From: Fusobacterium ulcerans ATCC 49185
Lineage (GTDB): Bacteria > Fusobacteriota > Fusobacteriia > Fusobacteriales > Fusobacteriaceae
Reading direction: 5' to 3'
DNA: 64,000 nt
Assembly (NCBI RefSeq): GCF_900683735.1
Contig: NZ_LR215979.1
Location: 2,852,001-2,916,000 of the forward strand
Below, in pieces: positions 1-64,000 of this stretch (position 1 is the first letter of the stretch; each line of letters opens with the position of its first letter). The translations under genes were made by a program, and so were the position numbers. A model generated the notes under the pieces. That model searched no databases, was not told the origin of the DNA, and saw only the letters and a list, made by a program, of their open reading frames with translations.

Positions 1-134
1 GTTTTCATAACATTTTCTTCATTTCCATTAGTACCTATTATATAAAATTCGGTATTATTATCATCTTTTATCATATTAACCATATGATAAGCAGTACTAA
101 ACCAGTGATTGAACCAAATAATGACTTTTTTCAT
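1..134 (-). CDS. N-terminus of a Ter-island gene, cut by window edge (possible ATP-grasp protein)
   Basis: Only the first 44 codons are inside the window. The reading frame opens at the ATG at 132-134 (minus) behind a clear GGAGG ribosome site (139-143) and stays open to the left edge. The peptide begins MKKVIIWFNHWFSTAYHMVN. It is the last visible gene of the Ter/Tel operon, 46 bp after the third terD. Ter islands of this composition commonly carry an ATP-grasp ligase, and such ligases have a similar FSTAYH-type start, so that is my best guess from memory and context. The catalytic part is outside the window, so the assignment is weak although the gene itself is well supported. Confidence 0.6.
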   Translation of the reverse strand, partial: MKKVIIWFNHWFSTAYHMVNMIKDDNNTEFYIIGTNGNEENVMK

Positions 135-149
135 TATTCCTCCAATTTA

Positions 150-174
150 GAAGGGAGCATATGCTGCTCCCTTC
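150..174 (-). promoter_or_regulatory. 10-bp perfect hairpin between terD and the next gene
   Basis: GAAGGGAGCA (150-159) is the exact reverse complement of TGCTCCCTTC (165-174) with a five-base loop. It lies between the third terD stop and the GGAGG of the next gene. No T-run follows on either strand, so it is not a standard terminator. It could act as an mRNA processing or stability element that sets relative expression of the two genes. Confidence 0.5.
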
Positions 175-179
175 ATTTA

Positions 180-776
180 TTATTTATATCTAGCAGCAAG
201 TTCACCAATACCATCATCAGTTGTTCCTTGACCTATTGCATTGAATTTCCATTCTTCATTATGACGATATACCTCTCCAAATATCAGAGCAGTACACCCA
301 CTATAGTCATCTGTCAGATTATATCTGCACATTTCTTTATTTGTTTTAGTATCAATTAGTCTTATAAAAGCATTTTTTATCATTCCAAAATGTTGATTTC
401 TGTCTTTAGCTTTAAATATATTAACAACTATTACTATTTTATCGTATTTTTGAGGGATTTTTTTTAATTCAACAATAATCTGTTCATCATCTCCCTCCCC
501 CTCACCTGTAAGATTATCTCCTGTATGTCTTACAGAATCAGTATAGTGCTTCAGATTTCCAAAATAAACAATATCTTTTTTATCTATCATTTTACCATTT
601 TGAAGAAGCATTGCTGTAGCATCACAATCTATATTGGCCTTTTTGCCAAACATTGAAAAAAAACCGCCATTATCTTTTGAAGCTTGATCCCATCCAAGCC
701 CTAATATAATTTTGTCTAAAGTGCTGTTATCTTTTGTAAGGCTTATCTTTTGTCCTTTTTGTAAACTTATTGACAT
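180..776 (-). CDS. TerD-family tellurium/stress resistance protein (divergent paralogue)
   Basis: This is a 198-residue TerD-domain protein. It shares with its two neighbours the start (SLQKGQKISLTK), a central GDDEQI motif and a C-terminal [16 protein letters not shown] block. It differs at the usual calcium-binding segment: the FDLDSAAF-type motif reads NIDCDATAML and is preceded by a short insert (GGFFSMFGKKA). TerD proteins bind Ca2+ and are thought to act at the cytoplasmic face of the membrane in stress responses. The changed motif suggests altered or lost metal binding at one site. It is third of three tandem terD genes, 18 bp after the previous one, with an AGGAGA ribosome site. Its exact substrate or partner is unknown. 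Confidence 0.9.
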   Translation of the reverse strand: MSISLQKGQKISLTKDNSTLDKIILGLGWDQASKDNGGFFSMFGKKANIDCDATAMLLQNGKMIDKKDIVYFGNLKHYTDSVRHTGDNLTGEGEGDDEQIIVELKKIPQKYDKIVIVVNIFKAKDRNQHFGMIKNAFIRLIDTKTNKEMCRYNLTDDYSGCTALIFGEVYRHNEEWKFNAIGQGTTDDGIGELAARYK

Positions 777-794
777 AATATTATTCTCCTTTTT

Positions 795-1376
795 CTAATC
801 AATATCTATTCCATAGTTGATGCAAAGAGCAGCCAGACCTCCTTGATATCCGCTTCCTATTGCATTAAATTTCCATTCTCCATTATTTTTATAGAGTTCT
901 CCAAAGACTGCTGCTGTTTCAATTGAAAAATCTTCTCCTAAATCATATTTCAGTATCTCATTTTTTACATCCTCATCAACTATTCTTATATATGCATTTG
1001 ATATCTGTCCGAAATTCTGCCTTCTTTCTTCCGCTTCATATATAGTAGCTGTAAATATTATTCTTGTAATATTTTCAGGTACCTTAGAAAGATCAATGGA
1101 TATTTGCTCATCATCGCCATCACCATCACCAGTCCTATTATCACCCATATGAATAACAGAACCACTATTATGCTTCAAATTGCCATAAAAAATAAAATCA
1201 CTTTGTGAAGTTACCTTACCATTTTCTCCTAGAAGAAATGCAGCAGAATCTAAATCAAAATCTCCACCTGTGTCAAATTTATTGGTATCCCATCCAAGTC
1301 CTACTATTAATTTTTTTAACCCAGGATTATCTTTTGTAAGGCTTACTTTTTGTCCTTTTTTTAAACTAATTCCCAT
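795..1376 (-). CDS. terD: TerD-family tellurium/stress resistance protein
   Basis: This 193-residue protein is a canonical TerD domain. It opens with [12 protein letters not shown], carries the Ca2+-binding acidic motif [12 protein letters not shown] near residue 37, the [10 protein letters not shown] loop near residue 87 and the terminal block [18 protein letters not shown]. Family knowledge: TerD proteins are cytoplasmic calcium-binding beta-sandwich proteins linked to tellurite, phage and envelope stress resistance. The start has a GGAGG site seven bases upstream. It is the middle gene of a tandem terD triplet and is closely similar to the 1400-1981 copy, pointing to local duplication. Confidence 0.95.
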
Positions 1377-1399
1377 TTGTTTACCTCCAAAATTGAAAA

Positions 1400-1981
1400 T
1401 TATGCTACTTCTATTCCAAAGTTAGCACAAAGAGCTGCCAACCCTCCTTGGAATCCGCTTCCTACTGCATTAAATTTCCATTCTCCAGCATGTCTATAAA
1501 TTTCTCCAACTACAACTGCTGTTTCAATTGAGAAGTCTTCTCCAAGATCGTATCTGATAAGTTCTTGATTATTGCTTTCATTTACTACTCTTATATATGC
1601 GTTTGATATTTGTCCAAAATTTTGTCTTCTTGTTTCTGAATCATAAATAGTAACAGTAAATACAACTTTTTCTACATTAGCAGGGATTTTAGATAAATCT
1701 ACCTTTATTTGTTCATCATCGCCATCTCCTTCACCTGTTAAGTTATCCCCCATATGTTCTACTGAACTGCTTTTATGAATAAGATTACCATAAAAAACAA
1801 ATTCTTCTTGTGAAGGTACTTTTCCATTTGCACCTACTAAAAATGCTGCTGCATCTAAATCAAAATCAGCTCCACCATCATATTTGTTAGTATCCCACCC
1901 AAGACCAATTACAAGATTTTTTAAACCAGCATTTCCTTTTGTTAAGTCTACTTTTTGCCCTTTTGTTAAGTTTATTGGCAT
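1400..1981 (-). CDS. terD: TerD-family tellurium/stress resistance protein
   Basis: A 193-residue canonical TerD protein with [14 protein letters not shown] at the start, [12 protein letters not shown] as the acidic calcium motif and [10 protein letters not shown] in the middle. I chose the second in-frame ATG (1979-1981) because the GGAG site sits nine bases before it and touches the first ATG, adding only Met-Ile-Asn. It is first of the three terD copies and lies 37 bp after telA. The pairing of TelA with several TerD paralogues is the usual core of Ter islands. Role in metal or envelope stress is family knowledge; the triggering agent in this organism cannot be told. Confidence 0.95.
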
Positions 1982-2017
1982 ATTAATCATCTCCTTGATT
2001 TTTATAGTAAAAAAATA

Positions 2018-3148
2018 TTACTTATTACCAAACATTTTATTAAAATCATCTTTTATAGCCTTTAGACGTGCTTGATCTTCAATACGTTTTCTAGAAGCAT
2101 TTTCTTGTATTTGCTTTGTTTCTTCTATTCCTTTTACAATAGTTTTCCAAGTCGTTTCTAAAGTTTCTATTTTTATAGAGCTTCCAGAAGCCAATTGTGC
2201 TGCAAGTTTAGCTTGTTCAGAAGTATTTTGAGCATTTTTAATCAGCATCTCATTTGTTTTTTCATCAAGAGCAGCCATTGCTTCAGCTTGTATACGCTGT
2301 CTCTTCAGTAGTATAGCTTGTGAAAGAGCTTGTTTAAATATAGGGAGTGTAATTATAAAAGCTGAATTTATTTTTCTTATAAGGTTTACATTGCTAAATT
2401 GCATAGTTTTTAGCATAGGGATAGACTGCATAGCCACATTTTCTGCTATTCTTAGGTCTTGTGTTCTTTGCTCCAGCATTTGCTTTGCTTGTACTAAGCT
2501 TGTTAATTCAAATTGGATACTTTTGTCATTTGACTTTTCCATCTCTTCAGTCCTTTGAGTGATAAAAGCATCTATTTCCTTTATTCCTTGCTCTCCTGCC
2601 AGAATATATTTTAAAAGTTCATGATAATAATTTACATTTGTTTGAAACATTGTTTCAAGTTTTTTATTTGACTGCTTGATTTCAACTTCATATTGTTTCA
2701 GTTTTACATATATTTTATCTATCTCATCTCCCATTGTATGGTATTTATCTAATATTTTTTCAAGTTGTTTTTTCAGATTTCCAAATATTCTTTCTAAAAA
2801 TCCTGGTTTTTCCCTAATTTCATCAATATCAAACTTACTCATTATTTTTCCAAGAAGTGTAAGCATTTCTCCAGTATCATTAATTTGAGACATATTCATA
2901 CTATTTAATACAGCGTCAGAACATCTAGATATTTCTTCAGCAACTTCTCCTCCAAAAGAGATGATAGTTTCAGTATCATAAACGGATATTGAACTTACAA
3001 GATTATCTACCTCACGTGAATCTACAAGCTTTTGAGTCATTTCATTTCTATCAGCTTGTATATTAAATTGTTTTACTTCAGCTTCAACTATAGTCATATT
3101 ATTTTCATCAACAACTACAGGTTCTGTTGAATTCATTTTTATTCCCAT
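2018..3148 (-). CDS. telA: TelA-family toxic anion resistance protein
   Basis: This protein of about 376 residues is largely helical with extended coiled-coil character from about residue 120 on. The block DTETIISFGGEVAEEISRCS is followed by MLTLLGKIMSKFDIDEIREK, as in TelA/KlaA proteins, whose length it matches. TelA confers tellurite and other toxic-anion tolerance by an unknown mechanism and regularly accompanies TerD. The ATG at 3146-3148 is ten bases from GGGG and is preferred to an ATG nine bases upstream that abuts it. The gene sits between yceG (37 bp upstream) and the terD triplet in one minus-strand operon. Confidence 0.92.
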   Translation of the reverse strand: MGIKMNSTEPVVVDENNMTIVEAEVKQFNIQADRNEMTQKLVDSREVDNLVSSISVYDTETIISFGGEVAEEISRCSDAVLNSMNMSQINDTGEMLTLLGKIMSKFDIDEIREKPGFLERIFGNLKKQLEKILDKYHTMGDEIDKIYVKLKQYEVEIKQSNKKLETMFQTNVNYYHELLKYILAGEQGIKEIDAFITQRTEEMEKSNDKSIQFELTSLVQAKQMLEQRTQDLRIAENVAMQSIPMLKTMQFSNVNLIRKINSAFIITLPIFKQALSQAILLKRQRIQAEAMAALDEKTNEMLIKNAQNTSEQAKLAAQLASGSSIKIETLETTWKTIVKGIEETKQIQENASRKRIEDQARLKAIKDDFNKMFGNK

Positions 3149-3184
3149 TATAATCATACCCCTCTTCTTTATTTTTATAGTTTT

Positions 3185-5461
3185 TTAATTCATAAGGTTA
3201 AGAAGTGATCTTAATCCAAATCTTTCTTTTTTTATATCAAATTTTTTCTTTTCCTTATCATAAATGGGTATTTTCATATCATAAAGATATTCCCCGATTT
3301 GATGTTTTACAAATATATTTTTTTCAAGATGTCCATCAACACTTTTATATCCTGTTGGAACAAAAAGAAGGATATCAAATCCTAAAAATTTTAAAAAAGC
3401 TGTAATTATTCCATCTTCCTTACTTCCTATTTGTTCAGTAGTATCAACTATTACTAATTTTGGTATTTTTTTAGTAAAATCATATTTTTGTATAAGTCTT
3501 AATATTTCTATATCAAGATTAAGTATTGTATCCAGTATTGTAAATTCTATACCATTGTTGAAAGTTCCAGGAATAATACCACTATCTAATAGTTGCTGAG
3601 CTTTTTCAAAAATATAATTCTGCATTTCATCTCTGATAAATTTATAATTATATGAAGGATGTTTTTTTATTGTTTCCACTTGTATTTTTTTATTTTTTAT
3701 AAATGAAACTACAGATTGTCCCAAAGTTTTTTTATTTTTTTCATTTATATATGGAAGATTTTTTACAAATATTCCTTCTGGCTGTAAAAATTGTTCTATT
3801 ATTTTCCAATAATTATTTTTATCTTTATTTGGAACTCCACATATTTTAGAACATATTACTGGAACCATTACTCTGTCAGTAAGTATTTCAAAATTTTGTC
3901 TGTATTTAGCTTCCTGATTCCATAATATTCCAATTTCTTCATAGGTAGTTTGTAAAGTAACTGGAATAGCATTTTTAAATTGATTTTGTCTGAATAAGCC
4001 AGAATCTTGGTATAAAAGCGAATCTAAATCTCGTTCAGCATTATAAGCTGTTGTCCCAAAATTTATATTTTCTAGTTTTTTAGGAAATTTTCCTAAGGGA
4101 ATAGAAAATTCATTTATTTCTTCAAATAAAATTTTATCGTTTATACTGCATTCTAAAGTTTTGTCAGGACAAAATATTATAACATCAACTGGAATTCTTG
4201 CTAGAAGTCTTATAAACAGCTTTTCATTTTCATTTTTGCAGTTGCCATAATAAATAAATACAGGATATTTTTTTAAATCTATTTTTTTGAATAGTACAGA
4301 AATATATCTATTTAGCCAACACAAAAGTATTACTCCACTATTGCTTAATTTTTGCAGCCTTTCATCTTTATTTTCTGTCATTATTTCAATAAAAGCTTTC
4401 TTTAAAAGAAGTTCAAGCTCAGAATTTTGTCTAAAAGAAATATTATTAGAAAGCTCATTTATCAGTTCTATAGAATTTTGATATAGTTTTTTCTTTATTT
4501 GCTGTACCTCTAACCCATCAGGATTATGTATTCCACCTTCTATGATTAATACTTCTCTTTCACTGCTGCTCAGTTTTAATTTCCATTTAAATAATTCATT
4601 CATAAAATTATTTTTATCTTCAACACCTGTCATTTTAACAAACATATTATAATAATAATTATCTTTGCTTCCCCTCACATTTGAAGATTTTAAAGAATCT
4701 TCAAATATATATCCAGCAGTAATCCAAGTGTTTGTACTCATTATTCCTTGAGGCTGAGCTATTTTTATCTGCTTTTTTTCATCATTAGAGTTGCTATATT
4801 TTTTTATTTCTAGTGCTGTTACAGAAAAATTTTTTGGAAATGGCTGAGGGTTATCATTTGGCATTATATAAGATAAAACTGAATTTCTATCTAAATTTCT
4901 ATCTTCTACAGTTTGAAGCAAAATGATATCACATCCTGCTTTGGCAAGTATATTCAGCATTTTTAATTCGTGATTGCTTGCATTTCCATCAAAAAGAATT
5001 TTAGGAACATTATCCTTTCCCAATGCTTTTAATACAGATTGAAATCTATAATAGAACCAACACATATATTTTACATAAGTATTTTTTAAGATGTTAATAT
5101 TTTTACCCTCTTTCTCCAATACTTTTAATTCTTCAAAAAGAGCTTCTATTATTATTGCAATTTGAATTTCTGAAAGTTGAGGTATCCATTTTTTCATAGT
5201 TTTTTCCATGAATACTTTATCCATTATGAATTCTTTTCCAGCCATTTCAATAAAATAATTTATTCTTTCTTGAGTTGGATTTTGAATATTATTTTTTATG
5301 TAGACTCCACATATTTTTACTTGTTCTAAGTACTTAAAGAGAAAATTTTCTATTTTTATACTGTATGAAGTTACTCTGTAAAAATATATGCCTTTGGGAT
5401 TTCTTTCACTATATTTTTTAAAATAATCATCTGTATTATTAAATTTTATCTTTTCTACCAT
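3185..5461 (-). CDS. yceG: YceG-family component of the Ter biosynthetic module
   Basis: This 758-residue soluble protein matches the YceG family of Bacillus-type tellurium operons in size and gene context. It has no signal peptide or membrane segment. I see an internal duplication: a module near residues 131-183 (KYMCWFYYRF then VPKILFDGN then AGCDIILLQ) recurs near 378-431 (ILLCWLNRYISVL then YPVFIYYGN then PVDVIIFC). The same module recurs in the serine-protease gene at 9373-10794. The biochemical role of YceG is not established; it is proposed to belong to a module making a nucleoside-like metabolite with the neighbouring phosphoribosyltransferases and CitE-like lyase. It lies between the StiP gene and telA. 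Confidence 0.85.
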   Translation of the reverse strand: MVEKIKFNNTDDYFKKYSERNPKGIYFYRVTSYSIKIENFLFKYLEQVKICGVYIKNNIQNPTQERINYFIEMAGKEFIMDKVFMEKTMKKWIPQLSEIQIAIIIEALFEELKVLEKEGKNINILKNTYVKYMCWFYYRFQSVLKALGKDNVPKILFDGNASNHELKMLNILAKAGCDIILLQTVEDRNLDRNSVLSYIMPNDNPQPFPKNFSVTALEIKKYSNSNDEKKQIKIAQPQGIMSTNTWITAGYIFEDSLKSSNVRGSKDNYYYNMFVKMTGVEDKNNFMNELFKWKLKLSSSEREVLIIEGGIHNPDGLEVQQIKKKLYQNSIELINELSNNISFRQNSELELLLKKAFIEIMTENKDERLQKLSNSGVILLCWLNRYISVLFKKIDLKKYPVFIYYGNCKNENEKLFIRLLARIPVDVIIFCPDKTLECSINDKILFEEINEFSIPLGKFPKKLENINFGTTAYNAERDLDSLLYQDSGLFRQNQFKNAIPVTLQTTYEEIGILWNQEAKYRQNFEILTDRVMVPVICSKICGVPNKDKNNYWKIIEQFLQPEGIFVKNLPYINEKNKKTLGQSVVSFIKNKKIQVETIKKHPSYNYKFIRDEMQNYIFEKAQQLLDSGIIPGTFNNGIEFTILDTILNLDIEILRLIQKYDFTKKIPKLVIVDTTEQIGSKEDGIITAFLKFLGFDILLFVPTGYKSVDGHLEKNIFVKHQIGEYLYDMKIPIYDKEKKKFDIKKERFGLRSLLNLMN

Positions 5462-5497
5462 TTTTCCTCACATTCCACACAGTTATTCTCTTTTATT

Positions 5498-6550
5498 TTA
5501 TAAATCTGATAGATTTTTTATTATTCCGCAGGCTTTATAATTATTCAAAGGATAATATTCTATAGGGACATTTTTCTCTTGAGCTAATCTATATAAATGC
5601 TGTAAAACAGGATCATTTTTATAATTTTCACTTATTAAAAGCTTCCAAGGAACTCTTCTGAGCAATACTCTAGTAGCCTCTCCTATTCCTGGTTTTATAA
5701 AATTAATCTCTTTTATTCCAAATTTTTCTCCAATATTTAAAACTTCTTCAATGCCATTTTTACCTGTTACATTATTTATGTTTTTTATATTAAAATCAAA
5801 ATATTTTTCTACCTCTTTTATAAACTTATAGGAAACATCTTCTTTTATCAAATCTGAATAATAAACTGCCCCATGAAAATCATTTTCAGCAATTATATCC
5901 TTTCTTAAAAAAGTTCTGCTGATAAGACCTGAAACTGTACTGTTAAGACATGAACTTGGAATCAATATATCTTCATGTGTTCCACATAATTCTGTAATAT
6001 TTGCAGGATCTGATAACACTGCAAGTTCTGGAGATACTTCTTTATAATTTTCAAGAGATTTTTTTAATTCTGTAAGAATTGCTCCCTTTCCTATCCAGCC
6101 ATCTACAAATTGAATATCTTCTGCTTTGTGTTTTTCAAGAATATATTTCATAGCATTGTGGTCTATTTCTTTTCCTCTAATTATTGATATAGAATAATGT
6201 TTAAGATTTTTCATTCCATATTTTCTATTGAGATAATGTTTTATTAGTATTCCAACAGGAATTCCTGCTCTTGCCAGAGAAACCAATACTACATTTTCTC
6301 CCTTTATTTTATATATTTTTTCTGCTGTAAGACATACTGCTTCTGCTGTTTGCTTTGAATAATTTTTTAAGGCTATGTCATACATTTCCATATATTTTTT
6401 AGTAGGTTTATATTCTACAGGAAGCATTTCAGAGTAATGTGTTCCTTCTTGTATTTTTTTTTCTCTTTCCTCAGTTGACATGGGCATTACCATATTGGTA
6501 ATATCTTTCAACAATAGAATTACATCTTCAGTATTATAAGAAGTTTTCAA
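5498..6550 (-). CDS. StiP-family protein (phosphoribosyltransferase-like, Ter module)
   Basis: A 350-residue protein resembling the 'cysteine protease StiP' family, which comparative work treats as a phosphoribosyltransferase-related enzyme. Visible family landmarks are THYSEMLPVEY near residue 37, VSLARAGIPVGILIKHYL around residue 110, the DGWIGKGAI segment near 150 and PSSCLNSTVSGLISRTF near 200. Translation starts at a TTG whose last two bases overlap the TGA stop of the upstream gene, with GGAG nine bases before. This implies translational coupling, so the two PRTase-type enzymes are probably made in fixed ratio. The product of the proposed pathway is unknown; whether it is a protease or a transferase is unresolved. 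Confidence 0.8.
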   Translation of the reverse strand: MKTSYNTEDVILLLKDITNMVMPMSTEEREKKIQEGTHYSEMLPVEYKPTKKYMEMYDIALKNYSKQTAEAVCLTAEKIYKIKGENVVLVSLARAGIPVGILIKHYLNRKYGMKNLKHYSISIIRGKEIDHNAMKYILEKHKAEDIQFVDGWIGKGAILTELKKSLENYKEVSPELAVLSDPANITELCGTHEDILIPSSCLNSTVSGLISRTFLRKDIIAENDFHGAVYYSDLIKEDVSYKFIKEVEKYFDFNIKNINNVTGKNGIEEVLNIGEKFGIKEINFIKPGIGEATRVLLRRVPWKLLISENYKNDPVLQHLYRLAQEKNVPIEYYPLNNYKACGIIKNLSDL

Positions 6551-7689
6551 TCTAAATCACTCCATTGAAATATAGAGATGTCATCACATTCATGTTCTTT
6601 CAAGGCAGCTATCAAACTTTTTATTCCTTCACCTTTTATTAATTTTGAGTCATGAATAATAATAACTTTATCATATTTCTTCAAATTATATAAATAGACT
6701 ACTCTATTTTTGTCATAAAGACTTCTTAACTCATGCCTTAAATAAAGAGGATAGTCTTTTTCTCTACTTGGAAGAATAGGACTTCTAGTAACAGCATGAA
6801 ATTTTACTTCATTACATTTGTATTCTTTTTCAATCTTTTCTCCTGTTATCATAGCTGGATACATAAACTCTTCTGTTCCCAGTACAAGAACATCTTTATT
6901 TTCAAATTCTTCTTTTTTTAATTCTTTTATTATTAATTCAGCTAGTTTATTGCAGTTTTTTTTATATACTCTGCTGTCTATTCCTAACTTAGCATCTACA
7001 TATTCTTTTATGAAATATTCCTTAATTAAAAATTTTTCTGCAAACTTTAGGTCATATCTTCTTTCATTTTCATAACTGTATTTATTTAATTGATCATCAT
7101 AATTTTCTGCTGATAGTTTTATTTCATATATACATTCTATTTGAGATTCATTAAATTTCTTCATATTTTCTTTATTCATACCATTGAGAATAGAAATTAC
7201 TCCAAAGTTTAATTTCTTTTTTGGATATTGTTCTTCTAAAATATTTTTTATATTCCAAATGGTATTTCCTGTCGTTATTTCATCCTCAGCAAATATTATT
7301 CTATCAGTTTCTTCAATCATCTCTTTTAGATTATTTTTTACAAGCTTTTGTTCTACAGCGTGACTGTGAGCTTCTGAAAAAAATAAATATTCACTATTTT
7401 GTACAATTTCTCTAGTAGTATGTATATATTTTGTCCCTTCTGGACATTGGGCTGCTATAGTTGCACCAATAGCAGTAGCTGTTTCTGCAAAACCTATTAC
7501 TAATAATTTTTCATTTGGATATTTATTTATTAATTTATTAGCTAATTTTTTAAATAATTCTAATGCTGCTGTTGGACTTACAGGTATATGTTTTCCTTGC
7601 AGAGGATTTACCAAAAGAAAGGTTCTCTTGTTATTGTTATCTCTTTTAGCTACTTTTACAAGATCCTCTTTATTATATGTTTTCTGCAT
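6547..7689 (-). CDS. Phosphoribosyltransferase with C-terminal TRSP-type domain (Ter module)
   Basis: This 380-residue protein carries an N-terminal phosphoribosyltransferase fold. GFAETATAIGATIAA near residue 66 and the PRPP-binding loop FAEDEITTGNTIWN near residue 132 are diagnostic. The C-terminal half (from about residue 230, with VLVLGTEEFMYPAM and FHAVTRSPI) fits the TRSP domain usually paired with this transferase in Ter clusters. It probably moves a phosphoribosyl group onto an as yet unidentified base. It starts three bases after the CitE-like gene and overlaps the StiP gene by four bases, so all three are translated together. Confidence 0.85.
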   Translation of the reverse strand: MQKTYNKEDLVKVAKRDNNNKRTFLLVNPLQGKHIPVSPTAALELFKKLANKLINKYPNEKLLVIGFAETATAIGATIAAQCPEGTKYIHTTREIVQNSEYLFFSEAHSHAVEQKLVKNNLKEMIEETDRIIFAEDEITTGNTIWNIKNILEEQYPKKKLNFGVISILNGMNKENMKKFNESQIECIYEIKLSAENYDDQLNKYSYENERRYDLKFAEKFLIKEYFIKEYVDAKLGIDSRVYKKNCNKLAELIIKELKKEEFENKDVLVLGTEEFMYPAMITGEKIEKEYKCNEVKFHAVTRSPILPSREKDYPLYLRHELRSLYDKNRVVYLYNLKKYDKVIIIHDSKLIKGEGIKSLIAALKEHECDDISIFQWSDLD

Positions 7690-7692
7690 TTT

Positions 7693-8667
7693 TTATTTCA
7701 CTCCATATGTTTCTGCTAGTATCATTATCTTTTCAGCCCATTTTAAATGAACTTTTACTTCATTCATTCTTTCCCCAGAATTGCTTTTTCCTACTGCAAG
7801 TACATTATTTTTCCAGCTTGTTATTTCAAGTGCATCTTCATAATCTGATTGATCTACTATTAAGTTGTCATTTACTATAGTTATCTGATTAGGATGGATG
7901 ACAGTTTTTCCTATAAACCCATTGATTTTGTCCAATTGGACTTCTTTTGCTAAACCTGTTTTCCATTCATCATTTTTACTGGCAAAATATTCCCATACAG
8001 GACCAGAAACTACATATTCTCTTGAGAAGACAGTAAGAATATCACTTAATATATTTCTTACAGGAGTTATATCATAAATACTTTGAGTATAATTACGACG
8101 TACTTTAAATTCTTTACAGAAATCATTGCCTCCTACTCTTATGTTAAGAACCATATCTTTTACTTCATTAATTTTCTTTTTAAGTTCATATAGATATTCA
8201 CTTCTGGTGTTTAATTCAATAATTTCTGAGCTTTCAAGTATAGGCATCATATATATTGTCTTTTCAATTTCTTTGTTGATTTCTTTCATATATGAATTGT
8301 ATTCATCTGCACATTCCAAAGAATATTTTGGAAAGATAAACCCTGTGAATAGAGTACTATATTCTTTTATTCTTCTAAAAATAGTCAGTATCTGTTCTGG
8401 TTTTCTTACTCTAATAAATATTTTTGGGCAGCTATTCCATTGAGGATTATTTTTTTTATATGTTTCTAATTCTTTGAAAGTTTTTATTACTTGTTCCTCA
8501 GCCGCTTCAACAATATCATCACTTATGGAATCTTCTAAACAAAGAGAAAGAGAATACTTGCCTTTAATTTTTTTTCCTATTATCATTTCAAATACTTTAT
8601 CATTGATAGCAGGAGAATACATTAATGCTCCAACTGTATAAGCCATTTTTTCTCTATTATCTAACAT
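7693..8667 (-). CDS. HpcH/HpaI (CitE-like) C-C bond lyase of the Ter module
   Basis: This 324-residue CitE-like aldolase/lyase of the kind found in Ter islands has SLCLEDSISDDIVEAAEEQV near residue 40, FIRVRKPEQIL near residue 86 and NIRVGGNDFC near residue 175. The family uses a divalent metal to make or break carbon-carbon bonds on CoA-linked or similar acids. I chose the ATG at 8665-8667 because GGAGG lies eight bases upstream. The longer open frame runs 75 bases further into the TerA-like gene and lacks such a site. Its substrate here is unknown. It is co-transcribed with the two PRTase-type genes. Confidence 0.85.
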   Translation of the reverse strand: MLDNREKMAYTVGALMYSPAINDKVFEMIIGKKIKGKYSLSLCLEDSISDDIVEAAEEQVIKTFKELETYKKNNPQWNSCPKIFIRVRKPEQILTIFRRIKEYSTLFTGFIFPKYSLECADEYNSYMKEINKEIEKTIYMMPILESSEIIELNTRSEYLYELKKKINEVKDMVLNIRVGGNDFCKEFKVRRNYTQSIYDITPVRNILSDILTVFSREYVVSGPVWEYFASKNDEWKTGLAKEVQLDKINGFIGKTVIHPNQITIVNDNLIVDQSDYEDALEITSWKNNVLAVGKSNSGERMNEVKVHLKWAEKIMILAETYGVK

Positions 8668-8689
8668 TGATTTCCTCCAAATAATTTTT

Positions 8690-9346
8690 TTAGTCTTTAC
8701 TCCCATCTTGCCATTTGAATCCCCATCCATATTGTTTATCACAATCTTGATGTCCTTTATGAAATGTAACCAGCTTTTTAACTGTTATTGAATCCTGACC
8801 ATCAAACAGCAGTTCAGCTATTGCACAGAAATTTCTGTGATCATTTTGTTTTCCCATTTCTACAACTATACTTTCATTTCCAGGAACCTGAACAGTAACT
8901 ACAGCATTTGTTGCAGTCCAATTAGGGGCACCTTCATAGATAAAAGTATATATAATAATTTTATGAATATTATTTATCCCCTTAGGGTTTACATAAATAT
9001 TTTCTCCAGATTCACCACCTGCATTTCCTCTGTCATCTCCCTTGTGCCATATGAATGGAGCACTGCTGTAACAACCTTGATTTGTTCTTTGATCTCTATT
9101 TCCTCCTCTTCCCTGAGAAAACTGTAGCCCATCAATTATCATTTTTTCTCCATTGTTGAGCTCATAATAACATCCTAAATCTAAGTCTATTTCTTGATTT
9201 CCTCCCAAAAATGAGGCTAAAAATCCTTTCTTTTTAGATTCTTGAGACCAATTTAGATTAATTACTATCTCTTGTTTTCCAGCCATATGCTCTTTGCTTA
9301 AACTAATCTTGTGTTGATCTCCAAATTTTTCTAATTTTACTGCCAT
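8690..9346 (-). CDS. TerA-like / TerD-superfamily stress protein
   Basis: This 218-residue protein belongs to the TerD superfamily but is nearer TerA than the three terD copies. It has a long central loop (GRGGNRDQRTNQGCYSSAPF), the pair WHKGDDRGNAGGESGENIYV, and a tail ending KYGWGFKWQDG-like (QYGWGFKWQDGSKD). The acidic motif is EIDLDLGCYYEL, preceded by a glycine/phenylalanine-rich insert (KKKGFLASFLGG) similar to the one in the divergent TerD at 180-776. The start has GGGGGAAGG upstream. It lies 26 bp after the YceG-protease gene. Function beyond a calcium-linked stress role cannot be read. Confidence 0.88.
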   Translation of the reverse strand: MAVKLEKFGDQHKISLSKEHMAGKQEIVINLNWSQESKKKGFLASFLGGNQEIDLDLGCYYELNNGEKMIIDGLQFSQGRGGNRDQRTNQGCYSSAPFIWHKGDDRGNAGGESGENIYVNPKGINNIHKIIIYTFIYEGAPNWTATNAVVTVQVPGNESIVVEMGKQNDHRNFCAIAELLFDGQDSITVKKLVTFHKGHQDCDKQYGWGFKWQDGSKD

Positions 9347-9372
9347 TTCCTTCCCCCTTCATTATTTTTTAT

Positions 9373-10794
9373 CTATATAAACCCTTTGATGAAACCCAAT
9401 ATTGTCTTGTGATTTACAGCTAAATTTATATTTTGTCCTTTATCAAATCCCGCTGTAATTACTCCTATTAATTTGCCATTTAAATCTAGAAGAGCTCCCC
9501 CTGAACTTCCATGAGAAATAGGAGCTGTAAATTGGATCATATATAAATCATCAATCATACGAAAGCCTGATATTATCCCATCAGAAACAGAATTAAAAAG
9601 ACCTAATGGACTTCCAATTGCTATTACTTTTTGGCCTCTTACCAGTTCTTTAGTATCTTGATAAAGCTTTATGTATTTATGAGTTTTTTCTATTTTTATT
9701 ATTGCTAAATCATTTAAATCATGATATTTAACAATCTCATTAGTGAAATATATCTTATCATCATTTTCCAGTTGTACTCCAAAATAATATCCATTTGAAA
9801 TAACATGAAAATTTGTGAGTATATTCCCATTATCATTAATAATAACTCCTGAACCAGTTTTAATGCATTCTTTTTTTCTATTGAATACACTTATCATAAC
9901 AACTGATGAAGCTAATCTTGCAAGTTTTTCATATGATATTTCTTTTGTTTTGCTTTCTTCAACAGTATTTACTTCTTTTTTTTGTTCTGCTTTTTTCAGT
10001 GATTCATTTCTTTTTAGGTTCACTTTAACTGTATTATTTGCATTGGTTCTGCTGCTTTCTTTAGTGTGATTAACTTCAGCTTTATTTTTTATATTTTTTG
10101 CTAATAAATCTTCAATGAAAATATCTAATTTTTTACTATTTTCTTCCTCATATAAAGATGATAGTTTTAATAAATTTTCTGGTATATTTATTTTTTTCTT
10201 TTCTGAATCTAAATAAATGACATCACAACCTAAAAGCACCAGCATATACAAGAAAAGATATTCTTGAATCTTTAATTCCCCTAGATATACAGCTTTGGGA
10301 AAGCCTTTCATTTCTTCAGTATTTTTAAATATTTTTGGAAAATATTTTTCTATCCAATAGAGGAGCTTAATTCCAAAATTTTTTGTTATTGATTCATTTT
10401 GATTTTTTATTTTAAAATATATTTCAATTATCTTTCCATAAACTTCTTTTAATGTATATTCCCAACATTTATCTTGAAATTTAAACGGAAACTTTAAAGC
10501 ATCTAATTTTTCAACATCATGATATGATAAATTCTTCCATTCCTCATAAATAATAGAATATTTTCCAATTAAATTATTTTCTATAAAGTTGTCTAAATCT
10601 TTCTCTATAAAAATTTCTGGTAAAAGACCTGAAATTTCTTCTATATAGGTTTTTTCACATTTTATTCCAAGATATCTAAAAAAATAGACATCTTTTTTAT
10701 AATTAAAAAAACGTCCTGAAATATTTTTAAAGGATAAAATAGAAGTCAAGGCTATTGGATTTATTCTAACTTCTAATTTTTGTATTTGATTCAT
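9373..10794 (-). CDS. YceG-like domain fused to trypsin-like (Do/HtrA-type) serine protease
   Basis: This 473-residue protein has three parts. Residues 1-235 resemble the YceG module (KLLYWIEKYF 143-152, FPKAVYLGE 165-173, LGCDVIYLD 188-196 match the repeats in the yceG product). Residues 236-285 are a charged linker. Residues 290-473 are a chymotrypsin-fold protease with an intact triad: His330 in NILTNFHV, Asp362 in LNDLAIIKI and Ser431 in GSSGGALL. There is no signal peptide, membrane segment or PDZ domain, so it should act in the cytoplasm. It is first gene of the Ter operon, preceded by AT-rich DNA without a strong ribosome site. I infer it cleaves or activates another Ter component under stress; no target is known. 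Confidence 0.88.
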   Translation of the reverse strand: MNQIQKLEVRINPIALTSILSFKNISGRFFNYKKDVYFFRYLGIKCEKTYIEEISGLLPEIFIEKDLDNFIENNLIGKYSIIYEEWKNLSYHDVEKLDALKFPFKFQDKCWEYTLKEVYGKIIEIYFKIKNQNESITKNFGIKLLYWIEKYFPKIFKNTEEMKGFPKAVYLGELKIQEYLFLYMLVLLGCDVIYLDSEKKKINIPENLLKLSSLYEEENSKKLDIFIEDLLAKNIKNKAEVNHTKESSRTNANNTVKVNLKRNESLKKAEQKKEVNTVEESKTKEISYEKLARLASSVVMISVFNRKKECIKTGSGVIINDNGNILTNFHVISNGYYFGVQLENDDKIYFTNEIVKYHDLNDLAIIKIEKTHKYIKLYQDTKELVRGQKVIAIGSPLGLFNSVSDGIISGFRMIDDLYMIQFTAPISHGSSGGALLDLNGKLIGVITAGFDKGQNINLAVNHKTILGFIKGFI

Positions 10795-11310
10795 AATTTT
10801 TGCTGAATAAATAACTGCCTATCAGCTTCCCCCTTTTTGATAAGATTTATAAAGTAATAGCTTTATTGCTTATTAAAATAACTTTTTCTTAACTGTATCT
10901 ATATAGTTTTTCATCAAAAAATTAATTAAGTTATGTTTCTATAGATAATATTGATTATTATTTTAAATAGTTAAAAAATAATAAAATTCATTTTAATATT
11001 ATTTATAAATATTCAATATTTTTTTAATAATATAAATTTTTAACCATAATAAAACTATGACATGACACCCTGTTAATCCTAGTATTTTATCTTATCTTGT
11101 ATTATTTACTATCCCATATAAATAATAGCATAAAAAGTATTTATTTCAAAATAATAAATTCAGTAAAATTTAGATTGATAAAAATTTAAATTATATTTAT
11201 AATAAATTAAAAATTGATTTTGTGAGTTAAAAAGAGAATGTAAAAAAATTTAAATTAATACTATTTTATAATGAAAATACTATAAAACTTTTTTTCTTTT
11301 GAAATAAATT
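10795..11310. other. AT-rich intergenic stretch upstream of the Ter operon
   Basis: About 515 bases of very AT-rich sequence with no supportable gene. It must hold the promoter of the Ter operon, whose first gene starts at 10794 on the minus strand, but I see no convincing -35/-10 pair. A short G-run (plus CCCCC at 10830-10834) lies about 35 bases before the start codon. The right end runs into IS3 remnants. Confidence 0.5.
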
Positions 11311-11583
11311 TAAATATCTTGAAGAGGAAGTTAAATATTTAAGAATGGAGAATAAATTTTAAAAAAAGTTAATACATTTCTAATTATTGATGAGGTAAGA
11401 GATAGATATTCTTTAAGCTCATTATGTCATTTTGCTATGCATTCGAGAAGTGAATATTATGAGTGGAAAAATAGAACTAGAACTCTTTATAAAAGAGCTG
11501 AACAAAATATTGAAATAACAGCACTGATACTTGAATGTCATAAAAAAGTCAGAGGGATATATGGCAATGAAAGACTTCAAATT
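11311..11583 (+). pseudogene. IS3-family (IS150-type) transposase remnant
   Basis: Frames in this stretch give pieces of an IS3-type transposase. KYLEEEVKYLRMENKF followed by a stop near 11360 resembles the end of OrfA. DEVRDRYSLSSLCHFAMHSR then SEYYEWKNRT resembles the start of OrfB, and ALILECHKKVRGIYGNERL is its next conserved block. Similarity stops at about 11583 and no DDE catalytic domain follows. No terminal inverted repeats are recognisable. It is a decayed fragment of an insertion sequence. Only the OrfB part from 11437 has an ATG and it is too short to work. Confidence 0.75.
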
Positions 11584-11639
11584 TTTCTTTTTTCATATAT
11601 TTATCTTAATTTTTACTTTATTTTTAAAACTTCCCACAA

Positions 11640-11835
11640 CTAAAATAAGAAAATTAAATATAAAGCTCCTTCATGATTTTTTAGATAAGCAAAAAATAAA
11701 AAATCATCTTTTAAATTTAAGTGAAGACTTTAAATCTAAAGATGAATTTCTGATAAAAAATATATTAGAAACATTCATTGAAAAAGTTACTGTCTACAAC
11801 AATCGTGTTGTTATTGACATGAAAATTTTTTCAAT
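11640..11835 (+). pseudogene. Possible C-terminal remnant of a site-specific (serine-type) recombinase
   Basis: The frame here encodes LLHDFLDKQKIKNHLLNLSE then DEFLIKNILETFIEKVTVYN then NRVVIDMKIF. The ending ETFIEKVTVYNNRVVIDMKI is like the extreme C-terminus of large serine recombinases (FIEKV-VY-DRVE pattern). Nothing of a catalytic domain is present. The open frame then runs on into the antisense of tmRNA, which is not coding. The position directly against the ssrA 3' end, a common insertion site of integrative elements, supports a degraded mobile-element origin. The family call rests on a short match and is tentative. Confidence 0.45.
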
Positions 11836-11853
11836 GATGGACATGGCTAGAAA

Positions 11854-12201
11854 TGGTGGAGATGACGGGAATCGAACCCGTGTCCGAAATTACCAGCGCC
11901 ATAGGCTTCTACAAGCTTAGTCTGCTATTAGATTTCGCAGTAGTTAATCCCACAGACAGGGCTAACTAAAGCTATCCTCTGGAATGTCCCCTATAACTTA
12001 GAGAAATCATTTAGGGTAATCTGTATTTTTGTGACACCTTGGCTGAACACATTTACAGAAGAATATGTTCAAAGGTGAGCTGACATTAAGCAGCTAAAGC
12101 GTAATTTCTATTTCCATCTAAACGATGAGTTGACCTCTCACAGCGGTCACCCTGGCCTGCTACCTATAACCTGAGAACCCCGTCGAAACCTTTGCATCCC
12201 C
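11854..12201 (-). ncRNA. ssrA: tmRNA (transfer-messenger RNA)
   Basis: A complete 348-base tmRNA. The 5' end GGGGATG (12195-12201, minus) pairs over seven bases with CATCTCC near the 3' end, followed by A and an encoded CCA (11854-11856). The T-arm GGGTTCGATTCCC and the 5' segment GCAAAGGTTTCGACGGGG are diagnostic. The tag frame is at 12086-12115 (minus): GGA resume codon, encoding GNRNYALAA and ending in TAA. It rescues stalled ribosomes by tagging nascent peptides for proteolysis. It follows smpB directly on the same strand, the partner needed for its function. Confidence 0.97.
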
Positions 12202-12258
12202 ATTATTCAATTTTTATGCTACATTAAAGTATAGCATATTTTAAAATTTTTTTCAATT

Positions 12259-12699
12259 TTATCTTTCTTTTGCTATCCTTTGAAGATCTCTTTCTACATC
12301 TTTTTTAGCTAAACTTTCTCTCTTATCATAGTTTTTCTTACCTCTTGCCAGAGCTATTTCCAGTTTTACATATCCCTTAGACATATGAACATTTAAAGGA
12401 ACAATAGTATATCCTTTTTGAGATACTTTCTCATGAAGTTTTCTTATTTCTTTCTTATGCAGAAGAAGTTTTCTTACTCTTCTTTCATCTGGGTTATATA
12501 CACTTCCGAATCCCCATGGAACTATTGACATTCCCATAATAAAAATTTCTCCATTTATTATTCTTATAAAAGATTCTTTTATGCTTATTTTTCCAGCTTT
12601 TGCAGATTTCACTTCACTTCCCACTAACTCAATACCGGCTTCAAATTTATCTTCTATGAAATAATCGAAAAATGCTTTCTTATTTCCTGCTAGTATCAT
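12259..12699 (-). CDS. smpB: SsrA-binding protein SmpB
   Basis: This 146-residue protein is a complete SmpB. NKKAFFDYFIEDKFEAGIEL opens the OB-fold, LVGSEVKSAKAGKISIKESF is the best-conserved block, NPDERRVRKLLLHKKEI follows, and the basic tail KKNYDKRESLAKKDVERDLQ enters the decoding centre on the ribosome. SmpB binds tmRNA and delivers it to stalled ribosomes. The start has an AGGAGG-like site directly upstream. The gene is 57 bp upstream of ssrA on the same strand, so the two are probably transcribed together. Confidence 0.97.
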   Translation of the reverse strand: MILAGNKKAFFDYFIEDKFEAGIELVGSEVKSAKAGKISIKESFIRIINGEIFIMGMSIVPWGFGSVYNPDERRVRKLLLHKKEIRKLHEKVSQKGYTIVPLNVHMSKGYVKLEIALARGKKNYDKRESLAKKDVERDLQRIAKER

Positions 12700-12941
12700 T
12701 TTTTCCTCCTAAATCTATATTATCTAATATATTATATCAAATTATATAGTTTTCTCCTATATTTAATCTTTATTATACTCCTTTTCTCTTCAAATTCAAA
12801 ACCTATTTCTTACAGTGGTTTAAAGAAATAATTTTTCTAAATTTTTTTATTTATTCCCTACAAACTTTTCAAAAGAAATGGTAAAATATATATTAGAAAG
12901 ATAAAATCATTTTAAAATATATGGGAATGGGAGGAAATACT

Positions 12942-13808
12942 ATGTTTTTTGGTGCAATAGAAGCTGGTGGAACAAAATTCGTATGTGGAATAGGAACTAA
13001 ATCTGGGGAATTAATAGAGAGAGTTTCTTTTCCTACAGAACTACCACATGAAACAATGAAAAATGTTATCTCTTTTTTTAAAGGGAAGGATATAGAAGCA
13101 ATTGGAATAGGATGCTTTGGACCTATCGATTTAAATAAAGGCTCTGAAACCTATGGTTATATAACTTCCACTCCTAAAACTGCATGGAAAAATTTCAATC
13201 TTGTTGGAGAAATTAAAAAGAACTTTGATATCCCAGTATATTTTGATACAGATGTAAATGCTGCTGCTTTTGGTGAATACGTATGGGGAGCTGGAAAAGA
13301 CTTAAAAAGTTCTATCTACCTTACTGTAGGAACTGGAATAGGAGGAGGAGCAGTAGTTGAAGGAAAACTTGTCCATGGAATGCTTCACCCAGAGATGGGG
13401 CATATTTTTGTCAACAGACACCCTAGAGATAAATTTGTTGGAAACTGTCCATTTCATGGTGGAAACTGTCTGGAAGGTATGGCTTCAGGTCCAGCTCTTG
13501 AGAGAAGATGGGGCATGAAAGGGGTAGATATTCCAGATGATCATCCTGCTTGGGAAATGGAAGGATACTATATTGCTCATGCTCTTGTAAATTATATTCT
13601 TGTTCTTTCACCTGAAAAAATAATGCTAGGTGGGGGAGTAATGAGAGAGAAACATCTTTTCCCTATAATCAGAAAAAAAGTGGTTCAGCTTTTAAATGGA
13701 TATATCCAAACTGAAAGTATTTTGAAGAATATTGATGAATATATTGTGCCACCAGCTCTTGGAGAAGATGCTGGAATTTTAGGAGCTTTGGCTCTTTGTT
13801 TTAAATAA
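12942..13808 (+). CDS. scrK: ROK-family sugar kinase (fructokinase type)
   Basis: A 288-residue ROK kinase. It has the phosphate motif EAGGTKFVCGIG at the N-terminus, DTDVNAAAFGEY with the catalytic Asp near residue 103, the loop TVGTGIGGGAVVEGKLVHGM, and the zinc-ligand stretch GNCPFHGGNCLEGMASGPAL. The last matches bacterial fructokinases (ScrK/Mak type), which make fructose-6-phosphate from fructose and ATP. I placed the start at the ATG at 12942, seven bases after GGGAGG. It stands alone: smpB is divergent and a strong terminator follows. Glucose or mannose as substrate cannot be excluded. Confidence 0.88.
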   Translation: MFFGAIEAGGTKFVCGIGTKSGELIERVSFPTELPHETMKNVISFFKGKDIEAIGIGCFGPIDLNKGSETYGYITSTPKTAWKNFNLVGEIKKNFDIPVYFDTDVNAAAFGEYVWGAGKDLKSSIYLTVGTGIGGGAVVEGKLVHGMLHPEMGHIFVNRHPRDKFVGNCPFHGGNCLEGMASGPALERRWGMKGVDIPDDHPAWEMEGYYIAHALVNYILVLSPEKIMLGGGVMREKHLFPIIRKKVVQLLNGYIQTESILKNIDEYIVPPALGEDAGILGALALCFK

Positions 13809-13813
13809 AAGTA

Positions 13814-13848
13814 AAGGGTACTCAAAATCAGAGTACCCTTATTTTTTA
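13814..13848 (+). terminator. Rho-independent terminator of the ROK kinase gene
   Basis: AAGGGTACTC (13814-13823) pairs perfectly with GAGTACCCTT (13831-13840) around a seven-base loop and is followed by ATTTTTTATT. It begins five bases after the stop codon. Confidence 0.93.
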
Positions 13849-13997
13849 TTCACATTTTTTAATAGTTGTTTCATTTCTTTTTTATATTTAAATGCTAAAA
13901 TTGAAAATATATTGATGATGTCTAATAATTATTATCCCAGCAAATATAAAATTCATTCTTTAATTACTCAACTATTAAAATAAATTATTTAAAAAAA

Positions 13998-14870
13998 TTA
14001 TTTTCTATTCTTTACATCTTTCTTGTCAAAAAGTTTTCTTCTCTCAGTTGATTGAATAAATAATTTTTTCATTCCTTCAACATCTTCATTTACAAGCTTT
14101 TCTCTGAAATTATCCAGTTCTGCTGCAAAGTCGTCTATTTCTTTTATCAAAACTTCTTTGTTTAAAAGAAAAAGTTCACTCCATAAAACTTCATTTATTT
14201 TAGCTATTCTAGTAAGATCTCTAAATGAATCTCCTGTATATTCTACAAGATGTGTATTATCATTTGTATTCATAAGGGATACAGCTATCACATGAGTTAG
14301 CTGAGATACAAAACCAATCATTTTATCATGTTCTTCCAAAGAAAGCTGAGTTATATTTCTAAAGCCAAGTATTTTCCCAAGTTCCTTTCCAAATTCTATT
14401 CCCTGAATTGTATTTTTTTCTGTAGGAGTAACAATAAAGTTAGCTATTTCAAAAATAGTTTCGTCACTGTTTCTTACTCCACTCACTTCTTTTCCTGCCA
14501 TTGGATGAGAGCTGATAAACTCAACATCTCTAGGTAACCTTTCTTGTACTTTATTAACTATACCTCTTTTTACACCACTTACATCAGTAATTATACAGCC
14601 TTTTTTAAAATATTTTTGATTTCTTTCTATCCATTCTACCATAGTAGTAGGATAAAGTCCTGATATTATCACATCTGCTTTTTCTATCAATGATTTATAA
14701 TCAGAAACTGCTCCTTCATCTATTATTTTATTTTCAAGAGCATATTCTATACTATCTTCATTTATATCAACAGCACTTACAAAGTAACCTTTTTTCTTGA
14801 GAGCTTTTGCATAAGCCCCTCCTAAAAGTCCCAATCCTACAATTAAGAATTTCATATTTTTATTTGCCAT
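13998..14870 (-). CDS. tyrA: Prephenate dehydrogenase
   Basis: A 290-residue NAD-dependent prephenate dehydrogenase making 4-hydroxyphenylpyruvate for tyrosine. The Rossmann motif IVGLGLLGGAYAKALKKKGY is at the start, and SSHPMAGKEVSGV near residue 122 and QLTHVIAVSL near residue 190 carry the catalytic histidines. No chorismate mutase or ACT domain is fused, unlike E. coli TyrA. The ATG at 14868-14870 overlaps the end of aroA, with AAGG nine bases upstream, so translation is coupled. It is the last gene of the aro operon. Confidence 0.95.
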   Translation of the reverse strand: MANKNMKFLIVGLGLLGGAYAKALKKKGYFVSAVDINEDSIEYALENKIIDEGAVSDYKSLIEKADVIISGLYPTTMVEWIERNQKYFKKGCIITDVSGVKRGIVNKVQERLPRDVEFISSHPMAGKEVSGVRNSDETIFEIANFIVTPTEKNTIQGIEFGKELGKILGFRNITQLSLEEHDKMIGFVSQLTHVIAVSLMNTNDNTHLVEYTGDSFRDLTRIAKINEVLWSELFLLNKEVLIKEIDDFAAELDNFREKLVNEDVEGMKKLFIQSTERRKLFDKKDVKNRK

Positions 14871-16131
14871 AGTATTCAACCTTTATCCCTATCTTCTCTA
14901 TATCTTCAAAAAAATCTGGGTAAGACTTTTCCACAGCCTCTGCTCCATCTATGATGACTGGTTTTTTCATAATAGTTGCTGCCACTGCCAGACTCATAAC
15001 TATTCTGTGATCTTTATGTCCTGCTGTTTCTATTCCACCATCATATATTTTTTTACCAGATATAAAAATCTCATCTTCAGTAGTTTTTATTTCCACTCCC
15101 AGCTTTAAAAGTTCCTCTTCCATAGCTGCTATTCTGTCGCTTTCCTTATACCTTAATCTTCCTGCATTATAGATTCTGAACTTTCCATCTCCATACATTC
15201 CCAATACATTAAGTATTGGTCCTAGATCTGGACAGTCAGCAAGATCTATTTCACAACTTTTGGGAATACTCTTATAAATAAGATATCCTCCCTCAATATT
15301 TTCTATTTTTATTCCAGCATTTCTTAATATTTCTATTATAGCCTTATCTCCCTGACTGGATTCACGATTCAGCCCAAGACATTCAATATCATTATTTATT
15401 GCTCCCAGTACTGCAAAAAAACCAAGTTGTGAAAAATCTCCCTCTATTGTATAATCACAAGGTTTATATTTCTGATTTCCTTTAATTTTAAAAGTAAGTT
15501 CATCTGTCTGAGATATTTCTATTCCATATCTTTTCAGCATTTCAAGAGTAAGCTCTATATATGAAGCTGATTCAAAAGGAGGTTTTATTTTTATTTCAGA
15601 ATCTTCTTCCAGCAGAGGAAGAGTAAAAAGAAGTCCGCTTATAAATTGTGAGCTTATATTTCCATCTATCACATATGTTCCAGCTTTCAATTTACCTTCT
15701 ATTTCCATTTTAGTTTCATCATGGAAATAATGCAATTTCTGTTCTTTAAATATATCCTCATATATTTTTTGAGGTCTTTTAAGAAGTCTGTTCTTTCCAA
15801 GAAAAGTTATTTTTTTTCCAGTGAGAGAAAATATAGGTATAAAAAATCTCAAAGTTGAACCAGATTCATTACAATTTATTATTTCATCTGAAATTTTTGT
15901 AATATCTTTTATTCCATCTATAATGAGAATATCTCCATTTTCTTCTATTTCAGCTCCTAATTTCCTCATTCCCTCAATAGTTGTTTTTATATCATCAGAA
16001 TAAGCTACATTTTTTATGACACTTCTCCCTGCTGCTAATGAAGCACATATTATTGCCCTATGCCCCATACTTTTAGAAGGTGGTATAATTGTCTGCCCAC
16101 TGCATTTTGATGGATATATTTTTACTTTCAT
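14860..16131 (-). CDS. aroA: EPSP synthase (3-phosphoshikimate 1-carboxyvinyltransferase)
   Basis: This 423-residue protein is a full EPSP synthase joining shikimate-3-phosphate and phosphoenolpyruvate. Landmarks are PPSKSMGHRAIICASLAAG near residue 17, NCNESGSTLRFFIPI near residue 84, the PEP/phosphate contact KNRLLKRPQ-like stretch (GKNRLLKRPQKIYED), RLRYKESDRIAAMEEEL near residue 327 and TAGHKDHRIVMSLAVA near residue 369. The active-site segment is GSTLRF rather than the GTAMRP of E. coli, which places it away from the glyphosate-sensitive class I type; this is family reasoning, not a test. It follows aroF in the operon and overlaps tyrA. Confidence 0.96.
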   Translation of the reverse strand: MKVKIYPSKCSGQTIIPPSKSMGHRAIICASLAAGRSVIKNVAYSDDIKTTIEGMRKLGAEIEENGDILIIDGIKDITKISDEIINCNESGSTLRFFIPIFSLTGKKITFLGKNRLLKRPQKIYEDIFKEQKLHYFHDETKMEIEGKLKAGTYVIDGNISSQFISGLLFTLPLLEEDSEIKIKPPFESASYIELTLEMLKRYGIEISQTDELTFKIKGNQKYKPCDYTIEGDFSQLGFFAVLGAINNDIECLGLNRESSQGDKAIIEILRNAGIKIENIEGGYLIYKSIPKSCEIDLADCPDLGPILNVLGMYGDGKFRIYNAGRLRYKESDRIAAMEEELLKLGVEIKTTEDEIFISGKKIYDGGIETAGHKDHRIVMSLAVAATIMKKPVIIDGAEAVEKSYPDFFEDIEKIGIKVEYYGK

Positions 16132-16158
16132 CTCTTTATTTCCTCCTTACAGCAAGTT

Positions 16159-17178
16159 CTACATATCTCTTCCAATGACTTTTGCTATTTTTCTTCCCTG
16201 TTCTATCAAATGTTTGAATTTTTTAGGTTTTAATGATTGAGCTCCATCGCTCCAAGCATGCTCAGGATCATTATGTACCTCTATAATAAGTCCATCTGCC
16301 CCTGCAGCAATAGCTGCCAATGCCATTGATTCTACATATTCCCAGTTTCCAGTAGCATGAGAAGGATCAATTATTATAGGAAGATGTGTTTTCTGTTTGA
16401 TAATAGGTATTACACTAAGATCAAGTGTATTTCTAGTATATTTTTCAAATGTACGAATACCTCTTTCACACAGTATTACATTTTCATTTCCTCCAGCCAT
16501 TATGTATTCTGCTGACATTATCCATTCCTCTATAGTGTTTGAAAGTCCTCTTTTTAAAAGAATAGGTTTATTTATTTTCCCAACAGCTTTTAGTAAATCA
16601 AAGTTCTGCATATTTCTTGCCCCTATTTGAATAAGGTCTACATTTTCAACGAATTCATCTATCTTATCTGCACTCATAAGTTCACTTACTATTGGAAGTC
16701 CATAAGTTTCTCTTGCTTTCACCAGACATTGTATTCCTTCACTTGCCATTCCCTGAAAAGCATATGGTGATGTACGAGGTTTGTAAGCTCCACCTCTAAG
16801 CATAGAAGCTCCTGCCTCTTTTACTTCTTTAGCTATCTCCATAACAGAGCATTCTCCCTCTACAGAACAAGGACCTCCTATTACAGCTATTTTCTGACCT
16901 GCTCCTATCTTGATTCCTGCCACATCTATAATACTGTCTTCTGGGTGAAAAAGTCTGTTGGCTTTCTTATATGGTGCTGCTATCCTAGTTACATCTTCAA
17001 CATATGGATTTGCCTTCAATGCTTTTTCATCTATTTTTGTTGTATCTCCTACAATACCAAATACATTGTAGTTTTCTCCTGATATAAGAGTTACAGCTAC
17101 ATCATTTTTGCTTTCTAAAGCCTCAATCATCTTTTGAATCTCTTCTTGTGGTGCATTCTTTTTTAAAGTTATTATCAT
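16159..17178 (-). CDS. aroF: 3-deoxy-7-phosphoheptulonate (DAHP) synthase, type I-beta
   Basis: This 339-residue DAHP synthase catalyses the first step of the shikimate pathway from erythrose-4-phosphate and phosphoenolpyruvate. It has an N-terminal ferredoxin-like domain (residues 1-75) of the Thermotoga/Bacillus sort, usually the feedback-regulatory part. The barrel follows with AVIGGPCSVEGECSVMEIAK, MLRGGAYKPRTSPYAFQGM, LLKRGLSNTIEEW and IIDPSHATGNWEYVESMALA. No chorismate mutase is attached. It lies between aroC and aroA. Likely inhibition by Phe or Tyr is a family inference. Confidence 0.95.
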   Translation of the reverse strand: MIITLKKNAPQEEIQKMIEALESKNDVAVTLISGENYNVFGIVGDTTKIDEKALKANPYVEDVTRIAAPYKKANRLFHPEDSIIDVAGIKIGAGQKIAVIGGPCSVEGECSVMEIAKEVKEAGASMLRGGAYKPRTSPYAFQGMASEGIQCLVKARETYGLPIVSELMSADKIDEFVENVDLIQIGARNMQNFDLLKAVGKINKPILLKRGLSNTIEEWIMSAEYIMAGGNENVILCERGIRTFEKYTRNTLDLSVIPIIKQKTHLPIIIDPSHATGNWEYVESMALAAIAAGADGLIIEVHNDPEHAWSDGAQSLKPKKFKHLIEQGRKIAKVIGRDM

Positions 17179-17211
17179 TTTTGTTCCCCCTCAGCTTTTA
17201 TGCTTTAATTT

Positions 17212-18321
17212 TTATTTTTTATCTGTCATCCACATATACCCATATCTCATACATATGAGATCAAGCAGTCCAAATGCTGTCATAGAATCTATAACTACTC
17301 TTGCTCTATGTATTATAGCTGGGTCATGCCTTCCTTCAATATTAAATTTTACATTTTCTCCTTTAGATATATCTATGCTTTCCTGCTCTTTATATATTGA
17401 TGGTGTAGGTTTTACAGCAGTTCTCATTATAAGTGGCATAGAATTTGTTATCCCTCCATTGATACCTCCATTATTATTTGTTTTTGTTTTTACTTTTCCA
17501 TTTTCATAATAGAAACTGTCATTAGCTTCACTTCCATACATATCTGTCATTCTAAAACCACCTCCAAATTCTATTCCTTTTACTGCTGGTATAGAATATA
17601 TAAGATGAGAAAGTACACTTTCTACAGAATTAAAATATGGTTCCCCTATTCCAGCTGGCAATCCTGTCACAGCAGTTTCTAATATTCCTCCTACTGAATC
17701 TAGTTCCTCTCCAGCTTTTTCTATTATGTTTTTCATTTTTTCTTCTGCATCTTTTTCCAGTACAGGAAAATATTTTTCATTTACTTCTTTGATTTCCTTT
17801 AAAAGTATTATTTCATTTGATGAAAAATCTTTATCTCTTTCATTTTTACATTTTAATATATGAGTTCCTATTTCTATTTCCTTAGATTTAAGTATCTGAA
17901 TAAATATTGCCCCTGCTGCTACCAGAGGTGCTGTTGTTCTTCCAGAAAAATGTCCTCCCCCTCTATAGTCCTGATACCCCATATATTTTATATCTGCTGT
18001 ATAATCAGCATGAGAAGGTCTCATTATGCTTTTAGTTTTTTCATAATCTCTGCTCAGCTGTGATTTATTTTCAATTATAAGGCATAGTGGTGTACCAGTT
18101 GTATATCCATTGAAATATCCACTTACTATTTTGAAATCATCTGCTTCATGTCTTTGAGTTGATATTTTCCCTTTTGGCTTTCTTTTTTCCAGCTGCTGCT
18201 GTATAAAATCAGTATCTAATTTTATTCCAGGAGCCAAGCCATCTATCACTATTCCAATAGCTGTTCCATGTGATTCTCCAAAAAGACTGAGCTTTATACT
18301 ATTTCCTATTGTACTCTGCAT
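17212..18321 (-). CDS. aroC: Chorismate synthase
   Basis: A 369-residue chorismate synthase converting EPSP to chorismate with reduced FMN. Landmarks are LFGESHGTAIGIVIDGLAPG at the N-terminus, RRKPKGKISTQRHE-like LEKRKPKGKISTQRHEADDF, RPSHADYTADIKY near residue 101, the FMN-site stretch DYRGGGHFSGRTTAPLVAAG near residue 119 and NNNGGINGGITNSMPL near residue 285. The length matches monofunctional AroC. It follows aroB by 11 bp and precedes aroF in the leader-controlled operon. Confidence 0.97.
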   Translation of the reverse strand: MQSTIGNSIKLSLFGESHGTAIGIVIDGLAPGIKLDTDFIQQQLEKRKPKGKISTQRHEADDFKIVSGYFNGYTTGTPLCLIIENKSQLSRDYEKTKSIMRPSHADYTADIKYMGYQDYRGGGHFSGRTTAPLVAAGAIFIQILKSKEIEIGTHILKCKNERDKDFSSNEIILLKEIKEVNEKYFPVLEKDAEEKMKNIIEKAGEELDSVGGILETAVTGLPAGIGEPYFNSVESVLSHLIYSIPAVKGIEFGGGFRMTDMYGSEANDSFYYENGKVKTKTNNNGGINGGITNSMPLIMRTAVKPTPSIYKEQESIDISKGENVKFNIEGRHDPAIIHRARVVIDSMTAFGLLDLICMRYGYMWMTDKK

Positions 18322-18332
18322 TTTTCCTCCTC

Positions 18333-19334
18333 TTATTTAAGATAATTTTTACACTCTTCTATTGGAACTTTTACTAATTCAGCTTTTCCCAGCTCTTTTA
18401 CCTTTACCAAAGTTATTTTATCTTGATCAGCTTTTTTATCTTTAAGCATAAGTTCAAACACTTTTTCTCTGTCATATTCTATATCTGTATCTATATTCAT
18501 TTTCTTCAATATTTTTTTAGTTCTCTCTCTTAAATCCTCATCCTCTATCATAGGAAGCATTCCTATAGCTACTCCTTCTCCATGAAGTACATCTTTCAAA
18601 TGAAAGAACCCCTCTATTCCATGCCCTACAGTGTGTCCAAAGTTTAATATCTTTCTCAGATTTTCTTCTTTTTCATCTTTCTCTACCACATCTTTTTTTA
18701 CCAAGAGAGCTCTGTATATTATCTCCTGAAGATTATCATTTATGTTTTTATTTTCAAATATCTCAAAAAGCTCTTTGTCATATATCAGCCCTGCCTTCAA
18801 TGCTTCCACCAGTCCATTGTAATAGTGCCTTTCAGGAAGAGTTTCCAAAACTTCTAAATCTATAAATACCCCTTTTGGCTGATAAAAAGCTCCTATTATA
18901 TTTTTAGTATCTCCAAGATTTATTGCAGTCTTTCCTCCAATAGAGCTATCTATCTGCGACAGTGTAGTAGTTGGAATATTTATAAAATCTATCCCCCTCA
19001 TATAAGAAGCTGCTGTAAAACCTCCTAAATCTCCAATTACTCCTCCACCAAGAGCTATTATCAAATCATTTCTATGAAATCCCAGATCAAGAAGTTTTTT
19101 GCATACTTCTTCAAATACTTTAAAACTTTTTGCCCCTTCTCCATGCTCTACAGCTATAGAGTATCCATTTGGACACTGAAATTTTATTATATCTATATAT
19201 TTTTGAGGAACTCCCTTATCTGTCACTATCATAACTTTTCTATCTAAATTTATATATTCTTTTATTTTATGAAGTATTCCTTTTTCAATATGAATATCAT
19301 AACTTTTTTCTTTAAGCTCCACTCTCAGTTTCAT
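18333..19334 (-). CDS. aroB: 3-dehydroquinate synthase
   Basis: A 333-residue AroB that cyclises DAHP to 3-dehydroquinate using NAD+ and a divalent metal. It has EHGEGAKSFKVFEEVCKKLL, the NAD loop ALGGGVIGDLGGFTAASYMR, IPTTTLSQIDSSIGGKTAIN and the metal-binding NFGHTVGHGIEGF and LHGEGVAIGM histidines. The start at 19332-19334 has AAGGAGG eight bases upstream. A longer frame would extend across the terminator and is rejected. It is the first structural gene after the leader peptide, so the attenuator controls it directly. Confidence 0.96.
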   Translation of the reverse strand: MKLRVELKEKSYDIHIEKGILHKIKEYINLDRKVMIVTDKGVPQKYIDIIKFQCPNGYSIAVEHGEGAKSFKVFEEVCKKLLDLGFHRNDLIIALGGGVIGDLGGFTAASYMRGIDFINIPTTTLSQIDSSIGGKTAINLGDTKNIIGAFYQPKGVFIDLEVLETLPERHYYNGLVEALKAGLIYDKELFEIFENKNINDNLQEIIYRALLVKKDVVEKDEKEENLRKILNFGHTVGHGIEGFFHLKDVLHGEGVAIGMLPMIEDEDLRERTKKILKKMNIDTDIEYDREKVFELMLKDKKADQDKITLVKVKELGKAELVKVPIEECKNYLK

Positions 19335-19362
19335 AAAAATCCTCCTTATATTTTTCTCAAAT

Positions 19363-19394
19363 ATAAAAAAAAGCATTCAATTCCTTGAATGCTT
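19363..19394 (-). terminator. Terminator before aroB (probable attenuator)
   Basis: On the minus strand AAGCATTCAA (19385-19394 in complement) and TTGAATGCTT (19371-19380) form a perfect ten-base stem with a GGAA loop, followed by eight Ts. It lies between the leader peptide and aroB, so it would stop transcription before the structural genes unless prevented. Confidence 0.88.
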
Positions 19395-19395
19395 C

Positions 19396-19443
19396 GCCTT
19401 GATACAACAAAAGACCATAAGGGCTTTATGGTTGTATCAAGGC
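19396..19443 (-). promoter_or_regulatory. Leader hairpin overlapping the leader-peptide stop codon
   Basis: GCCTTGATACAAC and GTTGTATCAAGGC form a 13-base perfect stem (19431-19443 with 19396-19408) enclosing a smaller CATAA/TTATG stem. Its 5' arm starts on the last base of the leader-peptide UAG, so a ribosome ending there would block it, while one stalled further back at the Phe/Tyr codons would let it form. Part of the arm (CCUUGA) could also pair with UCAAGG inside the terminator (19383-19388). The exact antiterminator is not certain. Confidence 0.7.
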
Positions 19444-19493
19444 TATCTAAAATAAAATCTGAATACTATATTGTCTGCTTTTTTATCTCTCAT
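19443..19493 (-). CDS. aro operon leader peptide rich in Phe/Tyr codons
   Basis: A 16-codon frame reads MRDKKADNIVFRFYFR then UAG. Four of the last six residues are Phe or Tyr (FRFYFR). It starts nine bases after GGAG, lies about 25 bases after a good sigma-70 promoter, and ends at the foot of a hairpin and terminator before aroB. That is the layout of ribosome-mediated attenuation as in pheA and trp leaders: low charged tRNA-Phe/Tyr would stall the ribosome and favour read-through into the aro genes. The coding frame and signals are seen; the control is inferred. It is too short to be found by ordinary gene callers. Confidence 0.75.
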   Translation of the reverse strand: MRDKKADNIVFRFYFR

Positions 19494-19525
19494 AAGTTAC
19501 CACTCCGAAAAAACGAATTTTATTT

Positions 19526-19554
19526 ATAATAAACCTATATTAAAAATTTTGCAA
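19526..19554 (-). promoter_or_regulatory. Sigma-70 promoter of the aro operon
   Basis: On the minus strand TTGCAA (19549-19554) and TATTAT (19526-19531) are separated by 17 bases. The predicted start of transcription lies about 25 bases before the leader-peptide ATG. Confidence 0.75.
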
Positions 19555-19655
19555 CACTTTTTTTAAATTTTTTGAAACTTTAATTTTTATATTCTACAGA
19601 ACTCCCTATTTTTACTAACTTTTCAAGCTTTTAAGAAAAACAAAAAAATTTTATG

Positions 19656-19684
19656 TAGAATGTCACATAAAATAGTGCTATAAT
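19656..19684 (+). promoter_or_regulatory. Likely promoter of pheA (extended -10)
   Basis: TGCTATAAT gives a consensus -10 (19679-19684) with an upstream TG. The -35 at the 17-base spacing (TAGAAT) is weak. It lies 30 bases before the pheA start codon and 100 bases from the divergent aro promoter. Confidence 0.55.
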
Positions 19685-19713
19685 AATTTCAAAATTTAAA
19701 GGGGGAGTAAATT

Positions 19714-20784
19714 ATGAATAAACTGGAAGAAGCAAGAAAAGTCATAAATGAAGTAGATAAAGAAGTAGCAGCCCTTTTCCAAAAAAGAATGCAGGCTGTA
19801 GAAGATGTCATTTTATACAAACTGGAAAATAATATGCCTATTTTCGATGGGGGAAGAGAAAAGCAGGTGATAGAAAAAAACTGTGCTTATATCACAGAGG
19901 AAAAATATATTGAATCATATAAGGAATTTATTCAGAATCTTATGGATACTTCTAAAAGATATCAGGCTACTATTATTAATAAAGGTGTAGTTGCATACCA
20001 AGGAACCATGGGTGCTTTTTCCCATATAGCATCAAAAAAAGTTTTTCCTGATTCAAAATTAAAATCATTTGCAACTTTTGAAGATGTCTTTAAAACAGTT
20101 GCTGATGGTGGTGCTGCATATGGTGTTATTCCTTTTGAAAATTCATTTACAGGAGAAGTGGGAGAAGTCCTTGATCTTCTTTTAAAATACGATTGCCACA
20201 TCTCTGGAATTTATGACCTTAAAATAGATCAAAATTTATTGGGACTAAAAAATGCTGAAATAAAAGACATAGAAAAGGTTTACTCACATCATCAGGCATT
20301 ATCTCAATGCCAGACATTCTTAAAAGGAACTAATTTTGAGGCTATCCCTTACCCTAATACTGCCCTTGCAGCCAAATTTGTAAGTGAAGCTGGAGATATA
20401 CACAAAGCTGCTATTGCCAGCAGAGAAACTGCAGAACTTTATGGTTTAAAAATTTTAGTAGAGAATATAAATACAAGTATAGAAAATACTACAAGATTTA
20501 TTATATTAACTAAAAAGCTTGAAGAAAAGGGAGATAGATTTAATCTTTTATTTACTGTTGACCACAATGCAGGACAGCTTGCACATATCATTCAGATAGT
20601 AGCTGAACATGGGTTCAATATGGAAAGCATCAAATCTCGTTCTCTTCATAATCTTCCTTGGCAGTACTTCTTCTATGTAGAAATAGTAGGAGAATTAAAA
20701 GAACAGAGAACAAAAGATTTGATAGATGCTATGAGAAAAAATTGTAAAGACCTTAAAATATTAGGAAGTTACTCTGTAAAATAA
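19714..20784 (+). CDS. pheA: Bifunctional chorismate mutase / prephenate dehydratase
   Basis: This 356-residue P-protein makes phenylpyruvate from chorismate. Residues 1-85 are an AroQ-type mutase (EEARKVINEVDKEVAALFQK and MQAVEDVILYK). Residues about 90-270 are the dehydratase, with YQGTMGAFSHIASKKVFPDS, GVIPFENSFTGEVGEVLDLL and NTSIENTTRFIIL. Residues about 275-356 are an ACT domain (FTVDHNAGQLAHIIQIVAEH, then MESIKSRSLHNLPWQYFFYV) that normally binds Phe for feedback. The start has GGGGGAG upstream. It is divergent from the aro-tyrA operon and completes the Phe branch. Confidence 0.97.
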   Translation: MNKLEEARKVINEVDKEVAALFQKRMQAVEDVILYKLENNMPIFDGGREKQVIEKNCAYITEEKYIESYKEFIQNLMDTSKRYQATIINKGVVAYQGTMGAFSHIASKKVFPDSKLKSFATFEDVFKTVADGGAAYGVIPFENSFTGEVGEVLDLLLKYDCHISGIYDLKIDQNLLGLKNAEIKDIEKVYSHHQALSQCQTFLKGTNFEAIPYPNTALAAKFVSEAGDIHKAAIASRETAELYGLKILVENINTSIENTTRFIILTKKLEEKGDRFNLLFTVDHNAGQLAHIIQIVAEHGFNMESIKSRSLHNLPWQYFFYVEIVGELKEQRTKDLIDAMRKNCKDLKILGSYSVK

Positions 20785-20968
20785 TAAAACTTCAAAATTA
20801 TATTTTCTAAAATAAACAGTAATTTTCTTTATATTCTCCTAAATCTGCAATTATTTTCTATTTTATTCCAAATACAAGTAGATTAAAAATATGAATTACT
20901 ATATAATATTTTAAATACTTAAAAATTTTTGAAAATATATATAAATAATAGGAGATGGGGGAGAGAAA

Positions 20969-21469
20969 ATGAATATATTATTTGAAAATAGATATTACTC
21001 TGATAAAAAAGTTTTACTTGAATATGTGAAAGATGTCCATTGTAAATATCCTCGAATAATTGGATTTTTATTTATGATTGTTGCAATACTCTATACTTAT
21101 CTTATATTATTTAAAATGAGAAGCTTACGTTTTGTTATGGCTGTACTGACTATATTCATTTTCATCATTTCATTACGATTAATTTTCTATCATTTAGTTT
21201 ATCTGAAAAATATGAAAAAATCTTCTCTTAATCTGCATAATGGTCAGTCACCTGAATCTGTTCTGCAATTTATGGATAATAGCATTGCTTTAAAAGAAGG
21301 TAAGGTATCAATGGAGTTTGAATATAATCAAATCAAAAAAATAAAAGAGTATAAGTTAGCCTATGTCTTAATGATTGGGAAAAAACAGGGATTAATATTA
21401 AAAAAAGATAGTTTTGCAATTGGAACTTTTGAAGAATTTAAAAAATTTATAACTGAAAAAGTCAAATAA
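20969..21469 (+). CDS. YcxB-like membrane protein, unknown function
   Basis: A 166-residue protein with two adjacent membrane segments (about residues 29-47 and 53-73) and a C-terminal soluble domain. The part GKVSMEFEYNQIKKIKEYKL then YVLMIGKKQGLILKKDSFAI fits the YcxB-like fold, a small PH-like cytoplasmic domain seen in many Firmicutes membrane proteins of unknown role. The start has GGGGGAGAG eight bases upstream. It stands alone between pheA and the convergent mtnK. No function can be assigned from neighbours. Confidence 0.7.
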   Translation: MNILFENRYYSDKKVLLEYVKDVHCKYPRIIGFLFMIVAILYTYLILFKMRSLRFVMAVLTIFIFIISLRLIFYHLVYLKNMKKSSLNLHNGQSPESVLQFMDNSIALKEGKVSMEFEYNQIKKIKEYKLAYVLMIGKKQGLILKKDSFAIGTFEEFKKFITEKVK

Positions 21470-21488
21470 AATAACTTTTAATTATAAT

Positions 21489-21617
21489 AAAAGAGGTTGA
21501 CCAAAATTAAGATAAATATTGGAGTTCTATAAATTAGAAAGGTTTGTTTATTTAGCAACAAACCCTCCCACTTAAAAAACTCTAAAATTATACTTTTCTT
21601 ATGAGTCAACCTCTTTT
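21489..21617. repeat. Inverted-repeat element at a convergent gene junction, copy 1
   Basis: A 129-base element bounded by perfect 13-base inverted repeats AAAAGAGGTTGAC (21489-21501) and GTCAACCTCTTTT (21605-21617). Inside are a second hairpin (GGTTTGTT...CAACAAACC) and the string ACTCTAAAATTAT that recurs in copy 2 at 40925-41002. It sits between the 3' ends of the YcxB-like gene and mtnK and ends in T-rich sequence both ways, so it can act as a two-way terminator. The family likeness to copy 2 suggests a dispersed small repeat. Confidence 0.8.
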
Positions 21618-21634
21618 ATATATTAATATGTTTT

Positions 21635-22822
21635 TTAAATTAATTCTCTTCCTGACTTTATATTATATCTTTCTTTTATAAATTTTATTCCAATTTTAAT
21701 AAGCTCTCTTTCTATCTCTACCTTTTTTTCTACATCAGTGATACTTGTTATCTCCATCACCTTAGAATCTCCTACTACCCTTCTAATGATTTCCATACCT
21801 GCTGCACCTACTGAGTCTGCCATTATTTGATTTAAATACCAGTTTTCAAATTCTTCATTTATGTAAAGAGGATCTTTCACTATCTTCTTATACTTTTTAT
21901 GAAATTTTATAATAAACATATCAAATATATCTGCAATAGCTTTAGAAAGCCATTCTATAAACTTTTCTTTCTTTTCTCCTGATTCCATGAGATATTTTCT
22001 ATTTATCAAAGGAAAGAATAAGTTTCCAATAACATTTCCAATGTCATAGCCCATAGGACCATAGAAAGAAAATTCTGGGTCGATAACTTTCATTCCTTTT
22101 TCATTAATGAATATAGAACCTGAATGAAGATCACCATGAATAAGAGCTTGTGCATTATTCATAAAATTATTTTTTAGTTTTGCTGCTTCAACATGAAGTT
22201 CTTTATCATCATATAAGTATTTTTTTACAAATTCCATATTTTCTGGAATAACAATATTTCTGTTTCTGTCATTTACATAAGGCTCTGTAAATACAAGACA
22301 TTCTGATATGTCACATAGTTCTTTATTTATAAAAGCTTTTACCCTGTCTTTTTTCTCTCCTCTATCCAATACCAAATCTGTTGTTGGAAGAAGTGTATCT
22401 GCTAGAAAACTGCTTATTTCATCAGCAAAATTATTAAATATCTTTCCATCCATGAGTTCTTTTCTTAAATTCTTATACTCAGAAATATCTTCCATCACTA
22501 TTACACACATAATATCATCATAACGATATATCTCTGGTACAAATTCAGGAGCATATTCCCCTTCCAGCTTCAGTATTTCTGCTTCAATTCTGCTTCTATC
22601 TAAATCAAGAGGGCGCCCAGAAGAACGTAAAAATTTATCTGCCTGTTTTAATACAACAGACTTTCCAGTTTTATCTTCTACTACTCTGAAAATATAGTTT
22701 ATATTTCCATCTCCAATTTCTTCCCCTCTTAATTCAGCTTCATTTGAAAAAATTCCAAAATACTTTGTATATTCAACAGCATCTGCTACTGACATACGAA
22801 AATGTTCTAAGTATTTATTCAT
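21635..22822 (-). CDS. mtnK: S-methyl-5-thioribose kinase (or 5-deoxyribose kinase)
   Basis: This 395-residue MtnK-type kinase shares the protein-kinase-like fold. EEIGDGNINYIFRVV is the nucleotide loop, VVLKQADKFLRSSG holds the conserved Lys, VMEDISEYKNLRKEL the hinge, QALIHGDLHSGSIFINEKG the catalytic loop and VIDPEFSFYGPMGYDIGN the metal-binding segment. It phosphorylates methylthioribose, a by-product of S-adenosylmethionine use. In operons like this one, with an isomerase and a class II aldolase, the same kinase may take 5-deoxyribose from radical-SAM chemistry. It is the last gene of the 27.9-21.6 kb operon. Confidence 0.92.
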   Translation of the reverse strand: MNKYLEHFRMSVADAVEYTKYFGIFSNEAELRGEEIGDGNINYIFRVVEDKTGKSVVLKQADKFLRSSGRPLDLDRSRIEAEILKLEGEYAPEFVPEIYRYDDIMCVIVMEDISEYKNLRKELMDGKIFNNFADEISSFLADTLLPTTDLVLDRGEKKDRVKAFINKELCDISECLVFTEPYVNDRNRNIVIPENMEFVKKYLYDDKELHVEAAKLKNNFMNNAQALIHGDLHSGSIFINEKGMKVIDPEFSFYGPMGYDIGNVIGNLFFPLINRKYLMESGEKKEKFIEWLSKAIADIFDMFIIKFHKKYKKIVKDPLYINEEFENWYLNQIMADSVGAAGMEIIRRVVGDSKVMEITSITDVEKKVEIERELIKIGIKFIKERYNIKSGRELI

Positions 22823-22837
22823 AGTCTTCCCTCTTTC

Positions 22838-23887
22838 TTAATAATATTGTTCTACTTCTTTCTCATAATATTCTGCCAGATTATATGGAGAATATATTCC
22901 CTGATCTGTAACAACACCACTGACTAAATGAGGTGGAGTAATATCAAAAGATGGGTAATATGCCTCTACTCCTTCTAAAGTATTTTTTATGCCATTGCAT
23001 GTCAATACTTCTTCTGGATTTCTTTCCTCTATTACTATATTTTCAAGTCTTTTATCTTCATCAGGGATACCAGTAACAAAATAAGGAATTCCAAAATATT
23101 TTGCAACTATAGCAATTTGCAAAGTTCCCACTTTATTTACTATATGCCCATCCATGCAGATAGAATCTGCTGCTGAAGTAAATACATCTATTCCTTTAGA
23201 TTTTATTGTCCATGCAGGCATATTATCTGTAATAACAGTAACTTTAAATCCTTGATCTTTTAAAACACTTGCTGTAAGACGTGCTCCCTGAAGGTATGGT
23301 CTTGTTTCTGGACAGAAAAATTCTATGTCTTTATTTTGATTTCTTATTTCTCTTCCCATACACCCTACAATTGTTTCACCAAAGCATTGTGTCATCACTT
23401 TTCCTTTTTGTGGAAAAAGCTTCACAAGATTCTTAGCTACTTCTGACATTCTTCCATATCTTCTCTCAAGAGAATCGACTGTTCTTTGAAATATTGCTTC
23501 TACAGCTGACTTTCCTTGTTCAATAGCTTCTTTTCCTACTTCATAACATGATTCAGTTATGAGCTTCATACGATTCACAGTAGTAGGCCTTGCATGAGAT
23601 ATAATATCAGAAGCCTCCTTTAAGAAAGCAATCTGCTTTTCTTTAGGCAAATCCTCTGCCTGATGAGCAGCTAAAGCCATTCCCATTCCTGCTGCTGTAT
23701 AAGGTCCTGCACTTTGTGTCACCATATCTGTAATAGCCTGTCTTACCTCAAGATAATCACTGCACTCCACAAATTTTACTTCTCTTGGATAAATTCTTCT
23801 ATCTAAAATTCTCACTTTTCCATTTTCATACCATGCAATATTTTCATATTGAAGCATAAAAGCTAATCCTTGGTCCATTCTATTCAT
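22838..23887 (-). CDS. mtnA: MtnA-family (methylthioribose-1-P / 5-deoxyribose-1-P) isomerase
   Basis: A 349-residue MtnA/eIF2B-like isomerase that turns a ribose-1-phosphate analogue into the ribulose form. It keeps Cys168 (VMTQCFGE) and Asp241 (TSAADSICMDGHIVNKVGT), equivalent to the catalytic pair of Bacillus MtnA. However, the loop after the Cys reads FGETIVGCMG instead of the usual THCNTGSLAT-like form, so it is a divergent member. It lies 16 bp upstream of mtnK. With the aldolase at 25252 it fits the DHAP shunt rather than full methionine salvage, because no mtnB, C or D genes are present. Confidence 0.88.
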   Translation of the reverse strand: MNRMDQGLAFMLQYENIAWYENGKVRILDRRIYPREVKFVECSDYLEVRQAITDMVTQSAGPYTAAGMGMALAAHQAEDLPKEKQIAFLKEASDIISHARPTTVNRMKLITESCYEVGKEAIEQGKSAVEAIFQRTVDSLERRYGRMSEVAKNLVKLFPQKGKVMTQCFGETIVGCMGREIRNQNKDIEFFCPETRPYLQGARLTASVLKDQGFKVTVITDNMPAWTIKSKGIDVFTSAADSICMDGHIVNKVGTLQIAIVAKYFGIPYFVTGIPDEDKRLENIVIEERNPEEVLTCNGIKNTLEGVEAYYPSFDITPPHLVSGVVTDQGIYSPYNLAEYYEKEVEQYY

Positions 23888-23913
23888 ATTTATCCCTCTT
23901 TCTATTAAAAATA

Positions 23914-25209
23914 CTATGCTTTGCTATCTTTAAAATTAGGCAGTCCTGTAGCTATTGACAAAGCTCCCATCACTATCATCAGCATAGAATACCATGAATA
24001 AGGTACAATAGAAGCTGGTGATATCTGAGCCATTCCTGCTGCCATCAATATCTGTCCTGCATAAGGCATCAACCCTTGAAATGCTGATGAAAATAAATCA
24101 AGAAGCCCTGCCACTCTCTTACGGTCTACACCGAATTTATCTGCTATATCCTTTGCCAAAGGTCCTGCTGTAATAATTGATACAGTATTATTTGTAGTTG
24201 CTAAATCAAGAAGGCTCACAAGAACTGCAATTCCAGTTTCAGCTCCTTTTTTGCTCTTTATTCTGGCTGTAAGATTTTCCAGCAGATAACTGATACCACC
24301 AAAATGATCCATAAGAGCAACCACTCCTCCAACTACAATAGCAATTATAGACATATCCTCCATCCATCCAAGTCCTCTTTGAAGTATTCCAAAAATTTCT
24401 ACAAAAGTAAAACTTCCATGGAAAAGTCCTATTCCCAACCCTAAAGCTATTCCTATTCCCAACACATTAATTACATTAAGTCCTGTAAGAGCCAGAATAA
24501 TGATAGAAATATATGGAATTATATTTACAAGATTATACTCATATACTTTTCCTTCTACCCCGCTTCCTCCCATAAAAGATATCAATATCATATTAATGAT
24601 AACTGCTGGAAGAACTATAGCAAAGTTGACTTTGAATTTATCCTTCATTCCTACTTCCTGAGTTCTTGTTGCTGCAATAGTTGTGTCAGAAATGAATGAC
24701 ATATTATCTCCAAACATTGCTCCACCTATAACCACCCCACATACCAAAGGCAGTGCTATCCCAGTTTCTCTTGCTATTCCTACAGCTACTGGGGTCAAAG
24801 CACTTACAGTTCCCATAGATGTTCCCATTGAAAAGCTAAGTGCACAACCTACCAGAAACAGCCCTGGAAGAAGCATCTTTGCTGGAAGTACAGATAGTCC
24901 CAAATTTACTGTAGAACTAACTGCTCCCATAGCATCTGCTACAGAATAAAAAGCTCCTGCCAAAAGAAAAATTACCACCATTAAAATCAATGTAGATTCT
25001 CCCGCCCCCTTGCAGAAAATATTTACTTTTTCATCTAATGTTTCTTTTTTTCCTTCCTTGTTTAAACAGAAAGATACTCCCATGGTAATCATAAATGCTG
25101 TCAGTAACGGCATGTTCCCAAAACTTCCTGTAAAGATTCCAGCTCCTGCATATAACCCTAAAAATACAAACAGTGGAATCAAACCTTTGATATTTCCTTT
25201 TTTCTCCAT
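23914..25209 (-). CDS. nhaC: NhaC-family Na+/H+ antiporter-like transporter
   Basis: This 431-residue hydrophobic protein has about eleven membrane segments. It contains the NhaC-type signature stretches SFSMGTSMGTVSALTPVAVG and GVVIGGAMFGDNMSFISDTT followed by IAATRTQEVGMKDKFKVN. Family members swap Na+ or H+, sometimes with an organic solute (malate-lactate, tyrosine). Its place between mtnA and the aldolase suggests export or import of a pathway compound, such as the alcohol end product or a deoxyribose nucleoside, but that is inference. There is no direct substrate evidence. Confidence 0.85.
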   Translation of the reverse strand: MEKKGNIKGLIPLFVFLGLYAGAGIFTGSFGNMPLLTAFMITMGVSFCLNKEGKKETLDEKVNIFCKGAGESTLILMVVIFLLAGAFYSVADAMGAVSSTVNLGLSVLPAKMLLPGLFLVGCALSFSMGTSMGTVSALTPVAVGIARETGIALPLVCGVVIGGAMFGDNMSFISDTTIAATRTQEVGMKDKFKVNFAIVLPAVIINMILISFMGGSGVEGKVYEYNLVNIIPYISIIILALTGLNVINVLGIGIALGLGIGLFHGSFTFVEIFGILQRGLGWMEDMSIIAIVVGGVVALMDHFGGISYLLENLTARIKSKKGAETGIAVLVSLLDLATTNNTVSIITAGPLAKDIADKFGVDRKRVAGLLDLFSSAFQGLMPYAGQILMAAGMAQISPASIVPYSWYSMLMIVMGALSIATGLPNFKDSKA

Positions 25210-25251
25210 ATGTCCCCTCCTAAATATTTTTTATATAAATTTTAATCCACC

Positions 25252-25917
25252 CTAGATTTCTTCATGTTCTTCTGATTTTTTTCCATAATCTTTAAATCTT
25301 TCTATCATATTCTGCATCTCTTTTTCTGAAAGAATTTTTGGATCTCCTACAGTTTTTGCTATAAAATACAATTCACAGCAAAACTCTACATTTTCAGCTA
25401 TATTATAGGCTTCTGACAGGTTGGCCCCTCCTGCCAGCATTCCATGATTGCTGAGAAGTACTGCTTTTGTACCCTCCATTGCTTTAAAAGCATTTTTAGC
25501 TAATCTCACAGTTCCATAAGTTGCGTATTCTGCACAGGGCACATCAGTTCCTGCTACTGCCAACAGGTAATGTATTGCTGGTAGTTTTTGATTGATACAT
25601 GAATAACCTGCTGCATATTTTGAATGGGTATGTACCATTGCATTTATATCATTTCTATATTTATAGAATATTCTGTGCATATCTGCTTCACTTGAAGGAA
25701 CTTTATTTCCATCTACTATTTTTCCAGTCTGTACATCTATTACTACAATATCTTCTGGAATTATTTCAAGATAATCAATTCCACTTGGAGTAATTGCCAT
25801 AAGATTTTTTTCTCTATTAACTACACTTATATTCCCACCAGTTCCTTTGGTAAGACCTTCTTTTATCATTCGTCTGCCATATTCCATTACTTCTTTTCTT
25901 TCTTTTTCTAATAACAT
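25252..25917 (-). CDS. Class II (fuculose-1-phosphate-type) aldolase
   Basis: This 221-residue aldolase of the FucA/AraD family is Zn-dependent. It shows GTGGNISVVNRE near residue 26, the catalytic Glu in VPSSEADMHRIFYKYR, zinc ligands in MVHTHSKYAAGYS and the third His in VLLSNHGMLAGGANL. In the DHAP shunt it splits 5-methylthioribulose- or 5-deoxyribulose-1-phosphate into dihydroxyacetone phosphate and (methylthio)acetaldehyde or acetaldehyde. That role here follows from the flanking kinase, isomerase and alcohol dehydrogenase. Fuculose use is an alternative, but no fucose genes are present. Confidence 0.9.
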   Translation of the reverse strand: MLLEKERKEVMEYGRRMIKEGLTKGTGGNISVVNREKNLMAITPSGIDYLEIIPEDIVVIDVQTGKIVDGNKVPSSEADMHRIFYKYRNDINAMVHTHSKYAAGYSCINQKLPAIHYLLAVAGTDVPCAEYATYGTVRLAKNAFKAMEGTKAVLLSNHGMLAGGANLSEAYNIAENVEFCCELYFIAKTVGDPKILSEKEMQNMIERFKDYGKKSEEHEEI

Positions 25918-25932
25918 TTAGTTTTTACCTTC

Positions 25933-27102
25933 CTATTTCGACATTTTTAAAATATTCACAATATCCTCTTTTGTTAATTTTTTAAATCTTCCAAGAGTTA
26001 TGTTTCCTGCCAAGGCTTTTTCAGCCATGACTTCAAAATTCTCTTCTCCTATCCCTGCTTCTCCAAGAGATGTTTTCATTTTAAGGTGTTTAAAAAATTT
26101 TTTAAGCTCTATTATTCCTCTTAAAGCAGTTTTTTCTTTATCTTCATCTGCTTTCATTCCAAAGACTTTTATTGCAAACTCTGAAAATCTTTCAATATTT
26201 TCATCTTTTACATATTCCATCCATGCTGGAAATACTATTGCCATACCAGCTCCATGAGTTATATCATATATAGCACTTATTTCATGCTCAATTCTATGAG
26301 AAGCCCAGTCAGCTGCTCTTCCTGCTGCTATCATTCCATTATGTGCAATAGTGGCTGCCCACATTATTTGTGCACAATTATTATAATTTCTTGGCTCTTT
26401 AATTACTTTTGGTCCAAATTCCACAACTATTTTCATTGCTGCTTCTAAAAGTGCATCACTTAGTTGTGTATCTGATGTCTGACTGAAATATCTCTCCATA
26501 AGATGTGACATTATATCAGTTATTCCACATCCCATCAGATAAGGTGGTATTGTAAAACATACCTGTGGGTCAAGTATTGAAAATACTGGAAAATTCTTTT
26601 CTGTATCACATACACATTTCATTGATGTTTTTTCATCACTTATTATGGAACTTTCTGACATCTCTGATCCTGAACCAGGTATCGTAAGAACTACTCCCAC
26701 ATTTAAAGAGGCTTCAGGCTGACTTTTTCCTGTAAAGAAATCCCATACATCTCCTTCATATACTGCACCAAGAGATATAGCCTTAGCAGAGTCTATTACA
26801 CTCCCTCCACCTACTGCCAGAATAAAATCTATATTATTTTTTCTGCATATTTCTATTCCTTCATATACTAAAGATAGTCTTGGATTAGGAACTACTCCTC
26901 CAAATACTACATACTCTATTCCATTATCTTCAAGAGATTTAACTACTTTGTCATATATACCAAGTTTTTTAATCAGGCTGCCATCCCCCTCATAATGCAG
27001 CAGAATTTTTTTACTGTAATTTTTAATGTACTTTCCTGCTTCCTCATGAGTACCTTTTCCAAATATAAGCCTTGTGCTGTTTTTAAAATTAAAATTTTCC
27101 AA
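25933..27102 (-). CDS. Iron-containing (group III) alcohol dehydrogenase
   Basis: A 389-residue Fe-type alcohol dehydrogenase with the NAD(P) motif AVGGGSVIDSAKAISLGAVY, VVLTIPGSGSEMSESSIISD, and the iron ligands in MSHLMERYF, HRIEHEISAIYDITHGAGMA. It resembles the YqhD/butanol dehydrogenase group, which reduce aldehydes with NADPH. In this operon it would remove the aldehyde released by the adjacent aldolase, giving (methylthio)ethanol or ethanol. It lies 15 bp upstream of the aldolase and 21 bp after the regulator gene. Confidence 0.92.
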   Translation of the reverse strand: MENFNFKNSTRLIFGKGTHEEAGKYIKNYSKKILLHYEGDGSLIKKLGIYDKVVKSLEDNGIEYVVFGGVVPNPRLSLVYEGIEICRKNNIDFILAVGGGSVIDSAKAISLGAVYEGDVWDFFTGKSQPEASLNVGVVLTIPGSGSEMSESSIISDEKTSMKCVCDTEKNFPVFSILDPQVCFTIPPYLMGCGITDIMSHLMERYFSQTSDTQLSDALLEAAMKIVVEFGPKVIKEPRNYNNCAQIMWAATIAHNGMIAAGRAADWASHRIEHEISAIYDITHGAGMAIVFPAWMEYVKDENIERFSEFAIKVFGMKADEDKEKTALRGIIELKKFFKHLKMKTSLGEAGIGEENFEVMAEKALAGNITLGRFKKLTKEDIVNILKMSK

Positions 27103-27123
27103 TTTTTATGCGCCTCCTTAGAA

Positions 27124-27888
27124 TTATATATATACAATATCTATCTTCAGCTTTTTAAGAGATTCTTCCCATTCGTTTGATAACTTTTGATCTGTTATAA
27201 TATGCTCTATTTTTTCCAATCCGCAAATCAAATGAGATTCTAGATTATCAAACTTAGTTCTATCCACTATCAAGAATGTTTCTTCTGAATTAGCTATCAT
27301 TTTTCTTCTGATTTCTGCTTCCCTTTCACTGTCATCTGTCACTCCAAATTTTCTATTAACTGCTGTACAGCTTACAAATGCTTTATTTGCATAAAGAGTT
27401 TCCAGCTGGTTTACAGCCTGACTTCCTATAAAAGATTTGGTTCTCTTTCTAAAACTTCCACCAACACATACTATTTTTACCCATTTAGAATCCTGAAATA
27501 CTTCCACTACTCTTATTGAGTTAGTTATTACAGTAACCTTTTTCTCATATTTATTTATGTTCTGAGCCACACACACTGCTGTAGTACTACTGTCTATCAT
27601 CAGTGTATCTCCATCTTGAATAAATTCAATAGCTTTATTAGCTATCTCATGTTTTTCTTCAAGGTATATCTTCTCTCTTATTTCTAAAGGAACCTGTTTG
27701 TCAGTTTCTGACTGAAGGTATGCACCTCCTCTTACTCTCTTCAAAACTTTGGTTTTCTCAAGTTTATCTAAATCACGTCTTATAGTTTCTTCAGATACAT
27801 TGAATTGTTTGCTTAGTGTGCTTATTATCACACTCCCCTTTTCATTTAAGATTTTCTCAATTTCTTTTAATCTTTGAATTGCCAGCAT
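27124..27888 (-). CDS. DeoR/GlpR-family transcriptional repressor
   Basis: This 254-residue regulator has an N-terminal winged helix (VIISTLSKQFNVSEETIRRD then LDKLEKTKVLKRVRGGAYLQ) and a C-terminal sugar-phosphate sensor domain (DGDTLMIDSSTTAVCVAQNI, then VTVITNSIRVVEVFQDSKWV). Such proteins usually repress sugar operons until a phosphorylated sugar binds. It is the first gene of the mtnK operon, so autoregulation is likely, with a pathway phosphate (for example the 1-phosphate) as inducer by inference. Three copies of one 13-base motif lie upstream at 28008-28232. Confidence 0.93.
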   Translation of the reverse strand: MLAIQRLKEIEKILNEKGSVIISTLSKQFNVSEETIRRDLDKLEKTKVLKRVRGGAYLQSETDKQVPLEIREKIYLEEKHEIANKAIEFIQDGDTLMIDSSTTAVCVAQNINKYEKKVTVITNSIRVVEVFQDSKWVKIVCVGGSFRKRTKSFIGSQAVNQLETLYANKAFVSCTAVNRKFGVTDDSEREAEIRRKMIANSEETFLIVDRTKFDNLESHLICGLEKIEHIITDQKLSNEWEESLKKLKIDIVYI

Positions 27889-28007
27889 TTTTTAAATACC
27901 TCCTTTGATACAGTTCACATAATATTACATTTTCTCAAAATATGTGTCATCATCTACAATTATATACTATATCAAAATTTGTATCTATTTATTTTTCCAA
28001 TATATTT

Positions 28008-28020
28008 TCACATTTTACAA
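28008..28020 (-). promoter_or_regulatory. Candidate DeoR operator 1 (TTGTNAAATGTGA)
   Basis: Minus-strand TTGTAAAATGTGA, 120 bases upstream of the deoR-type start codon. It matches two other sites at 28048 and 28220 except for one central base. The second copy is exactly 40 bases away, close to four helical turns. Confidence 0.55.
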
Positions 28021-28047
28021 CATTTATTTTCTATTAACAACAAGATA

Positions 28048-28060
28048 TCACATTTAACAA
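28048..28060 (-). promoter_or_regulatory. Candidate DeoR operator 2 (TTGTNAAATGTGA)
   Basis: Minus-strand TTGTTAAATGTGA, the second of three same-strand copies upstream of the salvage operon. Confidence 0.55.
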
Positions 28061-28219
28061 AAATAATCAACAACTTTTTGAAAAAAAATTGAACTGTTTT
28101 TGAAACTAAAGATATCATTCAATACAAAAAGATATAAAAAATTTCTTTATATCCTTTATAATTCTATATTTTTTAATATTTAAAAGGCCTTTTCTTAATA
28201 TCATATTTTATTTAGCTTC

Positions 28220-28232
28220 TCACATTTCACAA
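28220..28232 (-). promoter_or_regulatory. Candidate DeoR operator 3 (TTGTNAAATGTGA)
   Basis: Minus-strand TTGTGAAATGTGA, just downstream of the terminator that ends the hydantoin operon. It shares AAATGTTGTNAAATGTGA, 18 bases, with copy 1. The distance from the other two could allow DNA looping across the promoter region at 27.9-28.2 kb, which otherwise is AT-rich without a clear gene. Confidence 0.5.
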
Positions 28233-28243
28233 CATTTTTCCAC

Positions 28244-28273
28244 AAAAAAAGAACATGATTTCTCATGCTCTTT
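28244..28273 (-). terminator. Terminator of the hydantoin/ureide operon
   Basis: On the minus strand AAAGAGCATGA (28263-28273) pairs with TCATGTTCTTT (28248-28258) over eleven positions with one G-T pair, followed by a T-run. It is 53 bases after the D-aminoacylase stop. Confidence 0.88.
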
Positions 28274-28325
28274 CTTTAAGGATTATTTAGAGTACAAAAT
28301 TCATGAATGATTTTGTAAGTGGTAG

Positions 28326-29915
28326 CTATTTTTTAATTCTGATAACTCTTCCTGGCAATACTTCATTTTTCTTATAATTGTTAATTACAAGTTCTCCATT
28401 TACCATTACATGACTTATCCCTTCTGGGAATTGAATAGGATCAACAAAAGTCCCTTTATCAATAGTTGTATTTTCATCAAATATAACTACATCTGCAAAG
28501 TATCCTTCTTTTAATAGTCCTCTATTATCTATTTTAAATGTCTTAGCAGGTTTATTAGTCATTTTATAAACTGCTTCTTCCAATGTCATAGCCTTCATTT
28601 CTCTTACAAATTTTCCTATAACTCTTGGGAAAGCTCCATATACTCTAGGATGTGGTTTTCCTCCTAAAAGTCCATCTGTACATATATTGCTTTCTTCTCT
28701 TGTCATGAAAGTAACTACATGTTCATCTTTTCCATAGTAGTCATACATTCCAACAGCATTTTCTTCTTCTTTTAATAAATCAAATACTGCATCAAATTTG
28801 TCTTTTCCTCTTAATTCAGCTATTTCTATAAGATTTTTTCCTATACAGTCTTCATTAGCTTTTGTTTTTACTGAAGTTACATATATACCCTCGAACCCAG
28901 CAAAATCTATAAAGTTATCCCAACCTGGAATTCCATTGATTATATCATGCTTCATTTTTTCTCTGTCAACTTTGTTTCCTAATCTCTCTACAAGTTTATC
29001 AGTTCCTCCTGCATGCGCCCAAGGCGGAATAATAACTCCCAGCATTGTACTTCCAGCAACATATGGATACTGGTCATAAGATATTTTAATTCCTTCTTCT
29101 TTACATTTATCAAGAAGAGCAATGATATCTTTTATTAGATGCCAGTTCTTTTTACCACAGATTTTAAAGTGAGAAAAGTGAATTTTTACTCCGCTTTCTC
29201 TAGCTATAGTTATAACTTCATTCATAGATTCAATCATTGTATCTGCTTCACTTCTTTGATGTATAACTAGAGGTCTGTCATATTCTGCTGCCACTTTACA
29301 GATTTCTACTAATTCTCTAGTATCTGAGTAAGCACAAGGTATATATATAAGTCCTGTTGAAAGTCCAGCTGCACCAGCCTCCATCTCTCTTCTAGTAATA
29401 TCTCTCATTTTAGCTAATTCTTCATCAGTTGCCACTCTTGCTTCAAGTCCCATAGCTTCCATTCTGATATTTCCATGAGGAACTAAGTACATTTCATTAG
29501 GTCCTGATCCAGTTTTTGCTATAAGATCAAGATATTTATCAGTTGTTTCCCAGTCCCAAGCTAGAAGATCACTGTCACCATCTAGCCCAGCTAGATTTTT
29601 TCTCCAAGAGCTTACAAATTCTTTTGGAAGAGGAGCCATTGAGATTCCGTCTTGACCTAGTATCTCTGTAGTTATTCCTTGACGAAGTTTAGGTTCGATA
29701 AATGGTTCTATTAATACTTTTAAGTCTGAGTGGCTGTGAGTATCTATAAATCCAGGGGCTACAATTTTGCCAGCAACATCTATAACTTCCGCTCCCTCTA
29801 TATTATCTATTGTTCCTATTTTTTCTATTTTATCTCCATTTATAAGGACATCTGCCTTATATCTTCTCTCTCTACTTCCATCTACAATAATTCCATTTTT
29901 AATTAGAATTTTCAT
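28326..29915 (-). CDS. N-acyl-D-amino-acid deacylase family amidohydrolase
   Basis: This 529-residue amidohydrolase resembles D-aminoacylases. It has VIDVAGKIVAPGFIDTHSHS with the HxH metal pair near residue 60, GQDGISMAPLP, GLIYIPCAYSDTRELVEICK, VIHQRSEADTMIESMNEVI, KIHFSHFKICGKKNW and a C-terminal NPAKTFKID-like TNKPAKTFKIDNRGLLKEGY. The family hydrolyses N-acyl or related N-substituted D-amino acids. In this operon it could finish hydantoin breakdown by cleaving an N-carbamoyl- or N-acyl-amino acid, since no typical carbamoylase is present. It is the last gene of the eight-gene operon. Confidence 0.88.
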   Translation of the reverse strand: MKILIKNGIIVDGSRERRYKADVLINGDKIEKIGTIDNIEGAEVIDVAGKIVAPGFIDTHSHSDLKVLIEPFIEPKLRQGITTEILGQDGISMAPLPKEFVSSWRKNLAGLDGDSDLLAWDWETTDKYLDLIAKTGSGPNEMYLVPHGNIRMEAMGLEARVATDEELAKMRDITRREMEAGAAGLSTGLIYIPCAYSDTRELVEICKVAAEYDRPLVIHQRSEADTMIESMNEVITIARESGVKIHFSHFKICGKKNWHLIKDIIALLDKCKEEGIKISYDQYPYVAGSTMLGVIIPPWAHAGGTDKLVERLGNKVDREKMKHDIINGIPGWDNFIDFAGFEGIYVTSVKTKANEDCIGKNLIEIAELRGKDKFDAVFDLLKEEENAVGMYDYYGKDEHVVTFMTREESNICTDGLLGGKPHPRVYGAFPRVIGKFVREMKAMTLEEAVYKMTNKPAKTFKIDNRGLLKEGYFADVVIFDENTTIDKGTFVDPIQFPEGISHVMVNGELVINNYKKNEVLPGRVIRIKK

Positions 29916-29925
29916 TCTTATCCTC

Positions 29926-31299
29926 CTATACTTTTCTTTTTAAAAATTTTCCATTTCCTTTTTTTCCAATAAATTTATTATTTTTTACTATAACTTCTCC
30001 CCTTTGGATTACAAGCTCAATATCTCCCATAATTTCTCTTCCTTCGTAAAGAGTATAATCTACTACACTATGAAGGCTATTATGAGTTATAATTGATTTT
30101 TTATTTGCATCTATCACCACTATATCTGCATCTGATCCAGGAAGCAATACCCCTTTTTGTGGATAACAACCATATATTTTGGCTGGATTAGTACATACTA
30201 CCTCTACAAATTTATTTATTGAGATTCTTCCTTTTTTAACTCCTTCAGAAAAAATAATTTTGACTCTTTCCTCCACTCCTGGAGCTCCATTTGGGCATTT
30301 AGTAAAATCATTTTTCCCAAATTGTTTCTCCTTTCTAAAATTAAATGGACAATGGTCTGTTGCAATTACTTGAATATCTCCATTATTTATTCCTTCCCAA
30401 AGTGCTTCTATATCACTACCTTTTCTCAATGGAGGAGACATTATGAATTTTAATCCTTCATTATTTTCCTTTGAATATTCTTGTTCAGTCAACAATAAAT
30501 ATTGAGGGCAAGTTTCAACAAAAATATTTTTCATTCCTTTCTTTCTCGCTCTTTTTATCTCCTCAAGTCCTTTTTTTGTAGAAAGATGGACAATATATAA
30601 TGGAGCATCTTCAGCTATTTCTGAAAGATAAATCATTCTATTTATAGCTTCTGCTTCACATTCTTCTGGCCGACTATAAGCGTGATATATAGGAGATTTT
30701 TTTCCTTCTAATAGAAATTTTTCTCTAAAATAATTTATTATATCATGATTTTCAGCATGCACAGCTATTATTCCATTACATTCTTTAGCTTTTTTTAATG
30801 TTTGCAATATTTCTGCATCATTCAGCTTAAAGTCATAAGTCATATACACTTTTAAACTTGGAATACCTTCTTTTATAATTTTTTCCATTTCATTTATTAT
30901 ATCATCATTTACATGTTGTATCACTCCATGAAACGAATAATCTATAACTGATTTTCCAGCAGCAAGTTTATGGTATTCATCTACTTGATGCTGCAAATTA
31001 CATCCTTTTGGTCCAAAAGCCATATGATCAATAATTGTTGTTGTTCCTCCACAAGCGGCAGCTATTGACCCAGTATAAAAATCATCTACTGCTCTGCATG
31101 TCCCAGCCTGTAAATCAAAATGTGTATGAGCATCTATTGCTCCTGGAATTATATATTTCCCTTCTGCATCTATTACTTTATATCCTTCTTTTATTTTTAA
31201 ATCATTCTCTATTTTTTTTATTTTTCCGTTTTCAATAAGTATATCTGCTTTAAAAGTATCTTTTTCTGATACTATAAATCCATTTTTTATTAGCAGCAT
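29926..31299 (-). CDS. hydA: Dihydropyrimidinase/D-hydantoinase-type amidohydrolase (copy 2)
   Basis: This 457-residue cyclic amidase has the metal site AIDAHTHFDLQAGTCRAVDD near residue 60, GTTTIIDHMAF, the carboxylated-lysine segment SLKVYMTYDFKLN near residue 150, IAVHAENHD, YIVHLSTKKG and VIATDHCPFNFREKQ-like ATDHCPFNFRKEKQ. It opens hydantoin or dihydropyrimidine rings. A paralogue sits at 35011-36438 in the same operon with a changed metal-site neighbourhood (HMHCQAP against HTHFDLQ). The gene follows the racemase by 17 bp and precedes the D-aminoacylase by 10 bp. Exact substrate unknown. Confidence 0.9.
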   Translation of the reverse strand: MLLIKNGFIVSEKDTFKADILIENGKIKKIENDLKIKEGYKVIDAEGKYIIPGAIDAHTHFDLQAGTCRAVDDFYTGSIAAACGGTTTIIDHMAFGPKGCNLQHQVDEYHKLAAGKSVIDYSFHGVIQHVNDDIINEMEKIIKEGIPSLKVYMTYDFKLNDAEILQTLKKAKECNGIIAVHAENHDIINYFREKFLLEGKKSPIYHAYSRPEECEAEAINRMIYLSEIAEDAPLYIVHLSTKKGLEEIKRARKKGMKNIFVETCPQYLLLTEQEYSKENNEGLKFIMSPPLRKGSDIEALWEGINNGDIQVIATDHCPFNFRKEKQFGKNDFTKCPNGAPGVEERVKIIFSEGVKKGRISINKFVEVVCTNPAKIYGCYPQKGVLLPGSDADIVVIDANKKSIITHNSLHSVVDYTLYEGREIMGDIELVIQRGEVIVKNNKFIGKKGNGKFLKRKV

Positions 31300-31316
31300 T
31301 ATTCCTCCTTAAAACT

Positions 31317-32051
31317 TTAATTAAATAATAGTTCTGGTCTTTCTATACTTTTTTTAGGTGGAGTCATATATAAAGCTTTTTTAGATATTTTAAATTCTCC
31401 TTTTACCATCATTTCAAGAACTTTATATCCACATTCAACAGGATCTATTACAGTGACATTTAATCCTTTTTCTATTTCTTCTTTTATTCCAGTCATTCCA
31501 GCACATCCTAGAATCAATACCTCAGCACCTTTATTAATAGCTATTTTTCCTACCTCTATCAGTCTCGCTATACTTTCTTTTTTATTTTTTTCTACATCTA
31601 AAACACTCATATTTAAAGGTTCTATTGCTGCACATCTTTCTTTCACCCCATATTGACCTACCATATCTGTCATCAAAGCTACTGCTTTATCCAAAGCAAC
31701 GAGTAATCCAAACTTTTGTCCCATTAAGTTAGCCATTGCAATTGATGACTCAGCAATACCTATCACAGGATAATCAAGCATTTCTTTTATTGCATAAAGC
31801 CCAGGATCTCCAAAACAAGCAATTAATACTCCATCATAATTATTTTTTTCTTTTTCAAGCATTCTTATACATCCAAAGGCTGCCAATGCATAATCATAAA
31901 AAGATTCCAATGACTGTGGTCCAAAATCAGGCTTTTTTACCATCACTTCTATATCTTTGCTTTTGTATTTATTTATTGTTATTTCTATATCTTTTGTCAT
32001 TTCAGCAGAAGTATTTGGATTAATTATAAGTAATCTTTTATTCATCTTCAT
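31317..32051 (-). CDS. Asp/Glu (hydantoin) racemase family protein
   Basis: A 244-residue racemase of the hydantoin-racemase group. It starts LLIINPNTSAEMTKDIE, the typical INPNT motif, and keeps the two catalytic cysteines in LIACFGDPGLYAI and LILGCAGMTGIKEEIEKG. Hydantoin racemases interconvert D- and L-5-substituted hydantoins so that a stereoselective hydantoinase can use both. Its position between NCS1 and hydantoinase genes supports that. It overlaps the end of the upstream permease gene by 14 bases, so translation is coupled. Allantoin racemase is an alternative. Confidence 0.88.
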   Translation of the reverse strand: MKMNKRLLIINPNTSAEMTKDIEITINKYKSKDIEVMVKKPDFGPQSLESFYDYALAAFGCIRMLEKEKNNYDGVLIACFGDPGLYAIKEMLDYPVIGIAESSIAMANLMGQKFGLLVALDKAVALMTDMVGQYGVKERCAAIEPLNMSVLDVEKNKKESIARLIEVGKIAINKGAEVLILGCAGMTGIKEEIEKGLNVTVIDPVECGYKVLEMMVKGEFKISKKALYMTPPKKSIERPELLFN

Positions 32052-33522
32052 TCTCTCTTTCCATAAATTTATCTCTTTTTATAACTTTTAAATAAATATA
32101 GTACACTAATCCTGATCCCAAAATTCCAATAACATATGAATTATCAAATACAAATTTTAATGCTGAAATATACTTACCCGCTATTACAATTATTGTTGAA
32201 AGTACAAAAATAACTATAGCTCCTATATTCCATCCATTCGAATAGTAATATTTTCCTCCATCCTCTCTATAAATATCTATTAAATTAACTTTCGTTTTAT
32301 GTTCAAACCAGTATGCAACAATATATAATCCTGAAATTGGTCCTAAGAGAGCACCTAATATTCCACATACTGAATAGATGAGATTATTTGCATCTGCGAG
32401 GGCTTTCCAAGGTTGAGCTAATAAAGCAAGTGCTGCTGCTAAAATCACCGCATGTTTATAGGTTAATTTTTTAGAAAATAAAGTTGCAAATACTACTGAA
32501 GGTGGTATTAAATTAGCTGCAACGTTTGTTGTTAAAGTTGCTAAAATTATAAATATTGAGAAAAATATTACTATAAAAGGATTACTAAATCTACTCACTA
32601 ATACAGCTGGTTCCCATAAAGCTTCCCCAAACGCTATATAAGAACCTGATGTTCCACAAATTCCAACAAATGCAATAAATGCTGTCATGATAGGTGCACC
32701 AAGTAATTGTCCAAAATATTGAGATTTTTGAGTTTCACAGTGTCTTGTAAAATCTGGCATACTTAAAGCTATTCCACCATCAAAAGCAATCATTGAAGAT
32801 AAAGCTGGAAAAAACATAATCCAGAAATTAGTTCCATTTCCTTGTACTGCTGGTTGTGTTAACAATGTTGTTAAGCTCCAATTTGCTACATATAAAGCCC
32901 AAATAATAACTGCAAAACTCAATGCTATAAGAACTGGTGCTGCATATACTTCAAGAGCTTTGACTGCTTTTGAACCAGAAGCAGCTATATAAAGATTCAT
33001 TGCCCAAAAAATTAGAAATGATATAAATAGACCTGTAAATCCAAATTTTACCCAAGAAGGAACTATTACTGATATTATTGTATTTACAGCTTGTCCACCT
33101 ATCCAAGATTGAACTCCAAACCAGAAACACCCTAAAATAGCTCTTACAAAAGTTGGAACGCAAGTTCCCTTTATTCCAAAAATTAACTTAGACATCATTG
33201 GAAATGTCAACCCAAATTTCGTTCCAAAATGTCCTATTGTTACTGCTGGTATCATTACCAAAGTATGCCCTAATACTATTGTAAGTAAAGCTTGCTTCCA
33301 ACTCATTCCTGATACTATAAGTCCACTAGCAATCATATATACTGCTATTGAAACCATCATTCCAATCCATAAGCTCCCCATACTCCAAGCATTCCAATCT
33401 CTCTCTTTTGATGAAATTTGTCTTGTTGATTCTGTAAAATTATTTTCATATTTTTTAATTTTTGAAATTCCTTCTATTGTTAAATCATATAATCCATTTG
33501 TCTCTTGTTGAAATTTACCCAT
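32038..33522 (-). CDS. NCS1-family nucleobase/hydantoin permease (copy 2)
   Basis: This 494-residue membrane protein has about twelve segments. NCS1 features include WNAWSMGSLWIGMMVSIAVY near residue 43, GHFGTKFGLTFPMMSKLIFG, RAILGCFWFGVQSWIGGQAV with the substrate-site WFGVQ, and TTNVAANLIPPSVVFATLFS. The Mhp1-like hydantoin, allantoin and cytosine carriers belong here. The WFGVQSWIGG motif agrees with a hydantoin or allantoin transporter. It is coupled to the racemase downstream. It is a distant paralogue of the next gene upstream (33580-34992), so the operon imports two related solutes or one with two affinities. Confidence 0.9.
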   Translation of the reverse strand: MGKFQQETNGLYDLTIEGISKIKKYENNFTESTRQISSKERDWNAWSMGSLWIGMMVSIAVYMIASGLIVSGMSWKQALLTIVLGHTLVMIPAVTIGHFGTKFGLTFPMMSKLIFGIKGTCVPTFVRAILGCFWFGVQSWIGGQAVNTIISVIVPSWVKFGFTGLFISFLIFWAMNLYIAASGSKAVKALEVYAAPVLIALSFAVIIWALYVANWSLTTLLTQPAVQGNGTNFWIMFFPALSSMIAFDGGIALSMPDFTRHCETQKSQYFGQLLGAPIMTAFIAFVGICGTSGSYIAFGEALWEPAVLVSRFSNPFIVIFFSIFIILATLTTNVAANLIPPSVVFATLFSKKLTYKHAVILAAALALLAQPWKALADANNLIYSVCGILGALLGPISGLYIVAYWFEHKTKVNLIDIYREDGGKYYYSNGWNIGAIVIFVLSTIIVIAGKYISALKFVFDNSYVIGILGSGLVYYIYLKVIKRDKFMERENEDE

Positions 33523-33540
33523 TCTTCCTCCTCTTATATA

Positions 33541-33566
33541 AAAGGTGTTCTATCCAGAACACCTTT
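33541..33566 (-). terminator. Hairpin between the two NCS1 permease genes
   Basis: AAAGGTGTTCT (33541-33551) and AGAACACCTTT (33556-33566) form a perfect eleven-base stem with a four-base loop. On the minus strand it is followed by only a short T-run (TTTTATAT), so it may be a partial terminator that lowers expression of the last four genes of the operon. Confidence 0.75.
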
Positions 33567-33579
33567 TTACTTACTTCTA

Positions 33580-34992
33580 TTAATCTTTAGATATATCAAA
33601 TAAAGTTTCTTTTCCAATATTTTGATCATACTTCTTTAAAGTTATATATTTCATTAATATACAATAAATAATTACACTAGCTGCTGATCCTGCAAAGAAT
33701 GCATAATCTCCAAAGAATAACCCTATAAAAAACGCTCCAAATAATGCTATAATTGCGCTTATATTAATCCCTTTCCAGTATTCATACTGTCCACCTGCTG
33801 TATATAAATCTTTTACATTAAGTTTACATTTTCTTATAATAAAATAATCAGCAAGTATAATCCCAATAATAGGTCCCAACATTTGAGAAATCCAACTTTG
33901 GATATCAACTAAAAATCCTCCTGAACTTTGTATTTTCCAAGGCATGATTCCAATAGAAATAACACCACAAATAATTGTACTCATCCAATATTTTATTTTA
34001 GGTGAAAAGTTTAGTAAAACAAGTGCTGGTGGCAAAAGATTAGCTGCTGTATTTGTTGACCATTGTGCAAACACAATTACTATAAAGCATAAAACTAAAG
34101 CAACATTATTGTTGGCAAATAAATCTGGAACAACATCATTCAAATCCCAAAATCCTGATGTTATCCCACTCGCTACTCCAATAAGCATAGTAACTACTCC
34201 TACTAGCATAAGACCAACTACTTGTCCAAAAATAGCACTTCTATTACGTTGAAAAAAATTCATATTTTCATACCCTGTACGTCTTTTTATTTGTCTTGTT
34301 AAATCACTACCATTAAGTGCCATAGTCAGCCATCCTCCTGCTATTCCTGCTACTGCAAATGCAAATGAATAACCTCCATCTGTTTCAACTGACATAATTT
34401 CTGGAATCGTAATATTATACTTATTTAAGGTTCCAATTAAAATTGCTGAGAACATAACTACTAGCGAAGGAATCGCTACCCATCCAAATTTCGCCATTGC
34501 TTTTAATCCATACATTGTATTTAAGATTTGAATTGCAGCAAATATTATAATCATTAACATCAAATTATTAAAACCTGGAAAAATAATTGCCATTATTTTA
34601 TTAAGCGATCCTGCTCCTACCCAAGTTAAAAATCCAAACCAATACAATCCTGGTATTGCACGTATTAACCCTGCAATATTAGCACCCTTATATCCAAAAG
34701 GAGCTCTGATATATGCTGCAAAAGGAACACCATATTTAGTTCCTATATCTCCTACTAACGAAGTAAACAAAGTCACAATTCCATATCCTATTAACATGAC
34801 TACCACCAAGACCCAAGGTGATAACCCTTTACCTCCATTATAATATTGTGCTCCTAAACTAAAAGCTACAATATTAATTGTCATCCCTGCCCATAAAATA
34901 ATATAATCAAAAAGCGCCATATCCCTTTCTTTATCCCCTGTCGGTAATAATTCTTTACTTCGAAGTTTTATATTTTCCATATTAAAATCCAT
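33580..34992 (-). CDS. NCS1-family nucleobase/hydantoin permease (copy 1)
   Basis: This 470-residue carrier has about twelve membrane segments. It shows DYIILWAGMTINIVAFSLGA near residue 28, GDIGTKYGVPFAAYIRAPFG, IPGLYWFGFLTWVGAGSLNK, a middle GSDLTRQIKRRTGY and STNTAANLLPPALVLLNFSP. It is closer to the CodB/cytosine permease branch than its neighbour; the substrate-site segment is WFGFLTWVG rather than WFGVQSWIGG. It lies 18 bp after the first amidohydrolase. Cytosine, other nucleobases or hydantoins are possible substrates. Confidence 0.9.
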   Translation of the reverse strand: MDFNMENIKLRSKELLPTGDKERDMALFDYIILWAGMTINIVAFSLGAQYYNGGKGLSPWVLVVVMLIGYGIVTLFTSLVGDIGTKYGVPFAAYIRAPFGYKGANIAGLIRAIPGLYWFGFLTWVGAGSLNKIMAIIFPGFNNLMLMIIIFAAIQILNTMYGLKAMAKFGWVAIPSLVVMFSAILIGTLNKYNITIPEIMSVETDGGYSFAFAVAGIAGGWLTMALNGSDLTRQIKRRTGYENMNFFQRNRSAIFGQVVGLMLVGVVTMLIGVASGITSGFWDLNDVVPDLFANNNVALVLCFIVIVFAQWSTNTAANLLPPALVLLNFSPKIKYWMSTIICGVISIGIMPWKIQSSGGFLVDIQSWISQMLGPIIGIILADYFIIRKCKLNVKDLYTAGGQYEYWKGINISAIIALFGAFFIGLFFGDYAFFAGSAASVIIYCILMKYITLKKYDQNIGKETLFDISKD

Positions 34993-35010
34993 ATTCCCTC
35001 CCCTAAAGTT

Positions 35011-36438
35011 TTAATTTAAACCATATTTTTCTAGATATTGTTTAGAGATTTCTCTCTTAATAAAACATCCATCCCCTTTTTTCCCTTTAAATTCACCATT
35101 TTCAACTATAATTTTCCCTTTTGCTATTGTCATTACAGGATAACCCTTAATTTTCATTCCCTCATGTAAACAATAGCTTATATTATTATGAAGTACATCT
35201 TTATTAAGAGTTACTTCTTTTTCCATATCTACAATAACTATATCTGCATCAGATCCTGAAGCTATAATTCCTTTTTGTGGAAAACATCCATAAATCTTTG
35301 CTATATTTGTACTTGTTAATGCACATACATTATTAATGCTTAATTTTCCTTTATTAACACCTTCAGAAAGAAGAATTGGAAGCCTTATCTCAATACCAGA
35401 TAGCCCATTTACTACTTTAGTGAAATCTTGTTTCCAAGTTCCATCTTCGTTTTTTTCTAAAAACATTGATTTTTCATCTAGATCAAATGTACAATCATCA
35501 GACCCTGTTAATAAAATTGTTCCATCTTGCAATCCTTTCCAAAGAGCTTCTGCTTCTTTGGGAGTTCTTAGTGGAGGTGAACATATAGCCAAATGACCAT
35601 TTTCTTTTTTATACAAATCTTCAAATAATGTTAAATAATGTGGACCAGTTTCTACATAAATTGGTAACCCTTGTTCATGTGCTCTTCTTGCAGTATTAAG
35701 CGCTTTTTCATTAGTAGTATGTACTACCAACAAAGCATTTCCTATGTATTCTGCAAAATTAACTGCTCTATCAAACGCTTCAGCTTCACATAAAACAGGT
35801 TTACATTTAGCAAAGTTTACCCAACTCATATCATTTGCTGCTTTACATTTTTCAATATTAGTTTCTGCTATTGCATTGCTTTCACAATGTACCATAGGTA
35901 ATCCATTGACTTTTTTAGCACGTTCGAAAACTTTAAGCATAGTTTCATCATCACTCATGACACCTTCTTTTTTATATGTCATAAACATTTTAAAAGTAGG
36001 TATCCCTGAATTGGCCATTTTTTCAATATCATCTATTGCTTCTTCAGTTGATTCAACAAACTTTCCATGAACACTAAAGTCAATAGCAGACTCTTGCATT
36101 TCTTTTGCCCTTGCAAGTGCTTGTTTATAAGGAGAATCTCCTTTGTTCATATTAGCAAAATCCATAAACATAGTAACCCCACCAAAAGCTGCACTAACAC
36201 TTTGCTCAAAAAAAGTATTAGCGCCTAAACATCCTTGAAATGGCGCTTGACAATGCATATGTGCCTCTATAACCCCTGGCATAACATATTTTCCATTTAC
36301 ATCAAGAACCCTTTCTGCTTCATTCTCATCAAATTTTCCAATAGCTGCTATTTTTTCTCCAATAATAGCAACATCACATTTTACTGTTGCTTCTGATGAT
36401 ACTATTTTCCCATTTTTAATAATTAGATCATATTTCAT
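35011..36438 (-). CDS. hyuA: Dihydropyrimidinase/allantoinase-type amidohydrolase (copy 1)
   Basis: A 475-residue cyclic amidohydrolase comparable to E. coli YgeZ/HyuA, which also lies after ygeX-ygeY. The metal site VIEAHMHCQAPFQGCLGANT is near residue 57, the carboxylated-lysine segment reads TFKMFMTYKKEG, and MVHCESNAIAE, LLVVHTTNEKAL and LLTGSDDCTFDLDEK supply further ligand regions. The last stretch has GSDDC where the paralogue has ATDHC, so an otherwise typical ligand-region His is replaced. It may act on a phenylhydantoin- or purine-derived ring compound. It lies 43 bp after ygeY. Confidence 0.88.
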   Translation of the reverse strand: MKYDLIIKNGKIVSSEATVKCDVAIIGEKIAAIGKFDENEAERVLDVNGKYVMPGVIEAHMHCQAPFQGCLGANTFFEQSVSAAFGGVTMFMDFANMNKGDSPYKQALARAKEMQESAIDFSVHGKFVESTEEAIDDIEKMANSGIPTFKMFMTYKKEGVMSDDETMLKVFERAKKVNGLPMVHCESNAIAETNIEKCKAANDMSWVNFAKCKPVLCEAEAFDRAVNFAEYIGNALLVVHTTNEKALNTARRAHEQGLPIYVETGPHYLTLFEDLYKKENGHLAICSPPLRTPKEAEALWKGLQDGTILLTGSDDCTFDLDEKSMFLEKNEDGTWKQDFTKVVNGLSGIEIRLPILLSEGVNKGKLSINNVCALTSTNIAKIYGCFPQKGIIASGSDADIVIVDMEKEVTLNKDVLHNNISYCLHEGMKIKGYPVMTIAKGKIIVENGEFKGKKGDGCFIKREISKQYLEKYGLN

Positions 36439-36481
36439 AGAACTCCTCCTTATTATAAACTTATAAATGCTTTAATAAAGA

Positions 36482-37666
36482 CTACTTTGCCAAATAAGCT
36501 TTTAAAATTGCATAATATCCTTCAGTTACATTATATAGACTATCTAGTTCTATGTATTCATCTATTGTATGTGCTAAGTTTTCTCTTGATGGTCCATATC
36601 CTATTGTTTTTATTCCTGCTTCTCCTGCATAATGAGATCCATTTGTACAGAAATTATAATGAGTGATTGTAGGAGTCTGTCCTATTTCTTTTAAAGCTTT
36701 CAATGCTTTTTGTACATATTCATCTTTTTCTTCAAACAGCCATCCTGGGAAGAATCTTTCTCCTTCTATTGTTGCTCCTGTCCAGCATTTTTCCACTCCT
36801 TTTGCATATGATACTTTTGCTTTGAGAGTGTCATCTTCTTTTGACATTTCATCTAATAGTTTTTGAATAGGTGCTAGTACACTTTCAGGAGTTTCTCCTA
36901 CTAAAAGTCTTCTGTCATAAGTTGCTCTGCAGTAATCAGGTACTACTGATGCTCCTGGGTATGGAGATGATTTTACATCTGTTAATTCAAGTATTCCATA
37001 TCCTAATGTATCATGATGAGTCATTGGAAGTTTTTGAATATTTTCAATTATCTTCATCATTTTATATACTGCATTTATTCCTTTTTCAGGGTTAGCTGAG
37101 TGAGCTGGTTTTCCAAAAGTTTCTACTACTATTTCCCCTCTTCCTCTTTGCCCTATTTTAAGGTTAAGCTGAGAAGCTTCTCCTATTATTACATAATCAG
37201 GTTTTACATATTTGCTGATTTCTCTTGCTGCTACTCCTTCAAAACACTCTTCATGAACTACACCAGCTATGAATATTTCTCCAGCGAATTCTTTTTTTAG
37301 GTCTTGAGCTAAATATGCCCCTGCTAAAAGCATTGCGCACACAGCACCCTTCATATCAGTAGTTCCTCTACCATATAGTTTGCCATCTTCTATATTTCCA
37401 GCAAAAGGCTTCTTAGTCCATTTTTCCTCATCTACTGGAACAGTATCTATATGACCATCCATAAGTACTTTTGGTCCTTCATATTTTCCCTTTACAGAAC
37501 CAATAACATTTCCATATTTATCTATATGTACAGTATCATATCCTACTTCAAGACATAACTTTTTAATATATTCTGCTACTTCTTTCTCTTCTCCTGAATA
37601 ACTTCTTCTTTGAATAAGGTTTTGAAGTACTTCTACTATCTGTTCTTTTCTTTCATTAGTCAACAT
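36482..37666 (-). CDS. ygeY: YgeY-family M20 metallopeptidase-like hydrolase
   Basis: This 394-residue M20 hydrolase has the di-zinc motifs VLMDGHIDTVPVDEEKWTKK, LYGRGTTDMKGAVCAMLLAG, GVVHEECFEGVAAREI with the catalytic Glu, and a final GYGPSRENLAHTIDEYIELD His. It matches the YgeY group ('selenium metabolism-linked hydrolase') by context with YgeX and YgeZ. The family removes acyl, carbamoyl or peptide groups from amino acids. It could release diaminopropionate for the lyase encoded upstream, or hydrolyse N-carbamoyl products of the hydantoinases. No selenoprotein gene or in-frame TGA codon is seen in this operon. Confidence 0.92.
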   Translation of the reverse strand: MLTNERKEQIVEVLQNLIQRRSYSGEEKEVAEYIKKLCLEVGYDTVHIDKYGNVIGSVKGKYEGPKVLMDGHIDTVPVDEEKWTKKPFAGNIEDGKLYGRGTTDMKGAVCAMLLAGAYLAQDLKKEFAGEIFIAGVVHEECFEGVAAREISKYVKPDYVIIGEASQLNLKIGQRGRGEIVVETFGKPAHSANPEKGINAVYKMMKIIENIQKLPMTHHDTLGYGILELTDVKSSPYPGASVVPDYCRATYDRRLLVGETPESVLAPIQKLLDEMSKEDDTLKAKVSYAKGVEKCWTGATIEGERFFPGWLFEEKDEYVQKALKALKEIGQTPTITHYNFCTNGSHYAGEAGIKTIGYGPSRENLAHTIDEYIELDSLYNVTEGYYAILKAYLAK

Positions 37667-37698
37667 TTAAATTCCTCCTGAATTTTTTATTTAAAATA

Positions 37699-38919
37699 TT
37701 ATTTATTTGGATAAGCTCCATTCCACACCACATTTTTGAACCCTTCTACATCTGTATCTCCTTCAGTGCTGATACATAATATTCTTGAGTTTTCATCAAT
37801 TTTAAGTTCATTCATAAGTTCTTTGTATTCTTCTTTCTTTTCTGAAAGAATAGTAAACAGTCCTAACCCTACAGCTCCAGATTCTCCAGAGATAACTCTT
37901 GCATCATTTCCAAGAGGACTTGAAAGTACTCTCATTCCTCTAGCTGCAACCTGGTCATCACATGACACAGAGAAATCTGCATTATCTCTTAATATTTTCC
38001 AGCTGATAGTATTTGGCTCTCCACAAGCAAGGCCAGCCATTATAGTAGTAAGATCTCCAGTTACATTATGAGGATTTCCATCATCAGCTTCCATAGATTT
38101 ATATATGCAGTTAGCTCCATGAGGTTCACAAATAACTGTTACTGGTCTGTCATCTCCATAAAGATGAGCTAAATATCCCTGTACTGCTCCTGCAAATGAT
38201 CCTACTCCAGCTTGGAGAAATACATGAGTCGGTTTTTCTTCTTTAGCTGCTTCAAGCTGTTCTACAACCTCATTTATTATTGTTGAATATCCCTGCATTA
38301 TCCATAGAGGTATCTCTTCATATCCGTCCCATGCAGTATCTTGTACCATTATCCAACCATGATCCTGCGCACCTTTGTTAGCAAGTCTTACAGCATCATC
38401 ATAGTTAAGATCAGTTATACTTACATCTGCTCCTTCTCTGGCTATTGCATCAAATCTCATTTGAGCAGAACCTTTAGGCATATATACAACAGATTTTTGT
38501 CTAAGTCTTGCAGCCATCCATGCTACACCTCTACCATGATTACCATCAGTAGCAGTAACAAAAGTAACATCTCCAAGCTGTTTTTTTACTTCATCAGAGA
38601 TAAGAACATTAAAAGGAAGATTCTTCATATCTCTATTAAGTTTTTTACTTAGATATTTACCAATAGCATATGAACCTCCAAGTACTTTGAAAGCATTAAG
38701 CCCAAATCTTTTAGATTCGTCTTTCAGCCATACTTTTTTAACCCCATAGTATGAAGCAAGAGTTTTCAAATCAACTAAAGGAGTAGCACGATAGTCAGGG
38801 AGACTTTTATGAAAGTTGTAAACCTCTTTCATTTCTTCAGAGCTAAATCCTGAAAGTTCAGATTTTTTATATTCAGCATCTCTGCTTTTTTTATTATGTA
38901 CCCATTTTAATAGTTCCAA
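37699..38919 (-). CDS. ygeX: Diaminopropionate ammonia-lyase
   Basis: A 406-residue PLP enzyme that splits 2,3-diaminopropionate to pyruvate and ammonia. The PLP-lysine stretch RFGLNAFKVLGGSYAIG is near residue 75, DGNHGRGVAWMAARLRQKSV near residue 127, and QAGVGSFAGAVQGYLAHLYG and SGESGAVGLGLF follow. I place the start at the TTG at 38917-38919, seven bases after GGAGG. The longer ATG frame would begin inside the promoter. It is the first gene of the 38.9-28.3 kb operon, with a sigma-54 promoter 40 bases upstream. Confidence 0.95.
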   Translation of the reverse strand: MELLKWVHNKKSRDAEYKKSELSGFSSEEMKEVYNFHKSLPDYRATPLVDLKTLASYYGVKKVWLKDESKRFGLNAFKVLGGSYAIGKYLSKKLNRDMKNLPFNVLISDEVKKQLGDVTFVTATDGNHGRGVAWMAARLRQKSVVYMPKGSAQMRFDAIAREGADVSITDLNYDDAVRLANKGAQDHGWIMVQDTAWDGYEEIPLWIMQGYSTIINEVVEQLEAAKEEKPTHVFLQAGVGSFAGAVQGYLAHLYGDDRPVTVICEPHGANCIYKSMEADDGNPHNVTGDLTTIMAGLACGEPNTISWKILRDNADFSVSCDDQVAARGMRVLSSPLGNDARVISGESGAVGLGLFTILSEKKEEYKELMNELKIDENSRILCISTEGDTDVEGFKNVVWNGAYPNK

Positions 38920-38959
38920 TTTTTTTCCTCCTGTTGTTTTATTTTCATAGTATATATAA

Positions 38960-38974
38960 GCAAAAACCATACCA
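38960..38974 (-). promoter_or_regulatory. Sigma-54 (-24/-12) promoter of the ygeX operon
   Basis: Minus-strand TGGTATGGTTTTTGC has GG and GC exactly ten bases apart, the strict sigma-54 geometry, and agrees with TGGCAC-N5-TTGC at most positions. It lies about 40 bases before the ygeX start and about 85 and 170 bases from twin palindromic activator sites. The adjacent activator at 39201 is of the sigma-54 type. Confidence 0.82.
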
Positions 38975-39057
38975 ATTTTTCAAAATCTTTTTTCGTTTTA
39001 TTTCAGAACTTTTAGAATTGTTTTTATTCATTTTCAGAAAATATTTTAATTTCATAT

Positions 39058-39072
39058 TTCTCATTTTGAGAA
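39058..39072. promoter_or_regulatory. Palindromic activator site 1 (TTCTCATTTTGAGAA)
   Basis: Perfect six-base arms TTCTCA/TGAGAA around TTT. The identical 15 bases recur at 39144. It lies about 85 bases upstream of the sigma-54 promoter of ygeX, a normal enhancer distance. Confidence 0.75.
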
Positions 39073-39143
39073 GTTTCTATCATTTTGATAATTTTCATTA
39101 AAGTCCTGTATTTTCTGATTTATTCTTTTTATTATTTTTTTCT

Positions 39144-39158
39144 TTCTCATTTTGAGAA
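39144..39158. promoter_or_regulatory. Palindromic activator site 2 (TTCTCATTTTGAGAA)
   Basis: An exact second copy of the palindrome, 86 bases from the first, and symmetric for one more base on each side (39143-39159). A TATAAT follows at 39166-39171, with the palindrome over the -35 region of the activator gene, so binding here could also repress that gene. Confidence 0.72.
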
Positions 39159-39200
39159 AAAATTGTATAATACATATATGAAATAAAAGGAAGTGGGAAT

Positions 39201-40910
39201 ATGGATTTATTAAATAAAATAAAAGATGATATATCAAAATATGCTGAAACTATTTCTCAAGTAATAAATATAGATGTGGAAATTATGAGCAAAGATCTCA
39301 TAAGAATAGCTGGTACTGGAAGACTGAAAGAAAAAGTAGGTCTTGATATGACTGGAGAATCTCATGTCTATGAACATGTTTTAAAAACTGGAAATACAGA
39401 AATCATTCTCTCTCCAAGAGAAGAGGAAATATGTCAAACCTGTCCTTCGAAATATACCTGTACAGAAGTATTGGAAATTTCTACTCCTATCATGTTTAAT
39501 TCTGAACCTATTGGTGTTATAGGTTTGATATGTTTTGATGAAAAACAAAAAGAAGAGTTTATTTCAAAAAAAGATTCATATATAAAATTTTTACAGCAGA
39601 TAGCTTTATTCATAAGTTCCAGAGTATATGAAGCCAATGAAAAAATAATGATAGAAAATAATAATAAAGTTCTTATGAATATAGTTGATAGAATTCCTGA
39701 TTCTATTATTATAACTAATGAACATGATAAAATCGAGCTTATCAATGAAAAGGGAATAGCTCTTTTTAAACTTACAGACTATGAACATAAACTTATAGTT
39801 TCACCTATAAAAAACTTTCTTGATAAAAAAGAATTTTCTCTTTCCTATGCTGACATTTCACATGATGTTGTAGGTGATATAATCTACTTTCCAAAAAATA
39901 TGGGAAGATTTAGAACCTTGTATATATTTCAGGAATCTGAAAAATTTAAAACATATCTCCATCAATTAAACTATAATTTTTCTAAAGAGTTTATTTTTAA
40001 TTCTCAGGAAATGGAAGCTGTATATTCAAAAATAAGAAAAGTTACCAAAACAACATCAACTGTTCTCATTACAGGAGAAAGTGGAACTGGAAAAGAAGTG
40101 GCTGCAAAAGCTATTCATATGAACAGCAACAGGGCTGATATGCCCCTTGTTGCAGTCAATTGTGGAGCCATTCCAGATACTCTTATGGAAAGTGAATTTT
40201 TTGGCTATGTAAAGGGAGCTTTTACAGGAGCAAATCCGAAAGGGAAAGTTGGATTTTTTGAGCAGGCTGATAAAGGAACTATATTTTTAGATGAAATTGG
40301 TGATATGCCCTTATCTCTTCAAGTAAAACTTTTAAGAGTGCTTCAAGAAAAAACTATCTCTCCTGTTGGTTCTGATAAAATAAAAGAAATAGATATAAGA
40401 ATTATTGCTGCTACCAATAAAAATTTAGAAGCTCTTGTTGCTGAAGGTAAATTCAGAGAAGATCTCTATTATAGATTAAATGTTTTTCCAATAGATATTC
40501 CTCCATTGAGAGAAAGACCCAAAGATATAGAAGATTTAACGAATTTCTTCATTGCTAAATATTCTCAGCTTTTCAATATTCCTATAAGAAGGCTTTCTAA
40601 TGAAGTGATGTCTCTTTTCCTTTCTTACAGCTGGCCTGGAAATATAAGAGAACTGAAAAATATAACAGAATATATAATAAATGTACTGGAAGAAAGAGAT
40701 TTAATGATAACTGTGAAACACTTACCACCAAAACTCACAAATTCTCTTAATATAAAGGAAATAAAAACTTTGGCTGAAATAGAAAAAGAAGCTATTGAAA
40801 GCCTTCTCTTAAAATATGGACATTCATCTAAAGATAAAATTAAAGTAGCTAAAACATTGGATATAAGCCTTGCTACTCTTTATAGAAAATTAAAATTATA
40901 TGGTCTATAA
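39201..40910 (+). CDS. Sigma-54-dependent transcriptional activator (YgeV-like)
   Basis: This 569-residue bacterial enhancer-binding protein has an N-terminal GAF-like sensor (about 1-150) carrying Cys78, Cys81 and Cys87, a PAS-like segment (about 155-250), an AAA+ domain and a Fis-type helix-turn-helix at the end (KVAKTLDISLATLYRKLKLY). Walker A is GESGTGKE (292-299) and the sigma-54 loop is an intact GAFTGA (339-344). It is divergent from ygeX, as E. coli ygeV stands near ygeX, so it probably activates the ygeX operon through the twin palindromes. The cysteine cluster suggests a metal or redox signal. The ligand is unknown. Confidence 0.93.
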   Translation: MDLLNKIKDDISKYAETISQVINIDVEIMSKDLIRIAGTGRLKEKVGLDMTGESHVYEHVLKTGNTEIILSPREEEICQTCPSKYTCTEVLEISTPIMFNSEPIGVIGLICFDEKQKEEFISKKDSYIKFLQQIALFISSRVYEANEKIMIENNNKVLMNIVDRIPDSIIITNEHDKIELINEKGIALFKLTDYEHKLIVSPIKNFLDKKEFSLSYADISHDVVGDIIYFPKNMGRFRTLYIFQESEKFKTYLHQLNYNFSKEFIFNSQEMEAVYSKIRKVTKTTSTVLITGESGTGKEVAAKAIHMNSNRADMPLVAVNCGAIPDTLMESEFFGYVKGAFTGANPKGKVGFFEQADKGTIFLDEIGDMPLSLQVKLLRVLQEKTISPVGSDKIKEIDIRIIAATNKNLEALVAEGKFREDLYYRLNVFPIDIPPLRERPKDIEDLTNFFIAKYSQLFNIPIRRLSNEVMSLFLSYSWPGNIRELKNITEYIINVLEERDLMITVKHLPPKLTNSLNIKEIKTLAEIEKEAIESLLLKYGHSSKDKIKVAKTLDISLATLYRKLKLYGL

Positions 40911-40924
40911 TTTAGTCAAAATAA

Positions 40925-41002
40925 AAACAAGGTTGACCTAAAAGTTGAAGTAAATTTTAAAATACTCTAAAATTATTTCTTACTTATAGGTCAACCTCTT
41001 TT
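40925..41002. repeat. Inverted-repeat element at a convergent gene junction, copy 2
   Basis: AGGTTGACCTA (40930-40940) and TAGGTCAACCT (40987-40997) are perfect inverted repeats, continuing into CTTTT. ACTCTAAAATTAT and the ends match copy 1 at 21489-21617, but this copy lacks the inner 50-odd bases. It again separates convergent genes (activator and metS) and can serve as a two-way terminator. Confidence 0.78.
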
Positions 41003-41020
41003 ATAAATATTGATTTTTAA

Positions 41021-41122
41021 TTAAATATTCCCTTTTTTAAATGCAATTCCCAAAGTTATAAATAGTCCACCCCAAATAATTATACATCCCATTGTCATCA
41101 TTATCAATGCACCTGTATTCAT
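41021..41122 (-). CDS. MetS-like small subunit of NSS transporter (33 aa)
   Basis: A 33-residue membrane peptide starts MNTGALIMMTMGCIIIWGGL and ends in a basic tail IAFKKGNI. It has one membrane segment with the WGGL motif typical of the methionine/alanine importer small subunit MetS (pattern M-TGAIIMM...WGGL). The start has AAGGAGGG seven bases upstream. It is 22 bp downstream of the NSS transporter gene at 41145-42644 on the same strand, the standard order MetP-MetS. MetS is needed for transport by its large partner in Corynebacterium. It is too short for ordinary gene callers. Confidence 0.88.
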   Translation of the reverse strand: MNTGALIMMTMGCIIIWGGLFITLGIAFKKGNI

Positions 41123-41144
41123 AATAAGCCCTCCTTTGTAATAA

Positions 41145-42644
41145 TTACTCTTCTATATCTACACTATTTTCCCATTTTTTCTTATAGAAAATAGTTGCTG
41201 ATATTATCATCAATAAAATTGTTCCCCAGCCAAATACTAATTCTGGCATATTAAGCTTTGACAATCCTTTTATAAGATTTGTTATTACTGTAGTTCCTAA
41301 AATTACTGGTGTTACATATTTCAATAAAAAATTAAACCATTTTCCTACTTTAAAATCAGAAAATTCATTTGCATCTTGTCTTATCTTTTCTACTCCATAA
41401 ATATAACAAATAAGCAAAGTTTCTACTAATCCAGAAGTAGCTATTATATAACTTCCAACATATGAATCTACTATGTCTAATATATAATTAAACCCTGCAT
41501 ATGTTGCAAAACATGCACTTCCTATAAAACCGACAATTGAAACAATTCCTACTAACTTTTCCCGACTTATTTTAAATTTATCCAATGCTGCTGTTGAAAA
41601 AGACTCCAACATTGAAATGCTTGAAGAAAGTCCTGCTATAAATAAACATAAGAAAAAGAAAAAACCTATAATTCCCTGTAAGAATTGACTTGTTGTTATT
41701 GTTGAAATTGCTATTGGAAAAGCTATAAATGCTATCCCTGCACCATCGCCAAAAGAATTATAATCTACTCCCATATTTTGTACCAAATATCCAAGAGTTG
41801 AAAATACAGTTATTCCAGATATTATATCAAATGAAGCATTTGAAAATACAGTAATAAATGAACTATTTACTATATCCCAATCATCATGTATATATGAACC
41901 ATAGGCTATCATGACTCCAACTGCTAAAGTCGTTGAAAAGAATACTTGAGCATATGCTGCAACCCATATACTTGGGTTTAAAATTTTAGTGAAATCAGGT
42001 GTAAATAATGCATTCAAACCTACTTTTGCTCCTGTAAGTCTAATTGAATTAAACATAAAAGCTACCATCATTATCATCAAAAGTGGTGTAAATATATTAG
42101 AACATTTTTCAATTCCACCTGATATCCCTTTTTTAACAATAATCCAGTTTCCAAGCCACACTAATATAACAAACCCTAATAAATATTTACTTATTCCTGC
42201 TGCAAAATCAAATGGCCCATTTCCACCACCTACTATCATTCCCATCAATTTTCCAGGGTCTGTCATCCAATTTGTCAGTCCAAATGCATGTCCAAGAGAC
42301 CAAAACATAAATATTATTGATATTGATATTATTGTACTGTAAAACATCATAACTATTATTGGCACCATTACTTGAACCCAGCCAACCCATTCATACTTTT
42401 TTCCTAAAAGTCTAAATGCTTTTGTTGAGCCCCCTCTTATTTTTCTTCCATATTGGTATTCTAATATCATCAATGGAACCGCACATGTAAATAATGCTAT
42501 TATATAGGGAAAAAAGAACGCTCCTCCACCGTTTTTATAAGCTTGAAATGGAAATCTCCACAAATTTCCCAAGCCTATTGCTGCCCCAACAGCTGCAAAA
42601 ATAAATCCTTTTCTACTCTTCCATACTTCTCTAGTTTCAGCCAT
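41145..42644 (-). CDS. NSS-family sodium-dependent amino-acid transporter (MetP-like)
   Basis: A 499-residue sodium symporter with about eleven or twelve membrane segments. The first one has the family signature FAAVGAAIGLGNLWRFPFQA then YKNGGGAFFFPYIIALF, which forms the sodium and substrate sites. Further on are VFFSTTLAVGVMIAYGSYIH and AGLSSSISMLESFSTAALDK. With the small MetS-type subunit next to it, it probably imports a neutral amino acid such as methionine, alanine or, given the tryptophanase nearby, an aromatic one. The YheO-type regulator gene lies just upstream on the same strand (130 bp gap). Confidence 0.92.
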   Translation of the reverse strand: MAETREVWKSRKGFIFAAVGAAIGLGNLWRFPFQAYKNGGGAFFFPYIIALFTCAVPLMILEYQYGRKIRGGSTKAFRLLGKKYEWVGWVQVMVPIIVMMFYSTIISISIIFMFWSLGHAFGLTNWMTDPGKLMGMIVGGGNGPFDFAAGISKYLLGFVILVWLGNWIIVKKGISGGIEKCSNIFTPLLMIMMVAFMFNSIRLTGAKVGLNALFTPDFTKILNPSIWVAAYAQVFFSTTLAVGVMIAYGSYIHDDWDIVNSSFITVFSNASFDIISGITVFSTLGYLVQNMGVDYNSFGDGAGIAFIAFPIAISTITTSQFLQGIIGFFFFLCLFIAGLSSSISMLESFSTAALDKFKISREKLVGIVSIVGFIGSACFATYAGFNYILDIVDSYVGSYIIATSGLVETLLICYIYGVEKIRQDANEFSDFKVGKWFNFLLKYVTPVILGTTVITNLIKGLSKLNMPELVFGWGTILLMIISATIFYKKKWENSVDIEE

Positions 42645-42774
42645 GATAAACCTCCTTAAGTTATTTTTAAAAACTTATTTTTATTAAAAACTTTATAAAG
42701 ATTATTGTATTTATTTTTCTCTATAAAAACTATTTTTAGGTATTATCATTTTAAATATTGGCTGAAGTAAAAAA

Positions 42775-43443
42775 TTATTGCTCTGAGCTTAAATATCTAT
42801 AAATTGTTTTTTCAGAAGTATTAAATCTTTTTGCAAGTTCTCCAACACTTCCTTTAAGATTAAATATTCCCTTTTTATCTAAAGATTTTACAATTTCTAT
42901 CTTTTCTGAAGTAGTCATTGCATCTATTGGTTTTTTTAAACTATCAAAATATTGATTTATTAGATATTTTGAATATTCTTCTATTGTTCCTAATTCATCT
43001 ACTTCTTCTGATTCTTTTTCAAGATTTCTTTCTAGTCCTCCAGTCAGCTCTTTTAATGCTTTGTTTAAAAAATTAGCTGCATATACCATCTCAGATATAT
43101 CAACTTTTATATTAAATGCTCCTTTAAGAGAATTTTTTTCCCCTTTTATAAAAAAAGTTGATACTCTAAATAATTTCCCATCATTATCTTTTCCAGGAAA
43201 ATTTGTTATAAAATCAATATTATCACTTGATTCCTTTTCATTATTATATTTATCAAGTAATTTTCCTAAAGTTTTTGGTATAGGGCTTCCTAATTCAAAA
43301 TTACAATTAGATGATTTAGCTATAAGTTTTCCTTCTTTTTTATCTTCAAAACTATAAAGTGTTATCTCTGTTAACTCCCCAAATGTTCTTTCTAAAAAAT
43401 TAATAATAATACTGTAATATGAAAATCCATCTTCAAAAATCAT
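42775..43443 (-). CDS. YheO/DauR-type PAS-HTH transcriptional regulator
   Basis: This 222-residue protein has an N-terminal YheO-like PAS domain (about residues 5-115) and a C-terminal helix-turn-helix (GIFNLKGSVGELAKRFNTSE then KTIYRYLSSEQ). The arrangement matches the YheO/DauR group, which control amino-acid uptake or breakdown genes. I chose the ATG at 43441-43443 after GGGAGG; an upstream ATG has no ribosome site. It lies between the NSS transporter and tryptophanase, which is divergent, and may govern either. The ligand is unknown. Confidence 0.85.
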   Translation of the reverse strand: MIFEDGFSYYSIIINFLERTFGELTEITLYSFEDKKEGKLIAKSSNCNFELGSPIPKTLGKLLDKYNNEKESSDNIDFITNFPGKDNDGKLFRVSTFFIKGEKNSLKGAFNIKVDISEMVYAANFLNKALKELTGGLERNLEKESEEVDELGTIEEYSKYLINQYFDSLKKPIDAMTTSEKIEIVKSLDKKGIFNLKGSVGELAKRFNTSEKTIYRYLSSEQ

Positions 43444-43859
43444 AAAACCTCCCAAATTATTCATAAGATTTTTTTCTTATATAATTTTTTATTGAGAAAA
43501 ATTTCTAAGGTTTTATATTCATAAGTATAATACATTTTTCAAACAAGTAAAATATAAAAAATATATTATAAAATTATAAAAAATAAATTTTTTAGAAATC
43601 ATTTTAAATTATTAAATAGAATCTCCTTATTTTACAAAAATATCTCTAGATGCCAGATATTTAATTTTAAGTTCTATCCTTTTATTTCTCTCAATAATTT
43701 TTAAAGTTAATACAAATATATATTAACATAACTTAATAAATTTTAATCTAATTTTTTAGTTCAATAAATATTTTTTCAGCTTTTAATTTCTATAAATCAA
43801 TTTTTTATTATTTAAAAACCTATATTATAAAATAATTGAAAAATATTTTTAAGAAATTA

Positions 43860-43888
43860 TTGACATTTTATTTAAAAAAAGTTAAAAT
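43860..43888 (+). promoter_or_regulatory. Sigma-70 promoter of tryptophanase gene
   Basis: A consensus TTGACA (43860-43865) is 17 bases from TAAAAT (43883-43888). Transcription would start near 43895, leaving a leader of about 140 bases before the tryptophanase ATG. The rest of 43465-43860 is AT-rich without a recognisable gene. Confidence 0.8.
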
Positions 43889-43930
43889 ATTCTCAAGAAA
43901 AATAAAATAATTTAATTCATTTATTTTTTA

Positions 43931-44000
43931 CTGTGAACTGAGTAAGTTCTATTTAAAAAGATGCCGCCTGCCAGTTGATATTTCAATGACCAGGGCACAG
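43931..44000 (+). promoter_or_regulatory. Candidate structured leader RNA (three-way junction) before tryptophanase
   Basis: In the leader, CTGTG (43931-43935) and CACAG (43996-44000) close a 70-base element. Inside, GAACT/AGTTC (43935-43939, 43945-43949) forms one hairpin. CCTG/CAGG (43967-43970, 43991-43994) with GTTGA/TCAAT (43974-43978, 43983-43987) forms a second. A GC-rich patch GATGCCGCCTGCCAG stands out from the AT-rich surroundings. CGCCT (43965-43969) could instead pair with AGGTG of the ribosome site (44025-44029), a possible translational switch. The pairings are counted by eye; I do not recognise a known riboswitch family. The GAACT palindrome might alternatively be a protein operator. 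Confidence 0.45.
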
Positions 44001-44036
44001 AAAAAATTTTCATACAAATTTTGGAGGTGTTTATTT

Positions 44037-45428
44037 ATGGCAGTAAAGTATATTCCAGAACCATTTAGAATTAAAATGGTAGAACCAATCAAAATGCTTA
44101 CTAGAGAGGAAAGAATTCAAAAAATCAAGGAAGCAAACTATAATTTGTTTAATCTTAAAGGTGCAGATGTTTATATTGACCTTCTAACAGATTCTGGAAC
44201 AAATGCAATGAGCCATGATCAATGGTCAGGAGTTATGCGTGGAGATGAAGCTTATGCAGGTGCTTCAAGTTATTTTAAATTAGTAGATGCTGGTAAAGAT
44301 ATATTCAATTATGGCTTTATTCAACCAGTCCACCAAGGGCGTGCTGCTGAAAAAGTTCTGTTTCCTACATTTTTAAGTCCAGGAAAATTTGCTATTTCAA
44401 ATATGTTTTTTGATACAACTCGTGCTCATGTAATTTTAGCTGGAGCCCGTCCAATAGATTGTGTAATTGAAGAAGCTAAAGATCCTTCTCATCGTTGTAA
44501 GTTTAAAGGTAATATGGATGTTGAAAAAATGGAAAAAATAATTCTTGAAAAAGGACCTGAAAATATAGGGTTAATTGTTATGACAATTACAAATAACTCT
44601 GCTGGTGGCCAACCTGTTTCTATGAAAAATATTAGAGAAACTTCAGAGATATGTAAAAAATATGGTATTCCATTTAATATTGATGCTGCTCGTTATGCTG
44701 AGAATGCTTATTTTATTAAAAGAGATGAGGAAGGTTATCAAAATAAATCAATAAAAGATATCATTAGAGAAACTTTCAGTTATGCTGATATGTTTACTAT
44801 GTCCGCTAAAAAAGATACTATTGTAAATATGGGTGGACTTATAGGTGTTAAAGATCCTGAAAGCCCTCTTATTCTAAAAATAAAAGCTAATTGTATATCT
44901 TATGAAGGTTTCTTTACTTATGGCGGACTGGGAGGACGTGATCTCGAGGCCCTTGCTATAGGTCTTTATGAAGGAATTGATGAAGATTATTTAAAATACA
45001 GAAATGGGCAAATGGAATATTTAGCTTCTAGACTAGATGATGCTGGAATAGCTTACCAAGCTCCAATAGGTGGACATGGAGCATTTATAGATGCTAAAGC
45101 TATGTTTCCTCAAATTCCTTATAATGAATATCCAGGACAAGTCCTTGCAATTGAATTGTATATAGAAGCTGGAATAAGAACTTGTGATATTGGTTCTTAT
45201 ATGTTAGGAAATGACCCTGATACTGGGGAACAGTTAAAGGCAGACTTTGAATTTACCCGTCTTGCTATTCCTAGAAGGGTTTATACTCAATCTCATTTTG
45301 ATGTAATGGCTGACGCTATCATAGAAGTAAGCAAAAGAGCCCATGAAATTAAACGTGGATATAAAATTACTTGGGAACCACCTATTCTTCGTCATTTCCA
45401 AGCTTCTCTTGCTCCAATAGAAGAATAA
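44037..45428 (+). CDS. tnaA: Tryptophanase (beta-eliminating lyase)
   Basis: A 463-residue PLP-dependent beta-eliminating lyase. It has [67 protein letters not shown], and the PLP lysine in [19 protein letters not shown]. The segment [20 protein letters not shown] follows E. coli tryptophanase (GSFLLG) rather than tyrosine phenol-lyase (SMERG), so I favour tryptophan to indole, pyruvate and ammonia; tyrosine phenol-lyase remains possible. The ATG at 44037 is eight bases after GGAGG. The in-frame extension to 43986 falls in the leader structure and lacks a ribosome site. A strong terminator follows. Confidence 0.9.
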
Positions 45429-45442
45429 TTAAATAATTACTA

Positions 45443-45481
45443 AAGGTTCTAGCTTTTTTAAAAATAGCTAGAACCTTTTTA
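45443..45481 (+). terminator. Terminator of the tryptophanase gene
   Basis: A perfect 13-base stem AAAGGTTCTAGCT (45443-45455) with AGCTAGAACCTTT (45467-45479), followed by Ts, begins 15 bases after the stop codon. Confidence 0.93.
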
Positions 45482-45612
45482 ATTTAAATTAGAAATCAAT
45501 TTCATCCTATTTAAACATAGATTTAAAAATATTTTTTACAATTTTTCTATTTATAATACACAACTTTTATGGTAATATATAATAAAAAGCATTTTATGAT
45601 TAGGAGATATCT

Positions 45613-47001
45613 ATGGACAATAATAATAAATATCTACATCTTCATATTTTCGAAAGAGTTTCTTCTATGACTGATGATGGCTTTATTGTTGTAAATAGAG
45701 CTGGAGAAGTTATTCATATCAACAAAAAATATTGCAACTTTTTAGGTACTACTGAGGAAAAAGCTCTTGGCAGATCAATTTTTGAGATTATTCCAAACAG
45801 TAAAATGCTTGAAGTAATGGAAAAACGTTATTGTGAAGAATGTGTAATTCAAACTTATATCTTGGGAATTGAAAAAGAAGGATCTGCTATTGTAAGCCGT
45901 TCATATGTTGAAAATGAAGAGGGAGAAGTTATAGCTGGAGTAGCTCAGATAAAATTTAGGCTTCAAACTCTCGATGTTGCTAAAAAATTAATGAAGGAAT
46001 ATGCTGAACTTGAGTATTATAAAGAAGAATACATCAATGCAGCAAAAGAAAATTATTGTTTTGATAAAATAGTAGGTAAATCTCAATCTTTCCTTACTGT
46101 AAAAAAAATTGGTTTAAAAGCTTCCAAAACAAATTTTCCTGTTCTTATCACTGGTAAAACTGGAACTGGGAAAGAGGTATTTGCCAGAGCTATTCATACA
46201 AGTGGAGACAGAGCAGACAAACCTATGATAAGTATAAACTGTGCTGCTATTCCAGAAGCTCTTCTGGAATCTGAATTGTTTGGTTATGAAGAAGGATCTT
46301 TTACAGGGGCAAAAAAGGGTGGAAAAAAAGGTAAGTTTTTTATTGCCAATGGAGGGACAATCTTTTTAGATGAAATTGGTGATATGCCTCTTCCTATGCA
46401 GGGAAAACTTCTGAGAGTTCTTCAAGAAAAAGAAATTGACCCTATTGGAAGTGTAAATTCTATCCCTATTGATGTAAGAATTATTGCAGCTACAAGAAAA
46501 AATCTTCCAGAAATGATTGAAAAAGACCTATTCAGAGAAGACTTATATTATAGATTAAATGTCATAAATATAGAAATGCCTTCTTTAAGTGAAAGAAAAG
46601 AAGATATTCTGGAGCTTGCAGGTTATTTTCTGACTAAACTGAATCTTGAATATAAAACTGTAAAAGGTTTTTCAAAGGAAGTGAAAAACTGTCTTAAAAA
46701 TTATCCATGGCCTGGAAATATCAGAGAACTAGACAATGTCATAAAAAGTGCTTATGCAATAAATGATAGTTTTTTAATTGAACTTGATGATCTCCCTGCA
46801 AAAATGTATAATAAACGATACTCTGATATTGAAAATAAAAATCTAAATTTTCAGGAGAAAATAAATTCTTATGAAAAACTTCTTATAGAAGAATTTTTAA
46901 AAAAATATCATTGGAACTGTAGTGAAGCAGCAGAAAAAATGGGAATTCATAGAAGCGTTCTCTATAAAAAAATTAAAAAATTTGATATAAAAAAAAGTTA
47001 A
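45613..47001 (+). CDS. Sigma-54-dependent transcriptional activator with PAS domain
   Basis: This 462-residue enhancer-binding protein has an N-terminal PAS sensor (about residues 10-120, DDGFIVVNRAGEVIHINKKY), an AAA+ domain with Walker A GKTGTGKE (181-188), a central FLDEIGDMPLPMQGKLLRVL and a Fis-type helix-turn-helix (SEAAEKMGIHRSVLYKKIKK). The sigma-54 contact loop reads GSFTGA (228-233) instead of GAFTGA. Its gene is convergent with the 53.8-47.1 kb acid-CoA operon, whose promoter is of the sigma-54 type, so it is the likely activator of that operon. A small carboxylic acid is a plausible PAS ligand, by inference. Confidence 0.9.
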   Translation: MDNNNKYLHLHIFERVSSMTDDGFIVVNRAGEVIHINKKYCNFLGTTEEKALGRSIFEIIPNSKMLEVMEKRYCEECVIQTYILGIEKEGSAIVSRSYVENEEGEVIAGVAQIKFRLQTLDVAKKLMKEYAELEYYKEEYINAAKENYCFDKIVGKSQSFLTVKKIGLKASKTNFPVLITGKTGTGKEVFARAIHTSGDRADKPMISINCAAIPEALLESELFGYEEGSFTGAKKGGKKGKFFIANGGTIFLDEIGDMPLPMQGKLLRVLQEKEIDPIGSVNSIPIDVRIIAATRKNLPEMIEKDLFREDLYYRLNVINIEMPSLSERKEDILELAGYFLTKLNLEYKTVKGFSKEVKNCLKNYPWPGNIRELDNVIKSAYAINDSFLIELDDLPAKMYNKRYSDIENKNLNFQEKINSYEKLLIEEFLKKYHWNCSEAAEKMGIHRSVLYKKIKKFDIKKS

Positions 47002-47007
47002 AAAAAT

Positions 47008-47038
47008 AAAGACCTCGAATTCTTTAGAAGAGGTCTTT
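47008..47038. terminator. Two-way terminator between activator and etfA
   Basis: AAAGACCTC (47008-47016) pairs with GAGGTCTTT (47030-47038). T-runs follow on both strands, fitting the convergent genes on either side. Confidence 0.88.
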
Positions 47039-47057
47039 TTTTATGAAAGTTTTTATT

Positions 47058-48026
47058 TTAAGATTTTTTACTTTTCATAAACTCAATAATTCTAGGAATA
47101 ACATCAAATAGATCTGCTACAATTCCAAAATCTGATGAACGAAATGATTCTGCATTAGGGTTATTATTCACCATAATAATATGCCTTGCTTGGCGTACTC
47201 CTGCCATATGCTGCATTGCCCCTGATATACCAAAGCCAAGATACAATTCTGGCTTGATAATTTTTCCTGTCTGTCCTATTTTTTCATATTCAGGCCGCCA
47301 GCCATTATCTACTACAGATCTGGTTACTCCTATAGTTGCTCCTAATAAGTCTGCCAGTTCTTCTATCATTGAAAAATTCTCTTTATTTTTAATTCCCTTT
47401 CCTACTCCAATGACTATCTTAGCATTTTCCAAAGGGTGCTTTTGCAATATTTTTTCTTCTCTTGATTCCACTGTAAATAAAATTTCATTATCTTTTTCTG
47501 TATCCACATCTATATATTCTATATCCCTTGATACAGGTCTTTTTTCATCTTTCTTATATATGTTAGAGGATACTGTAACTACAATAGAATTATTCTCTGT
47601 AGTAAATTTTTGTATTGCTCTTGTTCCATACAAGAATCTTTTCCATAAAATATTTTTCCCATCAATTTTAAAATCTATAATATTAGGTGCAAATTTCCAT
47701 TTATATATACTTGCTAAATATGGTGCCAGTTCTCTTTCAAAGATTGAATTTCCCATCACTATGCAATCAATATTTATAATATTTGAAATTTTCTTAAAGA
47801 ATGAGCTTGTTTTTTTTAAAGTGTCTTCCTTGCTGTCTTCTAAAATAAATATTTTATCAATTTCCCATTTTTCAATTTTATTCTTTATTAATAATTTCTT
47901 TTCTTTTGACACAGCTGCATAGAGTTTTCCATCTGTTGCTTTTTTCCATGAACAGGCAATATTAATTAATTCCTGAGTTTTTTCTGATAAATCTATATTC
48001 CCATGAAGATACAGCAATATATTCAT
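47058..48026 (-). CDS. etfA: Electron transfer flavoprotein alpha subunit
   Basis: A 322-residue EtfA. The C-terminal FAD-binding domain is clear: VIGVGKGIKNKENFSMIEEL, GATIGVTRSVVDNGWRPEYE, IGQTGKIIKPELYLGFGISG, AMQHMAGVRQARHIIMVNNN and a final SDFGIVADLFDVIPRIIEFM. With EtfB it forms a heterodimer passing electrons between acyl-CoA dehydrogenase and other carriers; in anaerobes the complex often bifurcates electrons from NADH to ferredoxin. The gene is the last of the operon, ten bases after etfB. Confidence 0.94.
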   Translation of the reverse strand: MNILLYLHGNIDLSEKTQELINIACSWKKATDGKLYAAVSKEKKLLIKNKIEKWEIDKIFILEDSKEDTLKKTSSFFKKISNIINIDCIVMGNSIFERELAPYLASIYKWKFAPNIIDFKIDGKNILWKRFLYGTRAIQKFTTENNSIVVTVSSNIYKKDEKRPVSRDIEYIDVDTEKDNEILFTVESREEKILQKHPLENAKIVIGVGKGIKNKENFSMIEELADLLGATIGVTRSVVDNGWRPEYEKIGQTGKIIKPELYLGFGISGAMQHMAGVRQARHIIMVNNNPNAESFRSSDFGIVADLFDVIPRIIEFMKSKKS

Positions 48027-48035
48027 ACATCCTCC

Positions 48036-48764
48036 TTAGTCAATCAGCTTCCATTTTTTCATGTAGTCTAGTAATTTTTCTGTTCCTTTGTCTGCTGTTA
48101 TATTCTTATAAATTTCCAATCTTCTATAAATATCCTGGTATACAACTTTTTCATCTTCTTTGGAAATGATATTTTCATAATAAACATCTCTTATCATTTT
48201 ATCTTTGATTGACATAATATTGTTGATTGAGGGGTATTCTGGTTCATATACATTTTGACTGAATGCAAAAATACCATTCTTTAGAATTTTAATTGTATCT
48301 ATTGTTTCTTCCTTTTCTCTTTCAGCTATAAAGTAGAAATTTTGGTAATCAATTGAAAGCAGATGAGAATAAATAGGAAGTTCCAATAATACTCCCAGTC
48401 TGCTTGGAAGCTCCTCTCTATCATCATTGACATCTCTATTTCCCATCAAAATAGCATCATATTTCTCTTCTTTTATCTCCCTTGCTAAAAACTCTGCTAT
48501 TTCTTCAATATTTTTTTCAGGGTAATATACAAAAATTCCTCTATCTCCCCCAAGTCCTAAAGCAGTCCTTAACCCATATTGTGTTTTTCTATGAGATAAA
48601 AATAAGCATACTATCTCTCCCCCATATTTTTCTTTTATTTTTTTAGCTTGAAGCAATGCATATTCATCATAAGGATTTAGTATTCTCTTCTCCTTTAAAT
48701 TTTTCTCTGTTAAAAGTTCATCTGTAGGAAAAGTTTCACGAATCAAAACTAATAATTTTTTCAT
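48036..48764 (-). CDS. etfB: Electron transfer flavoprotein beta subunit
   Basis: A 242-residue EtfB with the adenine-nucleotide-binding alpha/beta fold: ILNPYDEYALLQAKKIKEKY near residue 28, FLSHRKTQYGLRTALGLGGD and DAILMGNRDVNDDREELPSR. It is somewhat shorter than the usual 250-260 residues and its GNRDVNDDREELPSRL differs from the DGDTAQVGP stretch of common housekeeping EtfB, so this is a specialised paralogue. It lies 72 bp after the acyl-CoA dehydrogenase, across a hairpin, and ten bases before etfA. Confidence 0.88.
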   Translation of the reverse strand: MKKLLVLIRETFPTDELLTEKNLKEKRILNPYDEYALLQAKKIKEKYGGEIVCLFLSHRKTQYGLRTALGLGGDRGIFVYYPEKNIEEIAEFLAREIKEEKYDAILMGNRDVNDDREELPSRLGVLLELPIYSHLLSIDYQNFYFIAEREKEETIDTIKILKNGIFAFSQNVYEPEYPSINNIMSIKDKMIRDVYYENIISKEDEKVVYQDIYRRLEIYKNITADKGTEKLLDYMKKWKLID

Positions 48765-48792
48765 GGTTGATCTCCTGTTTTATTTTAAAAAT

Positions 48793-48815
48793 AAGGGACG
48801 CTGACTGCATCCCTT
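48793..48815 (-). terminator. Internal hairpin between acyl-CoA dehydrogenase and etfB
   Basis: On the minus strand AAGGGATGC pairs with GCGTCCCTT (nine positions, one G-T pair) around a five-base loop, followed by ATTTTTAAAA. It lies inside the operon, so it is probably a partial terminator or mRNA stabiliser that separates the levels of the dehydrogenase from the Etf pair. Confidence 0.7.
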
Positions 48816-48836
48816 AATATATTTTATTTTGTATAA

Positions 48837-49988
48837 TTATCTTAAGATTGCTCCTGAAATAACAAGTTTCTGTATCTCATTTGTTCCTTCGTAAATTTGA
48901 GTAATTTTAGAATCCCTCATCATTCTTTCTACTGGGTGATCCATTGTAAATCCTGTTCCTCCCAGTACTTGAACTGCTTCTGTTGTCACTTCCATTGCTG
49001 TATTTGTTGCTGTTAATTTAGCTACTGCTGCTGGAATACTATATGATTCATGTTGATCTTTTGTCCATGCTGCTTTCAATGTTACTGCTTCTGCTGCCTC
49101 TATCTTAGCATACATATCTGCCAGTTTAAAAGCAATTACCTGTTGTTTTGCTATTGGTCTTCCAAATTGTACTCTTTCTTTTGAATAATTCAGTGCATAT
49201 TCATATGCTCCCTTTGCTATTCCTGTAGCATGAGCTGCTACCCCTATTCTTCCACTATCTAAAGTTGCCATGGCAATTTTAAATCCGCTTCCTTCTTTTC
49301 CTAATAAATTTTCTTTAGGTACTTCTAAGTTTTCCATTTCTATAACATTTTGAACAGATGCTCTGATTCCCATTTTCTTTTCTCTCTTTACAAATTTTAT
49401 TCCTGGGAAATTTTTAGCTTCAACTATAAATGCTGAAATTCCTTTTGTTCCTTGTGATGGGTCAGTCATTGCAAATACTACAATAATATCTGCAAACTCT
49501 CCATTTGTTGTAAAACATTTAGTTCCATTTAATATATATTTATCCCCCTGCAGTACTGCTGTACATTGGCTTGCTCCAGCATCGCTTCCTGCACATGGTT
49601 CAGTCAGTCCAAATGCTGCTATATATTCTCCTGAACATAATTTAGGTAAATATTTTTTCTTTTGCTCTTCATTTCCAAAATTATATATTGGCCCTGTTCC
49701 CAATGAAATATGTACAGAATAAGAAATTCCCACTGAAGCATCTACTTTATTTAATTCAAACCCTGCCAGAGCATATTCTACATATCCCAGTCCTGCTCCT
49801 CCATATTCTTTTGCATATGGAAGTCCCATCAGACCAAGTTTTCCCATTTTCTTTAAAATATCTTTTGTTCCTAGAAAATCTTCATTTAAATCTCTCTCTT
49901 TTGCCCCTGGCGCTACTTCTTTTTCTGAAAACTCTCTAACCATTTGACATATTCTTTGTTGCTCCTCTGATAATCTTAAATCGTACAT
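48837..49988 (-). CDS. Short-chain (butyryl-type) acyl-CoA dehydrogenase
   Basis: This 383-residue flavoprotein is a complete acyl-CoA dehydrogenase. It has AAFGLTEPCAGSDAGASQCT near residue 125, KCFTTNGEFADIIVVFAMTD, RVQFGRPIAKQQVIAFKLAD and the catalytic Glu in TQIYEGTNEIQKLVISGAIL. Length and motifs match butyryl-CoA dehydrogenases of clostridia and fusobacteria. With EtfBA it would reduce crotonyl-CoA (or a related enoyl-CoA) to the saturated acyl-CoA. Its position after the CoA-transferase and crotonase supports short-chain substrates. Chain-length preference cannot be read. Confidence 0.93.
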   Translation of the reverse strand: MYDLRLSEEQQRICQMVREFSEKEVAPGAKERDLNEDFLGTKDILKKMGKLGLMGLPYAKEYGGAGLGYVEYALAGFELNKVDASVGISYSVHISLGTGPIYNFGNEEQKKKYLPKLCSGEYIAAFGLTEPCAGSDAGASQCTAVLQGDKYILNGTKCFTTNGEFADIIVVFAMTDPSQGTKGISAFIVEAKNFPGIKFVKREKKMGIRASVQNVIEMENLEVPKENLLGKEGSGFKIAMATLDSGRIGVAAHATGIAKGAYEYALNYSKERVQFGRPIAKQQVIAFKLADMYAKIEAAEAVTLKAAWTKDQHESYSIPAAVAKLTATNTAMEVTTEAVQVLGGTGFTMDHPVERMMRDSKITQIYEGTNEIQKLVISGAILR

Positions 49989-50026
49989 ATTTTATCCCTC
50001 CTGATTTATTATAAGTTATTATATTT

Positions 50027-51580
50027 TTATTTAAGTTTCATTAGTTCATCTTTAAATATTCTTTCATCCATTATTTTTATTCCATTTTGTGGTATTTTCG
50101 GTTCAAAATCCATATAAGGAAGAATATCTTTTTCATAGCAGATTCCTGGAGCAATTTCTGTAATATATACTCCATCTTCCTTCAATTCAAATACAGCTCT
50201 TTCTGTTATATACATTACAGGCTGGTTTATTTCTCCAGCATATATTCCACTAAATGTTATCTGTTCCACTTCTTTTACAAATTTCTTTGAAGTTCCTTCT
50301 TGAAGAATAACCAGCTCTCCATTTTTTATTTCCTGCTTTAAACCTTTTGTAGTGAAAGTTCCGCAAAAATATACTTTTTTAGCATTTTGACTAATATTTA
50401 TAAAACCGCCACATCCTACAACTCTTCCAGAAAATTTACTCACATTTATATTTCCATTTTCATCTGTCTGAGCAAGTCCTAGAAATGCCTGATCTACTCC
50501 GCCACCATCATAAAAATCAAATTGATAAGGTTCATCTAAAATACATTCAGGATTTACTGACCCTCCAAAACGCATTCCTCCTTGAGGAACTCCTCCTATT
50601 GCTCCTGCCTCAACAGTAAGAGTCATTTTTTCTCCTATTCCCTCTTCATTTGCGACACAAGAAATAAATTCAGGAATTCCTATTCCTAGATTTACAACTG
50701 AATTTTCCTGCAGTTCCATAGCTGCTCTACGGGCAATTATTTTTTTAGCATTTAGTTCTACTGGGGCTAACCCTGAAAGAGGAACTCTTGTAAGACCAGC
50801 CATACTTGAATCATATTCACAGCCAAAACATTGTTCATGTTCTTCAGGTTTAGAAATAACAACAGCATCTACATATATTTTAGGTATTTTAACAAGTTTA
50901 GGGTTGAGAGACCCTGCTTCAACTATTTTTTCCACTTGAACTATAACTATTCCCCCAGAATTTTTACACGCCTGAGCAATAGCTGTCATTTCCAGAGTTG
51001 CTACTTCTTTATCCATACTGATATTTCCATTTTCATCTGCATAAGTCCCTCTCAGGAAGCATACATCTACTGGAAATGCCTTATATAAAAGTTTTTCCTG
51101 TCCCTTTATATTAATAACTTCAACTAAATCTTCTGTAGTTATTTCATTTAATTTCCCTCCCTCAATTCTTGGGTCAACAAATGTATTTAATCCAACATGA
51201 GTTATTGTTCCTATTCTTTTTCCAGCTATATCTCTAAATAACTGAGATAAAGTTCCCTGAGGAAAATTATATGCTTCTATTTCGTTATTCATAGAGAGCT
51301 CTCCAAGTCCTGGAGTCATATTCCAATGTCCTCCAACAACTCTCTTTATCATTCCTTTATGTGCAAAATGCCCTGCTCCCCGTTCTCCTTTATTTCCTTG
51401 TGCAGAAACATAATAGAAATTAAGATTATTGGGATGGCCTGTTTCTAAAAATCTTTTTTCCAATGCTTCACTTAAAGTTTCTGGACAGCAGCTTCCAACA
51501 AACCCACTTGTAACTATATTTACTCCATCTTTAACTAAAGCTGCTGCTTCTGATGGCTGTAATACTCTCACTTTTCCCAT
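50027..51580 (-). CDS. Fused alpha-beta acyl-CoA:acetate CoA-transferase
   Basis: This 517-residue family I CoA-transferase has both subunits in one chain. The N-terminal part has VNIVTSGFVGSCCPETLSEA and the C-terminal part carries the catalytic glutamate in LTVEAGAIGGVPQGGMRFGG, as in propionate CoA-transferase and YdiF. It activates a short carboxylic acid by exchange with acetyl-CoA or a similar donor. The start at 51578-51580 has GGGAG nine bases upstream; an ATG three codons earlier abuts that site. It lies between crotonase and acyl-CoA dehydrogenase, so 3-hydroxybutyrate or crotonate are likely acids by inference. Confidence 0.92.
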   Translation of the reverse strand: MGKVRVLQPSEAAALVKDGVNIVTSGFVGSCCPETLSEALEKRFLETGHPNNLNFYYVSAQGNKGERGAGHFAHKGMIKRVVGGHWNMTPGLGELSMNNEIEAYNFPQGTLSQLFRDIAGKRIGTITHVGLNTFVDPRIEGGKLNEITTEDLVEVINIKGQEKLLYKAFPVDVCFLRGTYADENGNISMDKEVATLEMTAIAQACKNSGGIVIVQVEKIVEAGSLNPKLVKIPKIYVDAVVISKPEEHEQCFGCEYDSSMAGLTRVPLSGLAPVELNAKKIIARRAAMELQENSVVNLGIGIPEFISCVANEEGIGEKMTLTVEAGAIGGVPQGGMRFGGSVNPECILDEPYQFDFYDGGGVDQAFLGLAQTDENGNINVSKFSGRVVGCGGFINISQNAKKVYFCGTFTTKGLKQEIKNGELVILQEGTSKKFVKEVEQITFSGIYAGEINQPVMYITERAVFELKEDGVYITEIAPGICYEKDILPYMDFEPKIPQNGIKIMDERIFKDELMKLK

Positions 51581-51602
51581 ATGTTTCATCTCCCTATTTA
51601 TA

Positions 51603-52379
51603 TTAGAAATTTTTAAATTCAGCTTTTCTTTTATTTAAGAAAGCTTCCATACCTTCTTTTTGGTCTTCTGTTGCAAAGCAAAGACCAAACATATCAGCTT
51701 CATATTTATAAGCAGATTCCATATCCATATTCATTCCATTATTAATAGCTGCTTTTGCAAGGCTTACCCCAAACATACCTTTTGACATTATTTTTCTTGC
51801 CATTTCTTCTGTTGCTGGCATAAGTTCTTCAGGCTTCACAACTTTATTTACAAGTCCTATTTCATATGCTCTCTGTGCATCTATCATATCAGTTGTAAAT
51901 ATTAATTCTTTAGCTATTCCTTTTCCAACCAGCCTTGGAAGTCTTTGAGTTCCTGCAAACCCAGGGAGTATTCCCAAATTAACTTCTGGCTGTCCAAATT
52001 TTGCTTTCTCAGAAGCTATTCTTAAATCACAAGCCATAGAAAGTTCACATCCTCCTCCTAGTGCATATCCATTTACTGCTGCAATAACCACTTGAGGCAT
52101 TTGTTCAATTTTTGAGAAAACTTTTTGAGCATTTAAAGCAAGCTCTCTTCCCTCCATAGCATTTAAATTATGCATTTCTGCAATATCCGCTCCTGCAACA
52201 AATGATTTTTCTCCAGAACCTGTAATAATAACAACTTTTATATCTTTTCTTTTTTCAACAGAGCTTATTACCTCTCCCAGCTCATTAACAGTTTGTGAAT
52301 TCAAAGCATTGAGAGCTTTTGGCCTGTTGATAGTTATAAACATAATTCCATCTTTTTCATTAAATAATACATTTTCCAT
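51603..52379 (-). CDS. Enoyl-CoA hydratase (crotonase type)
   Basis: A 258-residue crotonase. SFVAGADIAEMHNLNAMEGR supplies the first oxyanion-hole segment, NGYALGGGCELSMACDLRIA the second, and GQPEVNLGILPGFAGTQRLP the catalytic region, all close to clostridial 3-hydroxybutyryl-CoA dehydratase. It interconverts 3-hydroxyacyl-CoA and trans-2-enoyl-CoA. The ATG at 52377-52379 has AAGGAGG eight bases before it, so the twelve residues upstream are not part of the protein. It is second in the operon. Confidence 0.94.
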   Translation of the reverse strand: MENVLFNEKDGIMFITINRPKALNALNSQTVNELGEVISSVEKRKDIKVVIITGSGEKSFVAGADIAEMHNLNAMEGRELALNAQKVFSKIEQMPQVVIAAVNGYALGGGCELSMACDLRIASEKAKFGQPEVNLGILPGFAGTQRLPRLVGKGIAKELIFTTDMIDAQRAYEIGLVNKVVKPEELMPATEEMARKIMSKGMFGVSLAKAAINNGMNMDMESAYKYEADMFGLCFATEDQKEGMEAFLNKRKAEFKNF

Positions 52380-52448
52380 TTTGCTTCCTCCTTGAATATT
52401 TTCCTTAGTTATCATTTTTTATATTTATCTCATTAAAAATTTTTTACT

Positions 52449-53771
52449 CTATGGCAGATTTGGAAAGAATGTAAATAAAACAACTGCTACTGCTGTTCCT
52501 ACCAGTGGTGTAAATACTGTAAGCCAGAATACAGGCATATATGCATCTTTATGTGTTTCATTGCATAAACTGTTAGTTACAGTAACTATATATCCATTAT
52601 GTGGCAGTGAATCTAAAGCAGCTGATGCTATTGACATTGTTCTGTGAAGAGCTGCTGCTGAAATTCCCTTTGCCATAAATGCTGGTCCCAATAGTGGTGT
52701 TGCTATTCCAAGTCCACCTGATGCTGACCCGCATACCCCTGCAATGACTGTTGTTCCAACTGCTGCTCCAAGGATTTTTGGTCCTGGAAAATTTACCATT
52801 GTATTTACTATTTCAGGAAAAGCTGTTGTTGACTTTACAACTGACCCAAAAGCTACAACTGCACAAGTATTGGTAATTGCAAGTATTGTTGTTTTACAAG
52901 TTTCTCCAAGATTATCTAGTACTTTTGAATTATCTTGATACTTATTTAATAATATGTATGTAAGAAATGTTCCTAAAAATACTCCTACTTCAATTGGTAT
53001 AATTGTTTTTCCATTTATTTTTATGTTTATTGAAATGATACAAACCAGAAGTGGAATAAGAGCTATCCAGCCATTAGGTAAATCTTCTTCTTTGTCATCA
53101 AATGCATCCATTGGCTTAGCCACGAAATGCTTCCCTTGTTTCTTTTCCTTATCTACCATTCTGAATAAAAGGAAACTTCCAAGGACCAACATAACTGCAC
53201 AGGCAATTACCCCATTCACAAGTCCTGCCATTAAGTCTGTTCCTAAATATTGACTTGGAATAATATTTTGTATCTGAGGTGTCCCAGGGACAACCATTGC
53301 AAATGTACTGCATCCAAAACAAAGTGCTGCTGGTATAAATCTTCTTGGAATATCAGCTTCTCTAAATACTTCCAATGCTATAGGAAATACTGCAAAACTT
53401 GCAACAAACATACTCACTCCTCCATAGAGAAGAATTCCACAAGCAAGAGGAATTGATATTAAAGCTTTATCTTTCCCCAAAAATTTTATAATCATTTTAG
53501 CTATTGCCTTAGCACCATTTGTAATTTCCATCATTTTTCCCATTGCTGTTCCTGCAAGAAATATGAAAAAATTATTTTTAAAGAAATCTACAAACCCACC
53601 CATATAATCAAATTTTAAAGCAGTGTAAAGATTCATTCCACCTGTTATTGCCACTATTGAAGAACATAAAATTGCAATAACAAATATATTTACTCCTCTC
53701 ATTACAAGATAAATTAATAGTGATAACCCCACAATTATCCCTATTAAACTCACTATTACTGGAACTGTCAT
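52449..53771 (-). CDS. GntP-family acid permease
   Basis: A 440-residue permease with about twelve membrane segments, including GGVSMFVASFAVFPIALEVF, FGCSTFAMVVPGTPQIQNII, VCGSASGGLGIATPLLGPAF and ALHRTMSIASAALDSLPHNG. The family carries gluconate, related sugar acids and 3-hydroxybutyrate with protons. The SLPHNG segment resembles that of hydroxybutyrate-type permeases, and the CoA-transferase, crotonase and dehydrogenase downstream fit a short hydroxy- or enoic acid. It is the first gene of the operon, 49 bases after a sigma-54 promoter. Confidence 0.88.
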   Translation of the reverse strand: MTVPVIVSLIGIIVGLSLLIYLVMRGVNIFVIAILCSSIVAITGGMNLYTALKFDYMGGFVDFFKNNFFIFLAGTAMGKMMEITNGAKAIAKMIIKFLGKDKALISIPLACGILLYGGVSMFVASFAVFPIALEVFREADIPRRFIPAALCFGCSTFAMVVPGTPQIQNIIPSQYLGTDLMAGLVNGVIACAVMLVLGSFLLFRMVDKEKKQGKHFVAKPMDAFDDKEEDLPNGWIALIPLLVCIISINIKINGKTIIPIEVGVFLGTFLTYILLNKYQDNSKVLDNLGETCKTTILAITNTCAVVAFGSVVKSTTAFPEIVNTMVNFPGPKILGAAVGTTVIAGVCGSASGGLGIATPLLGPAFMAKGISAAALHRTMSIASAALDSLPHNGYIVTVTNSLCNETHKDAYMPVFWLTVFTPLVGTAVAVVLFTFFPNLP

Positions 53772-53819
53772 TAATATACCACCTCTTCCCTCATAATTTT
53801 TTCTATGCTTATATATAAA

Positions 53820-53834
53820 GCAAATAGTATGCCA
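53820..53834 (-). promoter_or_regulatory. Sigma-54 (-24/-12) promoter of the acid-CoA operon
   Basis: Minus-strand TGGCATACTATTTGC keeps GG and GC ten bases apart and matches TGGCA-N-TTGC very well. It lies 49 bases upstream of the permease start. The PAS-type sigma-54 activator encoded at 45613-47001 is the obvious candidate regulator. The 53835-54216 stretch otherwise holds only AT-rich sequence and a terminator. Confidence 0.83.
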
Positions 53835-54025
53835 AAAAATAAAGACTATTTTTAAGGGCTTTCTTATTTATTTTTGTGCTTTATTATATTTTTTTGTTTC
53901 AAATTAGATAATTTTTTCTCAAAATCAAGACAGAATAAATTATATTTCAACTCAATATTTTATAATTATTTTTATTAGAAATATAAGAATGATTCTTTAT
54001 TACTTTTAAAATACTGACATTAATA

Positions 54026-54076
54026 AAAAAAATAATTGACCACTTAAGTTAAAAAAATCAACTCAGGCTGTCAATT
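54026..54076 (-). terminator. Terminator-like stem downstream of the EF-Tu D3-like gene
   Basis: On the minus strand AATTGAC pairs with GTCAATT (54070-54076 with 54034-54040) and an inner TGAGTT with AACTTA, followed by eight Ts. It lies about 140 bases after the stop codon of the 54217 gene. Confidence 0.65.
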
Positions 54077-54216
54077 ATCTATTTTCATAATTATTAGGTA
54101 ACACATAATTTTTACTTTGTTCATCTATATTATTTTTATATTTTGCTTACTTTATTAATTAAACATATTTTCTAATTTTAAAATTTATCTTATTTTTTAC
54201 TCAACTTCTTTTTTTC

Positions 54217-54540
54217 TTAGCAAAGCCCTGTTTTAAATTTATCTATAACAACCCCTTCTCCAACTAAAGTTGCTCCCTCTAAAATAAAAAATTCTGTCCC
54301 TGGCACTAACTTGCTGTAGTCTACAGTATCTCTATAAATAGGTTGAACAATTCCAAGTATCTCCTTTTCAAAAATAAATTCCTCTCCATCTATAAATTGA
54401 ACCCCTAAGTATTCAGAATCATTTTTTATTACAAAATGAGGCCTATACCTTCCACCAGAAAATCTTACAGGAGTTTTTCTTCTACCCTCAAAAAATTTTA
54501 TTTTTATGTATATACATATTTTATTTCTTGTATGATCCAT
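54217..54540 (-). CDS. Stand-alone EF-Tu domain-3-like protein, unknown function
   Basis: A 107-residue protein resembling only the third (beta-barrel) domain of elongation factor Tu. The match is in EGRRKTPVRFSGGRYRPHFV (compare the EF-Tu GGRHTPFFSGYRPQFY type) and in PGTEFFILEGATLVGEGVVI (compare RFAIREGGRTVGAGVV). No GTPase domain is present and the length rules out truncation of a normal EF-Tu at the sequence level. Its role is unknown; it could bind a ligand or RNA by the barrel. It has its own terminator and no operon partners; ispF lies 83 bp upstream across another terminator. Confidence 0.7.
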   Translation of the reverse strand: MDHTRNKICIYIKIKFFEGRRKTPVRFSGGRYRPHFVIKNDSEYLGVQFIDGEEFIFEKEILGIVQPIYRDTVDYSKLVPGTEFFILEGATLVGEGVVIDKFKTGLC

Positions 54541-54555
54541 AAATTTCCCTCCTAT

Positions 54556-54613
54556 AAAAAATATGAGGATGACTTATAAGCAGAATTTTATTCTAACTTT
54601 TTAATCATCCTCA
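54556..54613 (-). terminator. Terminator after ispF
   Basis: TGAGGATGA pairs with TCATCCTCA (54605-54613 and 54564-54572 in complement) with an inner AGAAT/ATTCT stem, followed by TATTTTTTAT on the minus strand. It begins eleven bases after the ispF stop. Confidence 0.82.
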
Positions 54614-54623
54614 AGTTAATCAT

Positions 54624-55097
54624 TTATTTTTCCAAAAGTACAACACAGTAAGACTTCACTCCACTTTCATCTCCTGTAAAGCCTAATTTTTCCTCAGTAG
54701 TAGCTTTTATACTTACCTGTTCTACATCTATCTCCAGTACTTCTGCAATTCTTTTTCTCATAGCTTCTATATATGGTTTTACTTTTGGCTTTTGTAAAAC
54801 TATTATAGAATCAAGATTAATTATTTTATATCCTCTTTCAGCAACCAATTCCTTTACCCTTTTTAAAAGTATAGTACTGTTTATGTTCTCATATTTCATA
54901 TCTGTATCAGGAAAATGCTGCCCTATATCTCCCAGAGCCAATGCTCCAAGCATTGCATCCATTACTGCATGAACTAATACATCCCCATCAGAATGTCCCA
55001 GCACACCTTTAGTATGAGGAATTTCTATTCCTCCAAGCACTAGTTTTCTTCCCTCTATAAGTACATGGACATCATATCCATTTCCAATTCTTATCAT
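54624..55097 (-). CDS. ispF: 2-C-methyl-D-erythritol 2,4-cyclodiphosphate synthase
   Basis: A 157-residue IspF of the non-mevalonate isoprenoid pathway. It has RIGNGYDVHVLIEGRKLVLG with the zinc Asp and His, KGVLGHSDGDVLVHAVMDAM with the third ligand, ALGDIGQHFPDTDMKYEN and a final KATTEEKLGFTGDESGVKSY. The ATG at 55095-55097 starts the family's MIRIGxGYDxH form; the longer frame runs into the kinase gene. It begins eight bases after that gene ends. No other isoprenoid gene is in the window. Confidence 0.95.
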   Translation of the reverse strand: MIRIGNGYDVHVLIEGRKLVLGGIEIPHTKGVLGHSDGDVLVHAVMDAMLGALALGDIGQHFPDTDMKYENINSTILLKRVKELVAERGYKIINLDSIIVLQKPKVKPYIEAMRKRIAEVLEIDVEQVSIKATTEEKLGFTGDESGVKSYCVVLLEK

Positions 55098-55104
55098 CTT
55101 ATCA

Positions 55105-56103
55105 CTATTCCCATCTCTCATAAATTCTGTTATAGAATTCAAGTACTTCATCTTTAGTTACAGTAGAAGTTCCCATCTTTCCAACTACTACACCTGCTGC
55201 TGTATTTGCTATCTTTGCAGCTTCATGCCATGAAACCCCAGAAGCTCCAGCCAATGTAAATACTGATATTACTGTATCTCCAGCCCCTGTTACATCATAC
55301 ACTTCTTTTGCAAAAGTTGGTATAGTTATAACTTCATCATTGTCTAAGAAAAGACTCATTCCCTCTTCACTTCTAGTAAGAAGAAGATTATCAAGCTGAA
55401 GTTTTGCTTTAAGTTCTTTTCCAACAGCCTCCATATCATCTGATCTTTTCAGTCCAAGACATTCTAAAGCTTCTTTTCTATTAGGAGTTATAGATGTTGC
55501 TCCTGTATAGTTTACTGCATTTTTAGGTTTAGGATCTACTGTTACTATTTTTCCTCTTTCTCTGCACATTCTTACTATCTCTTTTGCTACCATTGGAGTA
55601 AGTACTCCTTTATCATAGTCTGAAAGTATTACTGCATCCAATTCATCTATTTTTGATTCTATATTTTTAAGGAGAGCATATTCTAAAAATGTAGATATTG
55701 GAGTTATATCTTCCCAGTCTATTCTTAATAGCTGCTGGTTTCCTCCTATTACTCTTCTTTTTACAATAGTTGTTCTGTCCTTGCTTCTTATAAGACCAGA
55801 TACATCTATATGCTTATCTGCAAATGCTCCCATAAGTCTATCTCCATTAGAATCATTTCCAATAACACCAAAACAGATAGTCTGTGCACCTAGAGAAGCT
55901 AGATTATTCACAACATTTGCTGCTCCCCCCAGCACAAATTTTTCTTCTAATACATTGACTACTGGCACTGGTGCTTCTGGAGATATTCTATCTACACTTC
56001 CATAAATATAGTCATCTAACATCAAATCTCCAACTACTCCTATTTTTATGTTCTTAAAATTATCCAGTATTTTTTTCAAGTCAAAATTATTCTTTTTCTC
56101 CAT
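55105..56103 (-). CDS. rfaE1: D-glycero-beta-D-manno-heptose-7-phosphate kinase
   Basis: A 332-residue PfkB-family kinase corresponding to the kinase half of HldE. It has IGVVGDLMLDDYIYGSVDRI then SPEAPVPVVNVLEEKFVLGG near the start, RVIGGNQQLLRIDWEDITPI, and the ATP-site motif VYDVTGAGDTVISVFTLAGA with the catalytic Asp. It makes heptose-1,7-bisphosphate for ADP-heptose and lipopolysaccharide core, implying a two-membrane envelope. The adenylyltransferase half is absent, so a separate hldE-C gene should exist elsewhere. It lies 20 bp after the secretin gene and just before ispF. Confidence 0.93.
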   Translation of the reverse strand: MEKKNNFDLKKILDNFKNIKIGVVGDLMLDDYIYGSVDRISPEAPVPVVNVLEEKFVLGGAANVVNNLASLGAQTICFGVIGNDSNGDRLMGAFADKHIDVSGLIRSKDRTTIVKRRVIGGNQQLLRIDWEDITPISTFLEYALLKNIESKIDELDAVILSDYDKGVLTPMVAKEIVRMCRERGKIVTVDPKPKNAVNYTGATSITPNRKEALECLGLKRSDDMEAVGKELKAKLQLDNLLLTRSEEGMSLFLDNDEVITIPTFAKEVYDVTGAGDTVISVFTLAGASGVSWHEAAKIANTAAGVVVGKMGTSTVTKDEVLEFYNRIYERWE

Positions 56104-56123
56104 AAAATTCTCCTTGCTTCCTG

Positions 56124-57815
56124 CTAGAATACAGGATATATTTTTTTATCTTTTATATCTTTAATTTTTTGATGCAATTCTGTTTTATCAAAACTATCTT
56201 TTTCCCAACTATCTTTTTCGATATCAACTTTTAATTTTATGTATATATCAGTTATTTCTCTTTTTACAGATTGGTTTTTAAAAAAAATATTTATTACAGG
56301 GATTGTTCCAAGAAAAGGTACTCTGCTGTCTAGGTTTTGAACTATTGCTCTTTTAAGTCCACCTATAAAAATTGTTTCACCATCTTTCATTTTTACAGTA
56401 GTTTCTATACTTCTTCCTATTTTAGAGCCTCCCTCAGAATTATATGTTCCTCCTTCAGAAGTCATATTTTCCTGTTCACTTTTCTTTAATCTAAAATTAC
56501 TTACTTCTATCATTACTTTTAAAAATATTGTTCCATTTTCCTTAATTAAAGGTTTTACTTTTAGTATTATTCCAGCTTCTCTGAACAGCGGTGTATAAGT
56601 TGTCTTCTCTGTATTGTCATTTTCTTTTTTCTCTTCACCAACTATCACTTCTTCTGTTATTTTAAATTCTCCCTCTTCTCCATCAGCTACAAGTATAGAT
56701 GGCATAGCACTTATTACTAAATCCTGAGTAGCTTGCAAAAGATTTATTCCAAGACCAAGTATATCATTTCCATCATTAAACTGTCTTACTAAATTTATTC
56801 CAGAACCAAAACTTATTCCTGCTCCCTCTACTGCTGCTTTTCCTATTAATGAAATATCCAGTCCATTACTTTTTTCTATACTTCCAGTGTTATTGTATAA
56901 CCAATCAAAACCTAAATTTTCAAACAAATTATCTGTTACATCCAGTATTTGTGAAGTTATTCTTACCTGCTGTATCTCTCTATCCAGTTCTTTTACAAAT
57001 CTTACAGCTGATATTGTACTATCTTTTTTTCCTACTATTATTATCATATTCATTTTTGGTATGGAAGATACTCTTATCCCCTCACCAAAAGAATTTTTCA
57101 ATATACTGCTTACTTCATCTGCTGATATATTTACCAATTTTATTCTTTCAGTGTAAAATTCTTCTCCATTAATAAAAGTTTTTTCCATAATATTATTAAT
57201 ATTTTTTTCTTCTCTTATCTTTTCAGAACTATTTTTATCTCTCTCCATAGAAACAGTAACAGTATTTATATTTTTATCAATATTTACTATCTGTCCTGAT
57301 GTAAGAAATCCCTTCTTCTCAAATTTTACCACATATATTCCAGGATTCAAATCATTTATAACAAAGTTTCCTCCATAGGTTGTATATACTGGGCTAGAAG
57401 AACTTTTTTGAACAGTTATTTTTACACCTTCTATTCCCATATCATAGCCTTCTATGAGAACTTTCCCTCCCAATGCCATTTCACCTAAAATATTTGAATT
57501 TCTTCTTGATAAAACCAGCATTTCATCTAGAGGACTTATTTTTAAATTATTAGTTGAGGCAATTCCTTCTAATATATTTTTAAAATTTTCCCCCTTTGCA
57601 AAAAAGAGATCCAAAATTATATCTTTAGCTTTATCATCTGCTATTATAGTCATTCCACTTTCTTTAGACATAACTGCTAAAGCATCTGAAAGAATCATAC
57701 TTTTTAATTCCAGCTCTTGTTCAAGTTTTATTTCTTTTAAAGAAATCTTTTCTATTTTACCATAAATATTATAACAAATAAAAAAAATTAATAAAAGTAC
57801 AAGATTTTTTTTCAC
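56124..57815 (-). CDS. Secretin of type II secretion / type IV pilus system
   Basis: This 563-residue protein has a signal peptide (residues 1-19), an STN-like domain (about 40-105), a carboxypeptidase-regulatory/PEGA-like beta domain (about 116-190, GVKITVQKSSSSPVYTTYGG then VINDLNPGIYVVKFEKKGF), an N1-type domain and a C-terminal secretin (VPFLGTIPVINIFFKNQSVK). It would form the outer-membrane pore. The inserted beta domain is not part of the usual GspD or PilQ plan. It is the last gene of the pilus/secretion operon, 20 bp before rfaE1. Whether it serves secretion or a pilus cannot be told. Confidence 0.88.
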   Translation of the reverse strand: MKKNLVLLLIFFICYNIYGKIEKISLKEIKLEQELELKSMILSDALAVMSKESGMTIIADDKAKDIILDLFFAKGENFKNILEGIASTNNLKISPLDEMLVLSRRNSNILGEMALGGKVLIEGYDMGIEGVKITVQKSSSSPVYTTYGGNFVINDLNPGIYVVKFEKKGFLTSGQIVNIDKNINTVTVSMERDKNSSEKIREEKNINNIMEKTFINGEEFYTERIKLVNISADEVSSILKNSFGEGIRVSSIPKMNMIIIVGKKDSTISAVRFVKELDREIQQVRITSQILDVTDNLFENLGFDWLYNNTGSIEKSNGLDISLIGKAAVEGAGISFGSGINLVRQFNDGNDILGLGINLLQATQDLVISAMPSILVADGEEGEFKITEEVIVGEEKKENDNTEKTTYTPLFREAGIILKVKPLIKENGTIFLKVMIEVSNFRLKKSEQENMTSEGGTYNSEGGSKIGRSIETTVKMKDGETIFIGGLKRAIVQNLDSRVPFLGTIPVINIFFKNQSVKREITDIYIKLKVDIEKDSWEKDSFDKTELHQKIKDIKDKKIYPVF

Positions 57816-57827
57816 ATTCTCTCCCCT

Positions 57828-58649
57828 TTATTTAAAATCTTCCGTTTTTTCTAAATACATCTCGTTACCCTCTATTTTTAAGATGTACCAGTTTCTATCT
57901 TTTCTTATTTTTTCCCCTTCACTAAATATTTTTCTTTTTCCATTTTTAAATTTTAATATTATATAAACCTTTTCATTTATTTCAACTATATTTTTTTCTG
58001 TTACCATTTCCTTTTCATTATATGTATAAAAAATATTTTCCTTTTCAATATTTTTCATATTTTTTTCTTTAGGAGTATCATTAAGAATATACCCAGATAT
58101 TTTCAAATTAAATTTTATATCACTTTCATTTTTTTGAAATTGAAATGGTGTATCTGTAAATGATATCAATTTTTCTAAATTTTCCATCTCCTTAATCCAA
58201 TCAAATAGATTTCTTTCTTTTCCAGACAAAGAATAAGGAATATATATTTTTCCTTTTTTCTCTTTTCCTACAGTTCCAGTCTTTTCTATTCCTCCTATAG
58301 TTTCTATGGCTATTTTATTCTCTTTTGATTTTTCATATATAAAATCTTCCATTTCTCCAGAATTTTGAAATCCTTTTTTTAAAAGATTTTTCTCATATTT
58401 TTCATATTCAGTTTTTTCTTTTCTGTTTTCCTCATATTTTTTTTGATAAATTTTCTCTGTTTCTTTTAATTCCTTTTCTGATTTTTTTATTTTTATCTCT
58501 AAAGATATTTTTTGATTTTTCTGATTTTGAATTTCATTGTATGGTTCTATCACCAACTTATATGTCATCACAAGCCAGATACTGATAAAAATGAAAGCTA
58601 TTACTTTTTCTTTCCATTCTGTAGATTGAAAATTATTTGTTATTTTCAT
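57828..58649 (-). CDS. PilO/GspM-like inner-membrane assembly protein
   Basis: A 273-residue protein with one N-terminal membrane segment (about 15-33, VIAFIFISIWLVMTYKLVI), a charged coiled coil (about 40-105) and a periplasmic globular part. The plan is that of PilO or GspM, confirmed by its place after the PilM/PilN-like gene. The last 60 residues (EKVYIILKFKNGKRKIFSEG then IRKDRNWYILKIEGNEMYLE) look like a GspC/PilP-type beta domain and may replace the missing gspC or pilP. It overlaps the upstream gene by 17 bases. Confidence 0.7.
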   Translation of the reverse strand: MKITNNFQSTEWKEKVIAFIFISIWLVMTYKLVIEPYNEIQNQKNQKISLEIKIKKSEKELKETEKIYQKKYEENRKEKTEYEKYEKNLLKKGFQNSGEMEDFIYEKSKENKIAIETIGGIEKTGTVGKEKKGKIYIPYSLSGKERNLFDWIKEMENLEKLISFTDTPFQFQKNESDIKFNLKISGYILNDTPKEKNMKNIEKENIFYTYNEKEMVTEKNIVEINEKVYIILKFKNGKRKIFSEGEKIRKDRNWYILKIEGNEMYLEKTEDFK

Positions 58650-59865
58650 TTTTTACCCCTATATCTATCTGGAACTCATATCCATTTTCCTGTTTTTTTA
58701 TATAGTCATGATTTAAATAAAAGAACCTGTTATTTTTTAAAATATTTTTTTCAAACTCATATACTTCTTTCTCTTCCTGTACCTTTCCAATTATTTTTAA
58801 CATATCTTTTCCATTATATTCTATTCCTTCAAAATTCATTTGTGATGGCTTACACTTTTTTAATTCTTCTAATACTTCATATATTTTAAATTTTCCAAAA
58901 CTCACTTTCTCCATTAATTTACTTTTTTTCTCTTTAAAATTTTCAAAACTCTTTATTTCCTCTCTTTTCTTCTCTATTTTTACTTTAAAATTCCCTAAAT
59001 TTTCTTCAAGTTTTTCTATATTTTTCATTTCACGATTTTTTATACTTGTTAAAAAGAAAAACAGTAAAAATTCTACAACTAAAATTCCTGACAGAATAAT
59101 CATTCCAGATTTTATATTTTTTCTCTGTTCCATTCCTCTTCTATACTCTGCTGGAATAAAATCAAAATTCTTATTGAAAGTTATTTCAAAATTTTTCCAA
59201 TTCTCTATCAATATTTCTTTTTGAGAAAGCTTGCTATTTTTTATAAGACTTTCCAGCTCCCTATCTTTTTCATAAATAGCTATTCTTTCTATATCATCAA
59301 AAATTTCTTCTTCAAAAGAAAACATTACTCTTTCTAAAAGCTCATTAAACTCTTCTTGTGAATTCAATATTTCATCTCTTTCTGTATCTGCAGTTACTAT
59401 ATCTTTCAGTATATTATTTTTAAATATTGCAGCTGTAGTTCTAGCTATTCCAATATCCAGAAAAATTTCATTTTCTTTATCATTATTTGAAAAATACTTT
59501 AAAAGAAAAACTGGTATTATTCCTTTAATTTCTATTTTTTTCTCTTTTACTCTATTTGTTATTTCATATATTTTTTCTCTTTTAATAAGTATTATGATGC
59601 TCTCTTCTATTCCATCTTTTTTCCCCAGAGAAATCTCTTTTTCTACATAGTCTAAAACTTCATAATTTATTATCCTATTTTCCAGTTGTTCCTCTATTTC
59701 ATATTCTCTTTCTCTCTCTTCTAAACCTTCTTCCAATATTACTTTAATTACTTCAAAATATTCACTTTCTAGTACTAAAATACCTTTTTTTATATTCTTA
59801 TTGTTTTCTATCTCCTTTAAAGAAAAAAGAATGTCATTTTCTCTTTTTAATAATTTATTGAACAT
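58633..59865 (-). CDS. GspL / PilM-PilN-like inner-membrane platform protein
   Basis: A 410-residue protein combining an actin-like cytoplasmic domain (about 1-245; EIFLDIGIARTTAAIFKNN is the phosphate-loop remnant), one membrane segment (about 256-275) and a periplasmic coiled coil plus ferredoxin-like domain. This is the layout of GspL, or of PilM fused to PilN. It links the ATPase to the periplasmic parts of the machine. The sequence is divergent, so the call rests on architecture and gene order between the GspK-like and PilO-like genes. Confidence 0.75.
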   Translation of the reverse strand: MFNKLLKRENDILFSLKEIENNKNIKKGILVLESEYFEVIKVILEEGLEEREREYEIEEQLENRIINYEVLDYVEKEISLGKKDGIEESIIILIKREKIYEITNRVKEKKIEIKGIIPVFLLKYFSNNDKENEIFLDIGIARTTAAIFKNNILKDIVTADTERDEILNSQEEFNELLERVMFSFEEEIFDDIERIAIYEKDRELESLIKNSKLSQKEILIENWKNFEITFNKNFDFIPAEYRRGMEQRKNIKSGMIILSGILVVEFLLFFFLTSIKNREMKNIEKLEENLGNFKVKIEKKREEIKSFENFKEKKSKLMEKVSFGKFKIYEVLEELKKCKPSQMNFEGIEYNGKDMLKIIGKVQEEKEVYEFEKNILKNNRFFYLNHDYIKKQENGYEFQIDIGVKNENNK

Positions 59866-60442
59866 TTTCTGATATCACAAACTCCTTTACATATTCAGTA
59901 TTTGGTTTATCTATATCATCATTTTCAAATTCATATTCTATATTTATCACAGCAACAAATATTACTTCTAAATTAATTTCATCAGACTTAATTTTTTTCT
60001 CCATCCTTGCTGTAAATTTTCTTTTTTCTACAAAATGACTTTGAAGTTTATTTGATATTTTTTCATATATTTCTTCATTACTATTTGGATATATTATTTC
60101 AGAATTATTGTACAAAAATTTTTGCAGAGTATACCCTCCATAACTCATCTGAAGAACCTCATCTTTCTTTTTTAACCATACTCTTTTTTGGATACTGCTT
60201 CCAGCAAAAAAATCTATACTACTTTCATATTTTCCCTCATTTATATATCTATCTATTTTATATAGTTCATGGTATGCCAAAGTATGCAGAACCTCATTTT
60301 TTTCTTTAATTTTTAAACTATCCAGTCTGCTTATGAGCTTTTTCCCTCTAGTATGAGTCATTCTATATCCCACAAGAAAACTTCCCATTATAAAAGTTAT
60401 TAAAAAGATTGTTATTAAAAGTAAAAAGGCCTTTCTATTCAT
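59855..60442 (-). CDS. Pilus-operon membrane protein, possible GspK/PilX-like
   Basis: A 195-residue protein with one N-terminal membrane segment (about 4-24, KAFLLLITIFLITFIMGSFL) and a periplasmic domain without recognised motifs. Its place after two prepilin genes and before the GspL-like gene is that of GspK or PilX. The typical prepilin cleavage Gly followed by a +5 Glu is missing, so it may be an atypical minor pseudopilin. It overlaps both neighbours by eight to eleven bases, so all are translated together. Confidence 0.55.
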   Translation of the reverse strand: MNRKAFLLLITIFLITFIMGSFLVGYRMTHTRGKKLISRLDSLKIKEKNEVLHTLAYHELYKIDRYINEGKYESSIDFFAGSSIQKRVWLKKKDEVLQMSYGGYTLQKFLYNNSEIIYPNSNEEIYEKISNKLQSHFVEKRKFTARMEKKIKSDEINLEVIFVAVINIEYEFENDDIDKPNTEYVKEFVISENVQ

Positions 60443-61037
60443 ATTTTTTTCCTATAAGTTCATAGCCTTTTAATATCTTTTCAACTCTTTCTTTTCCATT
60501 TCTCATTTGCAGATTTATTATTATTCCCTTCTCATCTTTTTCAAAATATCCATCTGTTTTTTCTAAAATATTTTCTATTCTCTCTACAAAAATATTTCCA
60601 CCAAATAGGCTGCATTCTATAATTTCCAGACTTCCAGTATAAAATCTATAAATAATATATTTAGAAGAAACTATATCATCTTTGACATATGGAATCTCTA
60701 GAAATATTATATTTCCTCTTTTCACTTTTCTGTTGAAAAACTCTTCTCTCAATGGACTGTTGATATAACCAGAATGTTCAAATATTTCTTTTCCATTATT
60801 TAAATATTCTTTCCCCATATATTCCTTATTTCCAAAAGTACTTTCTCTTATATCTTTTTCTATAATTTCTATTATTCTTACACTATTTCTTGCTGTATTT
60901 CTTTCGCTTATAAAAAAACTCTCTGCTTTATTAATAATTTTCATAATAGGAAAAGAAAGAAGCATAAATATTCCCATTATTCCTATGGAAGCCATTGTTT
61001 CAATAAGAGTTATCCCTTTTATTTTTTTCCTGTACAT
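60435..61037 (-). CDS. Prepilin-like protein (GspJ-type minor pseudopilin)
   Basis: A 200-residue protein that begins MYRKKIKGITLIETMASIGI, with the prepilin cleavage after Gly, +1 Ile and the +5 Glu, followed by a hydrophobic helix. The size fits GspJ/PulJ. I chose the ATG at 61035-61037 because GGAG is four bases upstream; a longer frame overlaps the previous gene. It would lie at the tip of the pseudopilus. The globular part has no obvious signature. Confidence 0.8.
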   Translation of the reverse strand: MYRKKIKGITLIETMASIGIMGIFMLLSFPIMKIINKAESFFISERNTARNSVRIIEIIEKDIRESTFGNKEYMGKEYLNNGKEIFEHSGYINSPLREEFFNRKVKRGNIIFLEIPYVKDDIVSSKYIIYRFYTGSLEIIECSLFGGNIFVERIENILEKTDGYFEKDEKGIIINLQMRNGKERVEKILKGYELIGKKYE

Positions 61038-61044
61038 TTTTCTC

Positions 61045-61482
61045 CTAATAATATTCATCATATTCTGATATTAATTTTTCCTTTTTAAATACCCTATTTT
61101 TACTATGAAATTCTATTTTTAAAATCAAAAACTTTTCTTCTTCAATTTTGCTATTAAATACTGCTTTATCTATTGAAAGTAATATTTTTTCACTCTCTTT
61201 ATTCTCATACAAAAATTTTATATCATTAAAAATATAATGAATATCTTGATTTTCTTTCAATACATATTCATATTCTCCTAAATTTAAAGCTAAAAACTTA
61301 TATCCTTTAGATATTATTTTTCTTTCTAATAAATGAAAATTTTTCTCACTTTGCTCTATTTCCATGTATTTTCTATTTGTCTTTAGTATTCCTCTATTGA
61401 GTTCCATAAGAGGAAGTATAGTTATTAAAAACAAACTCATAGATATAATTACTTCTATAAAAGAAAAAGCTTTACTTCTCAT
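61045..61482 (-). CDS. Prepilin-like protein (GspI/H-type minor pseudopilin)
   Basis: A 145-residue protein with a prepilin-type start MRSKAFSFIEVIISMSLFLI; cleavage would follow the Ala, and Glu is near position +5 (FSFIE). Ala in place of Gly at -1 is allowed in some prepilins. A short beta-rich periplasmic domain follows. The gene overlaps prepilin peptidase by four bases (ATGA), so the two are coupled. Assignment to GspI or GspH is by size and order only. Confidence 0.78.
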   Translation of the reverse strand: MRSKAFSFIEVIISMSLFLITILPLMELNRGILKTNRKYMEIEQSEKNFHLLERKIISKGYKFLALNLGEYEYVLKENQDIHYIFNDIKFLYENKESEKILLSIDKAVFNSKIEEEKFLILKIEFHSKNRVFKKEKLISEYDEYY

Positions 61483-61931
61483 ATTTTCCCTGCAAAGAAA
61501 ATATAATAAAATGATATTAAAAGAAAAGGAGAAAAGGCAATTTCTCCTTTTACTGCTTTCTTTTTTATTATATATACTATTCCAAAAATAGCAGCTATAA
61601 CAAAAGTTACAAGATAATAAATATATATTGTATAAAAATTACTATAACCAAGAATATATCCAACTCCCACCATAAGCTTTATATCTCCAAAACCTATAAT
61701 TTCTTTTTTAGCAATATCTGAGCCATACCCGTAAAAAAAGAGCAGGGGAAGAGTGTAAACTCCTGCTCCTAATATTCCATTTTCTACTTCATATATATCC
61801 GTTCCTCTGTAACATATAGCTCCTATGAGAAAAATTATATTTAAACTATTGGGAATATAAAGTTTTTTTACATCTATCACTAATATCAAAAAAGAAACTG
61901 CAACAAGAAAAATTAAAATTATATTTTCCAT
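61479..61931 (-). CDS. pilD: Prepilin peptidase (A24 family, peptidase domain only)
   Basis: A 150-residue membrane protein with about five segments and both catalytic aspartates of A24 peptidases: Asp near residue 20 in LVIDVKKLYIPN and the second in the GxGD motif GFGDIKLMVGVGYILGY. The N-terminal N-methyltransferase domain of PilD/GspO is lacking, which makes it a short form like archaeal and TadV-type enzymes. It cleaves the leader of the prepilins encoded on both sides. Methylation, if any, must be done elsewhere. Confidence 0.87.
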   Translation of the reverse strand: MENIILIFLVAVSFLILVIDVKKLYIPNSLNIIFLIGAICYRGTDIYEVENGILGAGVYTLPLLFFYGYGSDIAKKEIIGFGDIKLMVGVGYILGYSNFYTIYIYYLVTFVIAAIFGIVYIIKKKAVKGEIAFSPFLLISFYYIFFAGKI

Positions 61932-61944
61932 ATTCTTCTCCTCT

Positions 61945-62427
61945 TTAATACTCTATCCATTTATTTCCCTGAATATCATATACTTGATCTTCTGTTGGTG
62001 CAAACCAAATATATACTCCATCTCCCCTTTTAGCCATTTCATCATGTTGTGGACTTTTAAAAGTAAATCTCATTTCTCCACCAAAAGTTATTTTTGTATT
62101 CTTATCCTTATCTTTTCTACTCCCTCCAATCTGTATTTTTCCATCTTTTATTACAGCTTCTGCTTTAGGATCTAAGTAAGGCAATATATTCTTTATAGCC
62201 TTTTTATCTTCTTCTTCATCAGGTTCCACTACTGCAGTTGGTGCTTCTCCATTTTCTATATAATATAATTCTGCTGCTGTTCTCATAGCTCCCAGATATG
62301 AGATTGCTTTTGTATCTCTTCCTTTTGCTAATTGTATTCTCACTTTAGGTGTTACCAAACTTGATAATATTCCTACTAATGCTACAGCTATTATCAGTTC
62401 AATTAGTGTAAATCCTCCATTTTTCAT
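61945..62427 (-). CDS. gspG: Major pseudopilin (GspG-type)
   Basis: A 160-residue prepilin with the standard start MKNGGFTLIELIIAVALVGI: cleavage after Gly and Glu at +5. The helix continues to about residue 50, with AISYLGAMRTAAELYYIENG as in GspG and PilE pilins. The C-terminal half is acidic and lysine-rich (DEEEDKKAIKNILPYLDPKA) and ends WFAPTEDQVYDIQGNKWIEY, similar to GspG ends. It is the first pilin after gspF and should form the shaft. A GGAGG-like site precedes the start. Confidence 0.9.
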   Translation of the reverse strand: MKNGGFTLIELIIAVALVGILSSLVTPKVRIQLAKGRDTKAISYLGAMRTAAELYYIENGEAPTAVVEPDEEEDKKAIKNILPYLDPKAEAVIKDGKIQIGGSRKDKDKNTKITFGGEMRFTFKSPQHDEMAKRGDGVYIWFAPTEDQVYDIQGNKWIEY

Positions 62428-62452
62428 TTGTTCTCCTCCAAGTTTTTATATT

Positions 62453-63634
62453 TTACTTAATTACATCTGACAAATTGAATATAGGAAGATAAATAGCTAT
62501 TATTACATTTCCTAATATTAAACCCAATATGATTATCATCACTGGCTCTATTAAAATCAATATTTTCCCTATATAGTTTTCCAATTCCTCTTGACATAAC
62601 TGAGAAATTTTATGAAACACATTTATTAACTCACCACTTTTTTCTCCTATTGCTGCCATCTTCTGATATTTACCTGTATATATTTCTATCTGTTTTAAAG
62701 ATTCTGCTATTCCTTCTCCTGACATAATACTGAACTTCATATCTTCTATATCTTTTTTTACAACAACATTGTCACAACTTTCTATTATAACTTCCAGTAC
62801 TTCTGCTATAGGCATTTCAGAATCCATCAACAATGCCATATTCTTAGAAAATCTTATTATCATATTTTTAATCATAATATTTTTATATATTGGTATTTTC
62901 ATTACAAATTTATCGTACTCAAATCTACTTTTTAGATTATTTTTCATCTTTTTTCTCAAATAAATTATTATTATATATATACATATCATAGAAATAAGTA
63001 TATAATGAATATTTTTACTTGTCCCCATTAACACCTTAGTAAGAAAAGGGAGTTTGGTTCCACTTTCATTGAACATTTCCACAAAATTAGGAAGTACATA
63101 AGTTATTAAAAATATTACCACTATCATAGAAAAAACTATTACTATACAAGGATAAAAAAGTGCTTCTATCATTTTTTTTCTTATTTTATTTTCTAATTCC
63201 AGATTGACAGAGATTCTCTCTAAATTTTCAATAATTTTTCCTGGTTTTTCTCCTAAATACAGCAAACTCACATAAAAGTTTCCAAAAATATTTCTATGTT
63301 TCTTAAAAGCATCTCCTATAGAATTTCCATTTAGTATATCCTTTCTTATTTCAAAAATAATTTCTCCAAATTTACTGTTTTCATATTGATTTTTTTGAAT
63401 ATCTAAAGCTTCTACTATACCTATCCTACTTTCCAGCATTATTTTTAATTCTCTAGTAAAAGATAATATATTCTCTTGTGATATTTTTTTAGTTTTCTTC
63501 AAAATATCAAATTGAATCAATATCATTCTTTTACTTTTTAGAAATTTTCTAAATTCCATTTCATTGGAGAATTCCTTTTTGCCTCTGCATTTTTTCCCTT
63601 TTAAATTATAAGCTGTATATCTATATTGTGGCAT
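62453..63634 (-). CDS. gspF: Type II secretion / pilus platform protein GspF (PilC)
   Basis: A 393-residue GspF-type inner-membrane protein. It starts PQYRYTAYNLKGKKCRGKKE, then FTRELKIMLESRIGIVEALD, has three membrane segments (about 165-190, 215-235, 370-390) and two repeated halves. The family block GDAFKKHRNIFGNFYVSLLY then LGEKPGKIIENLERIS recurs as GIAESLKQIEIYTGKYQKMA then IGEKSGELINVFHKIS. I chose the ATG at 63632-63634 with GAGGGAG upstream rather than the Met that overlaps the gspE stop. It couples the ATPase to pilus assembly. Confidence 0.93.
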   Translation of the reverse strand: MPQYRYTAYNLKGKKCRGKKEFSNEMEFRKFLKSKRMILIQFDILKKTKKISQENILSFTRELKIMLESRIGIVEALDIQKNQYENSKFGEIIFEIRKDILNGNSIGDAFKKHRNIFGNFYVSLLYLGEKPGKIIENLERISVNLELENKIRKKMIEALFYPCIVIVFSMIVVIFLITYVLPNFVEMFNESGTKLPFLTKVLMGTSKNIHYILISMICIYIIIIYLRKKMKNNLKSRFEYDKFVMKIPIYKNIMIKNMIIRFSKNMALLMDSEMPIAEVLEVIIESCDNVVVKKDIEDMKFSIMSGEGIAESLKQIEIYTGKYQKMAAIGEKSGELINVFHKISQLCQEELENYIGKILILIEPVMIIILGLILGNVIIAIYLPIFNLSDVIK

Positions 63635-63646
63635 TTTCTCCCTCAT

Positions 63647-64000
63647 TTAACATTGTCTTAGTATTTCATCTAAGGATGTCATTCCTATCCTTGCTTTTTC
63701 TATTCCATCTTCTATAAGTTTTTTCATTCCATTACTCAATGCTTCTTTTTCTATTTCCTGAGCTGAATTGCCTCTTTCTATCATTTCCTTCATCTTTTCA
63801 TTTGGTTCAAATATTTCAAAAACTGCTGTTCTTCCTTTATAGCCACTATAATTACACCTTTCACAGCCCTTTCCTATATAGAAACTATCTTGATATTTTT
63901 CATATTCATAGCCTAAAAGCTGTATTTTAGTTTTCCATTCTTTATCTTTTTCTTGACAATGGGAACATAATTTTCGTACCAGTCTTTGCGATAATACAGC
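63647..64000 (-). CDS. gspE: GspE/PilB-type assembly ATPase, C-terminal part (cut by window edge)
   Basis: The last 117 codons of a secretion ATPase are inside the window, continuing past the right edge in frame. It reads AVLSQRLVRKLCSHCQEKDK, then GKGCERCNYSGYKGRTAVFE, with the four cysteines LCSHC and CERC of the GspE zinc-binding domain, and ends MTSLDEILRQC. The Walker motifs are outside the window. GspE hydrolyses ATP to drive pseudopilus growth. It is upstream of gspF in the same operon, its stop two bases from a possible gspF Met. Confidence 0.93.
   Translation of the reverse strand, partial: AVLSQRLVRKLCSHCQEKDKEWKTKIQLLGYEYEKYQDSFYIGKGCERCNYSGYKGRTAVFEIFEPNEKMKEMIERGNSAQEIEKEALSNGMKKLIEDGIEKARIGMTSLDEILRQC

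Follow-up and report, generated by a model that had tools for sequence, protein, structure and literature searches.

A probable Phe/Tyr leader-peptide attenuator in front of the aro operon of Fusobacterium ulcerans

Leader region and operon

The analyzed window comprises 64,000 nucleotides of Fusobacterium ulcerans ATCC 49185 (contig NZ_LR215979.1, positions 2,852,001 to 2,916,000), whose 3.84 Mb genome forms one contig. On the minus strand it carries an operon for shikimate and tyrosine synthesis (Table 1). The gene order aroB-aroC-aroF-aroA-tyrA given in an earlier note on this DNA was right, as judged from HMM matches for four of the genes and from ORF reading and comparison with relatives for tyrA. 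The pheA gene (chorismate mutase/prephenate dehydratase) diverges from the operon at position 19714. Elsewhere in the window, a tmRNA gene (11854-12201, minus strand, 164.8 bits) adjoins an smpB-like ORF (12259-12699).

The leader upstream of aroB consists of a promoter-like site, a Shine-Dalgarno (SD)-like site, a short ORF, a hairpin (P1) and a terminator, all on the minus strand; the earlier note had proposed the same succession, with a 13-base hairpin on the stop codon, and we found each element at its place. The promoter match alone is no better than chance (8 sites vs 9.2 expected in the consensus scan). The 61 bp directly 5' of the leader ORF are 95-97% identical in sister species, compared to 79-96% farther upstream. 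The ORF includes 16 codons, is rich in Phe and Tyr codons and ends with FRFYFR*, the F/Y run stopping one codon short of the stop codon. The G of this stop codon is also the first base of the P1 stem, and P1 is followed without any spacer by the hairpin of an intrinsic terminator, which is present between the leader ORF and the first structural gene. Folding of 19363-19520, as proposed in the earlier note, yielded -44.8 kcal/mol (z -5.3), while the 83 bases after the stop codon folded on their own at -38.5 kcal/mol (z -9.5), with 0 of 200 shuffles as good.

Table 1. Coordinates of the leader elements and operon genes in the window
Feature	Position	Strand	Details
Promoter-like site TTGCAA-17-TATTAT	19526..19554	-	-35 TTGCAA 19554-19549, spacer 17 nt, -10 TATTAT 19531-19526; consensus scan 9/12; small changes in three sister species
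SD-like GGAGTGG of leader ORF	19500..19506	-	direct reading; same in four species
Leader ORF MRDKKADNIVFRFYFR + TAG	19443..19493	-	ATG 19493-19491, stop TAG 19445-19443
L' = AGUAUUCA (codons V10-F11-R12)	19460..19467	-	candidate alternative partner of T2, matching its sequence UGAAUGCU by complementarity
Hairpin P1	19396..19443	-	13-bp stem 19443-19431 / 19408-19396; inner CCAUAA/UUAUGG; 3' U-rich bulge UCUUUU 19414-19409
Intrinsic terminator T1:T2 + U8	19365..19395	-	T1 19395-19385, T2 19380-19370; hairpin 19395-19370 of 11 bp with 4-nt loop, into U8 (19372-19365); identical in four species
aroB, operon gene 1	18333..19333	-	TIGR01357 327 bits, cutoff 305
aroC, chorismate synthase	17212..18321	-	TIGR00033 / NF003793 above cutoff
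DAHP synthase (aroF/aroG function)	16159..17178	-	NF006421, TIGR01361 above cutoff
aroA, EPSP synthase	14860..16131	-	TIGR01356 above cutoff
tyrA, prephenate dehydrogenase-like	13998..14879	-	ORF reading and match to same-place tyrA in relatives

Conservation, distribution and origin

The leader was found in four of the 12 Fusobacterium genomes sampled, namely in the window and in three sister species (G008, G009 and G010) with which the window was compared. P1 and the terminator together show 0-1 changes across the sister species, the one change of G009 falling in the P1 loop. In the most distant sister, G008, aroB DNA differs from that of the window by 16%, the farther-upstream spacer by 21% and the stretch from the terminator to aroB by 24%; P1 and the terminator have 0/50 and 0/31 changes, respectively (0/81 together). 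The G008 leader ORF has five changes, of which a single one, the silent TAT>TAC, affects an F/Y codon. Altogether, the F/Y residues of the leader are invariant in the four species, the changes seen being A6T, D3N, D7N and the silent AAT>AAC and TAT>TAC. No leaders were found before the second DAHP synthase in other Fusobacterium genomes.

Outside the genus, we sampled 316 genomes of Erysipelotrichales, 175 of which have an aroB match at E<=1e-50, and read the upstream regions of over 100 aroB loci. In about 65 of these loci, some near-identical, aroB is preceded by a small ORF with a terminal F/Y run, by a stop codon and a hairpin and in nearly all cases by a clear terminator, the sequences being very different. 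Examples of the encoded peptides include MHNKGFYYYL*, MLFNRYYYS*, MHIHEIYSYYYFR*, MRNNAYFYYYE*, MKLTSTFYFYFR* and MNTNLFSYFYFYF*. In most leaders a single sense codon separates the last F/Y codon from the stop codon. Operons that start with pheA or that are devoid of DAHP synthase mostly have no such leader. L067 and L069 (400 nt before aroB) have a degenerate leader, read as MKWRYTYY* in L067, whose hairpin is different; it looks like a decaying or a fourth type. Lack of conservation of the leader codons in relatives had been named in the earlier note as an argument against attenuation. The comparison failed to refute the leader, since all four Fusobacterium species conserve Phe and Tyr at the amino acid level and the approximately 65 loci of Erysipelotrichales show the arrangement again ahead of aroB.

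The nearest aroB genes outside the genus belong to Bacillota, mainly to Erysipelotrichales (57-61%), compared to 42-48% for other Fusobacteriota. In the maximum-likelihood tree of aroB, six Fusobacterium sequences form one clade (100/99) within a Bacillota clade (98/91), and the sequences from other Fusobacteriota stand apart from them. Longicatena and two others (L061-L063) have the complete gene order of the window operon, divergent pheA included. Judging from tree and synteny, the shikimate operon is foreign to Fusobacteriota and derives by horizontal transfer from Bacillota. The attenuator is thus no invention of Fusobacteria, and the novelty worded specifically for that phylum in the earlier note is not supported. 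Joint transfer of leader and operon is the simplest reading of the sequences; it is not proven, because the direct sister group in the aroB tree consists of Clostridia (93/87) with an operon that begins with pheA and with no leader seen in front of it. Two other Fusobacterium genomes, G007 and G011 (loci L036 and L035), have an imported aroB-aroC-aroA set with pheA diverging, aroB being 69-70% identical; both lack the leader, and no DAHP synthase lies between their aroC and aroA. A possible leader of another kind, MFFNAYFYYFIKDCSSALNA, was noted upstream of a pheA-first operon in the clostridial locus L120 (about 4725-4893), where a hairpin within the ORF plus a terminator make an arrangement nearer to that of trp.

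Alternative pairings and possible switch mechanisms

The leader loci were sorted by eye into types A1, A2 and B. For the helices, RNA duplex energies were compared with those of dinucleotide-shuffled sequences and with those obtained after partners had been swapped among species. The variable stems were misaligned by MAFFT. As the subtypes were drawn up with the sequences in view, their p values err somewhat on the optimistic side, and the swap tests constitute the sounder evidence.

Type B (43 loci, among them L215, L203, L208, L220 and L091, upstream of aroB) has after the stop codon a GGGC-containing segment (G1), a GCCC-containing segment (G2), GGCAUUAUCUGNNGG (G3) and the terminator. G2 pairs with either G1 or G3, and G3 is complementary to the 5' arm plus loop of the terminator (p 7e-26). 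This is the cleanest case of an attenuator that we found, and its mutually exclusive helices G1:G2, G2:G3 and G3:(T1+loop) are absent from the window. In type A1 (10 loci), the pairing of the P1 arms is supported (p 3e-10, swap p 3e-4) and no antiterminator was found; nothing consistent was detected between the P1 arms or 5' UTR and the terminator arms. The SD and AUG of the A1 leaders are complementary to the 3' inner strand of P1 (p 3e-5, swap p 3e-4), with species-specific matching upstream of aroB in L061, L068, L072, L105, L152 and L164. Such pairing could shut off leader translation; it is absent in the window (p 0.55).

Type A2 includes 13 loci, the window among them. The pairing of its P1 arms is likewise supported (p 4e-7, swap p 3e-4). 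Evidence for contacts between the terminator arms and either the P1 arms or the 5' UTR is weak in A2. No pairing was found between the region 3' of the terminator and the leader or P1. A segment of the leader ORF directly before the F/Y run, termed L, is complementary to the loop and 3' arm of the terminator (for the 13 loci, Fisher 1.3e-7 and swap p 6e-4; 0.003 with a thinned set of ten). This pairing takes in the loop, which the terminator itself does not constrain, and it is stronger than the terminator stem in six loci (L157, L188, L201, L228, L233 and L246), for instance -15.5 vs -9.2 in L157 and -13.6 vs -8.3 in L188. At the corresponding place in the window lies L', whose 8 bp with T2 (-8.5 kcal/mol) are intact in the four Fusobacterium species. 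For the window alone the L' pairing reaches p 0.02-0.08, and it is weaker than the terminator (-8.5 vs -12.3 kcal/mol). A longer L in the window (AAAAAAGCAGACAAU with T2, -11.4) is interrupted in two of the sister species and was dropped.

When the ribosome was modeled as a 28-base mask on each codon in turn, equilibrium folding gave a terminator probability of 0.90-0.97 at every ribosome position of the window; its computed structures alone therefore give no switch. Among eight type B loci modeled, two show a drop in terminator probability with the ribosome on the F/Y codons and a partial rise at the stop codon, L203 (from 0.01-0.16 to 0.62) and L220 (from 0.26 to 0.82); the other six barely move. 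The sign in type B is right: a stalled ribosome would favor G1:G2, leaving G3 free as the antiterminator. In the A2 relatives L157, L171, L188 and L228, equilibrium folding predicts read-through when the ribosome is absent and termination when it sits on the F/Y codons, which in the model is opposite to the sign expected for a biosynthetic operon. In A2, L would lie beneath a ribosome that occupies the first F/Y codons.

We consider the leader of the window likely to be a transcription attenuator operated by a Phe/Tyr leader peptide, in a general sense that implies no particular switch. Of the ribosome-mediated attenuation proposed in the earlier note, the Phe/Tyr-codon leader with its terminator is supported by conservation and by the approximately 65 related loci. 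The note had also described the hairpins as other than the textbook 2:3/3:4 set, and rightly, as the 2:3 pairing is absent in the subtype of the window by the same test that is positive in type B. With an attenuator of this kind, expression of the imported operon for shikimate and tyrosine would follow how much charged Phe-tRNA and Tyr-tRNA is available. P1 begins only after the F/Y run; a ribosome waiting on these codons would therefore leave P1 nearly free and one at the stop codon would cover its 5' arm, so that P1 may report stalling.

One specific switch can be proposed for the window, although we regard it as doubtful and would place no more trust in any other single mechanism. If the ribosome were arrested at the last F codon, P1 would fold ahead of it and L' would come free behind it. 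The freed L' would then pair across P1 with the terminator loop and T2 and displace T1, and RNA polymerase would enter aroB. In a well-fed cell, a ribosome at the stop codon, or the next one initiating over L', would allow T1:T2 to form and transcription to stop. A farther-reaching reading, which we think somewhat less likely than not, is a three-part attenuator that lacks region 2, in which the leader coding segment before the hungry codons mimics the 5' arm of the terminator. The mimic would compete with this arm for the terminator loop and 3' arm, the outcome would depend on the place of the ribosome, and P1 would serve as a spacer that closes the gap.

Alternatively, L:(loop+T2) may belong to the stop signal as a terminator hairpin of greater strength and longer range, and the stalled ribosome would turn the operon on just by covering L. 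The sign of this direct occlusion is right, L is within the footprint of an F/Y-stalled ribosome and mostly outside it at the stop codon, and L:T2 abuts the U tract and is stronger than the weak T1:T2 of the relatives (-6 to -10 kcal/mol). However, T1:T2 is also conserved, and covering L' would give no read-through in the window because its T1:T2 is strong by itself; we therefore judge this reading unlikely. The terminator predicted in every ribosome state of the window would also agree with a constitutive leader, where a fixed basal level is set and the peptide is incidental, but this is improbable given an F/Y run conserved beside the stop codon over two phyla and a P1 stem kept by compensating change.

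The classical four-segment attenuator of E. coli trp and pheA, with P1 as 1:2 and the P1 loop segment AUGGUCUUUU plus the terminator 5' arm as 2:3, has a weak pairing of CCUUAUGGUCUUUUGUU with GCGAAGCAUUCAAGG (about -6 kcal/mol) in its favor, as well as a match to the full Rfam Phe_leader model (RF01859) that lies below the gathering cutoff of 55 (24.9 bits, E 0.027). Against it, the 2:3 pairing has p 0.60 versus shuffles in the window, the A2 post-stop region does not pair with the terminator 5' arm (Fisher 0.97-0.98, swap p 0.58, no covariation), and the F/Y codons are upstream of P1, so that a stalled ribosome would not mask segment 1. The 2:3 antiterminator was rejected for A1 and A2 by shuffles and species partner swaps, and we hold the classical scheme to be quite improbable here. 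An arrest peptide similar to TnaC or SpeFL, where free Phe or Tyr delays release of the nascent ...FYFR at the stop codon and a ribosome held there signals plenty, is very improbable: many leaders do end in (F/Y)R*, a ribosome at the stop codon covers the P1 5' arm and ribosome-free folding favors read-through in several relatives, but F and Y interchange freely, the run varies in length and the last residue can be R, E, S, L, Q, C or K, which fits codons rather than an arrest motif. A riboswitch or other known RNA family was dismissed, with no Rfam match in the window except the tmRNA and none in 12 related loci, and no T-box was matched in the window at gathering score or among the E<=10 matches at the site.

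Relation to known attenuators

Leader-peptide attenuation is an old and established principle. For the aro operon, or for the phylum Fusobacteria, a search of open-licence papers that included Fusobacterium and Erysipelotrichaceae aro attenuation returned no report. If true, the present reading would mean that an amino-acid leader peptide attenuates a nearly complete operon from chorismate to tyrosine in Fusobacteria and that this switch was acquired along with its operon through horizontal transfer. Erysipelotrichales, common gut bacteria for which the literature searched gave predicted His leaders only, would add about 65 cases. Types A1, A2 and B would offer a natural series for attenuator rewiring, because peptide, operon and terminator stay while the wiring differs. 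If the three-part reading is true, related species would use no fewer than three different RNA readouts for the same Phe/Tyr leader.

In the E. coli trp leader, the stalled ribosome masks segment 1. The logic of the present leader appears reversed, with stalling leaving P1 nearly free, and the RNA wiring of the window seems unusual next to the textbook 2:3/3:4 set. The pheA/pheST leader of E. coli combines a Phe-codon peptide with an intrinsic terminator upstream of a Phe-synthesis gene; in contrast to that leader (RF01859), no 2:3 antiterminator was found here, and the whole operon from shikimate to tyrosine is preceded by the leader.

Actinobacterial ilvB genes have leader peptides with terminators and an unclear mechanism (BMC Microbiol 2005, PMC1262725). 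They resemble the present case in that an antiterminator is not recognisable, and differ in their branched-chain codons and unrelated sequence. In Streptomyces ilvB, codon changes were without effect (PMC1262725), which by analogy is a warning for the Phe/Tyr leader. The trpB motif SRC-39-1, present in Firmicutes and Fusobacteria, also has two hairpins before amino acid genes, the second being a terminator, and its authors do not exclude classic attenuation (NAR 2024, PMC11109978). Compared by description only, it differs by an antiterminator in the right shoulder of P1 and by its trpB and ABC transporter genes.

His leader-peptide attenuators have been predicted for the his operons of Erysipelotrichales, Peptostreptococcaceae and the B. 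cereus group (BMC Genomics 2022, PMC9413887). In that paper, aro operons and Fusobacteria are not treated, the codons and operon are those of histidine, and alternative antiterminators are reported. The predicted his leaders share with the leader described here a short peptide whose product-codon run lies directly 5' of a hairpin and terminator, and they occur in the same order, Erysipelotrichales.
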